A DNA stretch of 64,000 bases, taken from positions 50,600,991 through 50,664,990 of the forward strand of contig NC_092807.1 in NCBI RefSeq assembly GCF_040954645.1, in the 5' to 3' direction. Origin of the DNA: Diabrotica undecimpunctata (lineage: Eukaryota; Arthropoda; Insecta; Coleoptera; Chrysomelidae). A program made the position numbers and the translations under genes. Of this stretch, positions 1 to 64,000 are shown piece by piece (within the stretch, counting starts at the first letter, position 1; each line of letters starts with the position of its first letter). The notes beneath the pieces were generated by a model, which did not search any database, was not told the origin of the DNA, and worked only from the letters and a program-made list of their open reading frames with translations.

Positions 1-1120
1 TAATCAGGATTAATTAATCGCCCTTCCCCCCATTCATATCTTGACAATTCTTGTTGTTCTTGTAACAGTATAATTAAAAAGTGAAATGCAAAATCGCTCC
101 TATAGAAGCTTTAATCGACAGTAAGACTAAATATTCACTAAATTTCGCCCTATATCTATATTTGTGTCTTTCGAATAGGTTTTAGAATTGTATTTAGAAA
201 TAAATATTGAGGAGGAAGAGCTAAAGGAAGCATTAAAAAATTTAAAAAATGGAAAATCACCAGGAGATCTGACCAAACAACTACTAAAACTAATCCAAAA
301 AATAATAGAGCAGAACAGAATTCCTCAAGAATGGAGATCAAGCACCCTAATACCTCCCTTCAAAAAAGGATTACAAAGGAATTAATTTATTAAACACTAC
401 ACTAAAATTAACAACCAAAGTAACAACAAATAAACTGAATGAAATTATAACACTAGCAGAAGAACAAGGTTTTAGGTCGGAAAGATCATGCACCGACGCT
501 ATATTTATAATGAGCCAAGTGCAAGAGAAATCATTAGAATACAACAAATATATCTATGCTTCGTGGACCTTAACAAGGCATTTGACCGGGTCAAATTAAA
601 GAACGTTAAAAACTTATTGTACACAAGAGAGATACCTTTATGAATAATCAACACCATCGAAAATATTTACCAAAACAACACAATAAAAGTAAAAGTAGAA
701 GAAGAACTAACTGACCTATAGAAGCTGGCAATGGGATAAGACAGGGAGATTCCCTGAGTCCTCTAGTGTCCTCTTATTATGGATGAAATAATAAAAAAAA
801 GTAAGAACTAAAAAGGACACCAAATGGGAGGAAATAACTTAAAATAATCTGCTATGCAGACGACGCAATATTACTCTCTCAAAGTGAAGATGATTTAGAA
901 CGTATGCTGCACCAGAAAAAAGAAAGAAATAGAAGAGTAGAATTGAATGATCCTATAAGCTAAATGACAACAAAGAGAGTAGCAAAGACAGCTAAAGACG
1001 GTTCCCAATAGGAAGACGATCAGTAGGAAGATCACGAAAAAGATGGAACGACAACTTACTGGAGGCACATTGAAAAACAGACAGTCGTGTCTACATAAAA
1101 AGAAGAAGGAGAAGAAGAAT
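1..1120 (+). mobile_element. Degraded RTE-like non-LTR retrotransposon (family L1a of this window)
   Basis: The conceptual translation, spread over several frames, follows reverse-transcriptase order. First comes a KNGKSPG block with IPQEWR and a FKKG end (188-385), then EQGFRSERSCTDA and DLNKAFDRVK (about 450-600), then GIRQGDSLSP (about 730-765) and CYADDAILL (about 850-880). The 3' end has an RRSVGRSRKRWND-like block followed by an A/G-rich (AAG)n tail at 1095-1118. Frameshifts and stops make it non-functional, and the 5' end lies outside the window. The same family recurs at 8286-9843, 12318-13261 and 38279-38555. The RTE-like label is inference; the family is certainly a non-LTR reverse transcriptase. 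Confidence 0.8.
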
Positions 1121-2039
1121 GGGTTTTAGGAATTGACTGCTGTCAAGTTTTTTTGAGCAAGGCCTTGCTTTAATAAATACTTAAACCTCGCCTTTTCAGT
1201 ATTTTCTCTGATCCTGATCCAGTACCATAATTTCCATATGATTGAAGCTGCTTTATTTATTTGCACCGTCTCCATTCTTGTTTAATGAGAAGTTAGGAAA
1301 TATATGGTCAATCCAAAAGAGCTACGCATGCTGGAAGAAGATTAATAAAGCTATCTTTATCTTTCAATTCGTCGTACTCATCTCAAATAATTAACGACCA
1401 TGATCGAACATGAAGTTACCGCGAGCCACGCCTCTCCGAGGGATACTCCTCCTCTTGTGATAATATAGGTATAATTTGTTGGAAAGTTTAGGTAACTAAA
1501 TCAAACCACTTTTTTAGTTAGTTTAATTTTAATCTGACTTAATTTAACTAAAAGTACACAATCCGATTACATTTAGATTTGTTCTAGTGAACGGTAAAGG
1601 CTTGGAACGGTTTTCTCGCGTAACGTTTTCTCCTCAATAAAAATCGGTATTCCCGCTACTCATGAAAATTAGGTTGCACTCTCGGTTCAAACGCTCTTTT
1701 TTCCCTTTTTCGTATTCCTCCACCTCCACTTTGAGTACTTCAACACGTCGCATTAATTTCAGCTTCCTTTTCCCTCTTTTTTTACTCTTTTAATTCACGC
1801 GTCACGGCATCTATGGTTGCTACGCGCTCTCCTCTGACGTCATGACATAAATATTGTGATGATTTGTGCAAAACAGTGGCGGCGTAAAAAATAAAACTAC
1901 TTTGGATTTTATTTTGTACCACTTATAGTTTTTATTTAAGCAATTTACTCATTAAATTTAAAATCTCCTTAAATTATTTTTGTTTATTATTTTTATTTTC
2001 TTTGATAAAAAATACTAAACCCTCCAAAAACAGAAGTAT
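1121..2039. other. Non-coding stretch, nothing recognised
   Basis: I see no open frame with protein-family similarity, no RNA gene and no clear repeat here. The sequence is AT-rich with pyrimidine-rich runs around 1690-1800. Confidence 0.4.
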
Positions 2040-2240
2040 TGACAAATATTTAGTTTTGGCAACAAATATGAGGCATTTGAGATATGCCTAAAAACGCAGA
2101 GTTTAAACTTTTATCGTACAAAGAATCACACCTCACGGGAAATGCCTCCACTAAGACATTATTGGATGTGATTTGTAGCTGAACTTGTGTAGTTGTACTT
2201 GTGCAATCAAGAAAAAGCAGTTTTGAACATTTCAGATCAT
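2040..2240. repeat. Partial copy of foldback family FB-A
   Basis: The block around TTTTGGCAACAAATATGAGG, the following segment ending in GAGTTTAAACTTTTA, and the GTACTTGTGCAATCA segment near 2210 all recur at 24470-24600 and, more diverged, at 31870-32000. Those are the centres of two palindromic elements. This copy holds only one side of the palindrome. Confidence 0.55.
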
Positions 2241-2581
2241 TTGGAATGTTTGTTGGTATACCCTGGCCGCTTAAAACATGGAATCCAAGGTCGCATGATC
2301 ACTCAATGCAAGCATCGACAGGCGCTCGAAACTAGACCTTATGGGAAACTGTTTACACCGTCATTATTTGTGTCATGATACTATAACTTAAATGTTTTAT
2401 GTATCATGATTTGTGTTTCACTTTCGCTGGCTGGTGAATTTTGTGAAAATGTTTAAAATTAATGTAAATCAATAACCTCTAAAAAACGTTATAAATATAT
2501 TATAGCAACATTGTTAGTTCGGTTTTGTTGAGCGGTGTAAACGTGGGAAAAGCGATAACATAGGAAGAGGAATATTTAAGA

Positions 2582-3412
2582 GTGCGTGCCATTCACATGA
2601 TCATTCCATCTTTTCAGCGGCTCAACTATAGAACGGAAACCGCAGCACGAGAGGCGTACGTGGCACTAAAGGAAGCGGCTACAAAAATGGGTTTAATAAT
2701 AAACACCAATAAAACGAAATACATGAAAATAGGTAGGCAACCACAAATACTACGGCCACTTGTTATAGAAAACGACTTCATCGAAGCAGTTAACGAATTT
2801 GTATACCTGGGAACGCTCGTCAATACTGAAAATGACACTACCGCAGAGATAAACCGCAGAATTTTCACGGCTAATAGATGCTATTTTGGGCTTAACCTCC
2901 TTTTTAAATCTACAGTTATATCAAGAAATACAAAAGTAAAACTCCACAAAACAATAATACGCCCAGTCCTAACATATGGTTCAGAAACCTGGACTTTAAC
3001 AAAAAGCAATGAAAACATGTTAGGATGTTTCGAAAGAAAAATACTAAGGCGAACCTATGGAGCGGTAAACGAAAATGGTGTCTGGAGAAGAAGATACAAC
3101 TTTGAACTCTATAGAATATACCAGGAACCAGATATCGTAAAGCACATTAAGATAGAACGTCTGAGGTGGGTAGGCCATGTAATGCGGATAGATCAAACCG
3201 ACCCAGCTAGAAAAACGCTCCTTGATAGACCTATTGGTCAAAGAAGAAGAGGAAGACCCAGAACAAGATTCCTAGATAACATAGATCAAGATATGAGAAA
3301 TATGGAAATACGTGTTTGGCGGAGGAAGGCGGTGGATAGGGACGACTGGAAAAAAATTCTTGGGGAGGCTAGGACCCAAACAGGGTTGTAAAGCCAAAAT
3401 GATGATGAATAT
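2582..3412 (+). mobile_element. 5'-truncated non-LTR retrotransposon, reverse-transcriptase C-terminal half
   Basis: A 269-codon open frame (2582-3391) has no internal stop and matches the post-catalytic half of a non-LTR reverse transcriptase. It shows a thumb-like YLGTLVNTEND segment, VLTYGSETWTLTKSNE, FERKILRRTYG, LRWVGHVMRID and a basic GQRRRGRPRTRFLD block. The catalytic YADD part is missing, so this is a 5' truncation typical of target-primed insertion. About 13 bases after the stop codon the copy ends in a short TGATGATGA tail, as RTE-type elements often do. The first residues, up to about position 2620, are probably flanking sequence rather than element. The uninterrupted frame suggests a fairly young copy. 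Confidence 0.85.
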
Positions 3413-4204
3413 ATTTTTGTTTATAAGTTTTGTTTTATTTGTTATAACAGTTCGCATAATCGTGTACCTGCAACTCCATAAAGGATGTCTTAAAATTGTT
3501 GCATACTTTTATAAATGTACCTTCTTCTTACTGGCACTTCAGGAAAAAGTACCCGTTGTTTCTCATGACAATTGATATTCGCTGTGTTAAAATCACTAGA
3601 AATATGAACAGCAGCCAGCGACCGCCTAAAAAAGTAAGGTTAGGTATATTTTTTCCGAAATGTAAAGTACAGTGTTTAATAGGTTACAATTTATTTTCTC
3701 TGCTATGTTCTGGTAGATATTCAGAACCGGAGCTACAATAATCCGCCCAAGATTCATCTTCGAACACAGAGGACAATGCAAAACAAGAAAATGATCATGT
3801 TATCTGTTAAACCTGATATATAACTTTCACCAATACTCTCACTGTAGTACATGGAACCATATGGTTCTAACCTAAAGCATTTCGTGCACTTGGAACTATA
3901 TTTCACTGTTGACTGTGGCGCTATCTGTCAACGAATGGCAGAATTTTCAATACCACTCGATGTATAATTCAAGGAACAATGGATTTCTGTTAAAAAACAA
4001 ATTTTGTACAAACTGTCACTTGGAACCCTATGGTTCTCAGCCCTCGAAACGGTAAATTGTATTTAAAAGTTTTCTAATAGAATATGATTAATCCTAGCTT
4101 TCTAGCTTGATAAAAATAAAAGAATAAAGGTTCTGCGACACGACATAAAAACTACGGAATTTTTACTCAGAATTGTATAAACGAGAACTTCCGATCATAA
4201 TCAA
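3413..4204. other. Non-coding stretch with short recurring GGAACC...GGTTC motifs
   Basis: No gene is recognised. GGAACCATATGGTTC near 3850 is itself palindromic. Related pieces (TTGGAACTATAT near 3890 and TTGGAACCCTATGGTTC near 4020) recur in the same 200 bases, possibly a decayed small repeat. Confidence 0.35.
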
Positions 4205-4460
4205 AGTCAAATACCAAAAGTCCAAAATGTAGGCTCAGAAGACATACCAGATATAACAACAGAGGAAATAAAAAGAGGTCTCTCGGAGACGACAAACAAT
4301 AAATCACCCGGAAGATGGGATAGTCATTGAAGAAATCAAAGAAGGGTGAGAAACGTTAAATGTGTTGACTACGATGTTCAATGTTTCAATTATTGCAATA
4401 ATAACCATAATGCACAAAAAAGGTGACATTTCAGACCTAAAGAACTAAAGATTATTGTTT
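4205..4460 (+). mobile_element. Non-LTR reverse transcriptase N-terminal fragment
   Basis: In shifting frames the sequence reads EDIPDITTEEIKRGLSETT then NNKSPGR, the start of a non-LTR reverse-transcriptase domain. MHKKGDISDLKNY follows near 4410-4450. The rest of the domain is absent. It is a short decayed fragment whose family cannot be fixed. Confidence 0.6.
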
Positions 4461-6640
4461 TATTAAAATTTCTGCAATATTTCAGACAAGAAAATCACTG
4501 GTTTATGACATTACCACAATCAGATTATCAGCTGTGACATAAAACCGTGATATCAATAATTATTATTGTAAAACTAAGTACTCGTATAGCATTAATTATA
4601 TTGATTTTAACCTTTTAAATCATCATTGCATGTCAGTAAAATTCTATAAAATTAAAAACTTTCGTTTTTCTTTTTCTTGTATCTTTATAAAGTGAATTTA
4701 CAAAGGCAAAAGGAAATTAGGGGAAATTTATGTATACGGGAAGCTTACATGCAAGAGCATTGTACTAAGAATGTGCAGTCGACATATGTGGGGAATGCGT
4801 TTTAAAATCGTTGAAGAGCTGCAAGGGAAAAAGCTTTAATCTTGTTATCACGAAACACTTCCATGGATATTTTTAACGAATTACGGGTATTTGGTCGAAC
4901 AGTTTTAAATGAGTAAAGTTTGTAAGAAAAATGTACCTACATATCTTCAGAAAGCAAATGGATTAACGTAAGCTGAAAGTTGAGGGAAATACACAATATT
5001 TTTTCATTCGTATTAACTTGACATAAATTGCCTATCGTTTTGCCCGTTTGTTATTTTTTCCTGCAGATTATCAAATACCTAAAGGAGATTTACAGATTTT
5101 ATAGAAATTTGCATCACAACTTAAAAATAGACAATGTTGCCCGATTACTTCGCGGTTTTTGTTGGCAAATATTTGCTGCATTTTTTCAACACAAAAAAAG
5201 AAGAATCTGACATAGGTTATGTCAAAAATTGTCAAACTGATTATTTGTGGCTCAAGATATAGTTATTTTATATTTTTGCTGTCGCTTATTAAAATAAACA
5301 AATTTTATGAAAAAATTATGAACAGAATCACTACTAGCCAATGTATCTAAGTAAGATTGTAAATAATATCGTAAACTCATCAAACCATTTTGTTCACAAA
5401 TATAGTATTTTATCAGGTCTAGGGACTTGTTAAATGTTTTTTAAAATTTGAACTAAACATGCAATAGTTTATTTAAATTAGTAAAACTCCATATTAGCTG
5501 AAAATAGTCCAGGGAAACAAGATTTTTCTCGTGATACTGAATTAGAAAATTGCAAAATAAATCAAACATTTTGATTTTTTATTAAAGTTAATAAAATTTT
5601 CAAAATGAAATGAAATGAAATGAAAATGAAATGTTGAGTCTTGTAGTGCTTAAAATATGATCAAAAGTTCAAAGCGATCGGTCAAATATTTATTCACTCA
5701 AATTAAATTGTTTGCAACAATATAACTCAGTAAATAACCAAGTTACAGTAATTTTACGGCTAGCTTATAAAAAAAGAAGATTTATTCTAATAATATTATA
5801 AAAAAATGAAAGGAAAAACGATTCTAAATACTGCAAAATCATTTTGCAAAAACATGTCGTGTTTTTGCTTATAAACAATTAAAATAACTTTAACTATTGC
5901 CTTTAGGAAAATTATTCTTTTATATTTGGAAAGGCTGCATTTTTTCTCAAATTAAAAAAAAATCCTAGGATAATTTGAGACGAAGTGAGTCCCTTTTTTT
6001 AAATAAACAGCAGCTTTGTTTATAACAATTAAGAGATCTAATTAGCGTCATTGGAAAGAACATAAACTGAGACAAATTCGAAAAAGATTGCCTTCCAACG
6101 GAATCGTGAATCAAGCTTGAAAATGTAGTCCTCAAAATCTTTAGTGTTTAAACCTTACAGTAGTCATGAAGGGGGAAGGAGCTTTTTACCATTAAGACAT
6201 GAAAAGATTTTCGGGCATTTTATGCCTGAACGACTTTTCTACCTTTTCTACGACATCATGTCTAGCACGATTTGGCTAATGCACCACCAATACCAATGCA
6301 AGTGCTATTACCCCACATCCACTTATATTTTTCTATACAAGCCAGGATCTATACTCCAATGACTGCCCTAAAAGGCAATGAATTGTTACCCGTATCCCAC
6401 CACAAGGAGGTAAATACTTTACATAGAGGGATACATAGATAAAAACAATACTTTTTGCCGATGATCAGATAATAATCAAAAGTTTTGAGAAAAAACAAAA
6501 ATTTGGGTTTTACAAACAACAAACACTAACAAATGTTACTGTGAAAATTACAAGAGTATTTGTTCTTCTTTCCCTCTGTTCCCCAGTACCCTATTCCTTT
6601 CTCTTATTTTGTCTAAAAGTATACATTGACAATTTCGGTT
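4461..6640. other. AT-rich non-coding stretch
   Basis: Open frames here are short and match nothing I recognise. A small (GAAAT)n-type microsatellite lies near 5604-5632. Nothing else is supported. Confidence 0.4.
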
Positions 6641-7891
6641 TTGTACCGGGTGGTCCAATAAGCCGATTTCTCGGCTATATATCAGAAACTATTCATGTTA
6701 TAACTTTAGGAGAAAAAATTCCTTAGTAAAAGTGGCCAAGAGAAATCGCTGGAAATAACTTTCAAGTTTCAAAGAAGGAAACTTTGAAAATTAGTTTTTT
6801 GGGAAATATGTCCAATTATACCAAGTGTTAAATAAGTAAACTAGAAAGAGGCCTAAATTCTGCACAAACTTGTTCAAATACTTTTTTTTTTATTTTTTCA
6901 AATAAAGGGTGGGGGAGAGCGCTAAAGTATTTGTGGATAAATACCTATAATTTTGGTTTGGATCAACCGATTTTAACGAAATTAGTGTCATTAGAAAGAA
7001 TGTGGATGAATTAATTTACATCTACTATAAATGTTTAATGAAAACACCTATTGATTGTAAATTATAATGGAACTGGATTAAATTCGTCACATTCATTGTC
7101 GTAGATTACTTAGTTTCGAAAAAACTATTTTTATTGATATGAAATAACAATGGTCAAAATGAATATCAACATTAAGATTCTTCTGCTATAAAAAAATTTG
7201 AAAGTACCTACTGACTTATTTTTTAATTTAATTTATAATACAGGGTGAGTCAATACTATAATTGCTTATGTTTATGCGTTTTTATTCATATCTCGAGTTC
7301 GACAAAAGCTATCAACATGCGGTTTGCGCCATTTTGTTACGAATGTAATCCAGTTCCATTATAATTTACAATAAATAGGTGTTTCCATTAAACATTTTGA
7401 AGAAAAACGAATTTTAATTTTTTCTATTCGAAAGTACCCTCTACCCATGACAATTAAAACTAAATGCAATTGTTTTATAGTAGATGTAAATTAAATCATC
7501 CACACTCTTTCTAATGACACTAATTTCGTTAAAATCGGTTGATCCAAACCAAAGTTATAGGTATTTATCCACAAATATTTTTACAATCTCCCCCACCCTT
7601 TATTTGAAAAAATAAAAAAAGTACTTGAACAAATTTGTGCGTAATTTAGGTCTCTTTCTTGTTTACTTCTTTAACACTTGGTATAATGGGGCATATTTCA
7701 CAAAAAACTGGTTTTCAAATTTTTCTTCACAGGTTATGCCCCCTAGCGGTTAACCCAGAAACTTGTTATTTAGTTATTTCCAGCGATTTCTCTTGGCCAC
7801 TTTTACTAAGGAATTTTTTCTCCTAAGGTTATAACATGAATAGTTTCTGATATATAGCCGAGAGATCGGCTTATTGAACCACCCGGTACAA
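6641..7891. mobile_element. Foldback (palindromic) non-autonomous element, family FB-B
   Basis: The outer ends are inverted copies: TTGTACCGGGTGG at 6641 and CCACCCGGTACAA ending at 7891. The inversion continues inward. CCGATTTCTCGGCTATATAT pairs with the segment at 7851-7873. The GGGTGGGGGAGA block near 6907 pairs with TCTCCCCCACCC near 7590. TTATAATGGAACTGGATTA near 7063 pairs with the segment at 7345-7365. The arms are about 470 and 560 bp around a spacer of about 220 bp. There is no coding capacity. This is the architecture of a foldback or long-TIR MITE. I could not define a target-site duplication. Confidence 0.75.
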
Positions 7892-8275
7892 TAGGCAACA
7901 ACACAGCAAAATGAATTCCATTGTAAATCATTGTCATGAAAATTCAAGAAATTAAAAATGATGTTGGCGCACATGGATGTCAGCAAATAACATAAATTAA
8001 GGAATTTTTAAAATAAATGCTCTATATATCTTTTTTCTAATCGGCACACTGCAAATTTAAGTTTTACAAATGCTATGCGTTAAGCGTTTCAACGTTAGAC
8101 AAGGAAAGAGAGAGGACAGGTAACACTCATTTAATAAACCTTCGAAAAGTAACGCCAGTTTCGATGTGACCGCCATGTTTTGGTGCCTGTACGTTGCCTA
8201 TTTCTATTTCACGCAGGGTTACCAAGATCTACTGATTTCAATTAACGGATTTACTGAAAAACTAGATGGACCTAC
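7892..8275. other. Short unassigned non-coding stretch
   Basis: Nothing recognised. It ends in the 10-bp sequence TAAAAAATAT (8276-8285), which is one copy of the target-site duplication of the next LINE. Confidence 0.4.
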
Positions 8276-8285
8276 TAAAAAATAT

Positions 8286-9843
8286 CTTCTTCTTCTTCTT
8301 CCTCTTTATAAGCAATTCTGCTTGTTCATTGGTAGATTAATACCTCTATGGAAGGTTATTACTCCATCTTTTGCGCGGTCGTACTTCTTCTGCCGATTGG
8401 TGACTTATCTCTTGCTGTTTTGACGACACGGGTCTCCTCCATTCTGCTGGTGTGGTTATTCCATTCTTTTTTCTATTTTGTGTCCATTCATTTATACAAT
8501 GTACGTTACAATTTCTTCTAATTTCTTCACTTCTCTTTCGATCTCTCAGCGTATTTCCTGTAATTCTTCTCAGTACTGTCATCTCTGCCGTTTCCAGTAG
8601 CCATTGCGTTGTGGCTGTGTCGGTTGTTGTTTCTGAAGCATATGTCATTATTGGTCTTATATTGGCTTTATAAATTCTTGACTTCATCTCAGTGTTAATG
8701 TGTCTGTTTCGCCATATAGTGTTATTAAGGCACCCTGCTGGTCTATTTGCTTTTTGTACTTAATCTCACTTCTTTGTCCAGGTCTCCATAGCTAAAGAGT
8801 GTAATTCCCAGGTATTTTATTTCCATTACTTGTTCAATACTGATGCCATCAATTTCTATTTTACATCTGGTTAGTTCTTTGCTGACTACTATGGTTTTAG
8901 TTTTCGAGTTTTAGAGATGAGATTGTTATATTAAATTCTTTTGCTCTCATGTTAAATCTCTGGACCAGTTTTTGCAGACTATCTCCATCTTGGGCTATCA
9001 ATATTGCGTCGTCTGCGTAACAGAGTATTTTTATTTCTTTTTTTTTTTCATTCTGTATCCTCTTGCTTTGTTAACGCTTTTGATGAGTTTATCCATCATC
9101 AAATTAAAGAGAATGTTCCATTTTGTTACTCTGGTAGATGTGTTCGATAGTTTTTATAATATTTAGGTGAACTTCTCTATTATAGAGAAGATGGATTACA
9201 TCTTTGAGTCTTACTCTGTCAAACGCTTTCTTTAGGTCAATCAGACACAAAAATTCTGGTCTATTATACTCTAGTGTTTTCCCAGTAATTTGCTTTATAA
9301 CGAACATTGCATCTGTACACGATCTTTCACTACGAAAACCCTGTTGTTTATCTGCTAAACTTATTCTCTGATTTATTAACACTTAGTAAAATTTTAGTTG
9401 TAGGTTTTAGCGTAGTATTTAACAAGGTTATACCTCTGTAGTTTTCTGGCTGTTTTTTTATCTCCTTTTTTTAATAGTAGAATTAGTTCGCTCGTTCTCC
9501 ATTCTTCCGGTATTTTATTGTGTTTCATTATTTTATTAATTAATGTTGTTAATTGTTCTGTCATTGCTGCTCTACAATATTTCAGTAATTCGTTTGGTAT
9601 CCCGTCTTTACCTGCTGCTTTTCTTTTCTTCAGGTTTTCAAGTATTTTTTCGAACTTCCTATACATTTATATTAATTTGTTCATTTGTGGTAATTTCTGG
9701 GTTTCCTGTTCTAGCGTCGTTTGTTCTTCCTCTGTATAGAGCTTTAGATAGTTAATCCACGTATCCTTTTCTATGTGTTTTGGTTCTATTAGTTCTTTTA
9801 CCTCCTTAGTTATTAGTTCCTTTACCTGTACCTATTAGTTGTA
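8286..9843 (-). mobile_element. 5'-truncated RTE-like LINE, family L1a, with target-site duplication
   Basis: Read on the minus strand, pieces in different frames give KRKAAGKDGIPNELLKY, IPEEWRTSELILLLKKGD, QQGFRSERSCTDAMF, LIDLKKAFDRVRLKD, CYADDAILIAQD and KYLGITLFSYG. A C-terminal part with RPIMTYASETTTDTATTQ and a basic RPRKRWSNNLP block follows. The minus-strand 3' end is an (AAG)n tail at 8286-8300. A 10-bp direct repeat TAAAAAATAT at 8276-8285 and 9844-9853 flanks it and reads as the target-site duplication. Frameshifts, for example near 9385, make it non-functional. Confidence 0.85.
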
Positions 9844-9853
9844 TAAAAAATAT

Positions 9854-10242
9854 GTAATAATAAAATCATGTTCAAAAAGTGATCATTGTGTCAGTTTCCA
9901 ATTATAAATTTTGAAAAAAATCTATTTATTGATAAATATCCATTATTCTTAATCTACTGAAGAAATACAATATAACCTGGCAACCTTTCTGATGCCGGTT
10001 TGGATTCAGTCAATTCCATACGATTACGCGTAACCTCTCTTTCCTATTTTAAGGTTTCACCTTTTACGCGAGCGCTGTATGTAGCAGTACCCAAAGTTTT
10101 ATCTTTAAATAAAATTAAACATCTGCCATAGAAATTAATATGTCACTTAATTGTCAAAATACCCCGTGTTTTTGCATTCCTTTGAAATAATAATTTATGA
10201 AAAATTATTTATAAATAATCAGACTCAGATGCCTCGTTAAAT
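9854..10242. promoter_or_regulatory. Upstream region of Mpv17-like gene 1 (inferred)
   Basis: This stretch has no coding potential and directly precedes the first exon of the Mpv17-like gene, so it must hold its promoter and 5' UTR unless a non-coding exon lies further out. No TATA box or initiator can be picked with confidence. Confidence 0.3.
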
Positions 10243-10428
10243 ATGACGTTTGTGAAAATTGTTGAACAGGTATTCAAAAATCCACTCTTAGTAAGTCAAG
10301 CCTTTCAAGTATCTGGTTTACTGGTTACGGGAGATCTAATAGGACAGATATTTATTAATAAAAAGTCTTTTCGGGAGGTAGATTTTATTCGAACTGTACG
10401 AGTTGGTGTCCTTGGTGCGACTCTAATT
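10243..10428 (+). CDS. Mpv17-like protein 1, exon 1 (codons 1-62)
   Basis: This is the first coding exon of a two-exon gene: 62 codons here plus 127 codons and a stop at 27984-28367, giving 189 residues, close to the family's usual 175-200. Mpv17/PMP22 proteins are small four-helix proteins of the mitochondrial inner membrane or peroxisome. Human MPV17 is linked to mitochondrial DNA maintenance, and transport activity is not settled. The exon carries the N-terminal signature: a basic start, a hydrophobic segment with TGDLIGQ at about residues 29-35, and FIRTVRVGVLG before the junction. A canonical GTAAGT donor follows directly. The usual GP..xWY motif after the junction is replaced by GTTVSSFFKIL. 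Compared with gene 2 it looks diverged, but it is open throughout. Confidence 0.85.
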
Positions 10429-11004
10429 GTAAGTAATAGGTGGGCATTATTTTACTAGTATTTAATATATTATTGTTATCAAACTACCTTTCTATATAAG
10501 TTTCTAATTTTAACGAAAAATTGCAATTCGATTTATTTATTATCAATAGAAAAGTAAAAGAGTGAGATGTTTTAAAAATACAGTCATTGCAAATTAGGCA
10601 TCTTGTTAATATGGAGAAAAGAGACAGAAAATAAATAAAAATATTGTACTAGATTCTTAAACTATTATAAAAGTGAAGTTTGAAACACCAAGTACCAAAA
10701 TAAAAAGTATTTAAGACCATCTTGAAAACGTGAAAAGCTAAACACGGAAAAGGCTAGGTGAGAAAGATATTGGGGTCAGCGATTTGAATTTAGTAGCAAT
10801 ATTATAAAATAATGCTCTTAACATTATCTGTAAATACGAGAACATTATGCAGCACACAATATATGTTTATTTGTACAACATTTACGATGCAAACGTAAAC
10901 AAAGTTTACAACATAATATATACTTTCACTTGACTTGGAGCAAATTTCATATAAATCTTAACAAACGAAATAAATTCAAACTTATAATAGTATTATAACA
11001 ATAA

Positions 11005-11990
11005 AAATGGACGCATGCTGAAAAGGCATTCTAATTCTATAAAGCACAGCATGTAAAATTAATGCAGATCCTAAAAAATATAGGAATAGATGACAAAGAT
11101 ATTCGTATCATTAAAAATCTGTACTGGAATCAAATTGCTATCGTAAAAATTGGAGATAACTAAACCGACGAAATCAGAGAAGGTTGCATTGTGTTCCCAA
11201 CATTGTTCAATGTTTACTCTAACCAGATATTTAAAAAGGTACTTGAGAGACAGCCATTTAATAAAAATCAACGGAGAACTACTTAATGAAATTAGAATCT
11301 CTGACGATATAGTAATTCTGTCAGAAAATTTTGAAGGTCTCCATAATTCTGCTTGATCGTATTCACGAAGTAGGAGAGGAAATGGTCAATAAAATAAACT
11401 CAACCAAAACCAAATTTTTAGTTTTTAGTCGCAAACCACATCCAGATGCAGAGCTTCAATTAAATGGAGTCCAAGTTGAAAAAGTTCACAAAATTACATA
11501 TTTGGGAACTGTCATAACGAAAAAACTAGTCCAGACGCAGAATACCAATGACTAAAACTACTTTTATGAAAATTAATCATCTCTTTGCAATAATCGTCTC
11601 GGTTTAGAACTAAGAAAACGAATGGTTGAATGTTATACTTCATAATGTTATGCTTATTGTATAGAGCAAAAGTTTGGACACTAAAAGTATCAAGCACTAA
11701 TTAAAGGATTGGAAATGTAGATTCATAGTCGGATCGTTAAACACCGAAAAATGTCTTATCTGGGATATATAGTGATTGGAAATCGATATAGAATACTACA
11801 AGTGATCCTTGGTAAAACAGAATTCCTTAGAGGTGTAGAAAGAAAACAGGTTTCTTGGTTAAAAACATTCGTGAATGGACTCAGTTATCAAATGCATGAC
11901 ATATTATTCCATGTGGCAGAAGATCGAGAAGCCTTCGCAATGGTGATCGCCAACGTCGGATAATTCTGATATGGCACGTGAGGAAGAACA
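11005..11990 (+). mobile_element. Decayed non-LTR retrotransposon inside intron 1
   Basis: Frames read KAFNSIKHSM (about 11020), NIGIDDKDIRIIKNLYWNQI (about 11075-11140), LFNVYSNQIFKKVLE (about 11205-11245), TKTKFLVFSRKPHPDAELQL with a KITYLGTVI block (11405-11515), then after damage MSYLGYIVIGNRYRILQ and VSWLKTF near 11751-11880. Together these are the palm, thumb and C-terminal domains of a reverse transcriptase. The YADD core is replaced by ISDDIVIL (about 11299-11323). Related C-terminal sequences occur at 38928-39600, 43449-44005 and 45865-46018. Many frameshifts make it dead. Confidence 0.75.
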
Positions 11991-12244
11991 ATAAAAAAAT
12001 CAATCATCGCATTCTCTTATACATTACTCATAACCAAAACGATTAGGCATTTAAATAACTATATCAGTTTTCTGTATTATATCGTTTTTGAATTTTCCAA
12101 AAAAGCATTTCGTATGTTTTTGACAACATTGTGAGAGGCCAAAGTAATGGTGAGTCAAACACTAACATATAGACTGTAGCAACTAAACAACAATAGCTGT
12201 TCTGATGAGGAGTGAATATGAGACTGCTTAACACCTTTTTTGCT

Positions 12245-12317
12245 CCCACTGATACCTGATGAACAAATAGATTTTATGCCTGGAAAAAAATGGGAGAGCA
12301 AACTTCAAACCAATAAT
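12245..12317 (+). mobile_element. Older LINE fragment, left half, split by a nested insertion
   Basis: LIPDEQIDFMPGKK is the palm-entry block of a reverse transcriptase (IxxEQxGFxPGKS in intact relatives). It stops at the 11-bp sequence AAACCAATAAT (12307-12317), which recurs at 13262-13272. The frame resumes there, so the two halves were once continuous. Confidence 0.6.
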
Positions 12318-13261
12318 CTTCTTCTTCCTCTTTGTAAGCAATTCTGCTTGTTCATTGGCGGATTAATACCTCTATGGAAGGTTGTCACTCCATCTTTTGC
12401 GAGGTCGTTCGATACTTCTTCTGTCGATTGGTAACTTATCTCTTGCTACTTTGACGACGCGAGTCTCCCCCATTCTGCTTATGTGGTTATTCCATTCTTT
12501 TTTCTATTTTGTGTCCATTCATTTATACACTGTACGTTATATTTTCTTCTAATGTCTTCACTTCTCTTTCGATCTCTCAGCGTATTTCCTGTAATTCTTC
12601 TCGGTACCTCATCCCTGCCGTTTCCAGTAGCCTCTGCTTTGTGGCTGTGTCGGGTCTTGTTTCTGAGGCGTATGTCATTATTGGTCTTACACTGGCTTTA
12701 TAAATTCTTGACTTCATCTGTGTTAATGTATCTGTTTCGCCATATAGTATTATTAAGGCATCCTGATGGTCTATTTGCTTTTTGTACTTGATCTCTCACT
12801 TCTTTGTCTAGGTGTCCATAGCTAAACAGTGTAATTCCCAGGTATTTTGTTTCCATTACTTGTTCAATACTGATGCCATCAATTTCTATTTTACATCTGG
12901 TTGGTTCTTTGCTGACTACTATTGTTTTAGTTTTCTGAGATGAGATTGTCATATTAAATTCTTTTGCTCTTGTGTTAAATCTGTGGACCAGTCTTTGCAG
13001 ACTATCTTCATCTTGGTCTATCAATATTGCGTCGTCTGCGTAACAGAGTATTTTGATTTCTTTGTTTCCTATTCTGTATCCTCTTCCTTTGTTAACGGTT
13101 TTGATGATTTCATCCATGATCAAATTGAAGAGCATGGGGCTCAAGGAATCCCCTTGTCTTATTCCGCTGTCTATTTCTATAGGTTCTGTAAGTTGTCCAT
13201 CCATTTTGTTGTTTTGGTAGAAGTTATCGATAGTTTTTATAATGTTTAGGGGAACTTCTCT
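12318..13261 (-). mobile_element. 5'-truncated LINE (family L1a) nested in an older LINE
   Basis: On the minus strand a 168-codon open segment (13204-12698) reads through GIRQGDSLSPMLFNLIMDEI, CYADDAILIDQDEDSL and KYLGITLFSYGHLD, the catalytic palm and thumb of a non-LTR reverse transcriptase with the YADD box intact. Decayed C-terminal sequence and an (AAG)n tail at 12318-12329 follow. An 11-bp direct repeat AAACCAATAAT flanks the copy, and both flanks belong to another LINE. It is about 80-90 percent alike by eye to the 8286-9843 copy. Confidence 0.88.
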
Positions 13262-13390
13262 AAACCAATAATGAAAGAAGTATATGAATTTAATATTAAA
13301 ACCTATTTGGCCTTTGTCGATTACACTAAAACGTTCGACCGTGTGAAGTGGAGAAAGTTATGGTTGGTATTAGAAACCGACAGTAAAGGT
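13262..13390 (+). mobile_element. Older LINE fragment, right half
   Basis: After the repeated AAACCAATAAT the translation continues with KEVYEFNIKTYLAFVDYTKT then FDRVKWRKLW, the finger/palm block with the first catalytic Asp region of a non-LTR reverse transcriptase. Similarity is lost by about 13390, where another junction must lie. Confidence 0.65.
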
Positions 13391-13795
13391 AAAAATCATC
13401 GATTCTCTCTTGCGGGCTCAGACAAACGTATAAGAACGTGGCAACGTCCAGGCGAGAGATGTGCTCAAGCATTTGTTGCTGAGGGACTTCTATTTGGTGG
13501 AGAGTCAGTTATAGCATGTGGGGGCATATCCTTTCACGCTCGCACGAGTCAGTCTTTATCAAGAATAAGACATTGACTGCGAGTATGTACCTGACACAGA
13601 TTCTAGAAGACCATATTTTACCGTTTATGGTTATTCTCACACTGCTCAGATAGTTACTGAGTATCTTAACGAGGTTAAAATCACAAGAATTGTTTGCACT
13701 ACTTGCAGTCCAATATCAGTCCCATAGTTCATTTGTTTTTCTATTTTATTTTAAATTTTCAAAGTATTATTCGTCAAAAAAATTTCGGTACATAC
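13391..13795. other. Unassigned stretch between two LINE fragments
   Basis: Less AT-rich than its surroundings near 13400-13560, but no protein family or RNA is recognised. It could be sequence from a third repeat. Confidence 0.3.
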
Positions 13796-15250
13796 CTAGC
13801 TCGTTAGATTAATGGTGTAATTATTTCCTACGTCTTCCGATACCCAGTCGCCATTTTTCTCGATCCGTCCTAGATTTTCCTCTATTTCTCCATCTCCCAT
13901 TTCCCGATTTATGCCTTCTCTCCAACTGAGGCGAGGTGTTCCTCTTTTTCTTCTACCACGGAGTTGCCATATTAGGATTTGATTTGGAAGTCGATCTTTG
14001 GGCATTCTTTGAACATGTCCATACCATCTTATTTGTTGGGTATTATTATCTTCTACTATTTTATGATTTACTTTCATGATTTCTCTTATTTTACCATTAA
14101 ATCTCGATCCAATCTCGATTTTCCTGCCGAACGTCAGCAGAAATCCATTTCGGTTGCCTCCAGTTTTCTCTTGTATCGTTCCTTTATCTGCCATACTTCA
14201 CTTCTGTAGGTACTTATACTTTTAATAATTGTGTTCTATATCCTACGTTTGTTACTATTTGTTATTCATTGGTCAAAAAGTATATTATTAAGAAGGGATA
14301 TTGCTTTTCTTCCCTGGTTGTTTCTTTCTTCTATTGTGTCGTCTACATTCCCTTTTTTTGTGAGGATCATACCCAGGTACTTACATGTGTCGCAATGTCT
14401 GATGTTTATATTTCTCGAATAATTTTCTTGTCATATATTCAATATCTTCATATTCTTGCGCTATTACTAGTTGGTGCAATTATCGCTGCATTATTTAGCA
14501 TTTATTTTTTTTTTAGTAATACTACAAGTGTTGACAGTAACCAGTCTGTTGTTACGAGACTTGATACATACATTATGTTGAAGAGGTATAGTAGTGAATA
14601 TTTACCTTTATAGTCAACTAGTGTGATTACTTAGCTGAATATTTTATCTGGTCTGGTTGGTTCTCTTTTCTCTGCTAGTTTTAGGCTCTTTTAATCTCGC
14701 CTAAGGTTATTTTTCTCGCAGTCGATATATTTTCCATTTGAGCTACTGTTTTTAGTCTTCAAGCAGTTGCTTAATGTATTTTAATAATTGCCATTTGTCG
14801 TTGAACTGTGTATTCCAGCTATTTCTTTTACCTCAGTATGTACTAAATATGTCATTATTTTTCTGCAGTTTCAAGACATTTTGTGTTTTTTTTTTCTTCT
14901 GTAACTTAAATTTTCATTCTAATTTTTTATTGATTTTGAACTTTTTCCATATTTTTATTTTGTTTTAGCCTGTTGTCCGTCAGTCTCAGAGTTTGTCATT
15001 CATTTTTGGTTCTCCTTATTAATAATTTTGCATTTTTTTTGTAATTTTTTGAACGATGGTTTTCTGATTCCATTGGTCTTCGATTTTATGCCTCTCGTAA
15101 GTTTTTGTAACTATTCTCCTAGCTTCAGTATAATTTTTTGGCTATTATTTTGAATACATTTGTTTTATCTGATATGAAATTATTATAGATCTTATCCGAT
15201 TGGAAATTATTTAAGCCTACTCGACCTTTGTGTTCCTAGTAAAGATTATT
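13796..15250 (-). mobile_element. Degraded non-LTR retrotransposon with internal deletion (family L2a)
   Basis: The minus strand gives a decayed N-terminal reverse-transcriptase part (DWLLSTLVVLLKK near 14500-14560, with a REPTRPDKIFSEVI block upstream of it). The thumb KYLGMILTKKGNVDDTIEER lies near 14380, and a 132-codon C-terminal frame (14194-13796) holds IRWYGHVQRMPKDRLPNQIL and a basic RGRRKRGTPRLSWREG block. The catalytic palm with YADD is missing, so an internal deletion is likely. The copy at 55385-56168 is the same family. Confidence 0.75.
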
Positions 15251-16280
15251 TATTTTAGAGATATTCCTTTTGTCAATGTTTTTATTTGTGAGTAATTGCA
15301 TCAACGGTTTGTGTTACGCTATGAAATGCTTTGTTCTAATTAAGAAAACAAATAGGTCTTAGTTTACAGCTATGCATATTTGAATTAAGAATTAAGACAT
15401 TAACACGAAATAATCTATATCTGGTTTGTAGTCCGTTCTAAATTCAATGATGAATGAAGAGTGATTTTTAAAAATATAAAAATATTTCGACAAAATTCGT
15501 GTTATCAGAATTTATTATTTTGGACCAGTTTCAAAAATCCTAAAAACGGATAATTCGGAAAGGATCTTCCTACAATATATTTTACTTGCAGTCAGAGTTC
15601 TAAGTGTCACGTTGCGTCATAACTAATATGTAATACATTTTACAAAGAAAAATGAAACTCGAAATGGAACAGTATCGGCGAATGCAGGATAGATAAAATT
15701 TACAACTTCTAATGGAAAAGACCACCTACGTTTTGGCAGAGAGCCCAGAACATTATTAAATGAATAAGACAATATATTATAAACATCGTGTAAGTGTAAA
15801 CATCGGTGAAAATCATATTTTACACTACGTTTGAAAACATGTTTGAAATATCAACGAGCGGTTCATTTAGCATGTACGACCTTGTATTGAGTTTTCTAAT
15901 ATCCGTATAAGTCAGTTTGGACTGGATGCTTGAGTATTTTTTTGTAAAAATATTTATATAATTACACAATAAGTAAATACGATCAATGCCGATATCAACT
16001 ATCAGTTGTTAACTATCAGTCAAATTGAGAATGACAAATATAGTGATATGAAATATGGTGATAAAACGTCGCGAAAAAGGTTAAAAGAACTGTTAGAAAC
16101 CACGTTAATTGGCAACTTCAATATTTGAGACCTCTACTCTTTACTCATTGTTGTAATTATGTTTGTGTATCTTAAAGGGATGTTTACGTTTTCTAATAAC
16201 TCTAACGCTGCTCATAATTCGAAGGGGACGAATGCTTCCTGAGAATCCACAAAAGCCATATGGATTGGTACGTTTTAGTC
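15251..16280. other. AT-rich intronic stretch
   Basis: No family, RNA gene or clear repeat is recognised in this part of the gene 1 intron. Confidence 0.4.
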
Positions 16281-16650
16281 GATACTATTACGTCGTAAAC
16301 CAAGCAACACCACGTAACTCATTTTCTTTAACTTTACAGGACAGCAATAACAAAAAAAACTTACTTTTGTTGACAATGAATCCAGCAACCCAGCCATCAA
16401 TGGTTTTGGTATGCGCACTGAATGAGATACGTGGTGTTGTGGTTATGTTGCTAAATATTATACGTGATGTTGCTTTATTGCGATTACAGAGAAATCTGTT
16501 TTTTTCGCTGATTCAGACTGACACAGATTTTTTTCAAACTAAGGTCATTCAGATATTCCGCGTGAGATTTCGCATCAAATGAAACAAAAACACTATTTTA
16601 TCAAAACATTGAGTTACGTGGTGTTGCTCGGTTGACGACGTAAAGTATTC
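16281..16650. mobile_element. Small MITE with 41-bp terminal inverted repeats
   Basis: The left end 16281-16321 and the right end 16610-16650 are inverted copies over about 41 bp with few mismatches (core CAACACCACGTAACTCA on the left, TGAGTTACGTGGTGTTG on the right). Internally, ATACGTGGTGTTGTGGTTAT (about 16427) and ATACGTGATGTTGCTTTA (about 16459) repeat the subterminal motif. At 370 bp with no plausible protein, it fits a miniature inverted-repeat element. The open frame across it is incidental. Confidence 0.7.
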
Positions 16651-17283
16651 GTAGATGTGCAAATGATCTATGATCCTAAACGATTTTCAGCCTGTTCGAC
16701 AGGTTAGTAGAAGTCCAGCTTGTTGGTTAGGTGATTTGTTATAATATTAATAAACAATTGTAGAGGCGCTGTAATAGCAATATTTTTTGGTAACTTTAAA
16801 GATTTGTTTAGTGTACTTTCTTAAATATAAGGATGACTTCGGAGCTGTACCAATTGTGAGGGAACTTATTTGCTCTATTTTTCTCTCACCGATTTCCAAC
16901 ATTTTAAATGTAATTTTATCGCGTCCTATAATATATATTTTTAATTTTTAATTTGTTTAAGGCATATCTCAAATATTTCCGGTTTTGGTGTGGATTATGT
17001 TATTACTGTAGTAATATTATTAGCAGTTAAATGCTAATTAATATTTTTAAAAGATTGTTTGCAAGTTGAATGTCATCCAACTCTGAACAAATATCTACTG
17101 TATTTTAATTCTTTTTTTCGTCTATATGAGGTGTTATAATATACACTATTGAGAGTTAAAACTGAAATACAGGAGGCAGACGTCATAATATTGATTAAAA
17201 CAAAAATACATATGCTTTGTAGGTATGCTATGAAGGTATACTTCAACCCAGATGTCCAGTTATGTCCTATATTATATGTAGTG

Positions 17284-17286
<3 letters not shown>
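16651..17286. other. Unassigned AT-rich intronic stretch
   Basis: Nothing recognised before the (TA)n array. Confidence 0.35.

Positions 17287-17362
<76 letters not shown>
17287..17362. repeat. (TA)n microsatellite
   Basis: An uninterrupted TA dinucleotide run of about 75 bases. Confidence 0.98.
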
Positions 17363-17369
<7 letters not shown>

Positions 17370-17507
17370 GCACCGTACTGAAGACGACCAATAGTCAGAA
17401 ATACGTATATACGGTTGCCTTCCATCTATATACCTTTTTTGGTTTTTTGTTTTGCGAGACATGCCATTTTATTTTAATTTTTATTATTCACTCGCATTAT
17501 CCTTTTC

Positions 17508-17513
<6 letters not shown>

Positions 17514-17545
<32 letters not shown>
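17514..17545. repeat. (TA)n microsatellite, short
   Basis: A TA run of about 32 bases between the two longer arrays. Confidence 0.95.
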
Positions 17546-17549
<4 letters not shown>

Positions 17550-17583
17550 AATTAGAATAAAGTTTTATTTTGAGGTTGCAGTC

Positions 17584-17588
<5 letters not shown>

Positions 17589-17665
<77 letters not shown>
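17589..17665. repeat. (TA)n microsatellite, left flank of the Gypsy insertion
   Basis: A TA run of about 77 bases that abuts the left LTR. The TA array on the other side of the element (23943-24014) is its continuation, so the retrotransposon landed inside a microsatellite. The 4-bp target-site duplication would be ATAT, but cannot be told apart from the array. Confidence 0.97.
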
Positions 17666-17671
<6 letters not shown>

Positions 17672-17976
17672 GAATTTATTAAAAGGTTCAATATTTATAA
17701 CACTTACGGATTTAATTTATTTCTTTATTTATATTAACTTATCTGACAATAATTTATTATATCCGTACGTACAAATTCGCGAGCGCGGGTCTTGAGTATT
17801 AACTGGCCCTCCATATAAAAATGTTGTATTTATATACGAAATCCTGATATACTGGAATAGTCGAGAACATCAAGTTGGAGAATTCACCATAATTTGAATC
17901 TAGACTTCCACCGAAATTTCTACAATAAAACAGAATAATTAGTCATAAAAGTTAGGCCAGTATATTTATCGTAACA
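17666..17976 (-). repeat. 3' LTR of the Gypsy element
   Basis: 311 bp, TGTTGTGAAT...ATCGTAACA as read on the plus strand. It matches 23632-23942 base for base by eye. The pol stop codon lies inside it at 17966-17968. Confidence 0.97.
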
Positions 17977-20900
17977 TTGCCCCCCTCTTAAAAGATGGTT
18001 CCTCCTGGAACCTTGTCGGGACTGGAACCGGAACTGTATGCTGGTATCGGCAACTGGACCCTCTTTTACAACTTCCAGTTGTATAAAAATGACAAGGGAC
18101 GGTTTTCTCTCCGCACCAGTAACTATGCGGATTGCAACAGACTAACACCTGGACTTCGGTGTCTTTAAAGATCTCCTCCACCATATTTCGGATAACCCTC
18201 CAATCTAATTGGCGGCACTCCAACTTTGGCATGGCTAACTTTTGCACGTCGGACTCTAGTACGTGCTCTCTCAATTGAAGTAAGGCTTCCCATACATCTC
18301 GGTAGGTAGGTTGGTCACGGGCAGTGTCTTTTGTTACCAGGTAGAAAAGGTAACGTGATGCATCTTGGAGTTTCAAGGTTTTACCGGGAGCTGGCACCTG
18401 GCATTGAAGTTCTGCAACTCGACCAAACTTCCTTCGAAAGACGGATGCCAACCCTGGTGCGTCTTTGATACTGGCCGGGATGGTGAGGGCCAGCGAGTAG
18501 TCATCGGGGAGCGCGAGTAGATCTTGCTTTTCTTCAGTGGTAACACCATGTCTCGCTTTACCGGTACCTCCATAGGCACCCATGAATTCCTCAAACGTGA
18601 GGTCAGACACATCGTGGACTTGGTTTACTTCCACTTCTTCATCTACGTCGTGGTCACCTTCGAAAGACGCCAGCCGGTTATGATGTACTATCATCGGCTT
18701 TCCCTTCGGAATCTTGCTTATTCGGTAGATGACATCGTTGATCTTCTCCATAATGAGGTATGGACCTTCCCAAAACTGCTGCAATTTGGGAGAACAACCT
18801 TTTCGCTTCTTGGGATTATACAGCCATACTTTGTCGTTCTTCTTAAAGCAACCCTTTTCGGCTTGTGTATCGTACCGTTTCTTCATTCGGTCGCTAGCGA
18901 TCTGAAGGTGGGAACGGACCAACTCATGTACATCGTCCATTCTTCTTCGTAATTCGATCACATAATCTTCACCTGCTACATCTTCTCCAGGTCGACACCC
19001 AAACTCTAGATCACAAGGTAGTCGCATTTCGCGTCCGAATAGGACTTTCGCTGGTGTCTGGCCTGTTGATTCGTTAACAGCAGATCTGTAGGCCATTGTG
19101 AAGAACGGAAGGTATTGGTCCCAGTCTCGCTGATGATCGGACACCATCTTTGTCAAATATTTGCCAACTGTCCTATTCATCCGTTCTACCATACCATCAG
19201 ATTGCGGATGATATGCTGTAGTTCTTGTTTTCTTCATGCCTAGTCTATCACATATTCCTTGGAATAGATCGCTTTCGAAGTTCCTGCCTTGGTCACTATG
19301 GATCTCCAAAGGCACTCCAAATCGGCTGATATATTCTTGGATCAACTTATCTGCAACGGTGGCGGCCTTCTGGTCTGGAAGTGCGTAAATCTCGACCCAC
19401 TTACTGAAGTAATCCATTACTACCAGCATGTACTTGCCTCCATTTTCACTTTCTGGAAATGGCCCAGCGATGTCCAAAGCTATTCTTTCAAACGGGCTTC
19501 CAACATTATATTGTCTCATAGGAGCTCTCCTTTTCCGGTGAGGCCCGTTACTCGTAGCACAAATAGTACATTTCTTACACCAGTCTTTTACGTCGTCGGA
19601 ACTGTTCATCCAATAAAACCGTTCCCGAATTCGCTGAAGGGTTTTCCTTACACCAAAATGCCCTCCCGATGGACTGTCGTGTAACTGACGAAGTACTTCG
19701 GCTATTCTGCTCTTTGGGATCACCAACTGTCTTCTTTTCTCTGCACCGTCATCATTTTCCAGGACTCGTTTGAGCAAGCCATCTTCGATGATAAATGAGT
19801 CCCACTGGGCCCAATACGTCTTAACTACTGAGCATAGGTTTGATATTTCCTGCCAAGGTGGTCGACGGTTTTCCTCTTTCCATTTTCGGATTTTCTGTAT
19901 AACTGGATCTCTCTCTTGTTCTTCCCTTATCTTAGTAGGCGTCCAGTCGTCGTTGACAATCGTCGTTCTTAGCACTGCTGCTTCCTTGGATTCCGTTTTG
20001 TTGCAGTGGGAACACTCTGCGGGGCATGGCCTTCTGGAAAGAGAATCAGCATTTCTGTGGCTAACTCCGGCTCGGTGCTCAATCTTAAAATCGTATTCTT
20101 GGAGTCGTTCGATCCACCTGGCTATCTGACCCTCTGGATTTTTAAACTGCATCAACCACTTAAGGGCGGCATGGTCGGTTCGGATTAAAAACTTCCTTCC
20201 ATAGAGGTATTGATAGAAGTGCTCTACTGATTTAACTACTGCTAGAAGTTCTCTTCTCGTGACGCAATAATTCCGCTCAGGTTTTGAAAGAACTTTACTA
20301 AAATATCCGAGGACTCGTTCCTGTCCTCCTTGAATCTGAGACAGCACTCCTCCAATTCCCACATTACTTGCATCCGTATCTAAGATGAACTCTCCTTCTG
20401 GCAGTGGATACCCCAAAATTGGTGCTGTTATTAAATGCTTTTTCAACGTTTCAAAGGCATTTTGGCAGTCTATATCCCAGCGGTATTCTCTTGCTTCCTC
20501 TGTAAGTCGCGTTAATGGCTTAGCGATATCTGCAAACTTCTTAATAAACCTCCGGTAGTAAGTACATAGTCCAAGAAAACTTCTCACTTGATGTTTGTCA
20601 GTTGGTTTTGGCCATTCCTTAATGGAATCGATTTTTCCCTTATCCACGGCCACTCCTTCTTTACTGACTATATGACCCAGATAATTGACTTTACCTTGAA
20701 ATAGCTGGCACTTCTTGGGGTTTAGCATCAATTGGGCAGCTTTAAGTCGATTAAAAACGTTTTCTAAATTCCTCAAATGATCTTCGAATGTCTCCCCCAA
20801 GACGATTATGTCATCTAAATAAACCAGGCATGTTTTCCAAGATAACCCTCTCAACACATTTTCCATAAGCCTCTCAAATGTCGCAGGAGCATTACAAAGT

Positions 20901-22194
20901 CCAAATGGCATAACGTTGAATTGCCACAATCCAGATCCTGTGGTGAAGGCTGTCTTTTCTTTATCGACTGGGTCCATTTCTACCTGCCAGTATCCAGACT
21001 TCAAATCTAAAGTAGAAAACAATTTACTTCCAGCCAATGTGTCCAATGTGTCATCGATCCGAGGCAGAGGATAACTATCTTTCTTGGTAACGTTGTTCAG
21101 CAAACGGTAATCCACACAGAACCTCGTCGTTCCGTCTTTCTTCTTAACCAGGACCACCGGAGAGACCCATGGACTCGTAGAAGGTTCTATCACCCCGTCT
21201 TTCTTCATTTCCTGAACAATCGTTTCAGCTTCCTCTCTCTTCGCCTGTGGTAATCGTCGAGCTGTTTGACGAATTGGCTTAGCATTACCAGTATCAATTT
21301 TATGCTTAACAACGGTAGTTCTTCCCGTCTTTCCTCCTTTCGGTACGAAAATATCACGATACTGCCGAAGAAATTCCCTTAATTTCCTTTTCTCCATCTG
21401 ATTTAGAGACTGTCCTGCAACTGCAACCATTTGGTCGAATTTGTCGTTGGAATTATCAGATGTTGTCGCCTGACGAATTATGGATGTCACAGGTACACAA
21501 GTTCCTACTTTTGTCTCTTTCTTTATGGTCACTGGGTAGTCGTTGACATTGATAAGTCTCACAGGAATTTCTTTAGCCGAAGTCACCAATTCCTTTCCAA
21601 TTATGATTCCACGGCCAACCTCATCGTCGTGGTTCCAAGGCTCCATCATAACAGGTCTCCCTTCGTCTACAATTCCCTGTAGTCGCGCTACTATGATCGT
21701 TTCGCTTCTCGCAGGCACGACTGTATCTTCTGTAATGGCTGCTTGCACAGTGTTGTCATTATGTGGATGGAGAAATACCTCCTCGTTGCCAACTTTGATT
21801 ACCTTATTCTTAAAATCCAATTGGAATCCATGCATATTCATTACGTCCATTCCTAATATAACATCCTCTTCGATGTCAGCAACTATAACAGTATGGACAA
21901 ACTTTTCTGCCCCAATTCCCAATTGTACCTGGATTTCTCCATGAATGTTGGCATTTTCACCTGTAGCGGTCCGAAGTCGTAACCTCGTTGGTAACAGTTT
22001 CTTTCGGCTGTTTATAACTGTCGGGCGTATAATGGTTCTGGTCGCTCCGGTATCCACCAACAACGTATGCTTTTTACCATTTATGTCTCCATCTACATAT
22101 ACACTATCTTCACGACATTTCAAAGAAGCTATTAGTATGAGAGGGTCTTTGGAAAAGTTCTGGGTCGAAGCTGCCCCCCTAAGGCTGACCCGTT
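17966..22194 (-). CDS. pol: Gypsy Pol: protease, RT, RNase H, integrase, macrodomain-like region, CCCH finger
   Basis: The frame is open from the gag stop region to 17966. Residue numbers here count from the codon at 22123, the first listed start-like codon (TTG); true synthesis is probably by -1 frameshift from gag. Protease DTGA is at 24-27. RT spans about 275-490 with TLDLKSGYW (Asp 373) and YLDD (435-438). RNase H has DTDAS (582-586), Glu 625, Asp 650 and Asp 693. Integrase has H815/H822/C849/C852 and the triad Asp 884, Asp 944, Glu 980 (35 residues between the last two), then GPY at 1120-1122. A TARG1/OARD1-like macrodomain region follows at about 1205-1330 with GLASVFRRKFGRV, RYLFYLVTKDTA and QPTYRDVW. 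The loop that carries the catalytic Asp in TARG1 looks shortened (ECRQLDW). Last is a C-x7-C-x5-C-x3-H finger at 1344-1362. The last codons overlap the polypurine tract and run into the LTR. Confidence 0.95.
17977..17991 (-). promoter_or_regulatory. Polypurine tract
   Basis: On the minus strand AAGAGGGGGGCAA directly precedes the LTR (TGTTACG...). This is the plus-strand primer site expected next to the 3' LTR. It lies within pol and codes part of the last residues (KRGA). Confidence 0.85.
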
Positions 22195-23553
22195 CTAGTT
22201 TTCCTGATGGTGAGTTTCTTGATTTGCGTCGTACCTAGGGTGCTTACAGGAGCTTCGTACGTGTCCTATTTCGCCACAATTCCAGCATCTGATGGTCTTC
22301 GTTTTCTTGTATGTCATGCTTTTCATCATATTAACGAGCTGGTCAAGTTTATCTTCATCTCCTTCCTCTTTTACAGTCCTAACTTTACTGTACCCGCCAG
22401 AGGCCTGCGTAGCTGACTCGTATTCGAGGGCGGCGGATAGGACATCAACCAGCGTCTTGTGACGAGCTAATCGCAGTGTTCTCTGCATTTCATGATCACG
22501 AAGACCATCAATAAACGTTTGAACGGCCAATTTTTCCATCATGTCTTCGGGAGCTGTTGGATAAGCATATCGTACTAATCTGGCAATATCTACCTCATAT
22601 TCTTGAAGAGCCTCATCTTTCTTCTGTCTACGATTTTTAAGCTGTGACTGATATACATGCTCCAAATGTTCGTGGCCATATCGCATATTTAACCTCTTCT
22701 TCAGTTGTTCGAAATCATCGGTCTCCTCTACGGCTATGGTCTGAAGCACATCTAAGGCATCTCCTCGAAGGGCGATAGTCAGGTTTACAGCCTTTTCTTT
22801 TTCAGACCATCCATTTGCTCTTGCGGCTGATTCGAACTGTTTCATGTAGTTGTTCCATGATGATTTTCCGTCGAAAGTTGGGACTTTAACATGAATAGAA
22901 CCTCCACTTCCTTCAAATTTCGGCCGTGTCTCCAACTTAAATTTCGTCTCGTCTTCTTTTATCTCCACTGTAATCGGATTGTTACCTCTCTCTGCTGTCC
23001 CTGTTTCCTCCATCTTCTTTTCCATCTCTTTCCATATCTTTTCTTCGAAGGCTAACATATCGGCAGCAACTTGGTTTTTTAATGAAGATATTCTATCGTC
23101 CAGGGCAGACATCTCAGAAGTGACTTTAGAGATTTCCGAAGAGATGTTAGCAGAGACTTTGCTTTCCAGCGAAGAAATCTCGTTAGAAACTTTGTTTTCT
23201 AATGAGGCGATGTCGCCGGAAACTTTTGAAATATCGCCAGAAACTTTGTTCTCTAATGATGCGATGTCACCAGAAACTTTGGCTACATCACCAGAAACTT
23301 TGGCTACATCACCAGAAACTTTGGCTACATCAGAAGAAACTTTCGAAATATCGTCAGAAACTTTGTTTTCTAATTTCGAAATCGACGAGATAACAGCATC
23401 TTCAAATATATAAGTCTCTGGATCTAGTCCTTCTTCTAGCAAAGCGTTCTTTAGTCGTTGGACTAACTCAGCCTTTTTTCCGGTAGAAGCTAATTCTCTG
23501 TCTTCGAGATGTCTTCTTAAATTCGTCACTGTGAGCTCATAAATCGTAGCCAT
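22195..23553 (-). CDS. gag: Gypsy Gag with SAP-like domain, coiled coil and CCHC zinc knuckle
   Basis: 452 codons from ATG 23553-23551 to TAG 22197-22195; the frame opens two codons earlier with a GTG, but the ATG is the better start. Residues about 5-40 (LTVTNLRRHLEDRELASTGK then LVQRLKNAL) match the SAP DNA/RNA-binding helix-extended loop-helix. Residues about 55-165 are heptad repeats of the KVSGDVA/SLENKVSGDI type, a predicted parallel coiled coil. The capsid-like region runs about 215-390 (FDGKSSWNNYMKQFESAARA then LRGDALDVLQTI, and a YEVDIARLVRYAYP block). A single CCHC knuckle, CWNCGEIGHVRSSC, lies near the end. Gag assembles the particle and binds the RNA. The stop is preceded by the A-rich heptamer GGAAAAC, and pol continues in the -1 frame. 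Confidence 0.95.
   Translation of the reverse strand: MATIYELTVTNLRRHLEDRELASTGKKAELVQRLKNALLEEGLDPETYIFEDAVISSISKLENKVSDDISKVSSDVAKVSGDVAKVSGDVAKVSGDIASLENKVSGDISKVSGDIASLENKVSNEISSLESKVSANISSEISKVTSEMSALDDRISSLKNQVAADMLAFEEKIWKEMEKKMEETGTAERGNNPITVEIKEDETKFKLETRPKFEGSGGSIHVKVPTFDGKSSWNNYMKQFESAARANGWSEKEKAVNLTIALRGDALDVLQTIAVEETDDFEQLKKRLNMRYGHEHLEHVYQSQLKNRRQKKDEALQEYEVDIARLVRYAYPTAPEDMMEKLAVQTFIDGLRDHEMQRTLRLARHKTLVDVLSAALEYESATQASGGYSKVRTVKEEGDEDKLDQLVNMMKSMTYKKTKTIRCWNCGEIGHVRSSCKHPRYDANQETHHQEN
22198..22204 (-). promoter_or_regulatory. Candidate -1 ribosomal frameshift site
   Basis: On the minus strand the heptamer G GAA AAC sits immediately before the gag TAG. The pol frame (-1 relative to gag) is open through this point and on to protease. 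The heptamer is A-rich but not the textbook X XXY YYZ, so slippage here is an inference from frame layout. Confidence 0.5.
23190..23350. repeat. 21-bp minisatellite coding the Gag heptads
   Basis: Near-identical 21-bp units containing CAGAAACTTTGGCTACATCA follow one another around 23269-23335, with more diverged units on both sides. Each unit codes seven residues (KVSGDVA), so unit gain or loss keeps frame and coiled-coil register. Confidence 0.85.
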
Positions 23554-23610
23554 TTTCACAATTTATTTTACGTATTCACTTGTATTATTATTATAAGTCT
23601 AATTTATGTT

Positions 23611-23629
23611 CGATCCCACTCTGACACCA
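23611..23629 (-). promoter_or_regulatory. Primer binding site, tRNA-Leu type
   Basis: Two bases inside the 5' LTR, the plus strand reads CGATCCCACTCTGACACCA. That looks like the T-arm and acceptor 3' end of a tRNA with its CCA, and agrees best with insect tRNA-Leu (...CCCACTTCTGACA-CCA). The assignment is from memory of tRNA ends. Confidence 0.7.
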
Positions 23630-23631
23630 TT

Positions 23632-23938
23632 TGTTGTGAATTTATTAAAAGGTTCAATATTTATAACACTTACGGATTTAATTTATTTCTTTATTTATAT
23701 TAACTTATCTGACAATAATTTATTATATCCGTACGTACAAATTCGCGAGCGCGGGTCTTGAGTATTAACTGGCCCTCCATATAAAAATGTTGTATTTATA
23801 TACGAAATCCTGATATACTGGAATAGTCGAGAACATCAAGTTGGAGAATTCACCATAATTTGAATCTAGACTTCCACCGAAATTTCTACAATAAAACAGA
23901 ATAATTAGTCATAAAAGTTAGGCCAGTATATTTATCGT

Positions 23939-23942
<4 letters not shown>
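23632..23942 (-). repeat. 5' LTR of the Gypsy element
   Basis: 311 bp, the same sequence as 17666-17976. It serves as promoter and transcription start region for minus-strand gag-pol RNA. AATAAA occurs only in the plus-strand reading (CAATAAAACAG), so the element's own poly(A) signal is not obvious. Confidence 0.97.

Positions 23943-24014
<72 letters not shown>
23943..24014. repeat. (TA)n microsatellite, right flank of the Gypsy insertion
   Basis: 72 bases of TA directly after the LTR; the other half of the interrupted array at 17589-17665. Confidence 0.97.
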
Positions 24015-24018
<4 letters not shown>

Positions 24019-24182
24019 CATACTAAATTCGTTTAAAAAAATACTGTGAATACGAACACAGAGAACTAAATTTCTGGAAGGTTTTATTATACATATATTT
24101 TACATTGTCTCTTTTAGACATTATCCAAAATTTTGTTGAGAATGTCAATATCGGAATCACAAAAAGGATGCAAAAAAGTTTG

Positions 24183-25192
24183 CTATATCAACTTGACATT
24201 AAAAATTCGATATCTTCTGATCAGAGTGTTCTATCGACAAAAATCAAAATACGTATTTATGGTGAAAAGTGCAGCTTTCGTACAATTTTTGCATTTTGTC
24301 ACAAATGAAGTCAGTTTCTATACAGCTATTAAAAAAAGAAATCTGTGCGATTTTTGCTATTTTTTACTCTTCTCATGAGAACAATAAAATGTATCCCTTC
24401 CGTTGATCGGTTACTATGGAGGTTTCATTGTTAGAGCTGAATTTTCAAAACATGTAACACGAAATTTGGAATTTGAGTTTTGGCAACAACTATGAGGAAT
24501 TCGAATTATGCCTAGAAAACGCTGAATTTAAACTTTTACATTATTTCTAAATTCTAAAACATTTAAAACTCCTTTTTGATTGCACAAGTACGACTTTTAA
24601 AACTACACAACTTCAGCTACAAATTCCACCTAATGCTCTCTTCGTGGAAGTATTTCCCTGGCGTGGGATCGTTTGCAATGTGAAAGTTTAAATTCAGCGT
24701 TTTTTAGGCGTATTTCAAATGCCTCATACTTTTTGCCAAAAATGGTAAGCTCTAAAAATGGAAATTCCACAGCGACCTTCCAATGGAAGTGATAAATTCT
24801 ACTGATCTCATGAAAATCGTAAAAATGACAAAAATCGTGCTACGTTTATTTATTTAACAGCTTTCTAGAAAATGACTTCATTTGCGGCAAAGTGCAAAAA
24901 TTGCATACGAAAGCTGTACTCTTCATCTTTAAAATAAATTTTAATTTTTGTCGATGGGATACTCTGATCAACAGATATTGATATTTTACCGCGAAGTTGA
25001 TACAAATTTTATTTACAAAATTAATTTCAAGCGCGTAACTGACATTTAAAATCGCCGGTCACTTCAAGCTTTGTTTCTGGGAGAACGGTTTATTTTAGTG
25101 CTAATTAATATTTTTGTACAAAATCATCTCAGCTACACTTTTGTTTGAAACATTTTTTTCTACAATGTACAGATTCTTGGTAAATCGATGTT
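24183..25192. mobile_element. Foldback element, family FB-A, copy 1 (left arm truncated)
   Basis: The AAAAATTCGATATC/CTGATCAGAGTG segment (about 24200-24228) reappears inverted near 24960-25000. The TGCAGCTTTCGTACAATTTT segment (about 24271) is inverted near 24890. AGTTTTGGCAACAACTATGA (24476) is inverted near 24725-24755. The right arm runs to GTTTGAAACATTTTTTTCTAC (about 25143) and beyond; its left-arm partner is missing. The second copy at 31441-32413 has both arms. No coding capacity. Confidence 0.7.
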
Positions 25193-25467
25193 TCCACGAG
25201 TCACCACATACCAACTTGTTTCTGACAAACAATACAAAACTACGTCATAATCATGTATTCAGCAGGGTCTGCAGTTCTTTAGATCTGTTCTCCTTTCTTT
25301 TAAAATATCCTCGATCTAGTTGCTATTTATCTTTTTCTCACACATCTATGGTTTACTATTTTTTCCAATACTTTACAACTATACCGTCTTTTATTTAAGT
25401 TATGTTATTCATTTCTATCGACTTTTTTCTTATTTTACGCTTACCTACTGATTTCAGGTCGTAGGTA
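25193..25467. other. Unassigned AT-rich stretch
   Basis: No protein family or RNA gene is recognised between the foldback copy and the Tc1/mariner element. Confidence 0.35.
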
Positions 25468-27278
25468 CCAGGTTTCTCATTATAGTTTGACCTCCACTTA
25501 TTTTCCTTAATTTCGGGAATAAAAAAATAAAAAATAAAAGTTTCAAATAAAAGTTGTATTATTTTATCTGTACCGACCAACAATGTAGCAGCAGACCAAA
25601 TTTTGTATACAAGGAGTGCCCAATAAAATGCATCTTCAATATTTAAAATGGGACACCCTGTATTTTTTTTATAGTTTTGAGTAGCCCTGTATTTCCTGAT
25701 TACCAATATATAACATTGTGTAGCATTAGTTTTGTTCTATAATGGCATATGGTACTATAAAAGGGTAACCATAGGTGGCTATGCAACTGACATTTCAAAA
25801 TGAAACAATTATTAATTTATTATAAACTGTCAGTCCTCATACCGAAATGGGTTCGAAATCAAAAAAGTAGATATATTCTCAATTTATGTAAAAGCTAATA
25901 AAAACAAGCAAGAGGCAAGAAGGGAATATAGGCTGATTTATGCAGATCGACAGACTCCTTCTGCAAAGACATTTTTATATAATTATCGTCATGCCATATA
26001 TGAAAAAATGTTTGAACGGAAGATCTTAATACTTTGCTTTACTTTGAAGGTAAAAAGTAAATACTTAAATAATAGATTAAATCCATAATAACATTTTTAT
26101 TTTAGAAAATTCCGAAACTAGTCTAAACAATGCTACTAATGCATTAGAGAAAAGCCGTGCGACGAAACATAGGGTTTTAAAAAAGCACAACTATAAGCCG
26201 TACAAAATATTACCGGTACAAGAACTTACCGATGTTCATTAAGAGAAAGTGTTTACAGTTCTGTCAAGACATGCTTACAAATTTGAACAATGATCCTAAT
26301 TATTTTTATAACATTTTATGGACAGACGAATCAAATTTTTTAACTTCAGGCATTTTTAATAGAAGAAATAGGTATTCGTGGAACAGAAAAATAGTAGAAA
26401 AAGAAAAATTAAGCAAATAAAAAAGTCGGGAAGAAAATCAATAAATGTGTGGTGCGGAATATTTTAAAACAAAATAGTTGGACCACTGTTTTATGATTAT
26501 AAATTAACTGGGGAATCATATTTGGACACAGTCATTACAGAAGTGGATGAGTTATTAAATCAAAATTATACACAAAATCAATTAAATAGTATATGGCAAC
26601 AAGATGGAGCACTGCCACATAATGTCGTAGCCGTTCAAGAACATTTAAATAATCAATTTAATGTGTAAATCGGCAATAAAGGTACCATTACATGGCCACC
26701 AAATAGTCCCGACTTAACACCGTGTGATAGCTTTTTATGGGGGTTTTTAAAAGAAAAAGTGTATTTTGATTCAAATACAAATATAAACACTATCACGGCA
26801 AAAGTTCGCGCGGAAATTGAAAATTTAAATGGTCATAATAACACAATATCTGACGCATTAGAAAATTTGAGACGAAGATATTACTTGTGCAATGGAGGGC
26901 ACTTTGAGCATCTATTGTAATCTTAAACGTAGTCATTAATTTTGTTGACTTTCTAAATATATTTTTTTACTAAATATATTTTTTTCTAACCTTAGTAAAG
27001 TATAGTAGTACTATACGCCATTATAGAACAAAACTAATGCTACACTATGTTATATATTTGTAATCAGGAAATGCAGGGCTACTCAAAACTATAAAAAAAT
27101 ACAGGGTGTCCCATTTGAAATATTGAAGATGCATTTTATTGGGTGTATACAAAATTTGGTGTGTTGCTACACTGTTCGTCGGTACAGATAAAATAATACA
27201 ACTTTTATTTGAAACTTTTTTTGTATTCCCGAAATTAAGGAAAATAAGTAGGGAATCAAAATATAATGAGAAACCCTG
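25468..27278 (+). mobile_element. Tc1/mariner-superfamily element with inverted repeats of about 290 bp
   Basis: The ends are CCAGGTTTCTCATTATA at 25468 and the inverse, ending GAGAAACCCTG, at 27278. TA dinucleotides flank both sides (25466-25467 and 27279-27280) as for this superfamily. The inversion continues inward for nearly 300 bp. GGAATACA-type sequence, TTATTTTATCTGTACCGAC, TGCATCTTCAATATTTAAAA, GGGACACCCTGTATTTTTTT and CATTAGTTTTGTTCTATAAT (25727-25746) all have inverted partners at 26990-27240. A decayed transposase lies between. Such long inverted repeats are unusual for Tc1/mariner. Confidence 0.82.
25846..26920 (+). pseudogene. Transposase remnant of the Tc1/mariner element
   Basis: Across several frames: an N-terminal helix-turn-helix part with NKQEARREYRLIYADRQTPS near 25905-25960; a first catalytic region ILWTDESNFLTSGIFNRRNR near 26307-26370; a second, IWQQDGALPHNVVAVQEHL near 26590-26647; and a third, TWPPNSPDLTPCDSFLWGFL near 26690-26750. 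The last two Asp residues are about 40 apart, nearer to DD41D-type members than to DD34D mariner. The C-terminus ends HFEHLL-stop at 26920. A GTAAAA...TTTTAG segment at about 26050-26105 could be an intron or simple decay. Not functional. Confidence 0.8.
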
Positions 27279-27642
27279 TACAAGACATTTTTTATTTTAA
27301 TTTTTAATTGTCTGGGAGTTTCCTTGTGATGGTTTGTGTTTTGAATCTTAGAGGTCTGAGTAATACTTGCTGTGTTATTGGTATAAATTATGTTGTGCCG
27401 TTTATTTTATATCTGATTTTTATATTATTAATCTGTACTTTCTCAATGATCAAAATATTATGAGAAACCCTGTACAAGACATTTTTTATTTTAATTTTTA
27501 ATTGTCTGGGAGTTTCCTTGTGATGGTCTGTGTTTTGAATCTTAGAGGTCTGAGTAATACTTGCTGTGTTATTGGTATAAATTATGTTGTGCAGTTTATT
27601 TTATATCTGATTTTTATATTATTAATCTGTACTTTCTTAGCT
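27255..27642. repeat. 194-bp tandem duplication including the transposon end
   Basis: Two consecutive units, starting near 27255 and 27449, are nearly identical over ATGAGAAACCCTGTACAAGA, CTGGGAGTTTCCTTGTGATG, TTAGAGGTCTGAGTAATACT and ATTAATCTGTACTTTCT. Differences are few (GGTTTG versus GGTCTG; TGCCG versus TGCAG). The first unit begins inside the last 24 bp of the Tc1/mariner inverted repeat, so the transposon tip is duplicated too. Confidence 0.9.
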
Positions 27643-27983
27643 TTGATCTAAAGTATTTTATATTCTTATTTTGTTTTCTTCTTTGTTTGTCTTTCTGAAC
27701 TTTTCCTTTTGTGCAGCGATTTTAATATCCTTAATATTTTTTCTCATACTTTTATGTACCTCTTAATATACCTGTTTATTTGAAAGTTTTTATTATTTTA
27801 TTGTTCTAGTAGAGAGTTTTATTCATTATTCAGTTTTTTGTCTCTTGTGATACGTACGTAGAGTTACCCTTTGATTTTTGTGGCTCTAAATTTGTATTAA
27901 TAAATACGAAATCTGGCGTCTTAGGTTGTTTTTATATCCCGCAAAATCTTAACTTTTCTTAAAAAAATAACTTTATTTTTTAG

Positions 27984-28367
27984 GGAACAACTGTATCGTC
28001 ATTTTTTAAAATTCTGGCACTAACCGTAGACGAAAAAAATAAATATGTGGGCATCAAGAAAATGTTAATTGACCAATTAATTTTTGTTCCATTCATATTT
28101 TTACCACTATTCATGGTAAGTGTGAACGTATATGTGAATTGTAACTCATGGCAACAGACCAAGGAAGAAATCAAGAATAAATATTTTAGCATTTTATTGA
28201 CGAATTACAAGATATGGCCGCTTGTGCAAACCGTCAATTTTAGTTACGTTCCAATTCCCTATCAAGTATTTGTCACGCAATCAGTAGCTGTGCTCTGGAA
28301 TACGTACTTAATTTGGAAAACAGTGCATGTCCGCAAAGAGGAGAGTAAACAAAAAGTTGTAATGTAA
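27984..28367 (+). CDS. Mpv17-like protein 1, exon 2 (codons 63-189 and stop)
   Basis: The exon follows a pyrimidine-rich TTTATTTTTTAG acceptor in phase 0, giving GATLI-GTTVSSFFKILAL across the junction. It holds the rest of the Mpv17/PMP22 domain: IKKMLIDQLIFVPFIFL (the conserved K.LLDQ..F.P helix), the soluble loop WQQTKEEIKNKYFSILLTNY, and the C-terminal signature KIWPLVQTVNFSYVPIPYQV then VLWNTYLIWK. The conserved Arg after VPxxY is Gln here, as also in gene 2. The stop codon overlaps an AATAAA (28366-28371), an immediate poly(A) signal candidate. Confidence 0.88.
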   Translation, partial: GTTVSSFFKILALTVDEKNKYVGIKKMLIDQLIFVPFIFLPLFMVSVNVYVNCNSWQQTKEEIKNKYFSILLTNYKIWPLVQTVNFSYVPIPYQVFVTQSVAVLWNTYLIWKTVHVRKEESKQKVVM

Positions 28368-28371
28368 TAAA
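28366..28371 (+). terminator. Candidate poly(A) signal of Mpv17-like gene 1
   Basis: AATAAA begins in the stop codon. If used, the 3' UTR would be very short. No other AATAAA is nearby. Confidence 0.4.
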
Positions 28372-28489
28372 GGACGTTAACAAAAATATCTTTTTATGTT
28401 TTATATTATGTTTTTTCGCAATTATGACTAATCACAACATAATAATTGGCAAACTATAATTACAAATATTTTTCTGAAGCTATTTTCTT

Positions 28490-28575
28490 GTTTTATTGTA
28501 ATTTTATTAAAATAAGTTTATTTGACGTTTCGATTTCCACTTTGGAAATTGTTCTTAAAATACAACACAATAATC
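28490..28575 (-). repeat. Terminal piece of a Penelope-like element
   Basis: AATAAGTTTATTTGACGTTTCGATTTCCACTTTGGAAAT-type sequence matches, inverted, the block at 44830-44880 and resembles blocks at 47120-47136 and 49400-49440. Short AACGT-rich terminal segments of this kind border Penelope-like copies; that identification is inference from the GIY-YIG fragment next to one of them. Confidence 0.45.
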
Positions 28576-28989
28576 TTTTGTAGTTTCAGAACTACAAACA
28601 TATTTTCTTTCGACCACAGATGATGTGGGTGGATGACTTGAAACACCATGCTGGTTCGAGGAGGATTGATTTAGATAACGCTTTTATATAAAATTTTGGA
28701 CTAATAAAATTTTTAGAATGAAATAAAGTTTGGCTTCGTTTAACTAACAAAAACTTGTTGGTTATTTCTGTCATCGCTTTATAATTTACCTTTAGTTAAG
28801 CTGGCAAAACTGTTCCACTTTACGTACCTGAAACAAAATATAATAAATTAGAACAAAATTCTCTGAATTGATAATATATTTTTATGTGAAGAAAACATGC
28901 AGTTTTATGGCATAAAAATTGTGTTTTTTACAGGCCACCATTTGTTAACCATGAAAATATTAATTGAAAATAGAAATAAATTTAATAAT

Positions 28990-30110
28990 TAAAGCAAAAA
29001 ATATGCCATGTGAGAGTAAATGCAAAGAGCTCAACAAACAACCACAAAAGCCCTATTGGCAAAAAAAAATTTTCATCTAAGATTCTTTTGTAGATTATGT
29101 GACTCATCAAGCTTAAGATATTTAAGTGAAAAAATATCCAATGTATCAAAAAATCAAATACCTTTAGAGATCTTTGAAGCTTTAATTCAAGTAACTAAAA
29201 ACTGATAATTTGCTTGTTTTCAATGAGACATACATTACATAAAATAAATAACCTGTTGAATCCTGAAAATGCTAAAAATTTATACTTAAGTCCAAGGGAT
29301 CAATATATCTTCAATATATCGTCAGTTCTTTTCGGCTGTGCAGACGACAGTATCAAGGGTTAAGTCCAAGGCCCCAAATTCAACTGAGATTAAGATGGGG
29401 TTAGAAAGGCTCTCTTCAAACATCTACTTGCCAAAAAAATTTTCTACTATACCAACAAAAAAATAGGTATTGAAGAAAAATACATTTTATGTCACCCCAG
29501 GTACCCAAACTGAAGACCCTCAATATTTCGAAAGTTATTAGCCACTTAACCCCAATATACACCCCTATACAAGTGGTTCATTATATTAAAGAGAAGCTAA
29601 GTATCAAGGAATATATTAGGTGTTATGCCTTCCTTAAAGATGCCAACACAGCGAGTGAGTATTCATTAAAAATAGGTATAAAATCTAAAACCTCCATTGA
29701 CTTATTATTTAATAAGGAAATTTGGCCAGTTGGTTTTTGCATAACATCAAATGGTCTATAGAAAGCAAGCCATCGAAATTTCATTAAGAAAGATTCTTTG
29801 GAACATTGATAAATCTGCATACTTTCACCCCGCCAAAAATTAGATTAACCAATAACTCGAAAAGTCGATATGTTCTAGCAAAATTAAGGAAACCGTATAT
29901 CTTAAAAGCCACTATCCTACATCTTGTTTTCTATACGTGTGTGATGACAACTTTTAGCATGATTCTGATTAATATTTGTTCTAAGATATAAAATAGATGA
30001 ATTATTTTTGTTTCTAGAGGAATTAGGATTTCCCCCGATAGTTGCGGTTACAGAGCAGTGGCTTAAAGTCAACGAACCATTTTTGGTAGAAAAATATACC
30101 ACAGTAGCAA
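28990..30110 (+). mobile_element. LINE remnant with ORF1-like and endonuclease-like parts (CR1/Jockey-like)
   Basis: 29489-29761 reads KTLNISKVISHLTPIYTPIQ then a KIGIKSKTSIDLLFNKEIWP block. The W-P-x-G ending recalls the C-terminal domain of ORF1 proteins of CR1-like insect LINEs. 29970-30106 reads LFLFLEELGFPPIVAVTEQW then LKVNEPFLVEKYTTVA, the N-terminal part of an endonuclease/phosphatase-fold domain of ORF2. An upstream 61-codon frame at 29020 with FFCRLCDSS may belong to ORF1. The reverse transcriptase is missing. Family assignment is tentative. Confidence 0.5.
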
Positions 30111-31440
30111 TGAATATTCATTTTTGTTATAAAATTTACTTAATTTTACTAGTTGTTGTTTACAAAGTTTTTGATTTCTTTGGACGTTATTTAATATAAG
30201 TCGAAATTTTGGACGTTTCGGTAACTATTTAATCTGTTTGGTTTTTAAAAAAATATATTTTTTTAAGCTATTACTATAAAAAACGGTTTTTTTTTTGTAT
30301 ACCACATACCCGGTTTTCATTTCAAATAGCAACAACATACTTTTTTTCACATGGGTCTCTGAGAACCGGCTTTTTTTTTTTTTTAGAATAAGTTAATAAG
30401 TACCAATTTAGAAAAGTACTGGGTTTTACTTTATTATTTTCGGAGATATTATAAGTTCTTAGTGAAGTTTTAGATCGGCAAGGTAAGTGATTTTATGATT
30501 TCTTTTAATTCGCTAAAGATTTTTAGGTTAACGAAAATACATCTTACTTTTTCAATTTTCCTACTTTTTGATTTATCATAACTCATAACTAATCTTCATA
30601 AAACTGAAAAGATCTTATCTGGAATAATTTACATAAGATATTTATAAAACAAACACCTCCTCATTTTGCTACTAATCCTCCAACCTCATATTGCAACTAA
30701 AGATTACCTAATTACAGTGGCAGGACTCGTGTCTGATTAAAAAGTCATTCCTGTAAAATGACAATAAAATCGACGATATGATTGACAAAGAAGCTAGCAG
30801 TATTGTCAGCTATATTAATATTATAAGAGCTGGTGACGACCACAAGTGACAACCCTCAGAATTATCAACTTACAGCATGGCTATTTGCCTACAAGATCAA
30901 GACAAACTAAGTCACCTGTCAAGTTTTGTCTAAACTTTCAAAATGTTAATTATTCATGCTTATTCCTCTGTATTGATTGTGGTGATTTTTTGTCTCTTTT
31001 GAAAAGAGAGATCATAATGTTGATTCTCCATTACTCGGGCATTCTTGATAATTTAAAGATCTTATTAAACATGTTTAAAATAACTATGGTAACAGCTGTA
31101 GACTGCCATTTTTTATAAGTTTGTTGGTCGGTTCTATCATTTATTTTATTTTCGTTCTTTGCCCTTTATGAATTTCCACATCTCTTTCTCTTTTTCTTTT
31201 TGAGAATTTTTCTCATTGTTGTTTTTTTCTTTCTTACCGTACTTGTATCTAGTAGTAAAAAAATCAGAACGACGATCCAAATTGTTAGGCGAGGTGCAAG
31301 CCGAGGCATTCTGAAATCGCGTTTATTATTTACTCCAGTCGTCATAGGCAAAAATGCCATTGTTCTTCCCAAAATCATACGAAGCTGAATTTTGCTGAGA
31401 AAATCAATTTTGAGAGACAAAAAAAGAAGAAACGGTGCGC
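30111..31440. other. Unassigned non-coding stretch between the two Mpv17-like genes
   Basis: AT-rich, with T runs near 30285 and 30370. No family or RNA gene recognised. Confidence 0.4.
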
Positions 31441-32413
31441 CGTAGAAAAAAATGTTTCAAACAAGAAATGTAGCTGAGAAAATTTTGAACAAAAATGTTA
31501 ATTAGTACTATTTCTGTAGAATGAACCGTTCCCTCAGAAATAACGCTTCAAGCGACCGACGATTTTGAATGTAAGTTACGCGCGCGAAATCATTTTTTTA
31601 AATAAAATTAGTATCAACGCGACGGTAAAAATTCGATATCTTTTGATCAGAGTGTGCTAGACGTTTTAAAGGAGAAGAGAGAAAATTGCAGCTTTCGTAT
31701 GCAATTTTTGAATTTTGTCGCAAATGACGTCAGTTTCTATAAAGCTGTTAAATAAACGCAATTTTTGCCATTTTTACCTTCTTTAAAGGAAATTTATAAC
31801 TTCAATTGACCGGTAGAACTATATTGACTATTTTTAGAACCTGTATTTAAAACCTATAACATAAAATTTTAATTTTGAGTTTTGGCAAAAAATATGGGGC
31901 ATTTGAAATATGCCGAAAAACCACTGAATTTAAACTAAATTTAAACTTCCACATTACAAACGATTTAAAATGTTAAAAACTGCTTTATTTCAATAGGCTA
32001 GTACATTTTTCGAAACTTCAGCTACAAATTCCACCTAATGCCGTCTTCGTAAAGGTGGTTCCCGTCACCTGAGATCGTTTTAATGTGAAAGTTTAAATTC
32101 AGCGTCTCATGAGAATCATAAAAAATGGCAAAAATCGCGCAACGTTTTGCGTACGAAAACTGCAATCTTCACCTTTAAAACGTATTTTGAATGTTGGTGA
32201 TAGGACATTCTGATCAAAAAATATCGAATTTTTACCGACAAGTTGATTCAAACTTTATTTAAAAAATTTATTTCGCACACCTAGTTTCTGAGAGAACGGT
32301 TCATTCTACACAAAAAGTGGTTATAAACAGTTTTGTTCAAAATTGTCTCAAGAAAATTTCTTGTTTGAAACATTTTTTTCTACAGAGTACAGATTCTTGG
32401 TTAATCGATGTTT
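31441..32413. mobile_element. Foldback element, family FB-A, copy 2 (both arms present)
   Basis: The left end GTAGAAAAAAATGTTTCAAA (31441) is inverted near 32370-32391 (GTTTGAAACATTTTTTTCTAC). GAATGAACCGTTCCCTCAGA (31519) pairs with the segment near 32296-32315. ACGGTAAAAATTCGATATCT (31622) pairs with the segment near 32224-32240. TGCAGCTTTCGTATGCAATT (31687) pairs near 32150-32170. Arms of about 330 bp surround a centre that is itself partly inverted (GAGTTTTGGC... near 31875). A non-autonomous palindromic element in the intergenic region between the two Mpv17-like genes. Confidence 0.75.
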
Positions 32414-33121
32414 TCCGTTTTCTCCCTCCACTCCTACGTGGGGGGTAGGGGTTTGGAGGAAGCTCGGTGGTAAAAACACGTATTTAAGCGTTTTATGCAT
32501 TAAACTCTGATTGAATTAAGTAAAATAAACGTACTCGTATTCAATGATAATTTCTACTTTAATACAAATTTTTAACCCTTAGCAACCACCGCTTATGACG
32601 TAAATAAGGTTAAAGAATATTTTTACGATGTAAAATGCTTAACTTATGAATTAAAATCAATAACAATTCGTTCGTCGCTTGTGAAATGATGTTTCATTGG
32701 TTTCAAGTTTATAACCCCTAGAAAGACCTAGGTTGAAATAGTAATTTACGTTACAAGACACGGAAATTGGTGTTTTTTTAGGTTTCCCCAGGCGAGCCCT
32801 AGGTGAGTCCTGGAAGCCTGGGGAGACCTAAAAACCACTAATTTTCGGTCGCGTGGTGTACAATATATTTTTTAAGACCGACATTTTGATGTAAACTTAA
32901 TTCTTAATTTGTGCTCAAAAATACGTTGAGAATTAGAAAATGCATAACAGATTTTAGAAAAACTATATTTTTGTTATACCTACCGTAAAACACATTGCTA
33001 TAGCTTTCGACACTAATCATTTTGACATTGAAGTTTAATGTCACACGAAAATTGTCCTTCAAATTAATTAAGTATATAAATACGATTTTGATAAAAGAAA
33101 AAACTATAACAATATATAAGT
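32414..33121 (+). promoter_or_regulatory. Upstream region of Mpv17-like gene 2 (inferred), with hairpin
   Basis: No coding potential. It precedes the start codon of gene 2, so promoter and 5' UTR should lie here. It also contains a strong hairpin at 32775-32834. Confidence 0.3.
32775..32834. other. GC-rich hairpin, 19-bp stem
   Basis: TTTTTAGGTTTCCCCAGGC (32775-32793) and GCCTGGGGAGACCTAAAAA (32816-32834) pair with one mismatch around a 22-base loop. Looser pairing continues outward (GAAATTGGTG with CACTAATTTTC). It could be a small palindromic repeat or a structured RNA. Confidence 0.75.
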
Positions 33122-33292
33122 ATGTATAAAAATCTAAGTAAACATAAAATCCTCATTCGACAATCATTGGAAGTTACGTTTTTGATGACAGTAGGAGATC
33201 TTATTGCTCAAAGTGTAGTCGATAAAAAACAGATCACACAAATAAACTTAAAAAGAACTCTCAAATTTGGATCTTTGGGATTCATTTTAGTA
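33122..33292 (+). CDS. Mpv17-like protein 2, exon 1 (codons 1-57)
   Basis: First coding exon of a second two-exon Mpv17/PMP22-family gene. With exon 2 (40215-40565) it codes 173 residues, matching the usual length of MPV17 itself. The exon shows the N-terminal helix with LMTVGDLIAQ (residues about 21-30) and INLKRTLKFGSLGFILV up to a GTAAGT donor. The junction falls at the same codon position and phase as in gene 1, so the two genes are tandem paralogues on the same strand. Across the junction the conserved motif is intact (GFILV-GPCVSAWYKFL), so this copy looks the less altered of the two. Confidence 0.87.
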
Positions 33293-33699
33293 GTAAGTTT
33301 ATATTCTTCATATTTTTATTTTTTTTTAGTCAATTTGGGTGCGAATAAACATTAGGGAAACATAATTTCGGCATTTTCGATGGTACTTCTTAAATATACG
33401 GGTATTAAACATTTGTTCATACTGAACAAATTTGTCCATAAAATATATGAAAGACTAAAAAATATTAAGTTATCTATTTAAAACCTAGGAAGATCGGAAG
33501 ATTTAGTTAAAATTATTAGAGAACAGGTTATGGTTGTTTAAAAATATGGGCTGACCTGCGGGAAGAATATCCGCACTTACACAAAATAAAGTATATTGAT
33601 CGAAAAAATGGGTTCCATTTTTTTATGCAAGAGAAAGTTTCACCTTAGTGTTGCAAAGAGATCGCCAGTAAGCGGAAAAATACATTGCCTAAGAAGACA

Positions 33700-35060
33700 G
33701 GCCATGGGGCAAGAGAAAGAGCGAAGTAATCGAAGCTAGTAGATTGGAAACGATATACAATCCGTAAAAGAAGGAACTGAACAGGAACATCCGAGCCGAA
33801 AAGAAGAGATATTTAAGAGAACTGTGTGACAAACTGGATGAGGACATATGGAATCAGGGGTACAAAATCAGTGAATGGGGTACAAAATAAATCAGTTCAG
33901 TGCGTACTCTCTGGATGAAACGCCACTAGATAGGAAGCATAATTGCATAGGTAAGCTATATGAGAGGATGCTAAGACAACGAATCGACACAGTCAAAAAA
34001 GTCAGGAGCAAGTTCTGGCAGTACGGTGTCAGAAAGAACAGGAGCACGTTTGATGCGAAGATCGAAATATGTCTAATACTATTTGAAGCCAAGAATGCTT
34101 TCAATAGCTTTAAATGGAAAGAAGTAATAAGGGCTTTGCAACAAAGAATGTTTCCGAATGGTCTCGGATTATCTGTATTAGAGAAAAATAGTGACAGAAA
34201 AAGGAGTAGTGGTCGACGTGATGGGGAACGTGAGAGGATGTAACCCCCTTTCGCATTTGCAGATGATCTTGCTATGCTGATGGTGGAGCGGGACAGGGAA
34301 GAAAAACAAATGCGTTGAATATTTAGGTGCGACTCTAAAATGAGTCAAAACCGAAGGTAGCAGAAGCACGTAAAGTGGGTGATTCGTAAAGCTGCGGAGA
34401 AATCGGCCGCGCTGGTGGGATCATGTCTAATATTAGAGAACCCAAAACCATAGAGGGAGAGGGCACTTTGTTCTGTTGTGCAATCAATTGTTCTCTACGT
34501 GACACTGGCCTAGAAGATGTAGTTTGAACAAAATCTTACAGAAGGCACATCAACCAACAAGATAGGAAGAGTCTGTTGAGAGTGGTATTTGCATACAGAA
34601 CGGTGTCTGCCGACGCTTTGGAAGTTATCTCCGGATATGTTCTAATCCACATATTAGTGAAGGAAAGGGAGAACAAATGAAGACATGGCAATGGAACGTT
34701 TCAGAAAAGAAGAGAAAAATCCATTATAGTGTATCAAGAGGCATTTGATGAGATAGGAAGGGCGGTGCAGTGGAAGAAGTTGCAAATTCTGAGTTTAAGA
34801 AGATGGATAGCTGATGGGTACCGGCGTTTGGACCACTTCATAATGCAGATGCTCACAGGGCATCGACGTTTCAGGGCATAGCGTTACAGGTTTGAAAATA
34901 AAAAAAATGACAAATGCTTATGGTCCGCATGAACGAGGTGTTAGTATCGTCAGATCGGTGAAGAGTCCAGAGATATGTGAAAAAAAAAACGCTAGAGATA
35001 AAAGAACAATAAGAAAGGACGTCCAGGTGCGAGTAGGAAGATGAGAGGAACAGAGGTCGC
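33700..35060 (+). mobile_element. Decayed R1-clade non-LTR retrotransposon
   Basis: The pieces, in order, are KKELNRNIRAEKKRYLRELC then DKLDEDIWNQGYKI (about 33770-33870), QYGVRKNRSTFDAKIEICLI (about 34018-34078), FEAKNAFNSFKWKEVIRAL (about 34080-34140), FADDLAML (about 34250-34280) and RTVSADALEVISGY (about 34600-34640). An IGRAVQWKKLQI/QMLTGHRRFRA C-terminal block lies at about 34755-34880. These are typical of R1-type elements (FADD catalytic box, WGKAYK-like and TGHG-like motifs). Stops and frameshifts are frequent. It sits in the intron of Mpv17-like gene 2. Confidence 0.78.
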
Positions 35061-35261
35061 GAAATGACGACAAATCACAAAAATTTTACTTTATAGTATG
35101 TTTTTTTTTGATAAATTAAGGGATATTCCGCATTTTTTTTATATTTATATCCGTGTTTCCCTAATCTTTCATCGACCTGTCACTTGTGTTTTACATTTTT
35201 CTCTTAATAATATCTAAATAAATTTATTTAAAATGTGTAACATGGCAATCACAATATTAAA

Positions 35262-36262
35262 GATTTTGGGAAAACATCTCTGAGTGGGTATTCAATAAGA
35301 AAGGAGTTACTGGTGATTATGCCAACATGGTAAGAGATATTTATTATTTCAAAGGCGTGAAAGTAGAAGTGTATCGGAGCTCAATACTCAGTTCTCATTT
35401 AGTATATGGTACCGCAATACTTACGAGGTGATATAAATTCTAAGGTGACATTCATTACTGTTTAATTTATGCCGATAACGTGGCGTGAATAGGAAGTATT
35501 GAAACGGAATTATAGTAAAAACTGGAACAGTGAAGGAACTGCAAATTATGATGGGGGAACTAGCAGCCAGCTCCCAATACGTCAGCCTAAAAATGAATAT
35601 GAAAAAAACAAAAATAATGACAAACACAGATGACCCCAGACGTATAACTATAAATGGGAGTGAGATAGAACAAATCCAGGAATATATCTACCTAGGCCAA
35701 ATCCTGAGACGTGACAAAGAGAACCAAAGTGCGGAAATTACTAGAAGAGAAAGACTAGCATGGGCAGGATTTGGAAAACTTAGTTGGATACTTAAGAACC
35801 GCAACATACCCCAATACTTGAGGAGCAAAGTGTTCAAGAAATGCATCCTTCCCATCATGACACATGGATCCCAACCAAGGCAAACATGAATAAACTAGCC
35901 ACAACAGAAAGAACAATGGAAAGAGCAATGTTAGGTATACGACTGTCAGGTAAAAAGAGGAACGACTGGGTAAGATCCAAAACAAAAGTAGAGAACATAG
36001 CAACAAAAATTGCCAAACTTAAATGGAGCTTTGCGGGCCACACTGCTAGACAAAAAGACCAACGTTAAAATACTACAACATTGGAGACCTTACGAAAGTA
36101 AACGACCAAGAGGAAGACCACAGATGAGATGGTTTGATGATATTAAAAGAATAGCCGGAACAAATTGGAAACATGTTGCTCAGGATAGAGACCGATGGAA
36201 GGAGTTGGGAGAGGCCTATGTCCAAATATGGAAGACAGAAGGCTAAGAAGAAGAAGAAGAAG
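35262..36262 (+). mobile_element. Non-LTR retrotransposon, RT thumb and C-terminal part
   Basis: 35530-35889 reads VSLKMNMKKTKIMTNTDD, EYIYLGQILRRDKENQSAEI and PQYLRSKVFKKCILPIMTHG. 35866-36068 continues with ATTERTMERAMLGIRLSG and TKIAKLKWSFAGHTAR. 36069-36246 gives LQHWRPYESKRPRGRPQMRW then FDDIKRIAGTNWKHVAQDRD. Only two frame changes separate these parts. The tail is (AAG)n at 36246-36260. The catalytic palm is mostly lost upstream. Confidence 0.8.
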
Positions 36263-36414
36263 GAACAGTGAAGACCGTTCCTGAAGAAAACATTAAACGT
36301 TAGTAGGACAAAAACATAATATCTAGAACGTTACTTTAAAGATGAAGTTATCACTACAACGATAGCAACAGTATGGCAAAATAATTGTAAAAGAAATAAT
36401 TTTAGGTCTTTAGG

Positions 36415-36875
36415 ATCAAACTTACAGAGGAATGAATATTCTATAGAATTTTATTAAGAGCAGCTATAATATTCTACACTGAATGTTGGGCAGTTAAAAA
36501 GAAAAAAGAATAACAAATCTATAATGCATAAAATGATGTCCACATGGATGCGTGTAGTTAGAAAAAAGGATAAAATAAGAAGCAATTTATTAGGGGAAGT
36601 CTAGGTGGGGCACAAATCGATTCCGAGATCAGAGAGCAAGATGGTGAGGGCACCTTCAACTCAGATTATGATAATCACTCAATTTGAAGTGCTGCGTATT
36701 AAAGCCCTGAAAGGAGGAGGACAGGAAGAAAAAATTAAACCTGGTGGGAAACAGTGAGACAGGATATATCTAAGGGGGATTATTATTCGTATAATCCAAT
36801 ACATAAGCTTATAGAGAAATTGGATTACAGAAGCCGACTCCGCATAGACATAAAAAAATGATGATGATAAAGGAA
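36415..36875 (+). mobile_element. Decayed LINE C-terminal fragment with TGATGATGAT tail
   Basis: FYTECWAVKK near 36470, WMRVVRKKDKIRSNLLGEV near 36548-36605 and WWETVRQDISKGDYYSY near 36740-36795 correspond to the SECWAVKK, MLRWM and TWxxxVRQDM blocks at the C-terminus of many LINE proteins. The copy ends in TGATGATGAT at 36859-36868, like the 2582-3412 copy. Confidence 0.65.
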
Positions 36876-37884
36876 AATAATTATAAGAGACACAATGTAA
36901 ATATGAATTAAAAAAAAAACAAAGATTTAATACTAACGTCTTACTGTTCATATCATAACTTTGGAGTACCCTCAATCTCACAGAAAACAACAAATTCGTT
37001 TTAAAATTACCAGACCATAAATTCACATCAATATTTACTCCAGGAAACCTACTCTCATTAGAAATACAATATTACTCATAAATAGATTCCTCAAATGATT
37101 CACAAAGTGAAATAGATAAACGCAAGTTTAATAATCCACATCATATATGACATTTTATGATAAAACATTAACATACAGGTCCTTATTGATATTATATAAA
37201 TATCAAAATGAAAACAGGGATGATGTGTTGATCGAGAGAGAAGAGACAGGACACACAATGAAGGAGAGTGATGTAACGGGATTTAATTAGGCATCCAGAA
37301 ATCAGATCTAAGTAACCCAATTCTGTTTAAACATTTAAAATCCTTTTAATAATATTAATCATTGCTTGTTGCTCACTGCTATTGTTTGTTTATGACATTG
37401 AAAATATCGGTGTAACTAGAACACGCTTACCAAGACGCTGACCTAGTGAAATTTGCAATGTAATCAAAAGCTTATTTAATATTGTGTACAAATTATATTA
37501 GTAAAACATGAATGCATAACAAACGCACGTGAGAACCAATAAAGTAATTATGAGTATCCAGTGAGTTCGAGTTATTCAACCCCATGCAGGGGGTAAACTA
37601 TCCCTAGAGTTCCACTATATTGAACTCTTGATGGAAGCAATCTAATAAACATTATATGATTATCCAACATTATTATATCGAGATGAAAAATATTACGAAA
37701 AATATACTGCAGGAGACCACCGCAACCTCCCGTAAAATATAAGAAATATTAACGAAATTTTGGCAAATATTTTACTGAAAGTAGATACTGACAAAAGTTT
37801 GATTCCCATCTATTGTAAGAATTCCACTTTTCGCCTAATTTTTTATAAACAGCTAATGCTGTTTTTATTGTGATAAATGAATTC
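36876..37884. other. Unassigned intronic stretch
   Basis: Nothing recognised in this part of the gene 2 intron. Confidence 0.4.
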
Positions 37885-38920
37885 ATATCCGCTGAGGACC
37901 TTAAATGTTCGGGGGTTCTAAGAGTCTCCGCGAGGAGGAACCTCCCGAATGTGCCAAAAAACTATACAGAGAACAAATCCTTTTTAAATTTCGGGACATG
38001 GAATGTAAGGAGCTTGAACAAGGAAAGACGCACAACACGATTAAGGAAATGAACGGATTGAACATAGAAATGAATATTGAATAGAAATTGGATTGAATAG
38101 AAATATTAGGTATGAGAGACATGCGCTGGCCTAATTCCGGTTAAACATCGGTCATGGATAAAACGATATATTTCTACAGAATTAACACCCGAGATCATCT
38201 ATACGGAGTTGAGATAATTACCTCCAGGAGAATCCAAACAGCCGTTGTAAATTTTGGTCCTTTTCGAATATAATACGTCTTCTTCTTCTTCTTCTTCTTT
38301 TTATATAGACATGACTCTGTCTGTTTTTCAATATGACTCCAGTAAGTTGTCGTTCCATCGTTTTCGTGGTCTTCCTACTGATCGTCTTCCTAATGGGGAA
38401 CCGTCTCTTACCGTCTTTACTACTCTATTTAATTTACTCTATTTGTTGTCATTCGGCTTATATAATGCTTCCATTCTACTATTCTATTTCTTACCCAGTT
38501 CTTGATGTTCTCCAACTTGCATCTACGTCGTATATCTGTACTTCTAGATAAGAAAAGGTCGAATGGACAATATAATAGGTGATTATGGTTTAGGAACAAG
38601 TAATGATAGACGCGACAGGTGGGCGCAATTTCTTCAAGAAAGTCTAAAGATTATGAACTCATGATTTCGATAACCACCCCGTAGACTGTATACCTGGAGA
38701 TCACCACAGGATAGTAAACAAAATTGCATTTGAAATCAGATCGACTTTATACTAACCAATCTAAGATGTAGAAATTGCATTATAAGCTTAAAGACCTGAC
38801 CTGAGCAGCTGTGTCATTAGACCATAATCTCCTTGTCTCAAAAATGAGACTGAGGGCAAAAAAGATAATAAAATCTACAAGTTCTAAAGTAAATACTCAG
38901 TTGCTCAAGATAAACGAAAT
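37885..38920 (+). mobile_element. LINE endonuclease domain, interrupted by another LINE fragment
   Basis: FLNFGTWNVRSLNKERRTTR and LRKEMNG (37980-38052), ILGMRDMRWPNSG (about 38100-38140) and an NTRDHLYGVEIITSRRIQTA block (about 38185-38240) form the start of an AP-type endonuclease. After the insertion at 38279-38555 it resumes with GDYGLGTSNDR (about 38579-38613), RWAQFLQES (about 38617-38643), QIDFILTN and SDHNLLVSKMRLRAKK (about 38740-38855). Residues between the halves are missing, so a deletion went with the insertion. The reverse transcriptase is absent. Confidence 0.7.
38279..38555 (-). mobile_element. LINE 3' fragment (family L1a) in the endonuclease remnant
   Basis: On the minus strand, LENIKNWVRNRIVEWKHYIS then RMTTNRVN is followed by a KTISRKTTKTMERQL block and an (AAG)n tail (38279-38299). 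This is the same C-terminus as the copy at 1-1120. No clean target-site duplication. Confidence 0.65.
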
Positions 38921-38927
38921 CTTCTTC

Positions 38928-39600
38928 TTCTTCTTCACGTGCCATATCAGAATTATACGACGTTGGCGATCACCATTGCCAAGGCTTCTCGATCTTCTCC
39001 AATATGGAATAATTGTCCTGCATTTGATATCTGTGTCCATTCACGACTGTTTTTTAACCAAGAAAATGTTTTTTCTTCCTACACCCCTACGGCCCTCTAT
39101 TTTGCCTTTACGGATCAGTTGTAATATTTTATATCGACTTTCCCTTACTATATGTCCCAGATCGATGTTTAACAGTCTTTAGCAGTTCTCTATCTTTGTT
39201 AACGCTCCTTAGTACTTCTTCATTAGTTTTCCTTGCTGTCCAAGGTATCTTTAGCATTCGTCTATGAACCCACATTTCCAATGCTTCAATTTTGTTCATG
39301 ATCGATACTTTTAGCGTCCACACTTCTGCACTATACAAAAGTACGGACCAAACATAGCACTTAACCATTCTTTGTCATAGATCTAAACTGAGATGATTAT
39401 TGCAAAGAAATGACTTCATTTTCATAAAAGTAGTTTTAGTCATTGCTATTCTACGTTTATTTCTATGTCTGGATCTAGTTGGTACTTTATCACAGTTCCC
39501 AAATACATCATTTTGTGAACTTTCTCAACTTGGACTCCGTTTAATTGAAGCTTTGCATCGGGATGTGGGTCACGACTAAACACTAATCTTCTTAAGCCTT
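38928..39600 (-). mobile_element. LINE C-terminal part, minus strand
   Basis: 39368-39129 reads VKCYVWSVLLYSAEVWTLKV, LEMWVHRRMLKIPWTARKTN and EEVLRSVNKDRELLKTVK, the reverse-transcriptase C-terminal region. Upstream, near 39520-39590, are the LFSRDPHPDAKLQLNGV-like residues found at 11405-11475. The minus-strand tail (AAG)n is at 38922-38936. The same family is at 11005-11990. Confidence 0.72.
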
Positions 39601-40214
39601 AAAATACATTCGTGAATCTCGGATACCGTTATTTCCTAACTAACATGACCTAAGCATAGTGATCTTTCACTCCTAACATATATGAGCTATAATAGAAGAT
39701 TGGATCAAGTAACAGTTGCTTAAAACTCAAGTCCTCAGGAATACACTGATCACCTTATGCAAAGCATGCCCCGGAGGGTTACGGAAGTAAATCGAAACTG
39801 TGGTAAAGAATTAAAAAAGAAAATCTTTTAGTAAAATACTAGTAGCAAAAATTAAAACAAAAAAAAATAAGATAAAAAGTTAGACCACAAAGCAAAATTT
39901 GTTCACTTGAGAAAAGTAAGCTGCAATTCAAACTTGCCTGGTTGATGAATTTTGGGAAATATTCCAAACTACCAGCTTCCACTGTTTTACTTATAAAACT
40001 AATTTTAAATTAATCGGTCAAATAAATAAAAAACAAAAAATTTTTATTTAAAATCCTTTATAAAAGGTATATAATATGTACCTACAGGAACTTAGTTTCC
40101 TAGTGGAAATAAAATAAAATTATCCTTAACTTAAGAATATTAACTAATATTCTTATGTCGAAAAGGAATTAAAATATTTGTTATAAAAAATAAAAATCTC
40201 TCCAGTATTTTTAG
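39601..40214. other. End of the gene 2 intron
   Basis: AT-rich, nothing recognised. It ends in the TATTTTTAG acceptor of exon 2. Confidence 0.4.
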
Positions 40215-40565
40215 GGCCCCTGTGTGTCGGCTTGGTACAAGTTCTTGACAGTCTCGTTTAATGCGAAAGACCCACGTGCACCGATTAAGAAAATGTTAAT
40301 GGACCAACTCATTTTTGCACCCAGTATGTTGCCCATTGTCATGACAGCGGTTGGAATGTATGTAAATAATTACACGTGGAAAAAGACGAAGAATGAAATC
40401 AGAAATAAATACTTCGATATTTTGATAACCAATTATCAAGTATGGCCCATTGTGCAGCTGGTTAATTTTAGATATGTACCTTATAAATATCAAGTTATGG
40501 TTGCTCAATGTGTAGGTATATTTTGGAATTCTTATTTATCATGGAAAACTGTCAGCACGAAGTAG
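40215..40565 (+). CDS. Mpv17-like protein 2, exon 2 (codons 58-173 and stop)
   Basis: Begins in phase 0 after TTTTTAG with GPCVSAWYKFLTVSF, the diagnostic GP..xWY motif of the family. Then come APIKKMLMDQLIFAPSMLP (the conserved K.LLDQ helix), the loop NYTWKKTKNEIRNKYFDILI, and the C-terminal signature YQVWPIVQLVNFRYVPYKYQ then VGIFWNSYLSWKTV. The stop is TAG at 40563-40565. Gln replaces the usual Arg after VPxxY, as in gene 1. AATAAA at 40606-40611 gives a short 3' UTR. Confidence 0.9.
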   Translation, partial: GPCVSAWYKFLTVSFNAKDPRAPIKKMLMDQLIFAPSMLPIVMTAVGMYVNNYTWKKTKNEIRNKYFDILITNYQVWPIVQLVNFRYVPYKYQVMVAQCVGIFWNSYLSWKTVSTK

Positions 40566-40605
40566 AAAAATTGTTACTTACAGTCTTTGTTGCTAACTAA
40601 ATTCC

Positions 40606-40611
40606 AATAAA
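40606..40611 (+). terminator. Candidate poly(A) signal of Mpv17-like gene 2
   Basis: AATAAA 41 bases after the stop codon, in an AT-rich context. Confidence 0.55.
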
Positions 40612-41554
40612 TATATAATCATATTTTTTGTTTGATTATAACTAATAAATCACCAGAACCAGAATATTTTATCAGAATAAAAAATGTATTCTATAAGTTA
40701 ATATGATAAGTTTAGGTCCTGTCCCTTGATTCTGGCGTGATGTGGTTCCATCCAGTGAGAGAATCACTTGTCATATTACTCACCTGTTGACCAACGTCGC
40801 TTAAGTCTTCTGATAACTTGATTTTGAGGTATTACTGAAATTAATGGATTGGAGTCTGTGTTCACTTTTTTAAAGAATTGTAGTTTTTTTGCTGGATTAC
40901 TTTTTTACTGTTGAGATCCCCATAGATTCTTTGGTTCGTTGCGTTCCAGGGTGCACCAACAATTGCTCTTAAGATTTTTGATTGACATCTTTCCATAATA
41001 GCAATATTTAATTTACTACTACAGCCCCGCAGCTCCATGCCATTACATTAAAACTTAATTATTTTTCGACAGCTTAGAGTTTTTTCCAATTAACCAATTT
41101 ATTTCTTTTTGTCTTAGTTGTATTTGTTTTCTTTTTTGCTGATGTCTTCCTTCCAACACAGGATTTGGTCCAGGTGTAGGCTCAAGGTGGTTGTTTTAGT
41201 CCTGGGTTATTGTAAAAACAACAAGTTATATTAAGATTAGTTTATTTTTCGTTTTCACAAATATTGGCTTAAATCTTATGTGGCAGACTGTACTTCTTGC
41301 CTACAAAGAATTTGTCTCATAAATGCCTTATAAGGGGCTTGGGTTATACCTGACGCTGGCCTGTCGACACTTTTAGATAAAAATTGGTTCAAGTCAAAAG
41401 AATCGCAGATGTGTTTTGTGTTTTCAAGTTGCTAGTCGAACGTGCGGCTGTGTGCGGTACTTGGTATCTAAGCTCTTTGTCTCAAAAATACAGTGAAAAG
41501 TCCATTAGTAAAAGCGAAGTTAGTGTGACAGAGTTACTAGTGTCACAGAGTTAG
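40612..41554. other. Unassigned stretch downstream of gene 2
   Basis: No gene, RNA or repeat recognised. Confidence 0.4.
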
Positions 41555-42060
41555 TTGCCACACTCCTTCGAAACGGCTTGACCGATTTTTATGAAATTTT
41601 ATATGTACCTATATTCGGTTGAATATACTACTCTGAATTTTTTCTCAGGAAAGTTGTTTTCATTCAAATGAGTTGACACAGTTATAAATCAGAATGACGT
41701 AGTCAACTATCCTACAAAACTTTTGAATTCATTGGAATTGCCTGGACTTCGACCTAACAAATTACACTTAAAAGTAGGATCAGTTATCATTATGCTGCGT
41801 AACATTAATCATCCTCGAATGTGCAATGGAATGAGACTGACTGTCAAAAAACTAACGAATAATGTCACTGCGATAACAATCATCAAGGAAAGATACAAAG
41901 GAGAGGATGTCTTGATCCTGCGTTTACTGATGATTTCAACGAACGTACATTTGATTTTAAACGTTTACAATTTCCTGTGTTTTGGCTTCTCTAATAAAAA
42001 TAAACAAATCACAAAGCCAATCGTTGGAAGTTTGCAGAAATAACTTAGAGTTTCCATGTT
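41555..42060 (+). mobile_element. Helitron fragment, C-terminal PIF1-type helicase
   Basis: NYPTKLLNSLELPGLRPNKL, HLKVGSVIIMLRNINHPRMC, NGMRLTVKKLTNNVTAITII and YKGEDVLILRLLMI are the post-Walker region of Helitron Rep/helicase proteins, which usually read LELPGLPPHxLxLKVGxPIx then LLRNLNxPxLCNGTRL. The final part (FGFSNKNKQITKP) is a decayed FAMTINKSQGQ motif. The AAACGGCTTGACCGATTTTT block upstream (about 41572) is often next to such copies. No Rep domain or terminal hairpin is seen. Confidence 0.72.
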
Positions 42061-43448
42061 TCACGCATTGGCAAAAAAAATAAAAATATTTTTATAAGAA
42101 AGCATTAAATTGATTCAACTTTGTTCATGCATAATATGTTTGAGTGTTTTTTTTTTGTTTTATTTTCTGTTAATTTTTTAGACTATTTATTAGAGACACA
42201 TTTATATTTAGATACAAGTCTTTATTTCTCTGTTTTTTTTTTAAGAAAAATATATTCTGAAATTAAAGCTTTAATTTGGAACAATGTCATTGCCTTCACA
42301 AATGTGTGTATGGTTATTCTGTTTATGTGTCTCCTTCTATAGTAAGACAAAGCCATAATGCCTTGGTGGCGCCATAGTAAGAGCGACTTACTGAGCATTA
42401 AGAACATCTGTTCTTTGTAGGATTGGTACTCAGCCGTCGCAATGGTTTTCCTTATTAACAAAAAATTAATTGACATATACACTACAATATACACCATGTA
42501 CAATAAGCCAAATTAACAAGGATATTCCAGTTCCCAACCAGTTACGTAAAGAATCCACTTTGGGCATCTACGTCATACCGGTATAAACCGGACATAAAGC
42601 AGCCAAATGGGTTGTTCAACGTTGCGTATGTTGTAGTGTGTGTTGAGTAATGGCCTTGTTACTAAGTAAAGTCGACTTCATTGTCTTTACAAAGATTCGG
42701 TTATTATGTCTGAAGGACTGGGGTATCTCGGGTGAGTAAAAGTCCTGAAGTTTTATTCTCAGTATTTTGATGCTTTTACAACTGCGACACCAAGGCGTCA
42801 ATAAACCAACTGGGTGCCGTGCGATAAAAAAGAACAAAGTCATTTTATTCTATTATCCCTGCTTTTGCTAAGCTCATTCTTTGTAGTACCTCCAAAGTGA
42901 TTTGATTTACATCCAGATTTTTGCTGGAACTTGCGACTTATGCGGATATATAGGTATTACCTCCTAAATCTCATTTATTGTGGAATGTGCTTTTATCCTT
43001 AGTGTTTATTACAAAAAGACTATGAAAAATTCAATAGTTTTAGATACATTTCGTTGTGTAATACTATCTCAATGAAAACATCTTACGAAGAGACTGATTT
43101 GTTAAACTCCTATTACCGACTAGTGACGTTTCGTTAACGTTCCGAAATTACATGTATCCTGTAGAAGGACATTATATTTACTTTTGAGCAAACGCAGGGC
43201 CTAAGGCATAAACATCGTTACATCAGTATCGCACGAACTGTCTAACCTCCAAACACGTGCCAATTAATTAGTAATCGATTTACAGGCAGAATTAAAAGGT
43301 GAAATAAGTAAACAAATGGTTTGATTTTAAGGAAGATTTACATTTAATATTTAAATACACGAGTTCTTTAATTCACTGTATATTTTTGTAAATCTCTTCT
43401 TTGCATGAAAAAGAACAAACGTAGTTACCAAATTGTCCAAAAAATTTG
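42061..43448. other. Unassigned stretch
   Basis: Nothing recognised. Open frames are short and low-complexity. Confidence 0.4.
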
Positions 43449-44005
43449 TAATAATACTTCTTCTTCTTCAAGTGCCCTGTCCGTTGCGAACGTTGGCTAT
43501 CAACATGGCAATTCTGATCTTGTTTGCGGCGCTTCTGAATAGTTCGACCGATGTGAGCCCGAACCACTTCCGCAAATTTTGGAGCCACGAGTGTCTTCTC
43601 CTACCTGGCCCTCGCTTACTGTCTACTTTCCCCTGGACAATCAATTGCAGTAGACGGTACTTATCGTGTCTCAATATGTGGCCTAGATATTCGAGCTTTC
43701 TTTGTTTGATTGTGCTCACGATTTCTTTCTCCTTTCCGATTCTTTGGAGTACCTGTATGTTGGTGACATGTTCGGTTCAGGATATACGAAGAACGCGTCG
43801 GTACAATCACATTTCGAATACTTCTAGTTTTCTCGTGAGCGTCTCTGTCAGCGTCCAGGCCTCCATACCATATAGTAAGAATCGGAAAAATGTAGCATTT
43901 AACTAGACGTAGTTTTAGGGGAAGAGACAAACCCTGGCTTATGAGGAGCTTTTTCATATTGTTAAATGCTGCTCTAGTGGGCCTGTTCCCATTTTGCATT
44001 TACGT
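43449..44005 (-). mobile_element. LINE C-terminal part, minus strand
   Basis: 43999-43890 reads NGNRPTRAAFNNMKKLLISQ then LSLPLKLRLVKCYIFPILT. 43719-43468 reads QRKLEYLGHILRHDKYRLLQ, RGPGRRRHSWLQNLRKWFGL and VELFRSAANKIRIAMLIANV. The two are linked by one frameshift near 43720. The minus-strand tail is (AAG)n at 43458-43469. The YLGHI/WFG/IANVR ending is shared with 11751-11963 and 45865-46018. Confidence 0.82.
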
Positions 44006-44129
44006 TGGTGCCAAGGTACACATAATATTACTATTAATTATATTAAGAATAAAGAATTGTATTTATAAAATACCTTTAAATACCCATTAAATGTTAAAAT
44101 AAGTGAAATTTTATATTAAAAATAGAGAA

Positions 44130-44890
44130 TTTGACAGAGACATAGGGTTCAATGGAACGACTCAAGTATAGTCCTATAAGAAACAGATGGTAAAAAGAGA
44201 AAAATCAAAGAAGCGGCTCTAATTATGCTAAATGAGACCAATTGTGTCACAAATTCCTCGGCAGAATGCAGTAGGATTTGGTTATCCATATTAAAAGAGG
44301 AAATTAATAAAAGGAAAGTACCACTATTAGTAAGTCAGTAACATATCGAGGATACATCACTTATGTTTTTAAACAACATGCATATAAAATCAGAATTTGG
44401 TGTTTATTGAGAGTAAACTAAATGTAAAACCAAATACTTACGATGTCGGGATAGTATTGTGAGGTTTTTCTCCTGGTTTTTTCCTCGTGGTTTACTATGG
44501 AATCATTAACAGGAGAATTTTACTGTCATCATGACATGTGGTTGTCTTTTTAAAGACGAATGACACGCTATGATAATTTTCTGATGGATATTCTCAAGTT
44601 AAAGTTGATTTTATGTAATCGAATGAACTATCTTACAATAAAGTCTTCCCAGGAACGCAACTCAGCAATATTGGCAATATAATTTAAAGTCATCTACTTT
44701 GAAATGTATAATGTATGTATAAATTGTCAATATAAATGAGTCAGATAAAATTAAATTATTAAAAAAAATTTTCACCAAGTAACAAAAAACAAAATTTGTT
44801 TAATTTATTAATGTTTGCATTTTGAGAACGATTTCCGAAGTAGAAATTGAAACGTCAATAAACTTATTTTAAACTTCAATTGTAGCTTAT
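44130..44890 (+). mobile_element. Penelope-like element remnant, C-terminal and 3' terminal part
   Basis: In one frame KRKIKEAALIMLNETN, VTNSSAECSRIW and LSILKEEINKRK (about 44198-44325) match the segment after the GIY-YIG endonuclease in Penelope-like proteins. The copy seems to extend to the terminal block with GAAACGTCAATAAACTTATT near 44848, which recurs at 28490-28575 and near the copies at 47.1 and 49.4 kb. Mostly decayed between these points. Confidence 0.5.
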
Positions 44891-45864
44891 TTCCATTAAA
44901 ATAGTAATTACTTTATGATGCTACAAGAAAACAGCTTTAGAAAAATTTGTAATATTTTTAAAAATTAACAAGTTGCTTGATATAGCAAGTCTAAGAAAGC
45001 ACTTACTGAAGGAAAAACCTTATATTAGTCGAACTTTAAATTTATTCCTTAATCTGCTAAAAACAGCGCGAATCAATCTTAACGGGGAATAAGTGTGATA
45101 GGGAAACGCATATGCCTATTTTTAATGACTACAAAATATGCTATAAAATGCAATACGATAAAAATGCGCTAAAAAGTATTTTGCTATGTTTCAAAAGTGC
45201 GACCAATATCTTGTTTGTTTAAGAGAAACTGTTTTCATATGAACTATGGTCCACAAGAAAAATGAATTTCGTGTAGCCGGCTGTATATCATAAATCACAA
45301 AAGGTTTTTAACCTTTCCGGCTACATCACAAAACGTTTTCGGAATGGTTATTCCATCATCAGTGCTTTTACTAGGCATACACGTGTGAAGTCACTAAATA
45401 TACGGGTAAAAACCCTTTAAATGTTGTTAACTTAGTTTTAAATTACATTGTTACAGCCTATCTTGTATTATATGTCGATGAACCTAACGGAATTTAACCT
45501 AACCTAACCTAGACTGAGTACTTTTAGGAAACGCAGTCCACTTAACAGCATATGTCATATCAGTTCATTTTAGAGAAGTAGTTGGAGGTTTCCGTGGTAT
45601 GACGGCCTTGTTCAGTCACGTTCTTTGATATTCGGATTGGGCATTGGCGAGATAACTCAAGTATCTACCTCATGTTTTTTGTAAGAGTACTTGAATTGTC
45701 GTCTAATGTTGTGTTATATCCCGATGTTGTTGGGACTGATAGTTTGTTCTTAGTCGGCTGAGCATTCTTTTTGTAACTAGTTTTGGTATTGGAGCATTCT
45801 TCTTTTATTACGTTTGAATGCATATTAAATGTAATATTTTGTGTGATGTTATAAAGAATGATGA
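44891..45864. other. Unassigned stretch with a possible Penelope-type terminal motif
   Basis: CCGGCTACATCACAAAACG and GGTTATTCCATCATCAGTGC near 45340 resemble terminal repeats seen in Penelope-like elements, but this is weak. Three CCTAA units at 45495-45512 are too few to mean much. Confidence 0.3.
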
Positions 45865-46018
45865 ATGAAAACCAGGCCGTAGAAGAATGTCCCGGATGAG
45901 AAATTTTAGAGAGTGGTTTGGCTGTACCACTAACGAATTATTCAAAACAGCAGTAGATAAAATTAGAATCGCCCTAATATCCAATCTCCGATAGGAGGCA
46001 CTCAAAGAAGAAGAAGAT
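45865..46018 (+). mobile_element. LINE 3' end fragment
   Basis: RRRMSRMRNFREWFGCTTNE and LFKTAVDKIRIALISNLR are followed by a stop and an (AAG)n tail at 46004-46018. The same C-terminus as at 43449-44005. Confidence 0.75.
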
Positions 46019-46189
46019 AAAGAATGATAAAACTTAGTTGGAAGCAGTGATAATACACTTACATTTGATATACTTAATCCCAAATAAGGTCAACTCAGAT
46101 TTGGATTTAAGAATATTGAAAATCTTCTTGTCGTTACAGTCAACAAAACCCCATTAAACTGCCGAAAACAAAAAACGTTCCAAACAATA

Positions 46190-46600
46190 CACACAAAAGT
46201 TATTTACTATGGAAGAAGGTAGAAAGTGTTTTGTCACCAAGATTCTCATGGAAATATCTTAATTGACTACTCAAAAAAAGGAAAACAATAAATAGTGAGT
46301 ACAGTGGCATTTTTTAGCAGAATTAAAGAAGAAATACTATTCCATCGGGACAACGTACCTGCCGATAAGTTTGCAATTGCAGCGGCCAATGAAATAAGAT
46401 GGGAAGTATCAATCATCCTATTCCCAGATTTGGTTCCCAGCGATTATTGTCTGTTTCCAAACCTGAAAAACGGTTTAACGATAGGAGGCCTTCGTCTAAC
46501 TTTAAGGCAATTGCTGCTCCAAAAAGCCATTTCGGGGACTTCGAGCTCTAATGAAGGCATTGTCAATTTGAAATATCATAAGCACATCGAGTAGGTGAGT
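46190..46600 (+). pseudogene. Mariner (DD34D) transposase C-terminal fragment
   Basis: 46295-46594 reads FSRIKEEILFHRDNVPADKF then AAANEIRWE, and a FPDLVPSDYCLFPNLKNGL block. These correspond to the second Asp (HxDNAPxH) and third Asp (SPDLxPSDYxLF) regions of mariner. The N-terminal and first-Asp regions upstream are too decayed to place. No inverted repeats found. Confidence 0.75.
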
Positions 46601-47064
46601 GTATTGAGAAATAAGATGTTTTTTTGTTTAAATTTGCTTTTTTAAGACCACGTAGTTATTGAATACGCCTCATATCCCGTCACAATTTTTTATGCAGTCT
46701 GAACTTGTATATCAGTCAAAGATTCTTTCGGTGACATCTATTATAACTAGATTTTAATTTGATATTGATGCGAGTTCGGATATAAACATTTTTCATCATC
46801 GATTTTCTTCTACAGGCTGGAATTTTCTTCCTCAAATATAATTTATATTTAATGAGCTTTTAATATGAACGTCTTGCTTCATAAACCGTGAATTAGAATT
46901 TTAATTGTATACGTTCTTTTGTATTTTAATCATTGTATTGTCTTTTATAGGTTGTGCTAGCATAATTTAAAAACTGCACACTTAAAAATAGCTACGATAA
47001 TTATTAAATTAATTATCTTATAAATGTTCGGAAACTATTTTCTTGTGGCATGTCTAAGTCAAAT
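46601..47064. other. Unassigned stretch
   Basis: Nothing recognised. Confidence 0.35.
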
Positions 47065-47136
47065 ATTATGTTTAAGTCACAATTGATTGTATTGAAAATT
47101 ATATTTTTAACTATTGCCTGACGTGTCGATTTCCAC
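47065..47136 (+). repeat. Penelope-like terminal block, left part (split by the hAT element)
   Basis: TTGATTGTATTGAAAATTAT, TTTTTAACTATTGCCTGACG and TGTCGATTTCCAC are the reverse of the 49400-49490 block. After the hAT insertion the block continues at 48228 with GCCGGAAATCGTTTTCAAAA. Confidence 0.6.
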
Positions 47137-48219
47137 TAGTGTTACCCAAATGCAAAAACAAGACGAGACTTAGACAGTCTTGGTCTTGCGCCAATATACC
47201 TGGTCTTGGTCTTGGTATTGCACTCCCGTTCTTGGTATTGGTCTTGGTCTTGCAAGTCTTGCAGTTACCCATTAACCTATTGCTATTTATTAAACGTTAC
47301 TTTAGAAAAACGTAACAGAGTAAGTACATTTTAAGCTTGAATTAACATAGCCATAATAAAGACTAACCAAATTAATAAATGTCTAAACAACTGACACAGG
47401 GTGGGGTTTAAAGCCATGATCTAAGCGATCCGGGCCTATGCTCTAACTAACTCAGCTATCTACCAGGCCCCACGGAAGGCAATCTGTTTGTTAATAAATG
47501 TTTGCATTTACTAAGCTTACATGGTTAAAACAAAAAAAAAACAAATTAATGACATAAGCATGCCTGTATTTTAAAGAACATTATCTGCCTAGAAAGGGAT
47601 TGATGGACATGATGGACAAAAAATCCACATACATGTATCAAGGGCACAGATTTTTTAGGTGATAAGATAACAAACTATAATCCACTTATTAAAGCAAAAT
47701 TAATGTTTTTACCAATCTTATCTCTACTTTTATATAAAAAACTAACTTGAAAAAATAGAATAGTTAAAAAAGCAATGGTAATCAAAAGAAGTTATTTTAA
47801 ATTAAGGAGATCCTACTTAATAAATACATTAATTTACCAAAAAAAAGTAGTAGGTACATAATATATGTAATTGGTAATAAGGTAACAAGTATATTTTTTT
47901 ACATGTCCTCTTTTTCTAGCGGTTATTAAAAAGCTTGTGATATCTCCACCGAATTTTGGTTTTTCAGGAAGAAATATTTGTAATTCCTTTTTGTGAAAAG
48001 ATATTAGATGGTTACAAACTACTATACTCGCTAAAACCACACTCAGTCCTAACTGCAAGACGCAAAAGTCTCGCAGGCTTAGTCTTGTTCTTGCTTAAAT
48101 CTTGCACGGTCAGTCTTGGTCTTGGTCTTGCTAAAATTAGGCGGTCTAGGTCTTGGTCTTGCAAAAACGCAAGAACAAGACCAAGACTGCAAGACCAAGA
48201 CCAATTTTGGGCAACACTA
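47137..48219. mobile_element. Non-autonomous hAT-like element with 8-bp target-site duplication
   Basis: The ends TAGTGTTACCCAAA (47137) and TTTGGGCAACACTA (ending 48219) are inverted repeats. ATTTCCAC at 47129-47136 and again at 48220-48227 is an 8-bp target-site duplication, the length made by hAT transposases. Both subterminal regions carry many copies of GGTCTT/TCTTGG-type hexamers (47180-47265 and 48100-48200), the kind of clustered sites hAT transposases bind. No transposase is coded in its 1083 bp. A tRNA-like sequence lies inside at 47401-47473. Confidence 0.88.
47401..47473 (-). tRNA. tRNA-like sequence (pseudo-tRNA or SINE head)
   Basis: On the minus strand, GTGGGG at the start pairs with CCCCAC at the end as an acceptor stem. 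TAGCTGAGTTAGTTAGAGCA resembles an A box and D arm. TAGGC/GCTTA forms a 5-bp anticodon stem around the loop CCGGATC, and GGCTTTAAACC sits at the B box. Position 33 is C, not T, and the T loop is off consensus, so a working tRNA is unlikely. Confidence 0.5.
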
Positions 48220-48260
48220 ATTTCCACGCCGGAAATCGTTTTCAAAAAGATTTTAAAAAT

Positions 48261-49079
48261 TGTGTAACAAAAATAAATTTTCAAAACTGACAGTTCACTT
48301 ACATGTCATAGATCTTATAGGCAATACCCATGTTTGGGAAAGTATATACTATTTGTTTTCATATTTTTTACATTTAATATTTTTCTGTTACGGTACTGTA
48401 ATGTGATCTAATTCAATGCTATGTATTCTAACGACTTTGGTAAAATATATTGCTTCCTGTAAAATTGCTAAACTGGTTGTCTCATTTATTATGTTTTAAG
48501 TACGGAGAATTTGACTTCTCTTTTGTATTCTGTGTCACAAATATTCACACAAGTGTACGGTTTCGTATTACGGTCTCAATTAACTTAAATTATCGCATTT
48601 AAAATCATAATACAATAGGGTGATATTTATTGATGTACCCTCTTCCACCCAACGGCCAAAAGGTTCTTTTCTGACCTGAAATCTCGACACTTCTTCCCAA
48701 GACACCGAACCAAACGGACCTAGTGTGTGACAGGTTCTCGCCATCAAGCGTCGGCGGGCGCCCCGACGCGGTATCAACGAGATTTCCTTGGCTAAGAACA
48801 CATCAATATTTCAAGGGGTAAGTCTATATTCTTTGTACAAACATCAATAATGAGTAAGACCAGTTAATTTCTTAATTTACTGACAGTTGTGTTTGCTTTT
48901 TGTCGCTAATTTATTCACAAACAAAATATCGCATTTTTCCTTTATAATTATTTATCTAATATCATTTAACCAGCGACCTCTTAAGTTTTATACAAAACAA
49001 CCCATGTTGGTTGATGTTGTATAGTTGCAAAATCTGAAAGTGGAGTCTATACCTTCATCAGGATATTAAAATCTGATTG
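48261..49079. other. Unassigned stretch with a GC-richer patch
   Basis: 48640-48815 is clearly richer in GC than its surroundings and is followed by GGGGTAAGTC, a good splice-donor match on the plus strand. An open frame exists on each strand. I recognise no family; it could be a first exon or part of an unrecognised repeat. Confidence 0.3.
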
Positions 49080-49490
49080 TGTGTTTTTGTATTATTTGTT
49101 TGTGTATTGTGTGTTTATTTATTACATGTTTGTGTATTGTATGTTGCATATGTATTATGTATCACTGTAAATTATATTATTTTTCTCTTTTTCATGTCTG
49201 TGTCTTTCATGATAATTAAACATCTTTACGTTGTACTTTGTGCTCATTGTTCCAAACATATTTGCAGATCTGTGATTTGTCGAAGTCACTGTTTTTGATG
49301 TATGTTTCATGCTCATTTATTCTAACACACAATGGTCTAGCTATTTCTCCCACATAGAAATTGTTGCATTCACAGGGTATTTTATCTTTTTTATCTTTTT
49401 TGAAAACGATTTCCAGAGGGAAAATCGAAACGTTAAACAATAGTTAAAAATATAATTTTCATTACAATCAATTGTGGCTTAATCTCATAT
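49080..49490 (-). mobile_element. Penelope-like element fragment with GIY-YIG endonuclease
   Basis: On the minus strand 49440-49216 reads IPCECNNFYVGEIARPLCVR then INEHETYIKN and KSQICKYVWNNEHKVQ. This is the GIY-YIG fold endonuclease of Penelope-like elements (C-x-C-x4-Y-V/I-G, R...R..EH, H at the end). It is preceded by the terminal block with GATTTTCCCTCTGGAAATCG-type sequence. No reverse transcriptase is left. Confidence 0.75.
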
Positions 49491-50560
49491 AAACACAATA
49501 ATTAATTATCTTATTTTTCAATTTGCAAGAAGTAAAATCAAATAAAAATTTTCATGCAACGAATATAAGCCTTTATATAGTTTTATTTACGCTCTTCAAT
49601 CTGTCTAACTACAAGAGTTGTTCTATAACTCCAGAGTAAGAATGGTACAGTCACTTTGTCTCATTGTACCCCTCCTACATTCCTTGTATGAATCTATTAC
49701 ATTAGCACATTTTAGATCTGACTGTTGTGGCAATTCCTGGAAAAGAAGAGTTTAAGTCGGAGATAAAAGGAGCGATTAAGAAGGTTACAGTAGAATAAGT
49801 AAAAGTGAACTGGAGCTGGCTCTACAAAGAGATAGTTTTGTTAAAACCTTGAAAATTAGGCGCTCTGGAGTAGCCTAATGTAGGCAAATGTCGGTGAACC
49901 CAAGACACGTACGAGATAAGTGCTATGCTTTCTCGAGAGAGCGAGAAAGAGAAAGAGAGAGATTGCTCCATACTTTTGTATGGAATACAGGTATGAAGTA
50001 CAAGTATTCAAAATTAGAGGATTTCAGATAAAAACACTTTTAGGATTTGTAGTGCTTACTATATTGTGTTAATGAAGGTAGTGGCAATATTGGCTGAGGT
50101 GGTAATGTTGGCTGGGGTGGCATCTACATATCTAATGGCTAAGAAAGAGTACGAATAATTAAATATGAAAGTGAATAGAGGAGACCGAAAATATGAGATT
50201 ATCTACTAATCCATCACTCACCCACGATTGATAGAAGATACGGTAGTAATAATTGGTCCGGACGGATCACCACTAATCTCAGGGAAAGGTCGGCTGTGAA
50301 CATGGAGAGGTAAACTATCATTTGACACATGTGTTCACGATGCATGGAGTTTGTGTCCATGAAGTGCCTCTCTTCATGTTTTCAGTATTCATCTACATTT
50401 CTACAGTTTTTAGTTCTGATTTTTTCGCAATCGCTCTTAACGTTTCATTTACTTTTTATAGTAATTTTATTTTAACTTTTTTTTTATCTCAATTTAGCAA
50501 TAATAAATTCTTATACTTTAATTTTAGTTTTTGTTAGAGCTAGTTTTAATTTTAGAGTCC
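49491..50560. other. Unassigned stretch
   Basis: Nothing recognised except a GA-rich run (GAGAGAGCGAGAAAGAGAAA) near 49934. Confidence 0.35.
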
Positions 50561-50706
50561 TTTACACAAGGACAAACACTTAAAATTTTTTTTTAAATAG
50601 GCGAAGCTACATAATTTATGGAAACCGGAGACAGAATTCTGTCTCCGGTTTCCATACATAATGTAGCTTCGCCTATTTTTATAAAAAAAGTGTTTGTCCT
50701 TGTGTA
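50561..50706. repeat. Nearly perfect 143-bp palindrome
   Basis: Around the centre AGAATTCT (50633-50640), GAAACCGGAGACAG pairs with CTGTCTCCGGTTTC. GGCGAAGCTACATAA pairs with ATGTAGCTTCGCC, and ACACAAGGACAAACACTT pairs with AAGTGTTTGTCCTTGTGT. There is no spacer, so a single strand would form a long hairpin. A tip-to-tip foldback or MITE dimer is the likely origin. Confidence 0.92.
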
Positions 50707-52544
50707 GTGTAATGTGATGTTTAATTGTATGTTTATAAAATTTTATTCTTGTTGGATAGGCCGCAATTGACGAAATGCCCCTGAAGATGCTCTAGGGAGC
50801 GAAAGTACTCTGGCAAGATTTAATTAATAAACTGTGCTCGATATCTGCCTTTTATTTGATCAAAGTTTAATAAATATATAACTTACTTATATTTTTTGTA
50901 TATAACTATGTATTTAATCTTTCTTACACAAGAAACTCATTTTAAGTTACCTACTAAGTTTAAGAATATCCTACAATTATTTATCCTTCAATGAACTTTT
51001 ACTTTCTATGTACATGTACGAGTACATATCCTAATTTTGTCAATTCTATATTACATTTAATCGATTTTATCGTCCCCTACTGCTTAGTGATTAATCCAAT
51101 TTGTGTAGATATTAGAATGTTGAACGTACCAGCATAATTACCGAAATAAAAATTCAATAAATTAAAAAGCAACGAGCGCTTGATGAAGTTCTCAATCAAG
51201 CGACGGTAGTGGGATGATCATAAAAGAACCATCATTATGAAATATAACAAGAAGAGGTTGGAAGCAAACATTAAAATCAATTGTTTTGATATTCATCATT
51301 CATTACTGCAATTGAAATGACATCATCTGGTATGGGAAGAGATCGGCAATTGAACGGTTCAACCGAACACTCTTGTTTTGCAATAAATTCGAATATAATA
51401 CGTGTGATTCATCACCGATAGCATGGTAACTGGATAAAAGGGTGTTAGAAAGTTCCACAACAATGCCTCGTTCATAAAGGTGCGCTGCTTACCTACTTTT
51501 CACTAGTTCTTTGTGGCCACAAATATTTGAATCTGCAATATTATAACGCATACCTCATGTAGTCATTTTCAGTGCAATTATGAGTGCAGTTGGGATGCGG
51601 TAACAGATGGTTTGCTTAATACAGGACAATGATTTTTAATTTTACATCTATTTTGTTAAGCAGCGAGTGGGAAAATCAGTGAATATTCATCGTTATTTAA
51701 AATTATTGTACTTGAAAGGAATTTGTTTAATATAAGAATCATTTTAATAAATTAACATAGGATATCAGGATACAGGAAATAATTTAAAACCCATCAACCC
51801 TATAAGTAGGAAGTCAAGAGTTGAAATTATTCAAACTCATTTATTCTAGGGGTAGGTGTAGAATTATACGGAAGCCTTTTTAAATGGCTCTTTAAAAAAA
51901 TCAACAATTCTAAATACAGTAATACCTCGACTAAGACTTCCACGAATTCAGAGTTACGCGATTTTAAAATTTTGTCAATAATTCGTCATTTGAGTGCCAG
52001 AGAATCGTACGATTAACGATGAGATAGAATTACCGCCCCCACATTATTGCTCATTAAATGTACATGACATGACTTTTTGCACGTAAACAGCATATTTTTA
52101 TTTTGTATTAGGTATTTCTTATCTTCAGTTTTGTCTACGAATTGGTTGTTTGTAATTTTAATATGTATTATAATTGTTGAGACTGTGTGCTACATTTTAT
52201 AATTTATCTATAATAAATATCAAAGTGAATATTGTTGTTGCATTAGCTCTGTCTGACACATTAATGAATACAAATAAAGGAACTGGGAGCTGCTGTCCAA
52301 GGTATATGTGAAACTGTGAAACATTAGTTTGTCTTAGTGATGTTTTAGGTACAACTGTATCACTTAGTCGTCTTCTTCAGTCGCCAAAATTAGATTTTAA
52401 GTAGGCTACTGAGGCCATAGAGGACACTAAATACATTCTTTAAAATAAAAGATCAAATGCTGAATCTGCTTTTAGCAAACTTTACTATGAAGTAAACAAA
52501 TACTCACACAAAAAGGAAATTAATTAATTCATCAAGCCCAGAAT
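50707..52544. other. Unassigned AT-rich stretch
   Basis: CCCCTGAAGATGCTCTAGGG near 50779 resembles the short terminal hairpin motif of Penelope-like elements. Nothing else is recognised. Confidence 0.35.
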
Positions 52545-52612
52545 AGAGAGAAATTTGTCATATTGATCGCCAACCTCAACAGAGAAGGCACTTAGGAGGA
52601 GGAGGAAACAAA
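52545..52612 (+). mobile_element. Very short LINE 3' end
   Basis: VILIANLNREGT is followed by a stop and GGAGGAGGAGGAA: the terminal residues (IANLRREGT) and tail of the LINE families seen elsewhere in this window. Confidence 0.55.
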
Positions 52613-53215
52613 TAGCTGAACAACTAGACATTGATTTGAAGATGCCTCGTATAGTTTCTCTTCAAACCTGTCGTTAAAACCAATCTGCTAACTCTTTCGA
52701 AGAATATTTCCGAGGATCTATTTATTTACCCCTTTTAAACAATATCTTAATTAATTTATAAGAACGACTTTCACCGAAAGTTATGAATCTATTTAATCTT
52801 CGAGTTGTTTTACCTAAAACTGATAACACACCGGAAGATAAAGTTGCATTAAAAAAAAATGTTGACACCTTCCAGGATATTATTGGACCAACTACTTATT
52901 GCATATTCCACAGTAGAAAAAGAGTTTTCACCGTGGATTCAAAAGTGGAAAAGAGTCGTGCAAAATAATGGAAAACTTCCTGATTATATTTTAGAAGTAT
53001 TAGAAAACTGCGATATTCATATGTATCCAAATATCAGAATATTTCTGCAAATATTAATTAGACTGCCAGTGCAGCAACAGCAGAGCGTTCTACGCTTAAG
53101 CGTCTAAAGACTTGGCTTAGAAATAGAAATTCTGCGAAAAGGTTAACTGGTTTAGCACTCATCCTGAGTCCTCAGGTGCATCCTGAAATTTCGAAAAGAA
53201 TACACTTTTATAAAA
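52613..53215 (+). pseudogene. hAT-superfamily transposase C-terminal remnant
   Basis: LQTCRQNQSANSFEEYFRGS then IYLPLLNNILINL (about 52659-52760), VEKEFSPWIQKWKRVVQNNG and LPDYILEVLENCDIHMYPNI (52905-53035) are followed by RIFLQILIRLPV. Then, in another frame, TAERSTLKRLKTWLRNRN-like residues (53080-53130) precede RLTGLALI. This is the hAT dimerisation region as found in P52rIPK/ZMYM-like transposases. It has several frameshifts and no N-terminal domain. Confidence 0.75.
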
Positions 53216-53634
53216 TTATATAATATTTTAATTAAATATAAATTTAAATTACTTAACTTCGGTTTATACTTATTTATCCGTGGTTTGTTCTTGATTTTGT
53301 AGCTTTAGGATAGGTAGGTTTAAATTAGTTGTCTTTGAAATACCTAGTTTAAATTGACTATTACTGACTGATTACTGAAATACTGATTTTTCAGTATTTA
53401 TATTTTAATAACTTGCCTTTAGTTTAATAGTCTTGTACACTTGATTTTACTGTCATAGAGTATGTGGGTTTAAATTATTTTTTGTTTAAGTTTAAGACCC
53501 CTTAATGTTGTACCCTTTTTTGCACCCGTAGGGTATTTGGGTTTTAATAACTTCTCATTGGTTTAATATATCACTTAAAATAATTATTGAGAAAATGGTT
53601 CCCTTACATGAGGCACAAATCATATCAATCGTAA

Positions 53635-53795
53635 AGGTGCAAAAATCTAAATTCAAAATCACCCTCAAGACCCATGACCCCCCCCCTTCCGACAAAAAAT
53701 TTCTGGGGATCAACCACTGAAAGATGCAAAAATCTAAATCCTGTATCAAAATCACCCTCAAGACCCATGACCACCCCTGACAAAAATTTCTGGAT
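53635..53795. repeat. Two-unit direct repeat, period 87 bp
   Basis: GCAAAAATCTAAAT at 53639 and 53726 starts two copies that share AAAATCACCCTCAAGACCCA and GACAAAAA(A)TTTCTGG. The first unit has a C9 run. Confidence 0.85.
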
Positions 53796-54079
53796 ACAGC
53801 ACGTAGAAAAAATTGGCTGTGATCTGATTGGCTGTGTGGTCAAAATCTGATTTTGACGTAAAACTAGTTTCTTTCCTAGTATTAGAAAGCAGACAAACAA
53901 AGTCATTTTTTTTCTTGCTCGTTAGATCCTTCAGAGGGTGTTGGATGCATAGTTCTTATTTTTATTTCTCTTCTGGTATTTGAAAAATACTTCATATTCG
54001 GTGGGGCATATAACAAGTGGGACAAAAGTAATCACCCTATTGGAAAACCGTATAACTTTTGCAAATGGCGTCAAATGTC

Positions 54080-54850
54080 AATTCAGAATACAAATCGACA
54101 AACCAGTTAATTTTTTTTGAGCAACACTTCGTTGGTTGTGTTGGCACACCGTGAATTTCCTCGCAGATTTCTTGGCCGTCACTCGCCTCGATAGACTGGA
54201 ACAATACGAGTTACGAGATGTCCGGCTAATGTCCAATTTTGGTGAATGATTTGAAGATGTTCCCTTACAAAGTGCGGACAGTGCATCAGATGTTAGCTGT
54301 CAACCGCCAAACGCGTCTATCCTACGCTTGAGTCATCCTGAATTTCAACGAAGAGGAGGACGATTTTACATCAAAAATTATCATGAGCGATGAGGCTCCT
54401 TTCCATCTTAGCCATTTCGTTAAAAAACAAAATATTCATTTCTGCGACACCAAAAATCCGTGTGTTACCCACGAAGAGCTATTACATCCGCATAAAGTAA
54501 CTGTATGCTGTGCTGTTTAAACTGGAGAAGTCATCGAGCCATTTTTCTTTGAGAAAGCCGCAGGCCAAAGACGATTAAAGACAGCGCTCGCTACAGATTC
54601 ATGATTACCGATTTTTTTTTGCTCAATTGGATGAATTGGGACTGAAGAGCATGTGATTCCAGCAGGACGGTGCAAAGGCTTACACTGCTCGAGCCACAAC
54701 CGATATTCTGAAGGCAATATTTTCGGGTCGTTAATCTCTCATTTTGGTGATTTGCACTGGCAGACCAGATTACCCGATATAACCGTTTCGAATTTCTTTT
54801 TATTGGGTTTTTTGAATTCGCGGAATTACATTACCGAGCCTACGACTCTT
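54080..54850 (+). pseudogene. Mariner-superfamily transposase remnant
   Basis: In shifting frames: IMSDEAPFHLSHFVKKQNIH then FCDTKNPCV (about 54381-54465; MSDEAHF is the first Asp region), KVTVCCAV (about 54498), FEKAAG (about 54549), WFQQDGAKAYTARATTDI-like residues (about 54652-54710, second Asp), and LISHFGDLHWQTRLPDITVS then FFLLGFL (about 54734-54820, the decayed SPDLTxPDFFLWG third-Asp block). It is related to the transposase at 25846-26920. No inverted repeats found. Confidence 0.75.
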
Positions 54851-55384
54851 AAAGCCCTTAACCCTACAGTCGTGACGTGAAAAAAGTTACACCTATATTT
54901 AACCTAAAGCTAAGATTAATATTATTAGAAAAATTAGCCCCCAGATGACTTCAGTTCTACACTGTTCACTGCACTACTACTGCTTGGGACATGGGACGGT
55001 CCATTTATATCATCGATAGTGACGTGGGTTTGGGTTTGGATGGGACTATACGTCGAGAGCTAGATTCGTATACGGAACGGAAGAAGTTTTATTATTATTA
55101 AGGAGAGGTCTCCATGTTGAAGGCAACTCGTTGCCGTCGTCTCTTTTGTTGAGAAATTTCGAGCGCATTTAGATCTCTATGGCTTCAAAGATAATTATTG
55201 TTTTATAAAAACGAATGGGGCTATAGTTCTGGAATTATTAAAATAAATTTTGTGACCTATATGGAGATGATGTTAGCCTAGGGCTGAAACTGAATCGGAA
55301 TTGCAAACTAAAATGGAATATTTTTGTTGGAGAGCGTCAGAAATGTGTCAAAATTTTCGCCATTATTTTAAATTGATGGAACTA
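54851..55384. other. Unassigned stretch
   Basis: Nothing recognised. Confidence 0.35.
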
Positions 55385-56164
55385 CAATATGGAACGAAGA
55401 ATGCTTAATGTAGGATCTGAAACACTACTCGAAATAACTAACGAGCAAGTTAAAAAGCCATAAAACAGATAAAAAATGAAAAAGCTTCTGGATACGATGA
55501 GTTAACAAAAGAGACGATTACAGGTGGAGGTGAAACTAGTTTGAAGGCAGTTTAAATCTTAATGAACAAGTGCCCCTTTGAGGGTGATACTTCAAACTCT
55601 TGGGGAAATGCTCAGATACTTACTACACAAAAAATGAGACAAATACAAACTCGAAAATTACAGAGACTATTACAAGGCTCATCCGTACAAACTCTTTGTC
55701 AAAATAATTACCAACAGAAAGACGAAAATACAATATATATGAATCTCTCATAAAAACTAGCTTAACCTTTGGTACAGAGACATGGAGACTAACAGAAAGC
55801 AATAAAAGAAAACTCGAAGCAACAGAAATGGATGTATTTAGACGATCACTTCGAATATCTAGAGCAGACAGAATTAGAAACGATGAAATAAGAAATCGGA
55901 TGGGGGTAGATGGATCACTGGCAACAGACATAGAAAGGAAACAACTTATATGGTATGGCCATGTTCAAAGAATGCCAGAAACAAGACTACCAAAAATCGC
56001 CATGAAATGGATACCACCAAATCGTAAGAAACGAGGAAGACCAAAAAGAACATGGAAGGAGGGAATAACAAAGGCAATGAGCTCCCGAGACTTGACCGAA
56101 GAACAATGGAATGATAGAAATTCGTGGAAATTAGGCATCGGACAACGACGCAAGACGTTTTGAA

Positions 56165-56168
<4 letters not shown>
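55385..56168 (+). mobile_element. Non-LTR retrotransposon with internal deletion (family L2a), ending in (TA)n
   Basis: An N-terminal reverse-transcriptase piece (SETLLEITNEQVKKAIKQIK-like, about 55418-55490) is joined to the C-terminal part. That part includes LTFGTETWRLTESNKRKLEA, a 111-codon open frame 55828-56163 with MDVFRRSLRISRADRIRNDE, LIWYGHVQRMPETRLPKIAM and RKKRGRPKRTWKEGITKA. The final residues lead to the stop at 56161-56163, and the (TA)n array begins five bases later. The palm is deleted. The 13796-15250 copy is the same family. Confidence 0.82.

Positions 56169-56223
<55 letters not shown>
56169..56223. repeat. (TA)n microsatellite at the 3' end of a LINE
   Basis: About 55 bases of TA starting five bases after the LINE stop codon, in the position of the element's 3' tail. 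Confidence 0.95.
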
Positions 56224-56229
<6 letters not shown>

Positions 56230-58720
56230 ATCCAATACATTCGATAGTTACCAGTCTGTGTAGAATACCTACAGACAATAAGGACACTTATAGCAAAAAT
56301 ATTTACAATGCACTAAAAACTTCTAATGTATAATGGAATATATTTGTTATAAAAATTTTTAAATGGAATAGAATGCCGTTTTTGGTCCTCAGACCATAAT
56401 CAGTGAAAACATCTTAAAAGTAGTTGAAACTAGCCACATAGCAATGTCTAATAACTCTTAGATTATATGTTGAAAATATTAAATTTCAAAAATGTTGTGA
56501 CACGAGGTCGATGTTAGAGAATTTCTCTTTAAGTGAACATACAGATCTCTGCTCCAAAAAAAGGACTTATTAGATTAGAGTTCTCCGATTGATACCAGCG
56601 AACTGGAGTGGCGTCATTTCTTGTATTGCATTACTAAAAATATAGCAATGCGTAACCCTTTTTTGGTGTTGCTAGAAAGGTCACCAATGGATCTACTGCG
56701 AAAGGAAGCTAGATGGTTGGTACAAAGCAAGCATGAGTTAGAAACTAGCTTTTGGAATTGGTACTTGGTTCAACAGAACAAATTACCAGTATACATAAAG
56801 AGACAACAAATCTGGTAAATTACCATAGATAAGGAGGAAAAGATAGAAAAAGGGCTCCACTTAACTTTTTGTTAATAAAAAGAGAAAGTTAAGAAACCGT
56901 AGATCTCGAAGGAAGTTAAGAAACAAAAAATTATATTCTGAAAGATGATGTTGTTATTATTGATAAGTTGTTATCAACACACTCTATAGTTAAATAACAA
57001 ATATTGTTCACGCCACTATCTGTGTTAAGTTTATTTCATGAATTTTTCCGATCCAGCAACACAGCAGTCTAAGCATATGCAGACATTAGGCCATATGTGA
57101 AGATAAGGCGAGTCCCTAAAAGCACCCCAAGACGACAACACTCAAATTCGGGTCGAGATCGGTGATACAGCATTCAGAGCGAGCGGACATAATACTTATT
57201 AGCATTCATATATTCATGTATTGTGTAATTCAAAATAAAGTCAGTTTTTCACACGGAGTTTGATTATTTAACAACGGCACACGCGAAGTGCAAATCAAGT
57301 CATTTACAAATATGTTCGATGGAAATAGTCTACCCAATAGTGCTTAGTAGATCATCACATTACTATCCAAGGATATTTAAAGAGGTCATCGAAATCTCAA
57401 TAGCCAATCAATTTGAAAGGTAAATAAGAGGGTCTGCAACGGAACAGGATGTAAATTTCCTCTTTACCAAATACAAAATTTTTCAGCATATGCACATAAA
57501 ACTACAGTACCGATTTCGACCAACCGAGAGTTCCGGGAGGCCCTCGACGACCTATGAGATATTTGAATAGCATAGATATTAGATCACGCAGATCATACAC
57601 AGATCATAGTTGTTGCATTTTTGATAATGTCTGATGCAGTTGCAGATAAAACGTCAGGAAGAAATAATTCTATATCTCGACCTATAAATCTATTTTTTTT
57701 TTACAAAAAATGACAAAGATTTAGTGTTTCCACCAACTATTTCTATACTAAATACTCCTGATGCGTGGCAGTATAATTAATACTGTTACCGTACAGCCTT
57801 CAAAAATTTGCTTGAAAATGTTTGGCCTTTATATTTTGCAACGGATAATGTACACTTTTGTTTCTCGCATCAACCAAACAGATTTCTTTAGAGTTCTTAG
57901 TATCTTATTTCTTGAATAATGTCTCGTCCTCTCACATCACAATGCCTATTGACACCGATGATTAGGCGATTTCGCTAATTGTTCGGCGTTTGTCGGTCTT
58001 AATGCGTTTTACCATCATCGAGATTTCATCAGTTGTGTATCGTTTCATCGGGACTGTCGATTCCAACGAGTAGATGTCTAGGGAAACATCTAAATTTGCC
58101 GACAAAAGAAACTAAATGGATGGGTTAGTAACGTCCTGTATCACATCACCGTTTAAGGTCGATGGAAATATTTTAAGGACACTTTATTTTATTTAATTTA
58201 TTCACAGCTTACAGCGGGAAGTAGTTTGGAGAAGGTATTTAACAATATAAAACAACATATTTGGACATAAAATCAATCTGATACTTGTATTGGAATTTTC
58301 TGGTATTTGGTGTCGGGATATTTTTAAACTATCGTCAATTTCAAGATTTTTTTAATACTTTGTTTTGTTTGTTCATAATATGTATATGTTTATATCATTA
58401 ATATCTCGAATTTCTCTTATATCTAGACATTTGAAATACATATACAGGGTGTTAATGTAAATAAATACGATAAATCACGGTGTAATTATGCATAAAAAAA
58501 TAATGACAGTTTTCTAGATAAATGTATGTTCGCAAATGCTTATTTTCCGACATCCGGGGTGTTGAAAGTTTTCTTACAAACTGACGATTTATTTGTTGCT
58601 CTGAAGTCTGAATCCGGTTGAAATATACAAATGAAATTTGGTGTATTTTAAGAGGTAGTTATTGCCCATTTTTTGACATACAATTCATAGAATATTATAT
58701 TAATCATTGGCACGAATATA
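56224..58720. other. Long unassigned stretch; possible LTR-like segment near 56945-57275
   Basis: 56945-57275 ends with CAAAATAAAGTCAG (a poly(A)-signal-like site) and then GATTATTTAACAACGGCACA, which resembles an LTR end followed by a primer-site region. No matching second LTR or gag is present, so a solo LTR is only a suggestion. ACAGGGTGTTAATG near 58445 resembles a Tc1/mariner tip. The rest is unrecognised. Confidence 0.3.
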
Positions 58721-59900
58721 CACTAGTGGCCAAAATTCTGAAAACTTTACAAAAATTTTAGTTTTGTTATCAGCATTCCTCTTTTTCACAAGACTCATGT
58801 TATTTATATGTTTATCTATAATTTTATTGTATCGTTTTATGCTTCTCCTTAATATTTAACATCTATTTTAAGAGGAAAACGCACTTAAAATTTAAAAATA
58901 AATAAAACAACAGCCGTTAGCTATTAGTAGATATATTTTAAAAAAATAGTAGGGTGGTTATTATCAAGAAAAATCTTCTGGTGTAATAACTCTAAACCAG
59001 TTTTGAATAATCGCTTCTATCAGTTCTCACTTGTTACTTGGGTCTCGGCGTGATACTAACACTTTCAGCCTTGACCATAAATTTTCTATTGGATTTAGAT
59101 CGGGACTATTTCCAGGCCAAGGCAGGATAACGTCATGGTTTTTCAACCATTCCATGGAAGTCTTAGCCGTATGACAAGGTGCTCCATCTTCCTGGAAGGT
59201 ACATTGTTGGGCATCCCTTTCAAACAAATCTTTGATAGTCGGCAGCAGTTTGGCTTGCAGTATCTCTTCCTGATTTTTTTTTGCATTAATATTGCCCTCT
59301 ATTACTGCTAAATGTCCAACTCCATTACTGGTCATACACGCCCATACCAAGACACTCCTCACAGGATGCTTCATAGTGACCGTAGTACACTGGGGTCAAA
59401 GGTCTTCCCCCGGTCGGCGGCGAACAAACTTCACTCCGTCACTCCCAAATATTGAGATTCTGGTTTCATCACTCCAAATTACCGTACTCCACTGTTTCTC
59501 TGTCCAGCCTCTGTGTGCAAAAGCCCAAACAATGCGTTTTTGCCTCTGTTTTTTGTTAAGGAATTGCTTTTTTCTGAGGGTTCGTGCTCGCAATCCATTT
59601 TCACGCAACTTTCTTATGATAGTGCGGTCCGATATTTGTAAGCCAGTTAATTTGACAATATAGAATTAATTTCTTTCGCGGATCTGCGACGATCTTCTAA
59701 AAAAGTCGGCATATTCTACTCTCATCGTATTGACTAACTTTTGGTATTCTGCCTGTACTTTTTGATGAATTTGTCGTTCCACCACCCCATTTGTTTGCTA
59801 TTTTTTGATACGTGTAACCTTCTTCTCGAAGAATAATTGCTTTGGATCTCTTTCCTGGCGACCAGTCAACACGTTTTGGGTTTCTTGGTGCCATTTTCAT
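58721..59900 (-). mobile_element. Tc1-family DNA transposon, one inverted repeat end recognised
   Basis: CACTAGTGGCCAAAATTCTG at 58721 with TA in front is a typical Tc1-like terminal repeat. The transposase reads leftward from about 59894. No inverted partner of the tip is found in 59900-60110, so the other end is lost or beyond recognition. Confidence 0.78.
59020..59894 (-). pseudogene. Tc1-like transposase, broken by one frameshift and one stop
   Basis: An N-terminal helix-turn-helix part (LREEGYTYQKIANKWGG, 59900-59697) is followed, after a frameshift, by NKKQRQKRIVWAFAHRGWTE then VIWSDETRISIFG (59608-59396; first Asp). An in-frame stop after GEDL follows, then VRSVLVWACMTSNGVGHLAV, CTFQEDGAPCHTAKTSMEWL and PWPGNSPDLNPIENLWSRLK (59374-59027; second Asp and Glu, 34 positions apart). 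The cut-and-paste catalytic triad is still readable. Copy decayed but recent enough to align end to end. Confidence 0.88.
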
Positions 59901-60112
59901 TGAATTGACACTGATCTCTCCGACAATTGAATAATATCACCTTAGTAACAACTACCTAGAGTCCCTAATAAACACTGAAAGTCGCACGAAACTGTACTAA
60001 ATGCTTCCAATTGGGTCGCTGACTGAATAGCAAAACCCTGACGCAATACTGTATTGCCAATGTTGCCATTCACAAATCTCGAATTTTCGGCGTTCGCTTC
60101 AATCTGTTATTC

Positions 60113-60117
<5 letters not shown>

Positions 60118-60203
<86 letters not shown>
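60118..60203. repeat. (TA)n microsatellite
   Basis: About 86 bases of TA. Confidence 0.97.
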
Positions 60204-60379
<176 letters not shown>

Positions 60380-60560
60380 GAAATACAAATATTACGCAGA
60401 AATATAAAACAATAAAACAAAAATATAATTGTAATGATAAACTATATTAATCAGGATCATGAGACGAGTGTTGCTGGAAAAACGATAATTATTGTAAAAT
60501 TTCCAGAATTTTCCCATATAACAAGAAAAACAAATGTAAAATAGAGCATCCTACTTTACT

Positions 60561-61765
60561 GTGCTACTAGCTATACGCCCAGTGCCGCATTCAGCCGAAA
60601 TCCTCGTGTCAGTTTTCAATGAATTTCCCTCTTTGGAAGAAGGGGAATACGGATATGGTGCAGATGAGAGCGACTCCAACGATGAAGATTTCGAAATTGA
60701 AGATGACTCCGTATGTAAGGGATTCGATCAGGAAGAGCTAAATGATTTGGTACGAGATTTGAGACTATGTAAAAAAGCTTTGGAGCTCTTAGCATCATGA
60801 CCCAATCAGAAAAACTTGCTTGAGAAGGGAGCAAAGGTATTCTATTTTCGAACACGAGAAAGGGCATTTCTGCAATACTTTCAAAGTGATAGTGGATTTG
60901 TGTTTTGTCATAATGTAATTGTGTAAAGTGGTTTAATGGAAGAATTGGGAATTTCAAACTATAACCTAACTGACTGGCGACTGTTTATAGATAGCTCAAA
61001 GCGGAGCTTGAAGTGTGTTCTCTTCCAGAATGAAAATTTATTTGGTTCAGTTCCAATTGGCCATTCAGTTTGTTTGCGTGAAGAATATGACGACATAAAG
61101 AAAGTCATTGATCTGTTGCAATATCACATGCACCAATGGATCATTTGTGTTAACCTTCAAATGGTCTGCTTCCTACCTGGTCAATAACGTGGATACACTT
61201 TTTGTCGACACAAAGAATATTATATTTTCACCTCTGCATATAAAATTGGGTCTTATGAAGCAATTTGTTAAAGCTTTACCAACTGAAGGAGACTGTTTCA
61301 AGTACCTCGTGTCGAAATTTCCTAGCCTATCATTTGAAAAGATAAAGGCCGGTGTCTTTGATGGTCCACAGATTCGGAAACTTCTTGCAGATGAAAATTT
61401 CGTGGTAACAATGTCAGAAATTGAAAAGAATGCGTGGTTGGCATTCAAAAACATTGTTAAAAACTTCCTTGGAAATACACGAGCATTGAATTACGCCGAC
61501 ATTGTCCAGCAACTCTTGGAGAGCTTCCAAAAGTTAGGTTGCAGCATGAGCATTTAAGTACATTTTTTGCACAGCCACCTTGCTAATTTCCCGGACAATC
61601 TTGGTGCGGTGAGTGATGAGCAGGGTGAGCGTTTCCATCAAGATTTGAAGGTCATGGAAGTACGATATCAAGGTAGATGGGACGTACATACGATGGCTGA
61701 CTATTGTTGGAGCATCAAGCGTGAATGTATACAAACTAAACACTCCACTGACGACAAGAATTAGT
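60561..61765 (+). pseudogene. Decayed member of a repeated arthropod gene family of unknown function
   Basis: Most of a long protein can be read with three stops (60798, about 60924 and 61555) and one frameshift near 61170. Landmarks are FNEFPSLEEGEYGYGADESD (acidic start), FDQEELNDLVRDLRLCKKAL, YNLTDWRLFIDSSKRSLKCV, HQWIICVNLQMVCFLPGQ, HIKLGLMKQFVKALPTEGDC, SFEKIKAGVFDGPQIRKLLA, NAWLAFKNIVKNFLGNTRAL, DEQGERFHQDLKVMEVRYQG and MADYCWS. I recall many unannotated arthropod proteins with these blocks, in high copy, which suggests a mobile or amplified family. About 60 residues expected between GQ and PLHIKLGL seem deleted. No function is known to me. Confidence 0.6.
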
Positions 61766-62589
61766 GGAAAACAAGTGTCAGATCTAACTCAACAAAAAAT
61801 GTGTTCCCCAGCGGTATAGTTAAGTTACAAAAAATTCCAGATTACAAATAACATCCGTAGCAAGAGTGATGCAAATCGGTATGCAGTCGGTGAATTATTG
61901 ACTTTTAGAACGTTGCACTTGGTCTTTCATATTTGTTGTCATTAATTTAAAATACATTTTGAAACACATACGGAACTATAATAACTTTTTAAAATATAAT
62001 AACACAAAAATTAAATTTCCTAACAGAAAATATTAGAAACAGAAAATATAGCAAGATAGGTTTTCACCACAGTGTGTCTTTAATGTCCTAATTTTAAACG
62101 CTTGAGAGAGTACTGAGGTGTTTGCTTCCTCTACCTAAATGGTCTTAATGAAAGTATAAGATTGCCAAAAAATCTCAGGGTATTGAATAAAAGTATTAAT
62201 TAATATCAAAATGAAGACTATGTCAAACCTCATCCTACTGTCTTGAAGTTTTGTTAATTTTAGTGTATTCCTAGATTATATAGTTTCTTTCGTACCATAA
62301 AATACCCAATTTAAAAACAATGTATCTCGTTAACTTTTTCTATACCCTTTTCTATCATTTTAGCATCCCTTACGCTCCCGAACGTAAATGACTTTAAATA
62401 TTGAGTTAAAATTTTAGGATAATGTTAGTTTATACCTTAAATAGAAGTCAAATTTTTTGCATAATTTTCAAAGTGACATTTGACAGGATTCAAGGACTAG
62501 CACAATTGTGTCATACAGTAGCACACAGATAACTAGCACAATTGTGATAATGAAACCAATTTGAGAAAAATGAAACCAAATTTATTGAA
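61766..62589. other. Unassigned stretch
   Basis: Nothing recognised. Confidence 0.35.
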
Positions 62590-63950
62590 TGAAGTTATTT
62601 GCAATGAAATTGAACAAAACAGTTTTGTTTGTTACTTAAACAAAGATAAACATCACACTTACTACACCTTATTCTTGATCTACTTTGACAGGTTTCTAGA
62701 CGACATGTGTTAGTATTTTTTTGATTTTCATGAAAAGGCCAATGATTAAACCCATGATACCTTTTGTCACGACAGGGCATTGAAGCGTACCTAAGCCTTT
62801 TGATACTGAATTCTTCTGTGTTATCTTCATTGTCTCTTTCTGGTCTTCTGGTTTTTGTTCCACAGATCAAAAATTCACCCAAATTTAACCGAAATTGTAG
62901 CAAGTCCAAGATATCTTTTGTTTTGTATTTATTGTTTTTACAATCTTTTCGATATTCCATTCAGCTGTTAAAGATGGATAAATCAAATAAGTGAGGTTTT
63001 ACTCCAAAAGCTGTGGAAGCCATAATTATGGATTTATTATCTCTCCCCTTTGGCAAGCATACCTTTTTGTCACTTCTTACGTATTCTTCTGACTGACCTC
63101 TTTACATTTCTTACCTGAGCTTCAACTGAGTTGGCAGAGAGCCTTGGTAAATTTCCAAATTAAGTATTGTACCACAAGATGTCGTCAAAACAAAATTTTT
63201 TAGGCGAACAGGTCTCGGCTTATTTTTTACAAATTGTCGTATTGGACATCGGCCCAAAAAGGGTATCATTTGTTCATCAATTGAAAATTACGTCCCACGT
63301 AGTCTCTGAACTTCTAGACATCTTTTTCTTACTCTATCTATCATCGGCTGAATTTTCCAAAGGCGATTTCGTTGTTTTATCTCTTCAGTTACTTCAGTCT
63401 CGATTCATTACATCAGCTATGATTGGTAGTCGGTACTTTAGTAAGGTGTATTTTGGGAAACTTAAAACATCCCATGACCTCATGCATACCAAAAAATTGT
63501 TTGATCTCTTCGGGAGAAATATCTGGTTTTATTTCCTTGTTAGTCTCTTGAAAATAGTATTGCGAAGTTAGTTTTGCTCCTATTTCAAAAAAATCATCAT
63601 CTAAATATCGACTGAAATAACTAAATGGACTCAAAACGTCGTTAATATCATCAGTCCCATTGGATTCTTCTGAAATATTCTTGCTTGCGAATGAATCTTT
63701 GGTCCATTTTATGCCTACGGAAGGTACATTTTTGCTCGTAGAAGGTTCAGGATTTTCCTCTTCGATATGTTATTTTCCTCATCAGACTCTTCATCAGCGA
63801 TGTTTGGCTCAATATAATCATCATCTAGTCGCTTTCAATCTCTAAATTGGACCCACATTCATCTATCAGTTCATAAATTTTATCCGGATTAGCCATAAGT
63901 TCGTCCAAGTTAACCTTGCTTGTATCTCCTGCAACAAAAAACATAGCTCA
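62590..63950 (-). mobile_element. piggyBac-like element, catalytic core deleted
   Basis: The N-terminal part is at 63930-63413: VNLDELMANPDKIYELIDEC with an acidic run, then after decay PFSYFSRYLDDDFFEIGAKL and IKPDISPEEIKQFFGMHEVM, the start of the piggyBac DDE domain. The C-terminal part is at 62960-62590: DILDLLQFRLNLGEFLI and the Cys-rich zinc-binding end, IRCSKCDVYLCLSNKQNCFV then QFH. The roughly 300 residues that hold the three catalytic Asp are missing or unreadable between 63412 and 62961. TTTTTGTTGCAGGAG on the minus strand at about 63938-63924 looks like a splice acceptor just before the N-terminal part. Confidence 0.8.
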
Positions 63951-64000
63951 TAAGAACATAACATTTAATACATTTAATCATTTTTGTACGAAACTTAGTG

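Follow-up and report, generated by a model that had tools for sequence, protein, structure and literature searches.

This locus raises the question of what role a TARG1-type macrodomain and a CCCH zinc finger could play at the end of the Pol protein of a Gypsy retrotransposon. The window, by which we mean the whole 64,000-nucleotide stretch of Diabrotica undecimpunctata DNA that was analyzed, carries on its minus strand a Ty3/gypsy LTR retrotransposon with uninterrupted Gag and Pol frames, which we call family A. It has LTRs, a Gag with a knuckle, and the protease-RT-RNase H-integrase order of that group, and all of its features given below lie on the minus strand. LTR comparison places the 5′ LTR at 23631..23942, identical over its 312 nt to the 3′ LTR at 17665..17976. 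The Gag ORF (22195..23553, 452 aa) contains a SAP domain, a retrotransposon gag match, and a CCHC knuckle. The Pol ORF (17966..22123) runs without interruption for 1385 aa through protease, RT, RNase H, integrase, macrodomain, and CCCH finger, and its stop lies within the 3′ LTR, so that the last Pol residues are encoded by the LTR edge. The protease, RT, and RNase H pieces were assigned by their 78, 92, and 94% identity to P0009, a protein whose Pfam matches include RT (PF00078). The integrase part (18596..19783) comprises an H2C2 finger, an rve core, and a p58 C-terminal domain ending at Pol residue 1152, and the approximately 233 residues beyond it form the tail, or extension, that concerns us here. 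Many family A copies read as if Gag and Pol were in one frame, whereas in the window copy the two are separate. Open frames through the tail in family A fall into two common lengths, approximately 1420 and approximately 1780–1843 residues, with some shorter.

The tail holds two domains, and both had been called in an earlier note on this DNA, which placed a TARG1/OARD1-subfamily macrodomain at the Pol end and a CCCH finger at residues 1344–1362. The macrodomain (18131..18547, residues ∼1193–1331) has TARG1 as its closest match both by sequence and by predicted model, and its fold and closest sequence match put it in the TARG1/ALC1-like class; as a detector, Pfam PF01661 misses or underscores this subfamily. 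The finger (18038..18094) has the spacing C-x7/8-C-x5-C-x3-H and matches PF00642 at 29.0 bits against a cutoff of 20.5, while its predicted model is of poor quality. Among solved structures, the finger is most closely related to the poly(A)-signal factor CPSF4, at E 1.2e-5 for family A and 2.4e-4 for the second family described below. Neither the tail (E up to 1) nor the integrase part (E up to 0.1) gave a match to a Chromo domain, and thus the element is not a chromovirus. With P0025 as the query, viral contigs yielded no confirmed relative. The closest predicted viral structures are those of Kadipiro virus VP8 (E 3.5e-13) and a thrips flavi-like virus (E 5.6e-10), both insect-associated RNA viruses, and as judged from these models TARG1-like domains may have been acquired by several unrelated insect elements.

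The earlier note had asked for a genome-wide look at related Gypsy copies, and the extension proved to be present well beyond the window copy. Searching the window's genome with the extension DNA returned at least 40 copies, each 100% identical, of which 32 (window included) reached full score and 8 scored slightly lower. A search of the same genome with P0001, an A-type protein, scored at least 131 family A copies, 129 of them without a stop; these searches score the best candidates only, so the copy counts are lower bounds and are biased toward intact copies. Because its LTRs are identical and its copies are identical, family A must have multiplied recently.

A second large Gypsy family in this genome, family B, also carries macrodomain and CCCH finger (L085:1333-2049 (+); L080–L158). 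It emerged from a search with the TARG1-like P0007, which scored 150 places; the 80 examined comprise one host-like gene (L079) and 79 family B copies, the latter (19 loci and 60 regions) being our family B sample. Aligned to a single B copy, every one of the 79 reaches at least 91%; their extension is approximately 41% identical to that of the window, and their macrodomain resembles TARG1 by sequence at E 2.2e-28. All four CCCH ligands are present in 71 of the 75 copies covered there. When an extension from the longhorn beetle Aromia moschata was used as the query, 203 database proteins matched, and all 120 listed are from that species. The Aromia macrodomain resembles TARG1 by sequence and by model, and a CCCH motif follows it in 100 of the 120 listed proteins; in the two of the remaining 20 that were inspected fully, the sequence at that place differs. 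A one-off fusion is therefore rejected, since the extension occurs in family A copies, in family B, and in Aromia. The presence of the module in both Chrysomelidae and Cerambycidae shows age or horizontal transfer. Two public Diabrotica virgifera gene models, P0005 and P0006, contain pieces of the extension, and one of them is named as a tachykinin receptor; these pieces are probably element exons within the gene models.

The single host-like relative, at L079:997-3048 (-), has TARG1 as its best match (E 1.4e-36), retains the two catalytic residues, and begins with a lengthy N-terminal portion. On visual inspection, the first macrodomain may be followed by a second, degenerate one. In a tree of ten macrodomains, those of the elements group together with L079 adjoining, at a support of 83/91 that is under the tree tool's mark for a firm branch. 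Taken with the shared linker and finger, the tree is a hint that the element macrodomains go back to a single capture, and it is only a hint because host-type sequences supply just three of its rows and one branch is long.

The active site differs among the carriers in a way that bears directly on function. The earlier note was right that the conserved Lys is present and that the loop with the catalytic Asp is shortened. Lys1265 (18329..18331) aligns with TARG1 Lys84, and its equivalent is retained in all six A-type rows (window, P0001–P0004, and P0009). At Cys1303/Arg1304 (18212..18217), where TARG1 has Gly-Leu-Asp125, the alignment places a two-residue deletion, by which Asp125 is absent from the five A-type rows that cover the position (5/5); 38 of 38 further family A copies read LECRQLDW at that loop. 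Since the Asp125 equivalent is absent, we do not class the window copy as a TARG1-type hydrolase, even with its Lys84 equivalent in place. Family B has the reverse pattern, with Lys84 changed to Arg in 77/79 copies and Asp125 retained in 76/79, and the listed Aromia proteins retain Lys84 (119/120), Asp125 (119/120), and His32 (120/120), although none of these counts is independent, the copies within A, B, and Aromia each being near-copies of one another. As the alignments read, the residue of the TARG1 catalytic pair that is lost in family A is not the one lost in family B, and the Aromia copies look hydrolase-competent. Asp20 and His32, which belong to the ADP-ribose pocket, are retained in 6/6 and 5/6 A-type rows and in 74/79 and 79/79 family B copies, respectively. 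The window copy carries Leu in place of His32 and is also altered at TARG1 positions 40–42, and for this reason ADP-ribose binding may be gone in family A.

The earlier note had also argued that an intact frame means recent constraint. That reasoning was wrong, since no conclusion on constraint can be drawn from an intact frame when the two LTRs of the copy are identical. We instead compared changes seen in one copy (singletons) with changes shared by at least three copies, using N/S counts, an omega-like ratio, and a Fisher test, with p values that are nominal and apply to each single test. Copies were chosen by protein score, which favors intact ones, and this bias is common to both classes of change; 13 of the 79 family B copies have a stop and 14 have gaps in the extension. 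Across the family B extension, singletons are near neutral (192 N/80 S, ratio 0.85, 6 stops) and shared changes are not (50/46, 0.38, 2 stops; p 0.0017). The family B macrodomain behaves likewise, with singletons at 90/43 (0.75, 3 stops) vs shared changes at 23 N/26 S (0.32, no stop; p 0.015), and raising the transition weight from 2 to 4 gives ratios of 0.88 and 0.37. From these shared changes, the data point to purifying selection on the family B macrodomain, and neutral decay is disfavored for that family. No difference was seen for the family B finger (16/8 vs 4/4, p 0.43), for the macrodomain in the 19 longest B loci alone (29/21, 0.49, vs 7/9, 0.28; p 0.39), or for family A, where the comparison among 39 copies, window included, is low in power (15/12, 0.45, vs 8/9, 0.32; p 0.76). 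As a yardstick, the integrase side in 18 family B loci gave 0.52 for singletons and 0.29 for shared changes (p 0.13). Between the window and P0009, identity is 78% in protease, 92% in RT, 94% in RNase H, and 87% in the integrase core vs 71% in the integrase C-terminus, 69% in the macrodomain, and 61% in the finger, and on this comparison the tail evolves faster than RT or integrase.

That faster change, together with the lack of a significant selection signal in family A alone, is what one would expect if the tail were a transduced host fragment without function. The fold and the CCCH finger are nevertheless retained in A, B, and Aromia, and in the B extension nonsynonymous changes make up a smaller part of the shared changes than of the singletons, so we regard a functionless passenger as very improbable. 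Our own tentative reading, which we hold at a little under an even chance, is that the macrodomain derives from a single capture of a host TARG1-like gene and was retained behind the integrase as a binding module, and not for Lys-Asp chemistry. Families A and B lost different catalytic halves and kept the fold, and binding is therefore what would have been retained. Against this binding module stands Aromia, where the whole catalytic pair fits an enzyme. The tail might strip ADP-ribose placed by host PARPs from element proteins, RNA, or cDNA ends, with a changed mechanism in A and B. According to PMC7050489 and PMC9411070, the Lys suffices for hydrolysis by the DarG macrodomain, SCO6735 hydrolyzes although it has neither residue, and the substrates of TARG1 include nucleic acid ends that carry ADP-ribose. 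Pair loss thus does not prove loss of activity, and family A retains the Lys, like DarG. The mechanism of a bacterial paralogue may not transfer, however, the loop is altered in family A, and A and B lost different residues of the pair; such an eraser seems to us possible but rather unlikely.

It is also conceivable, though again we think it unlikely, that macrodomain fold and finger bind RNA or protein for genome packaging or priming with ADP-ribose uninvolved. The relation of the finger to CPSF4 and the altered pocket residues of the window copy fit such a scaffold, but almost every B and Aromia copy retains Asp20 and His32.

In the binding-module reading that we favor, the tail would be an integrase-borne reader. 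Chromodomains behind the integrases of other Gypsy elements, the chromoviruses, read histone marks, and we prefer such a reader because they sit at the same place; the macrodomain immediately follows the p58 C-terminal domain of the integrase. After Gag-Pol cleavage, the integrase would retain the macrodomain and CCCH tail. The macrodomain would then bring the integration complex to ADP-ribosylated chromatin or proteins, or to another ligand of the old pocket, and candidates for what it reads are ADP-ribose, PAR, and a novel ligand. The finger may hold element RNA, since its nearest solved relative comes from an RNA-binding factor, or cDNA. A more specific and doubtful proposal is that the macrodomain, having lost the TARG1 catalytic pair in two different ways in two families, serves as an integrase targeting reader of poly- or mono-ADP-ribosylated chromatin, for example at DNA-break sites, and so is the ADP-ribose counterpart of a chromodomain.

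An (AT)n array surrounds the window element (17588–17665 and 23943–24014). Among 20 other copies examined, 19 had a readable left edge, and two of these 19 (L012 and L020) are in an (AT)n array; in L027 a short (AT)n array lies some bases from the edge. Targeting of (AT)n by the tail was thus rejected as a general rule, on a sample that is small. Copy edges end in NTAN in 14/19, counted by eye, and a 4-bp duplication is present in each of the two copies for which both edges were found. Elsewhere in the window, repeat copies at 8291–9179 and 12317–13262 are 86–96% identical in pieces, and a reverse-strand ORF in one of them (12698–13204) resembles a LINE reverse transcriptase.

A recently multiplied leaf-beetle retrotransposon lineage, also present in a longhorn beetle, thus bears a host-type domain related to ADP-ribose. 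Whether ADP-ribosylation limits or guides retrotransposition can thereby be put to the test, and the lineage supplies natural variants with different halves of the TARG1 active site. Among the matches listed from the open-licence PMC literature, we recognized none that reports a Gypsy element with a macrodomain, which is weak evidence of absence. What is new here is the combination of a TARG1-type macrodomain and a CCCH finger in Gypsy Pol; macro domains in retroelements and a Gypsy-captured eraser were already known.

Human TARG1/OARD1 (C6orf130) is of the same ALC1-like class, but the element domain sits in Pol, is followed by a CCCH finger, and has an incomplete catalytic pair in A and B. 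DarG is the bacterial antitoxin of DarT, and the element's match to it is far under the 250-bit cutoff of that family. Fish endogenous retroviruses carry a macro domain, according to PMC4977317, which cites Basta et al. 2009; they are likewise retroelements with this domain, although the fish sequences are described there as having additional open reading frames. Orchid Gypsy elements have fixed an AlkB m6A demethylase, a host domain with activity in vitro, as described in PMC9289625. They too are Gypsy elements with a host domain for a reversible mark, but it occupies a separate ORF, and the hosts are plants. Chromoviruses (cf. PMC2864245) resemble the window element in that a reader domain captured from a host occupies the corresponding position in their Pol; theirs is a chromodomain, whereas the window element has a macrodomain and a CCCH finger.
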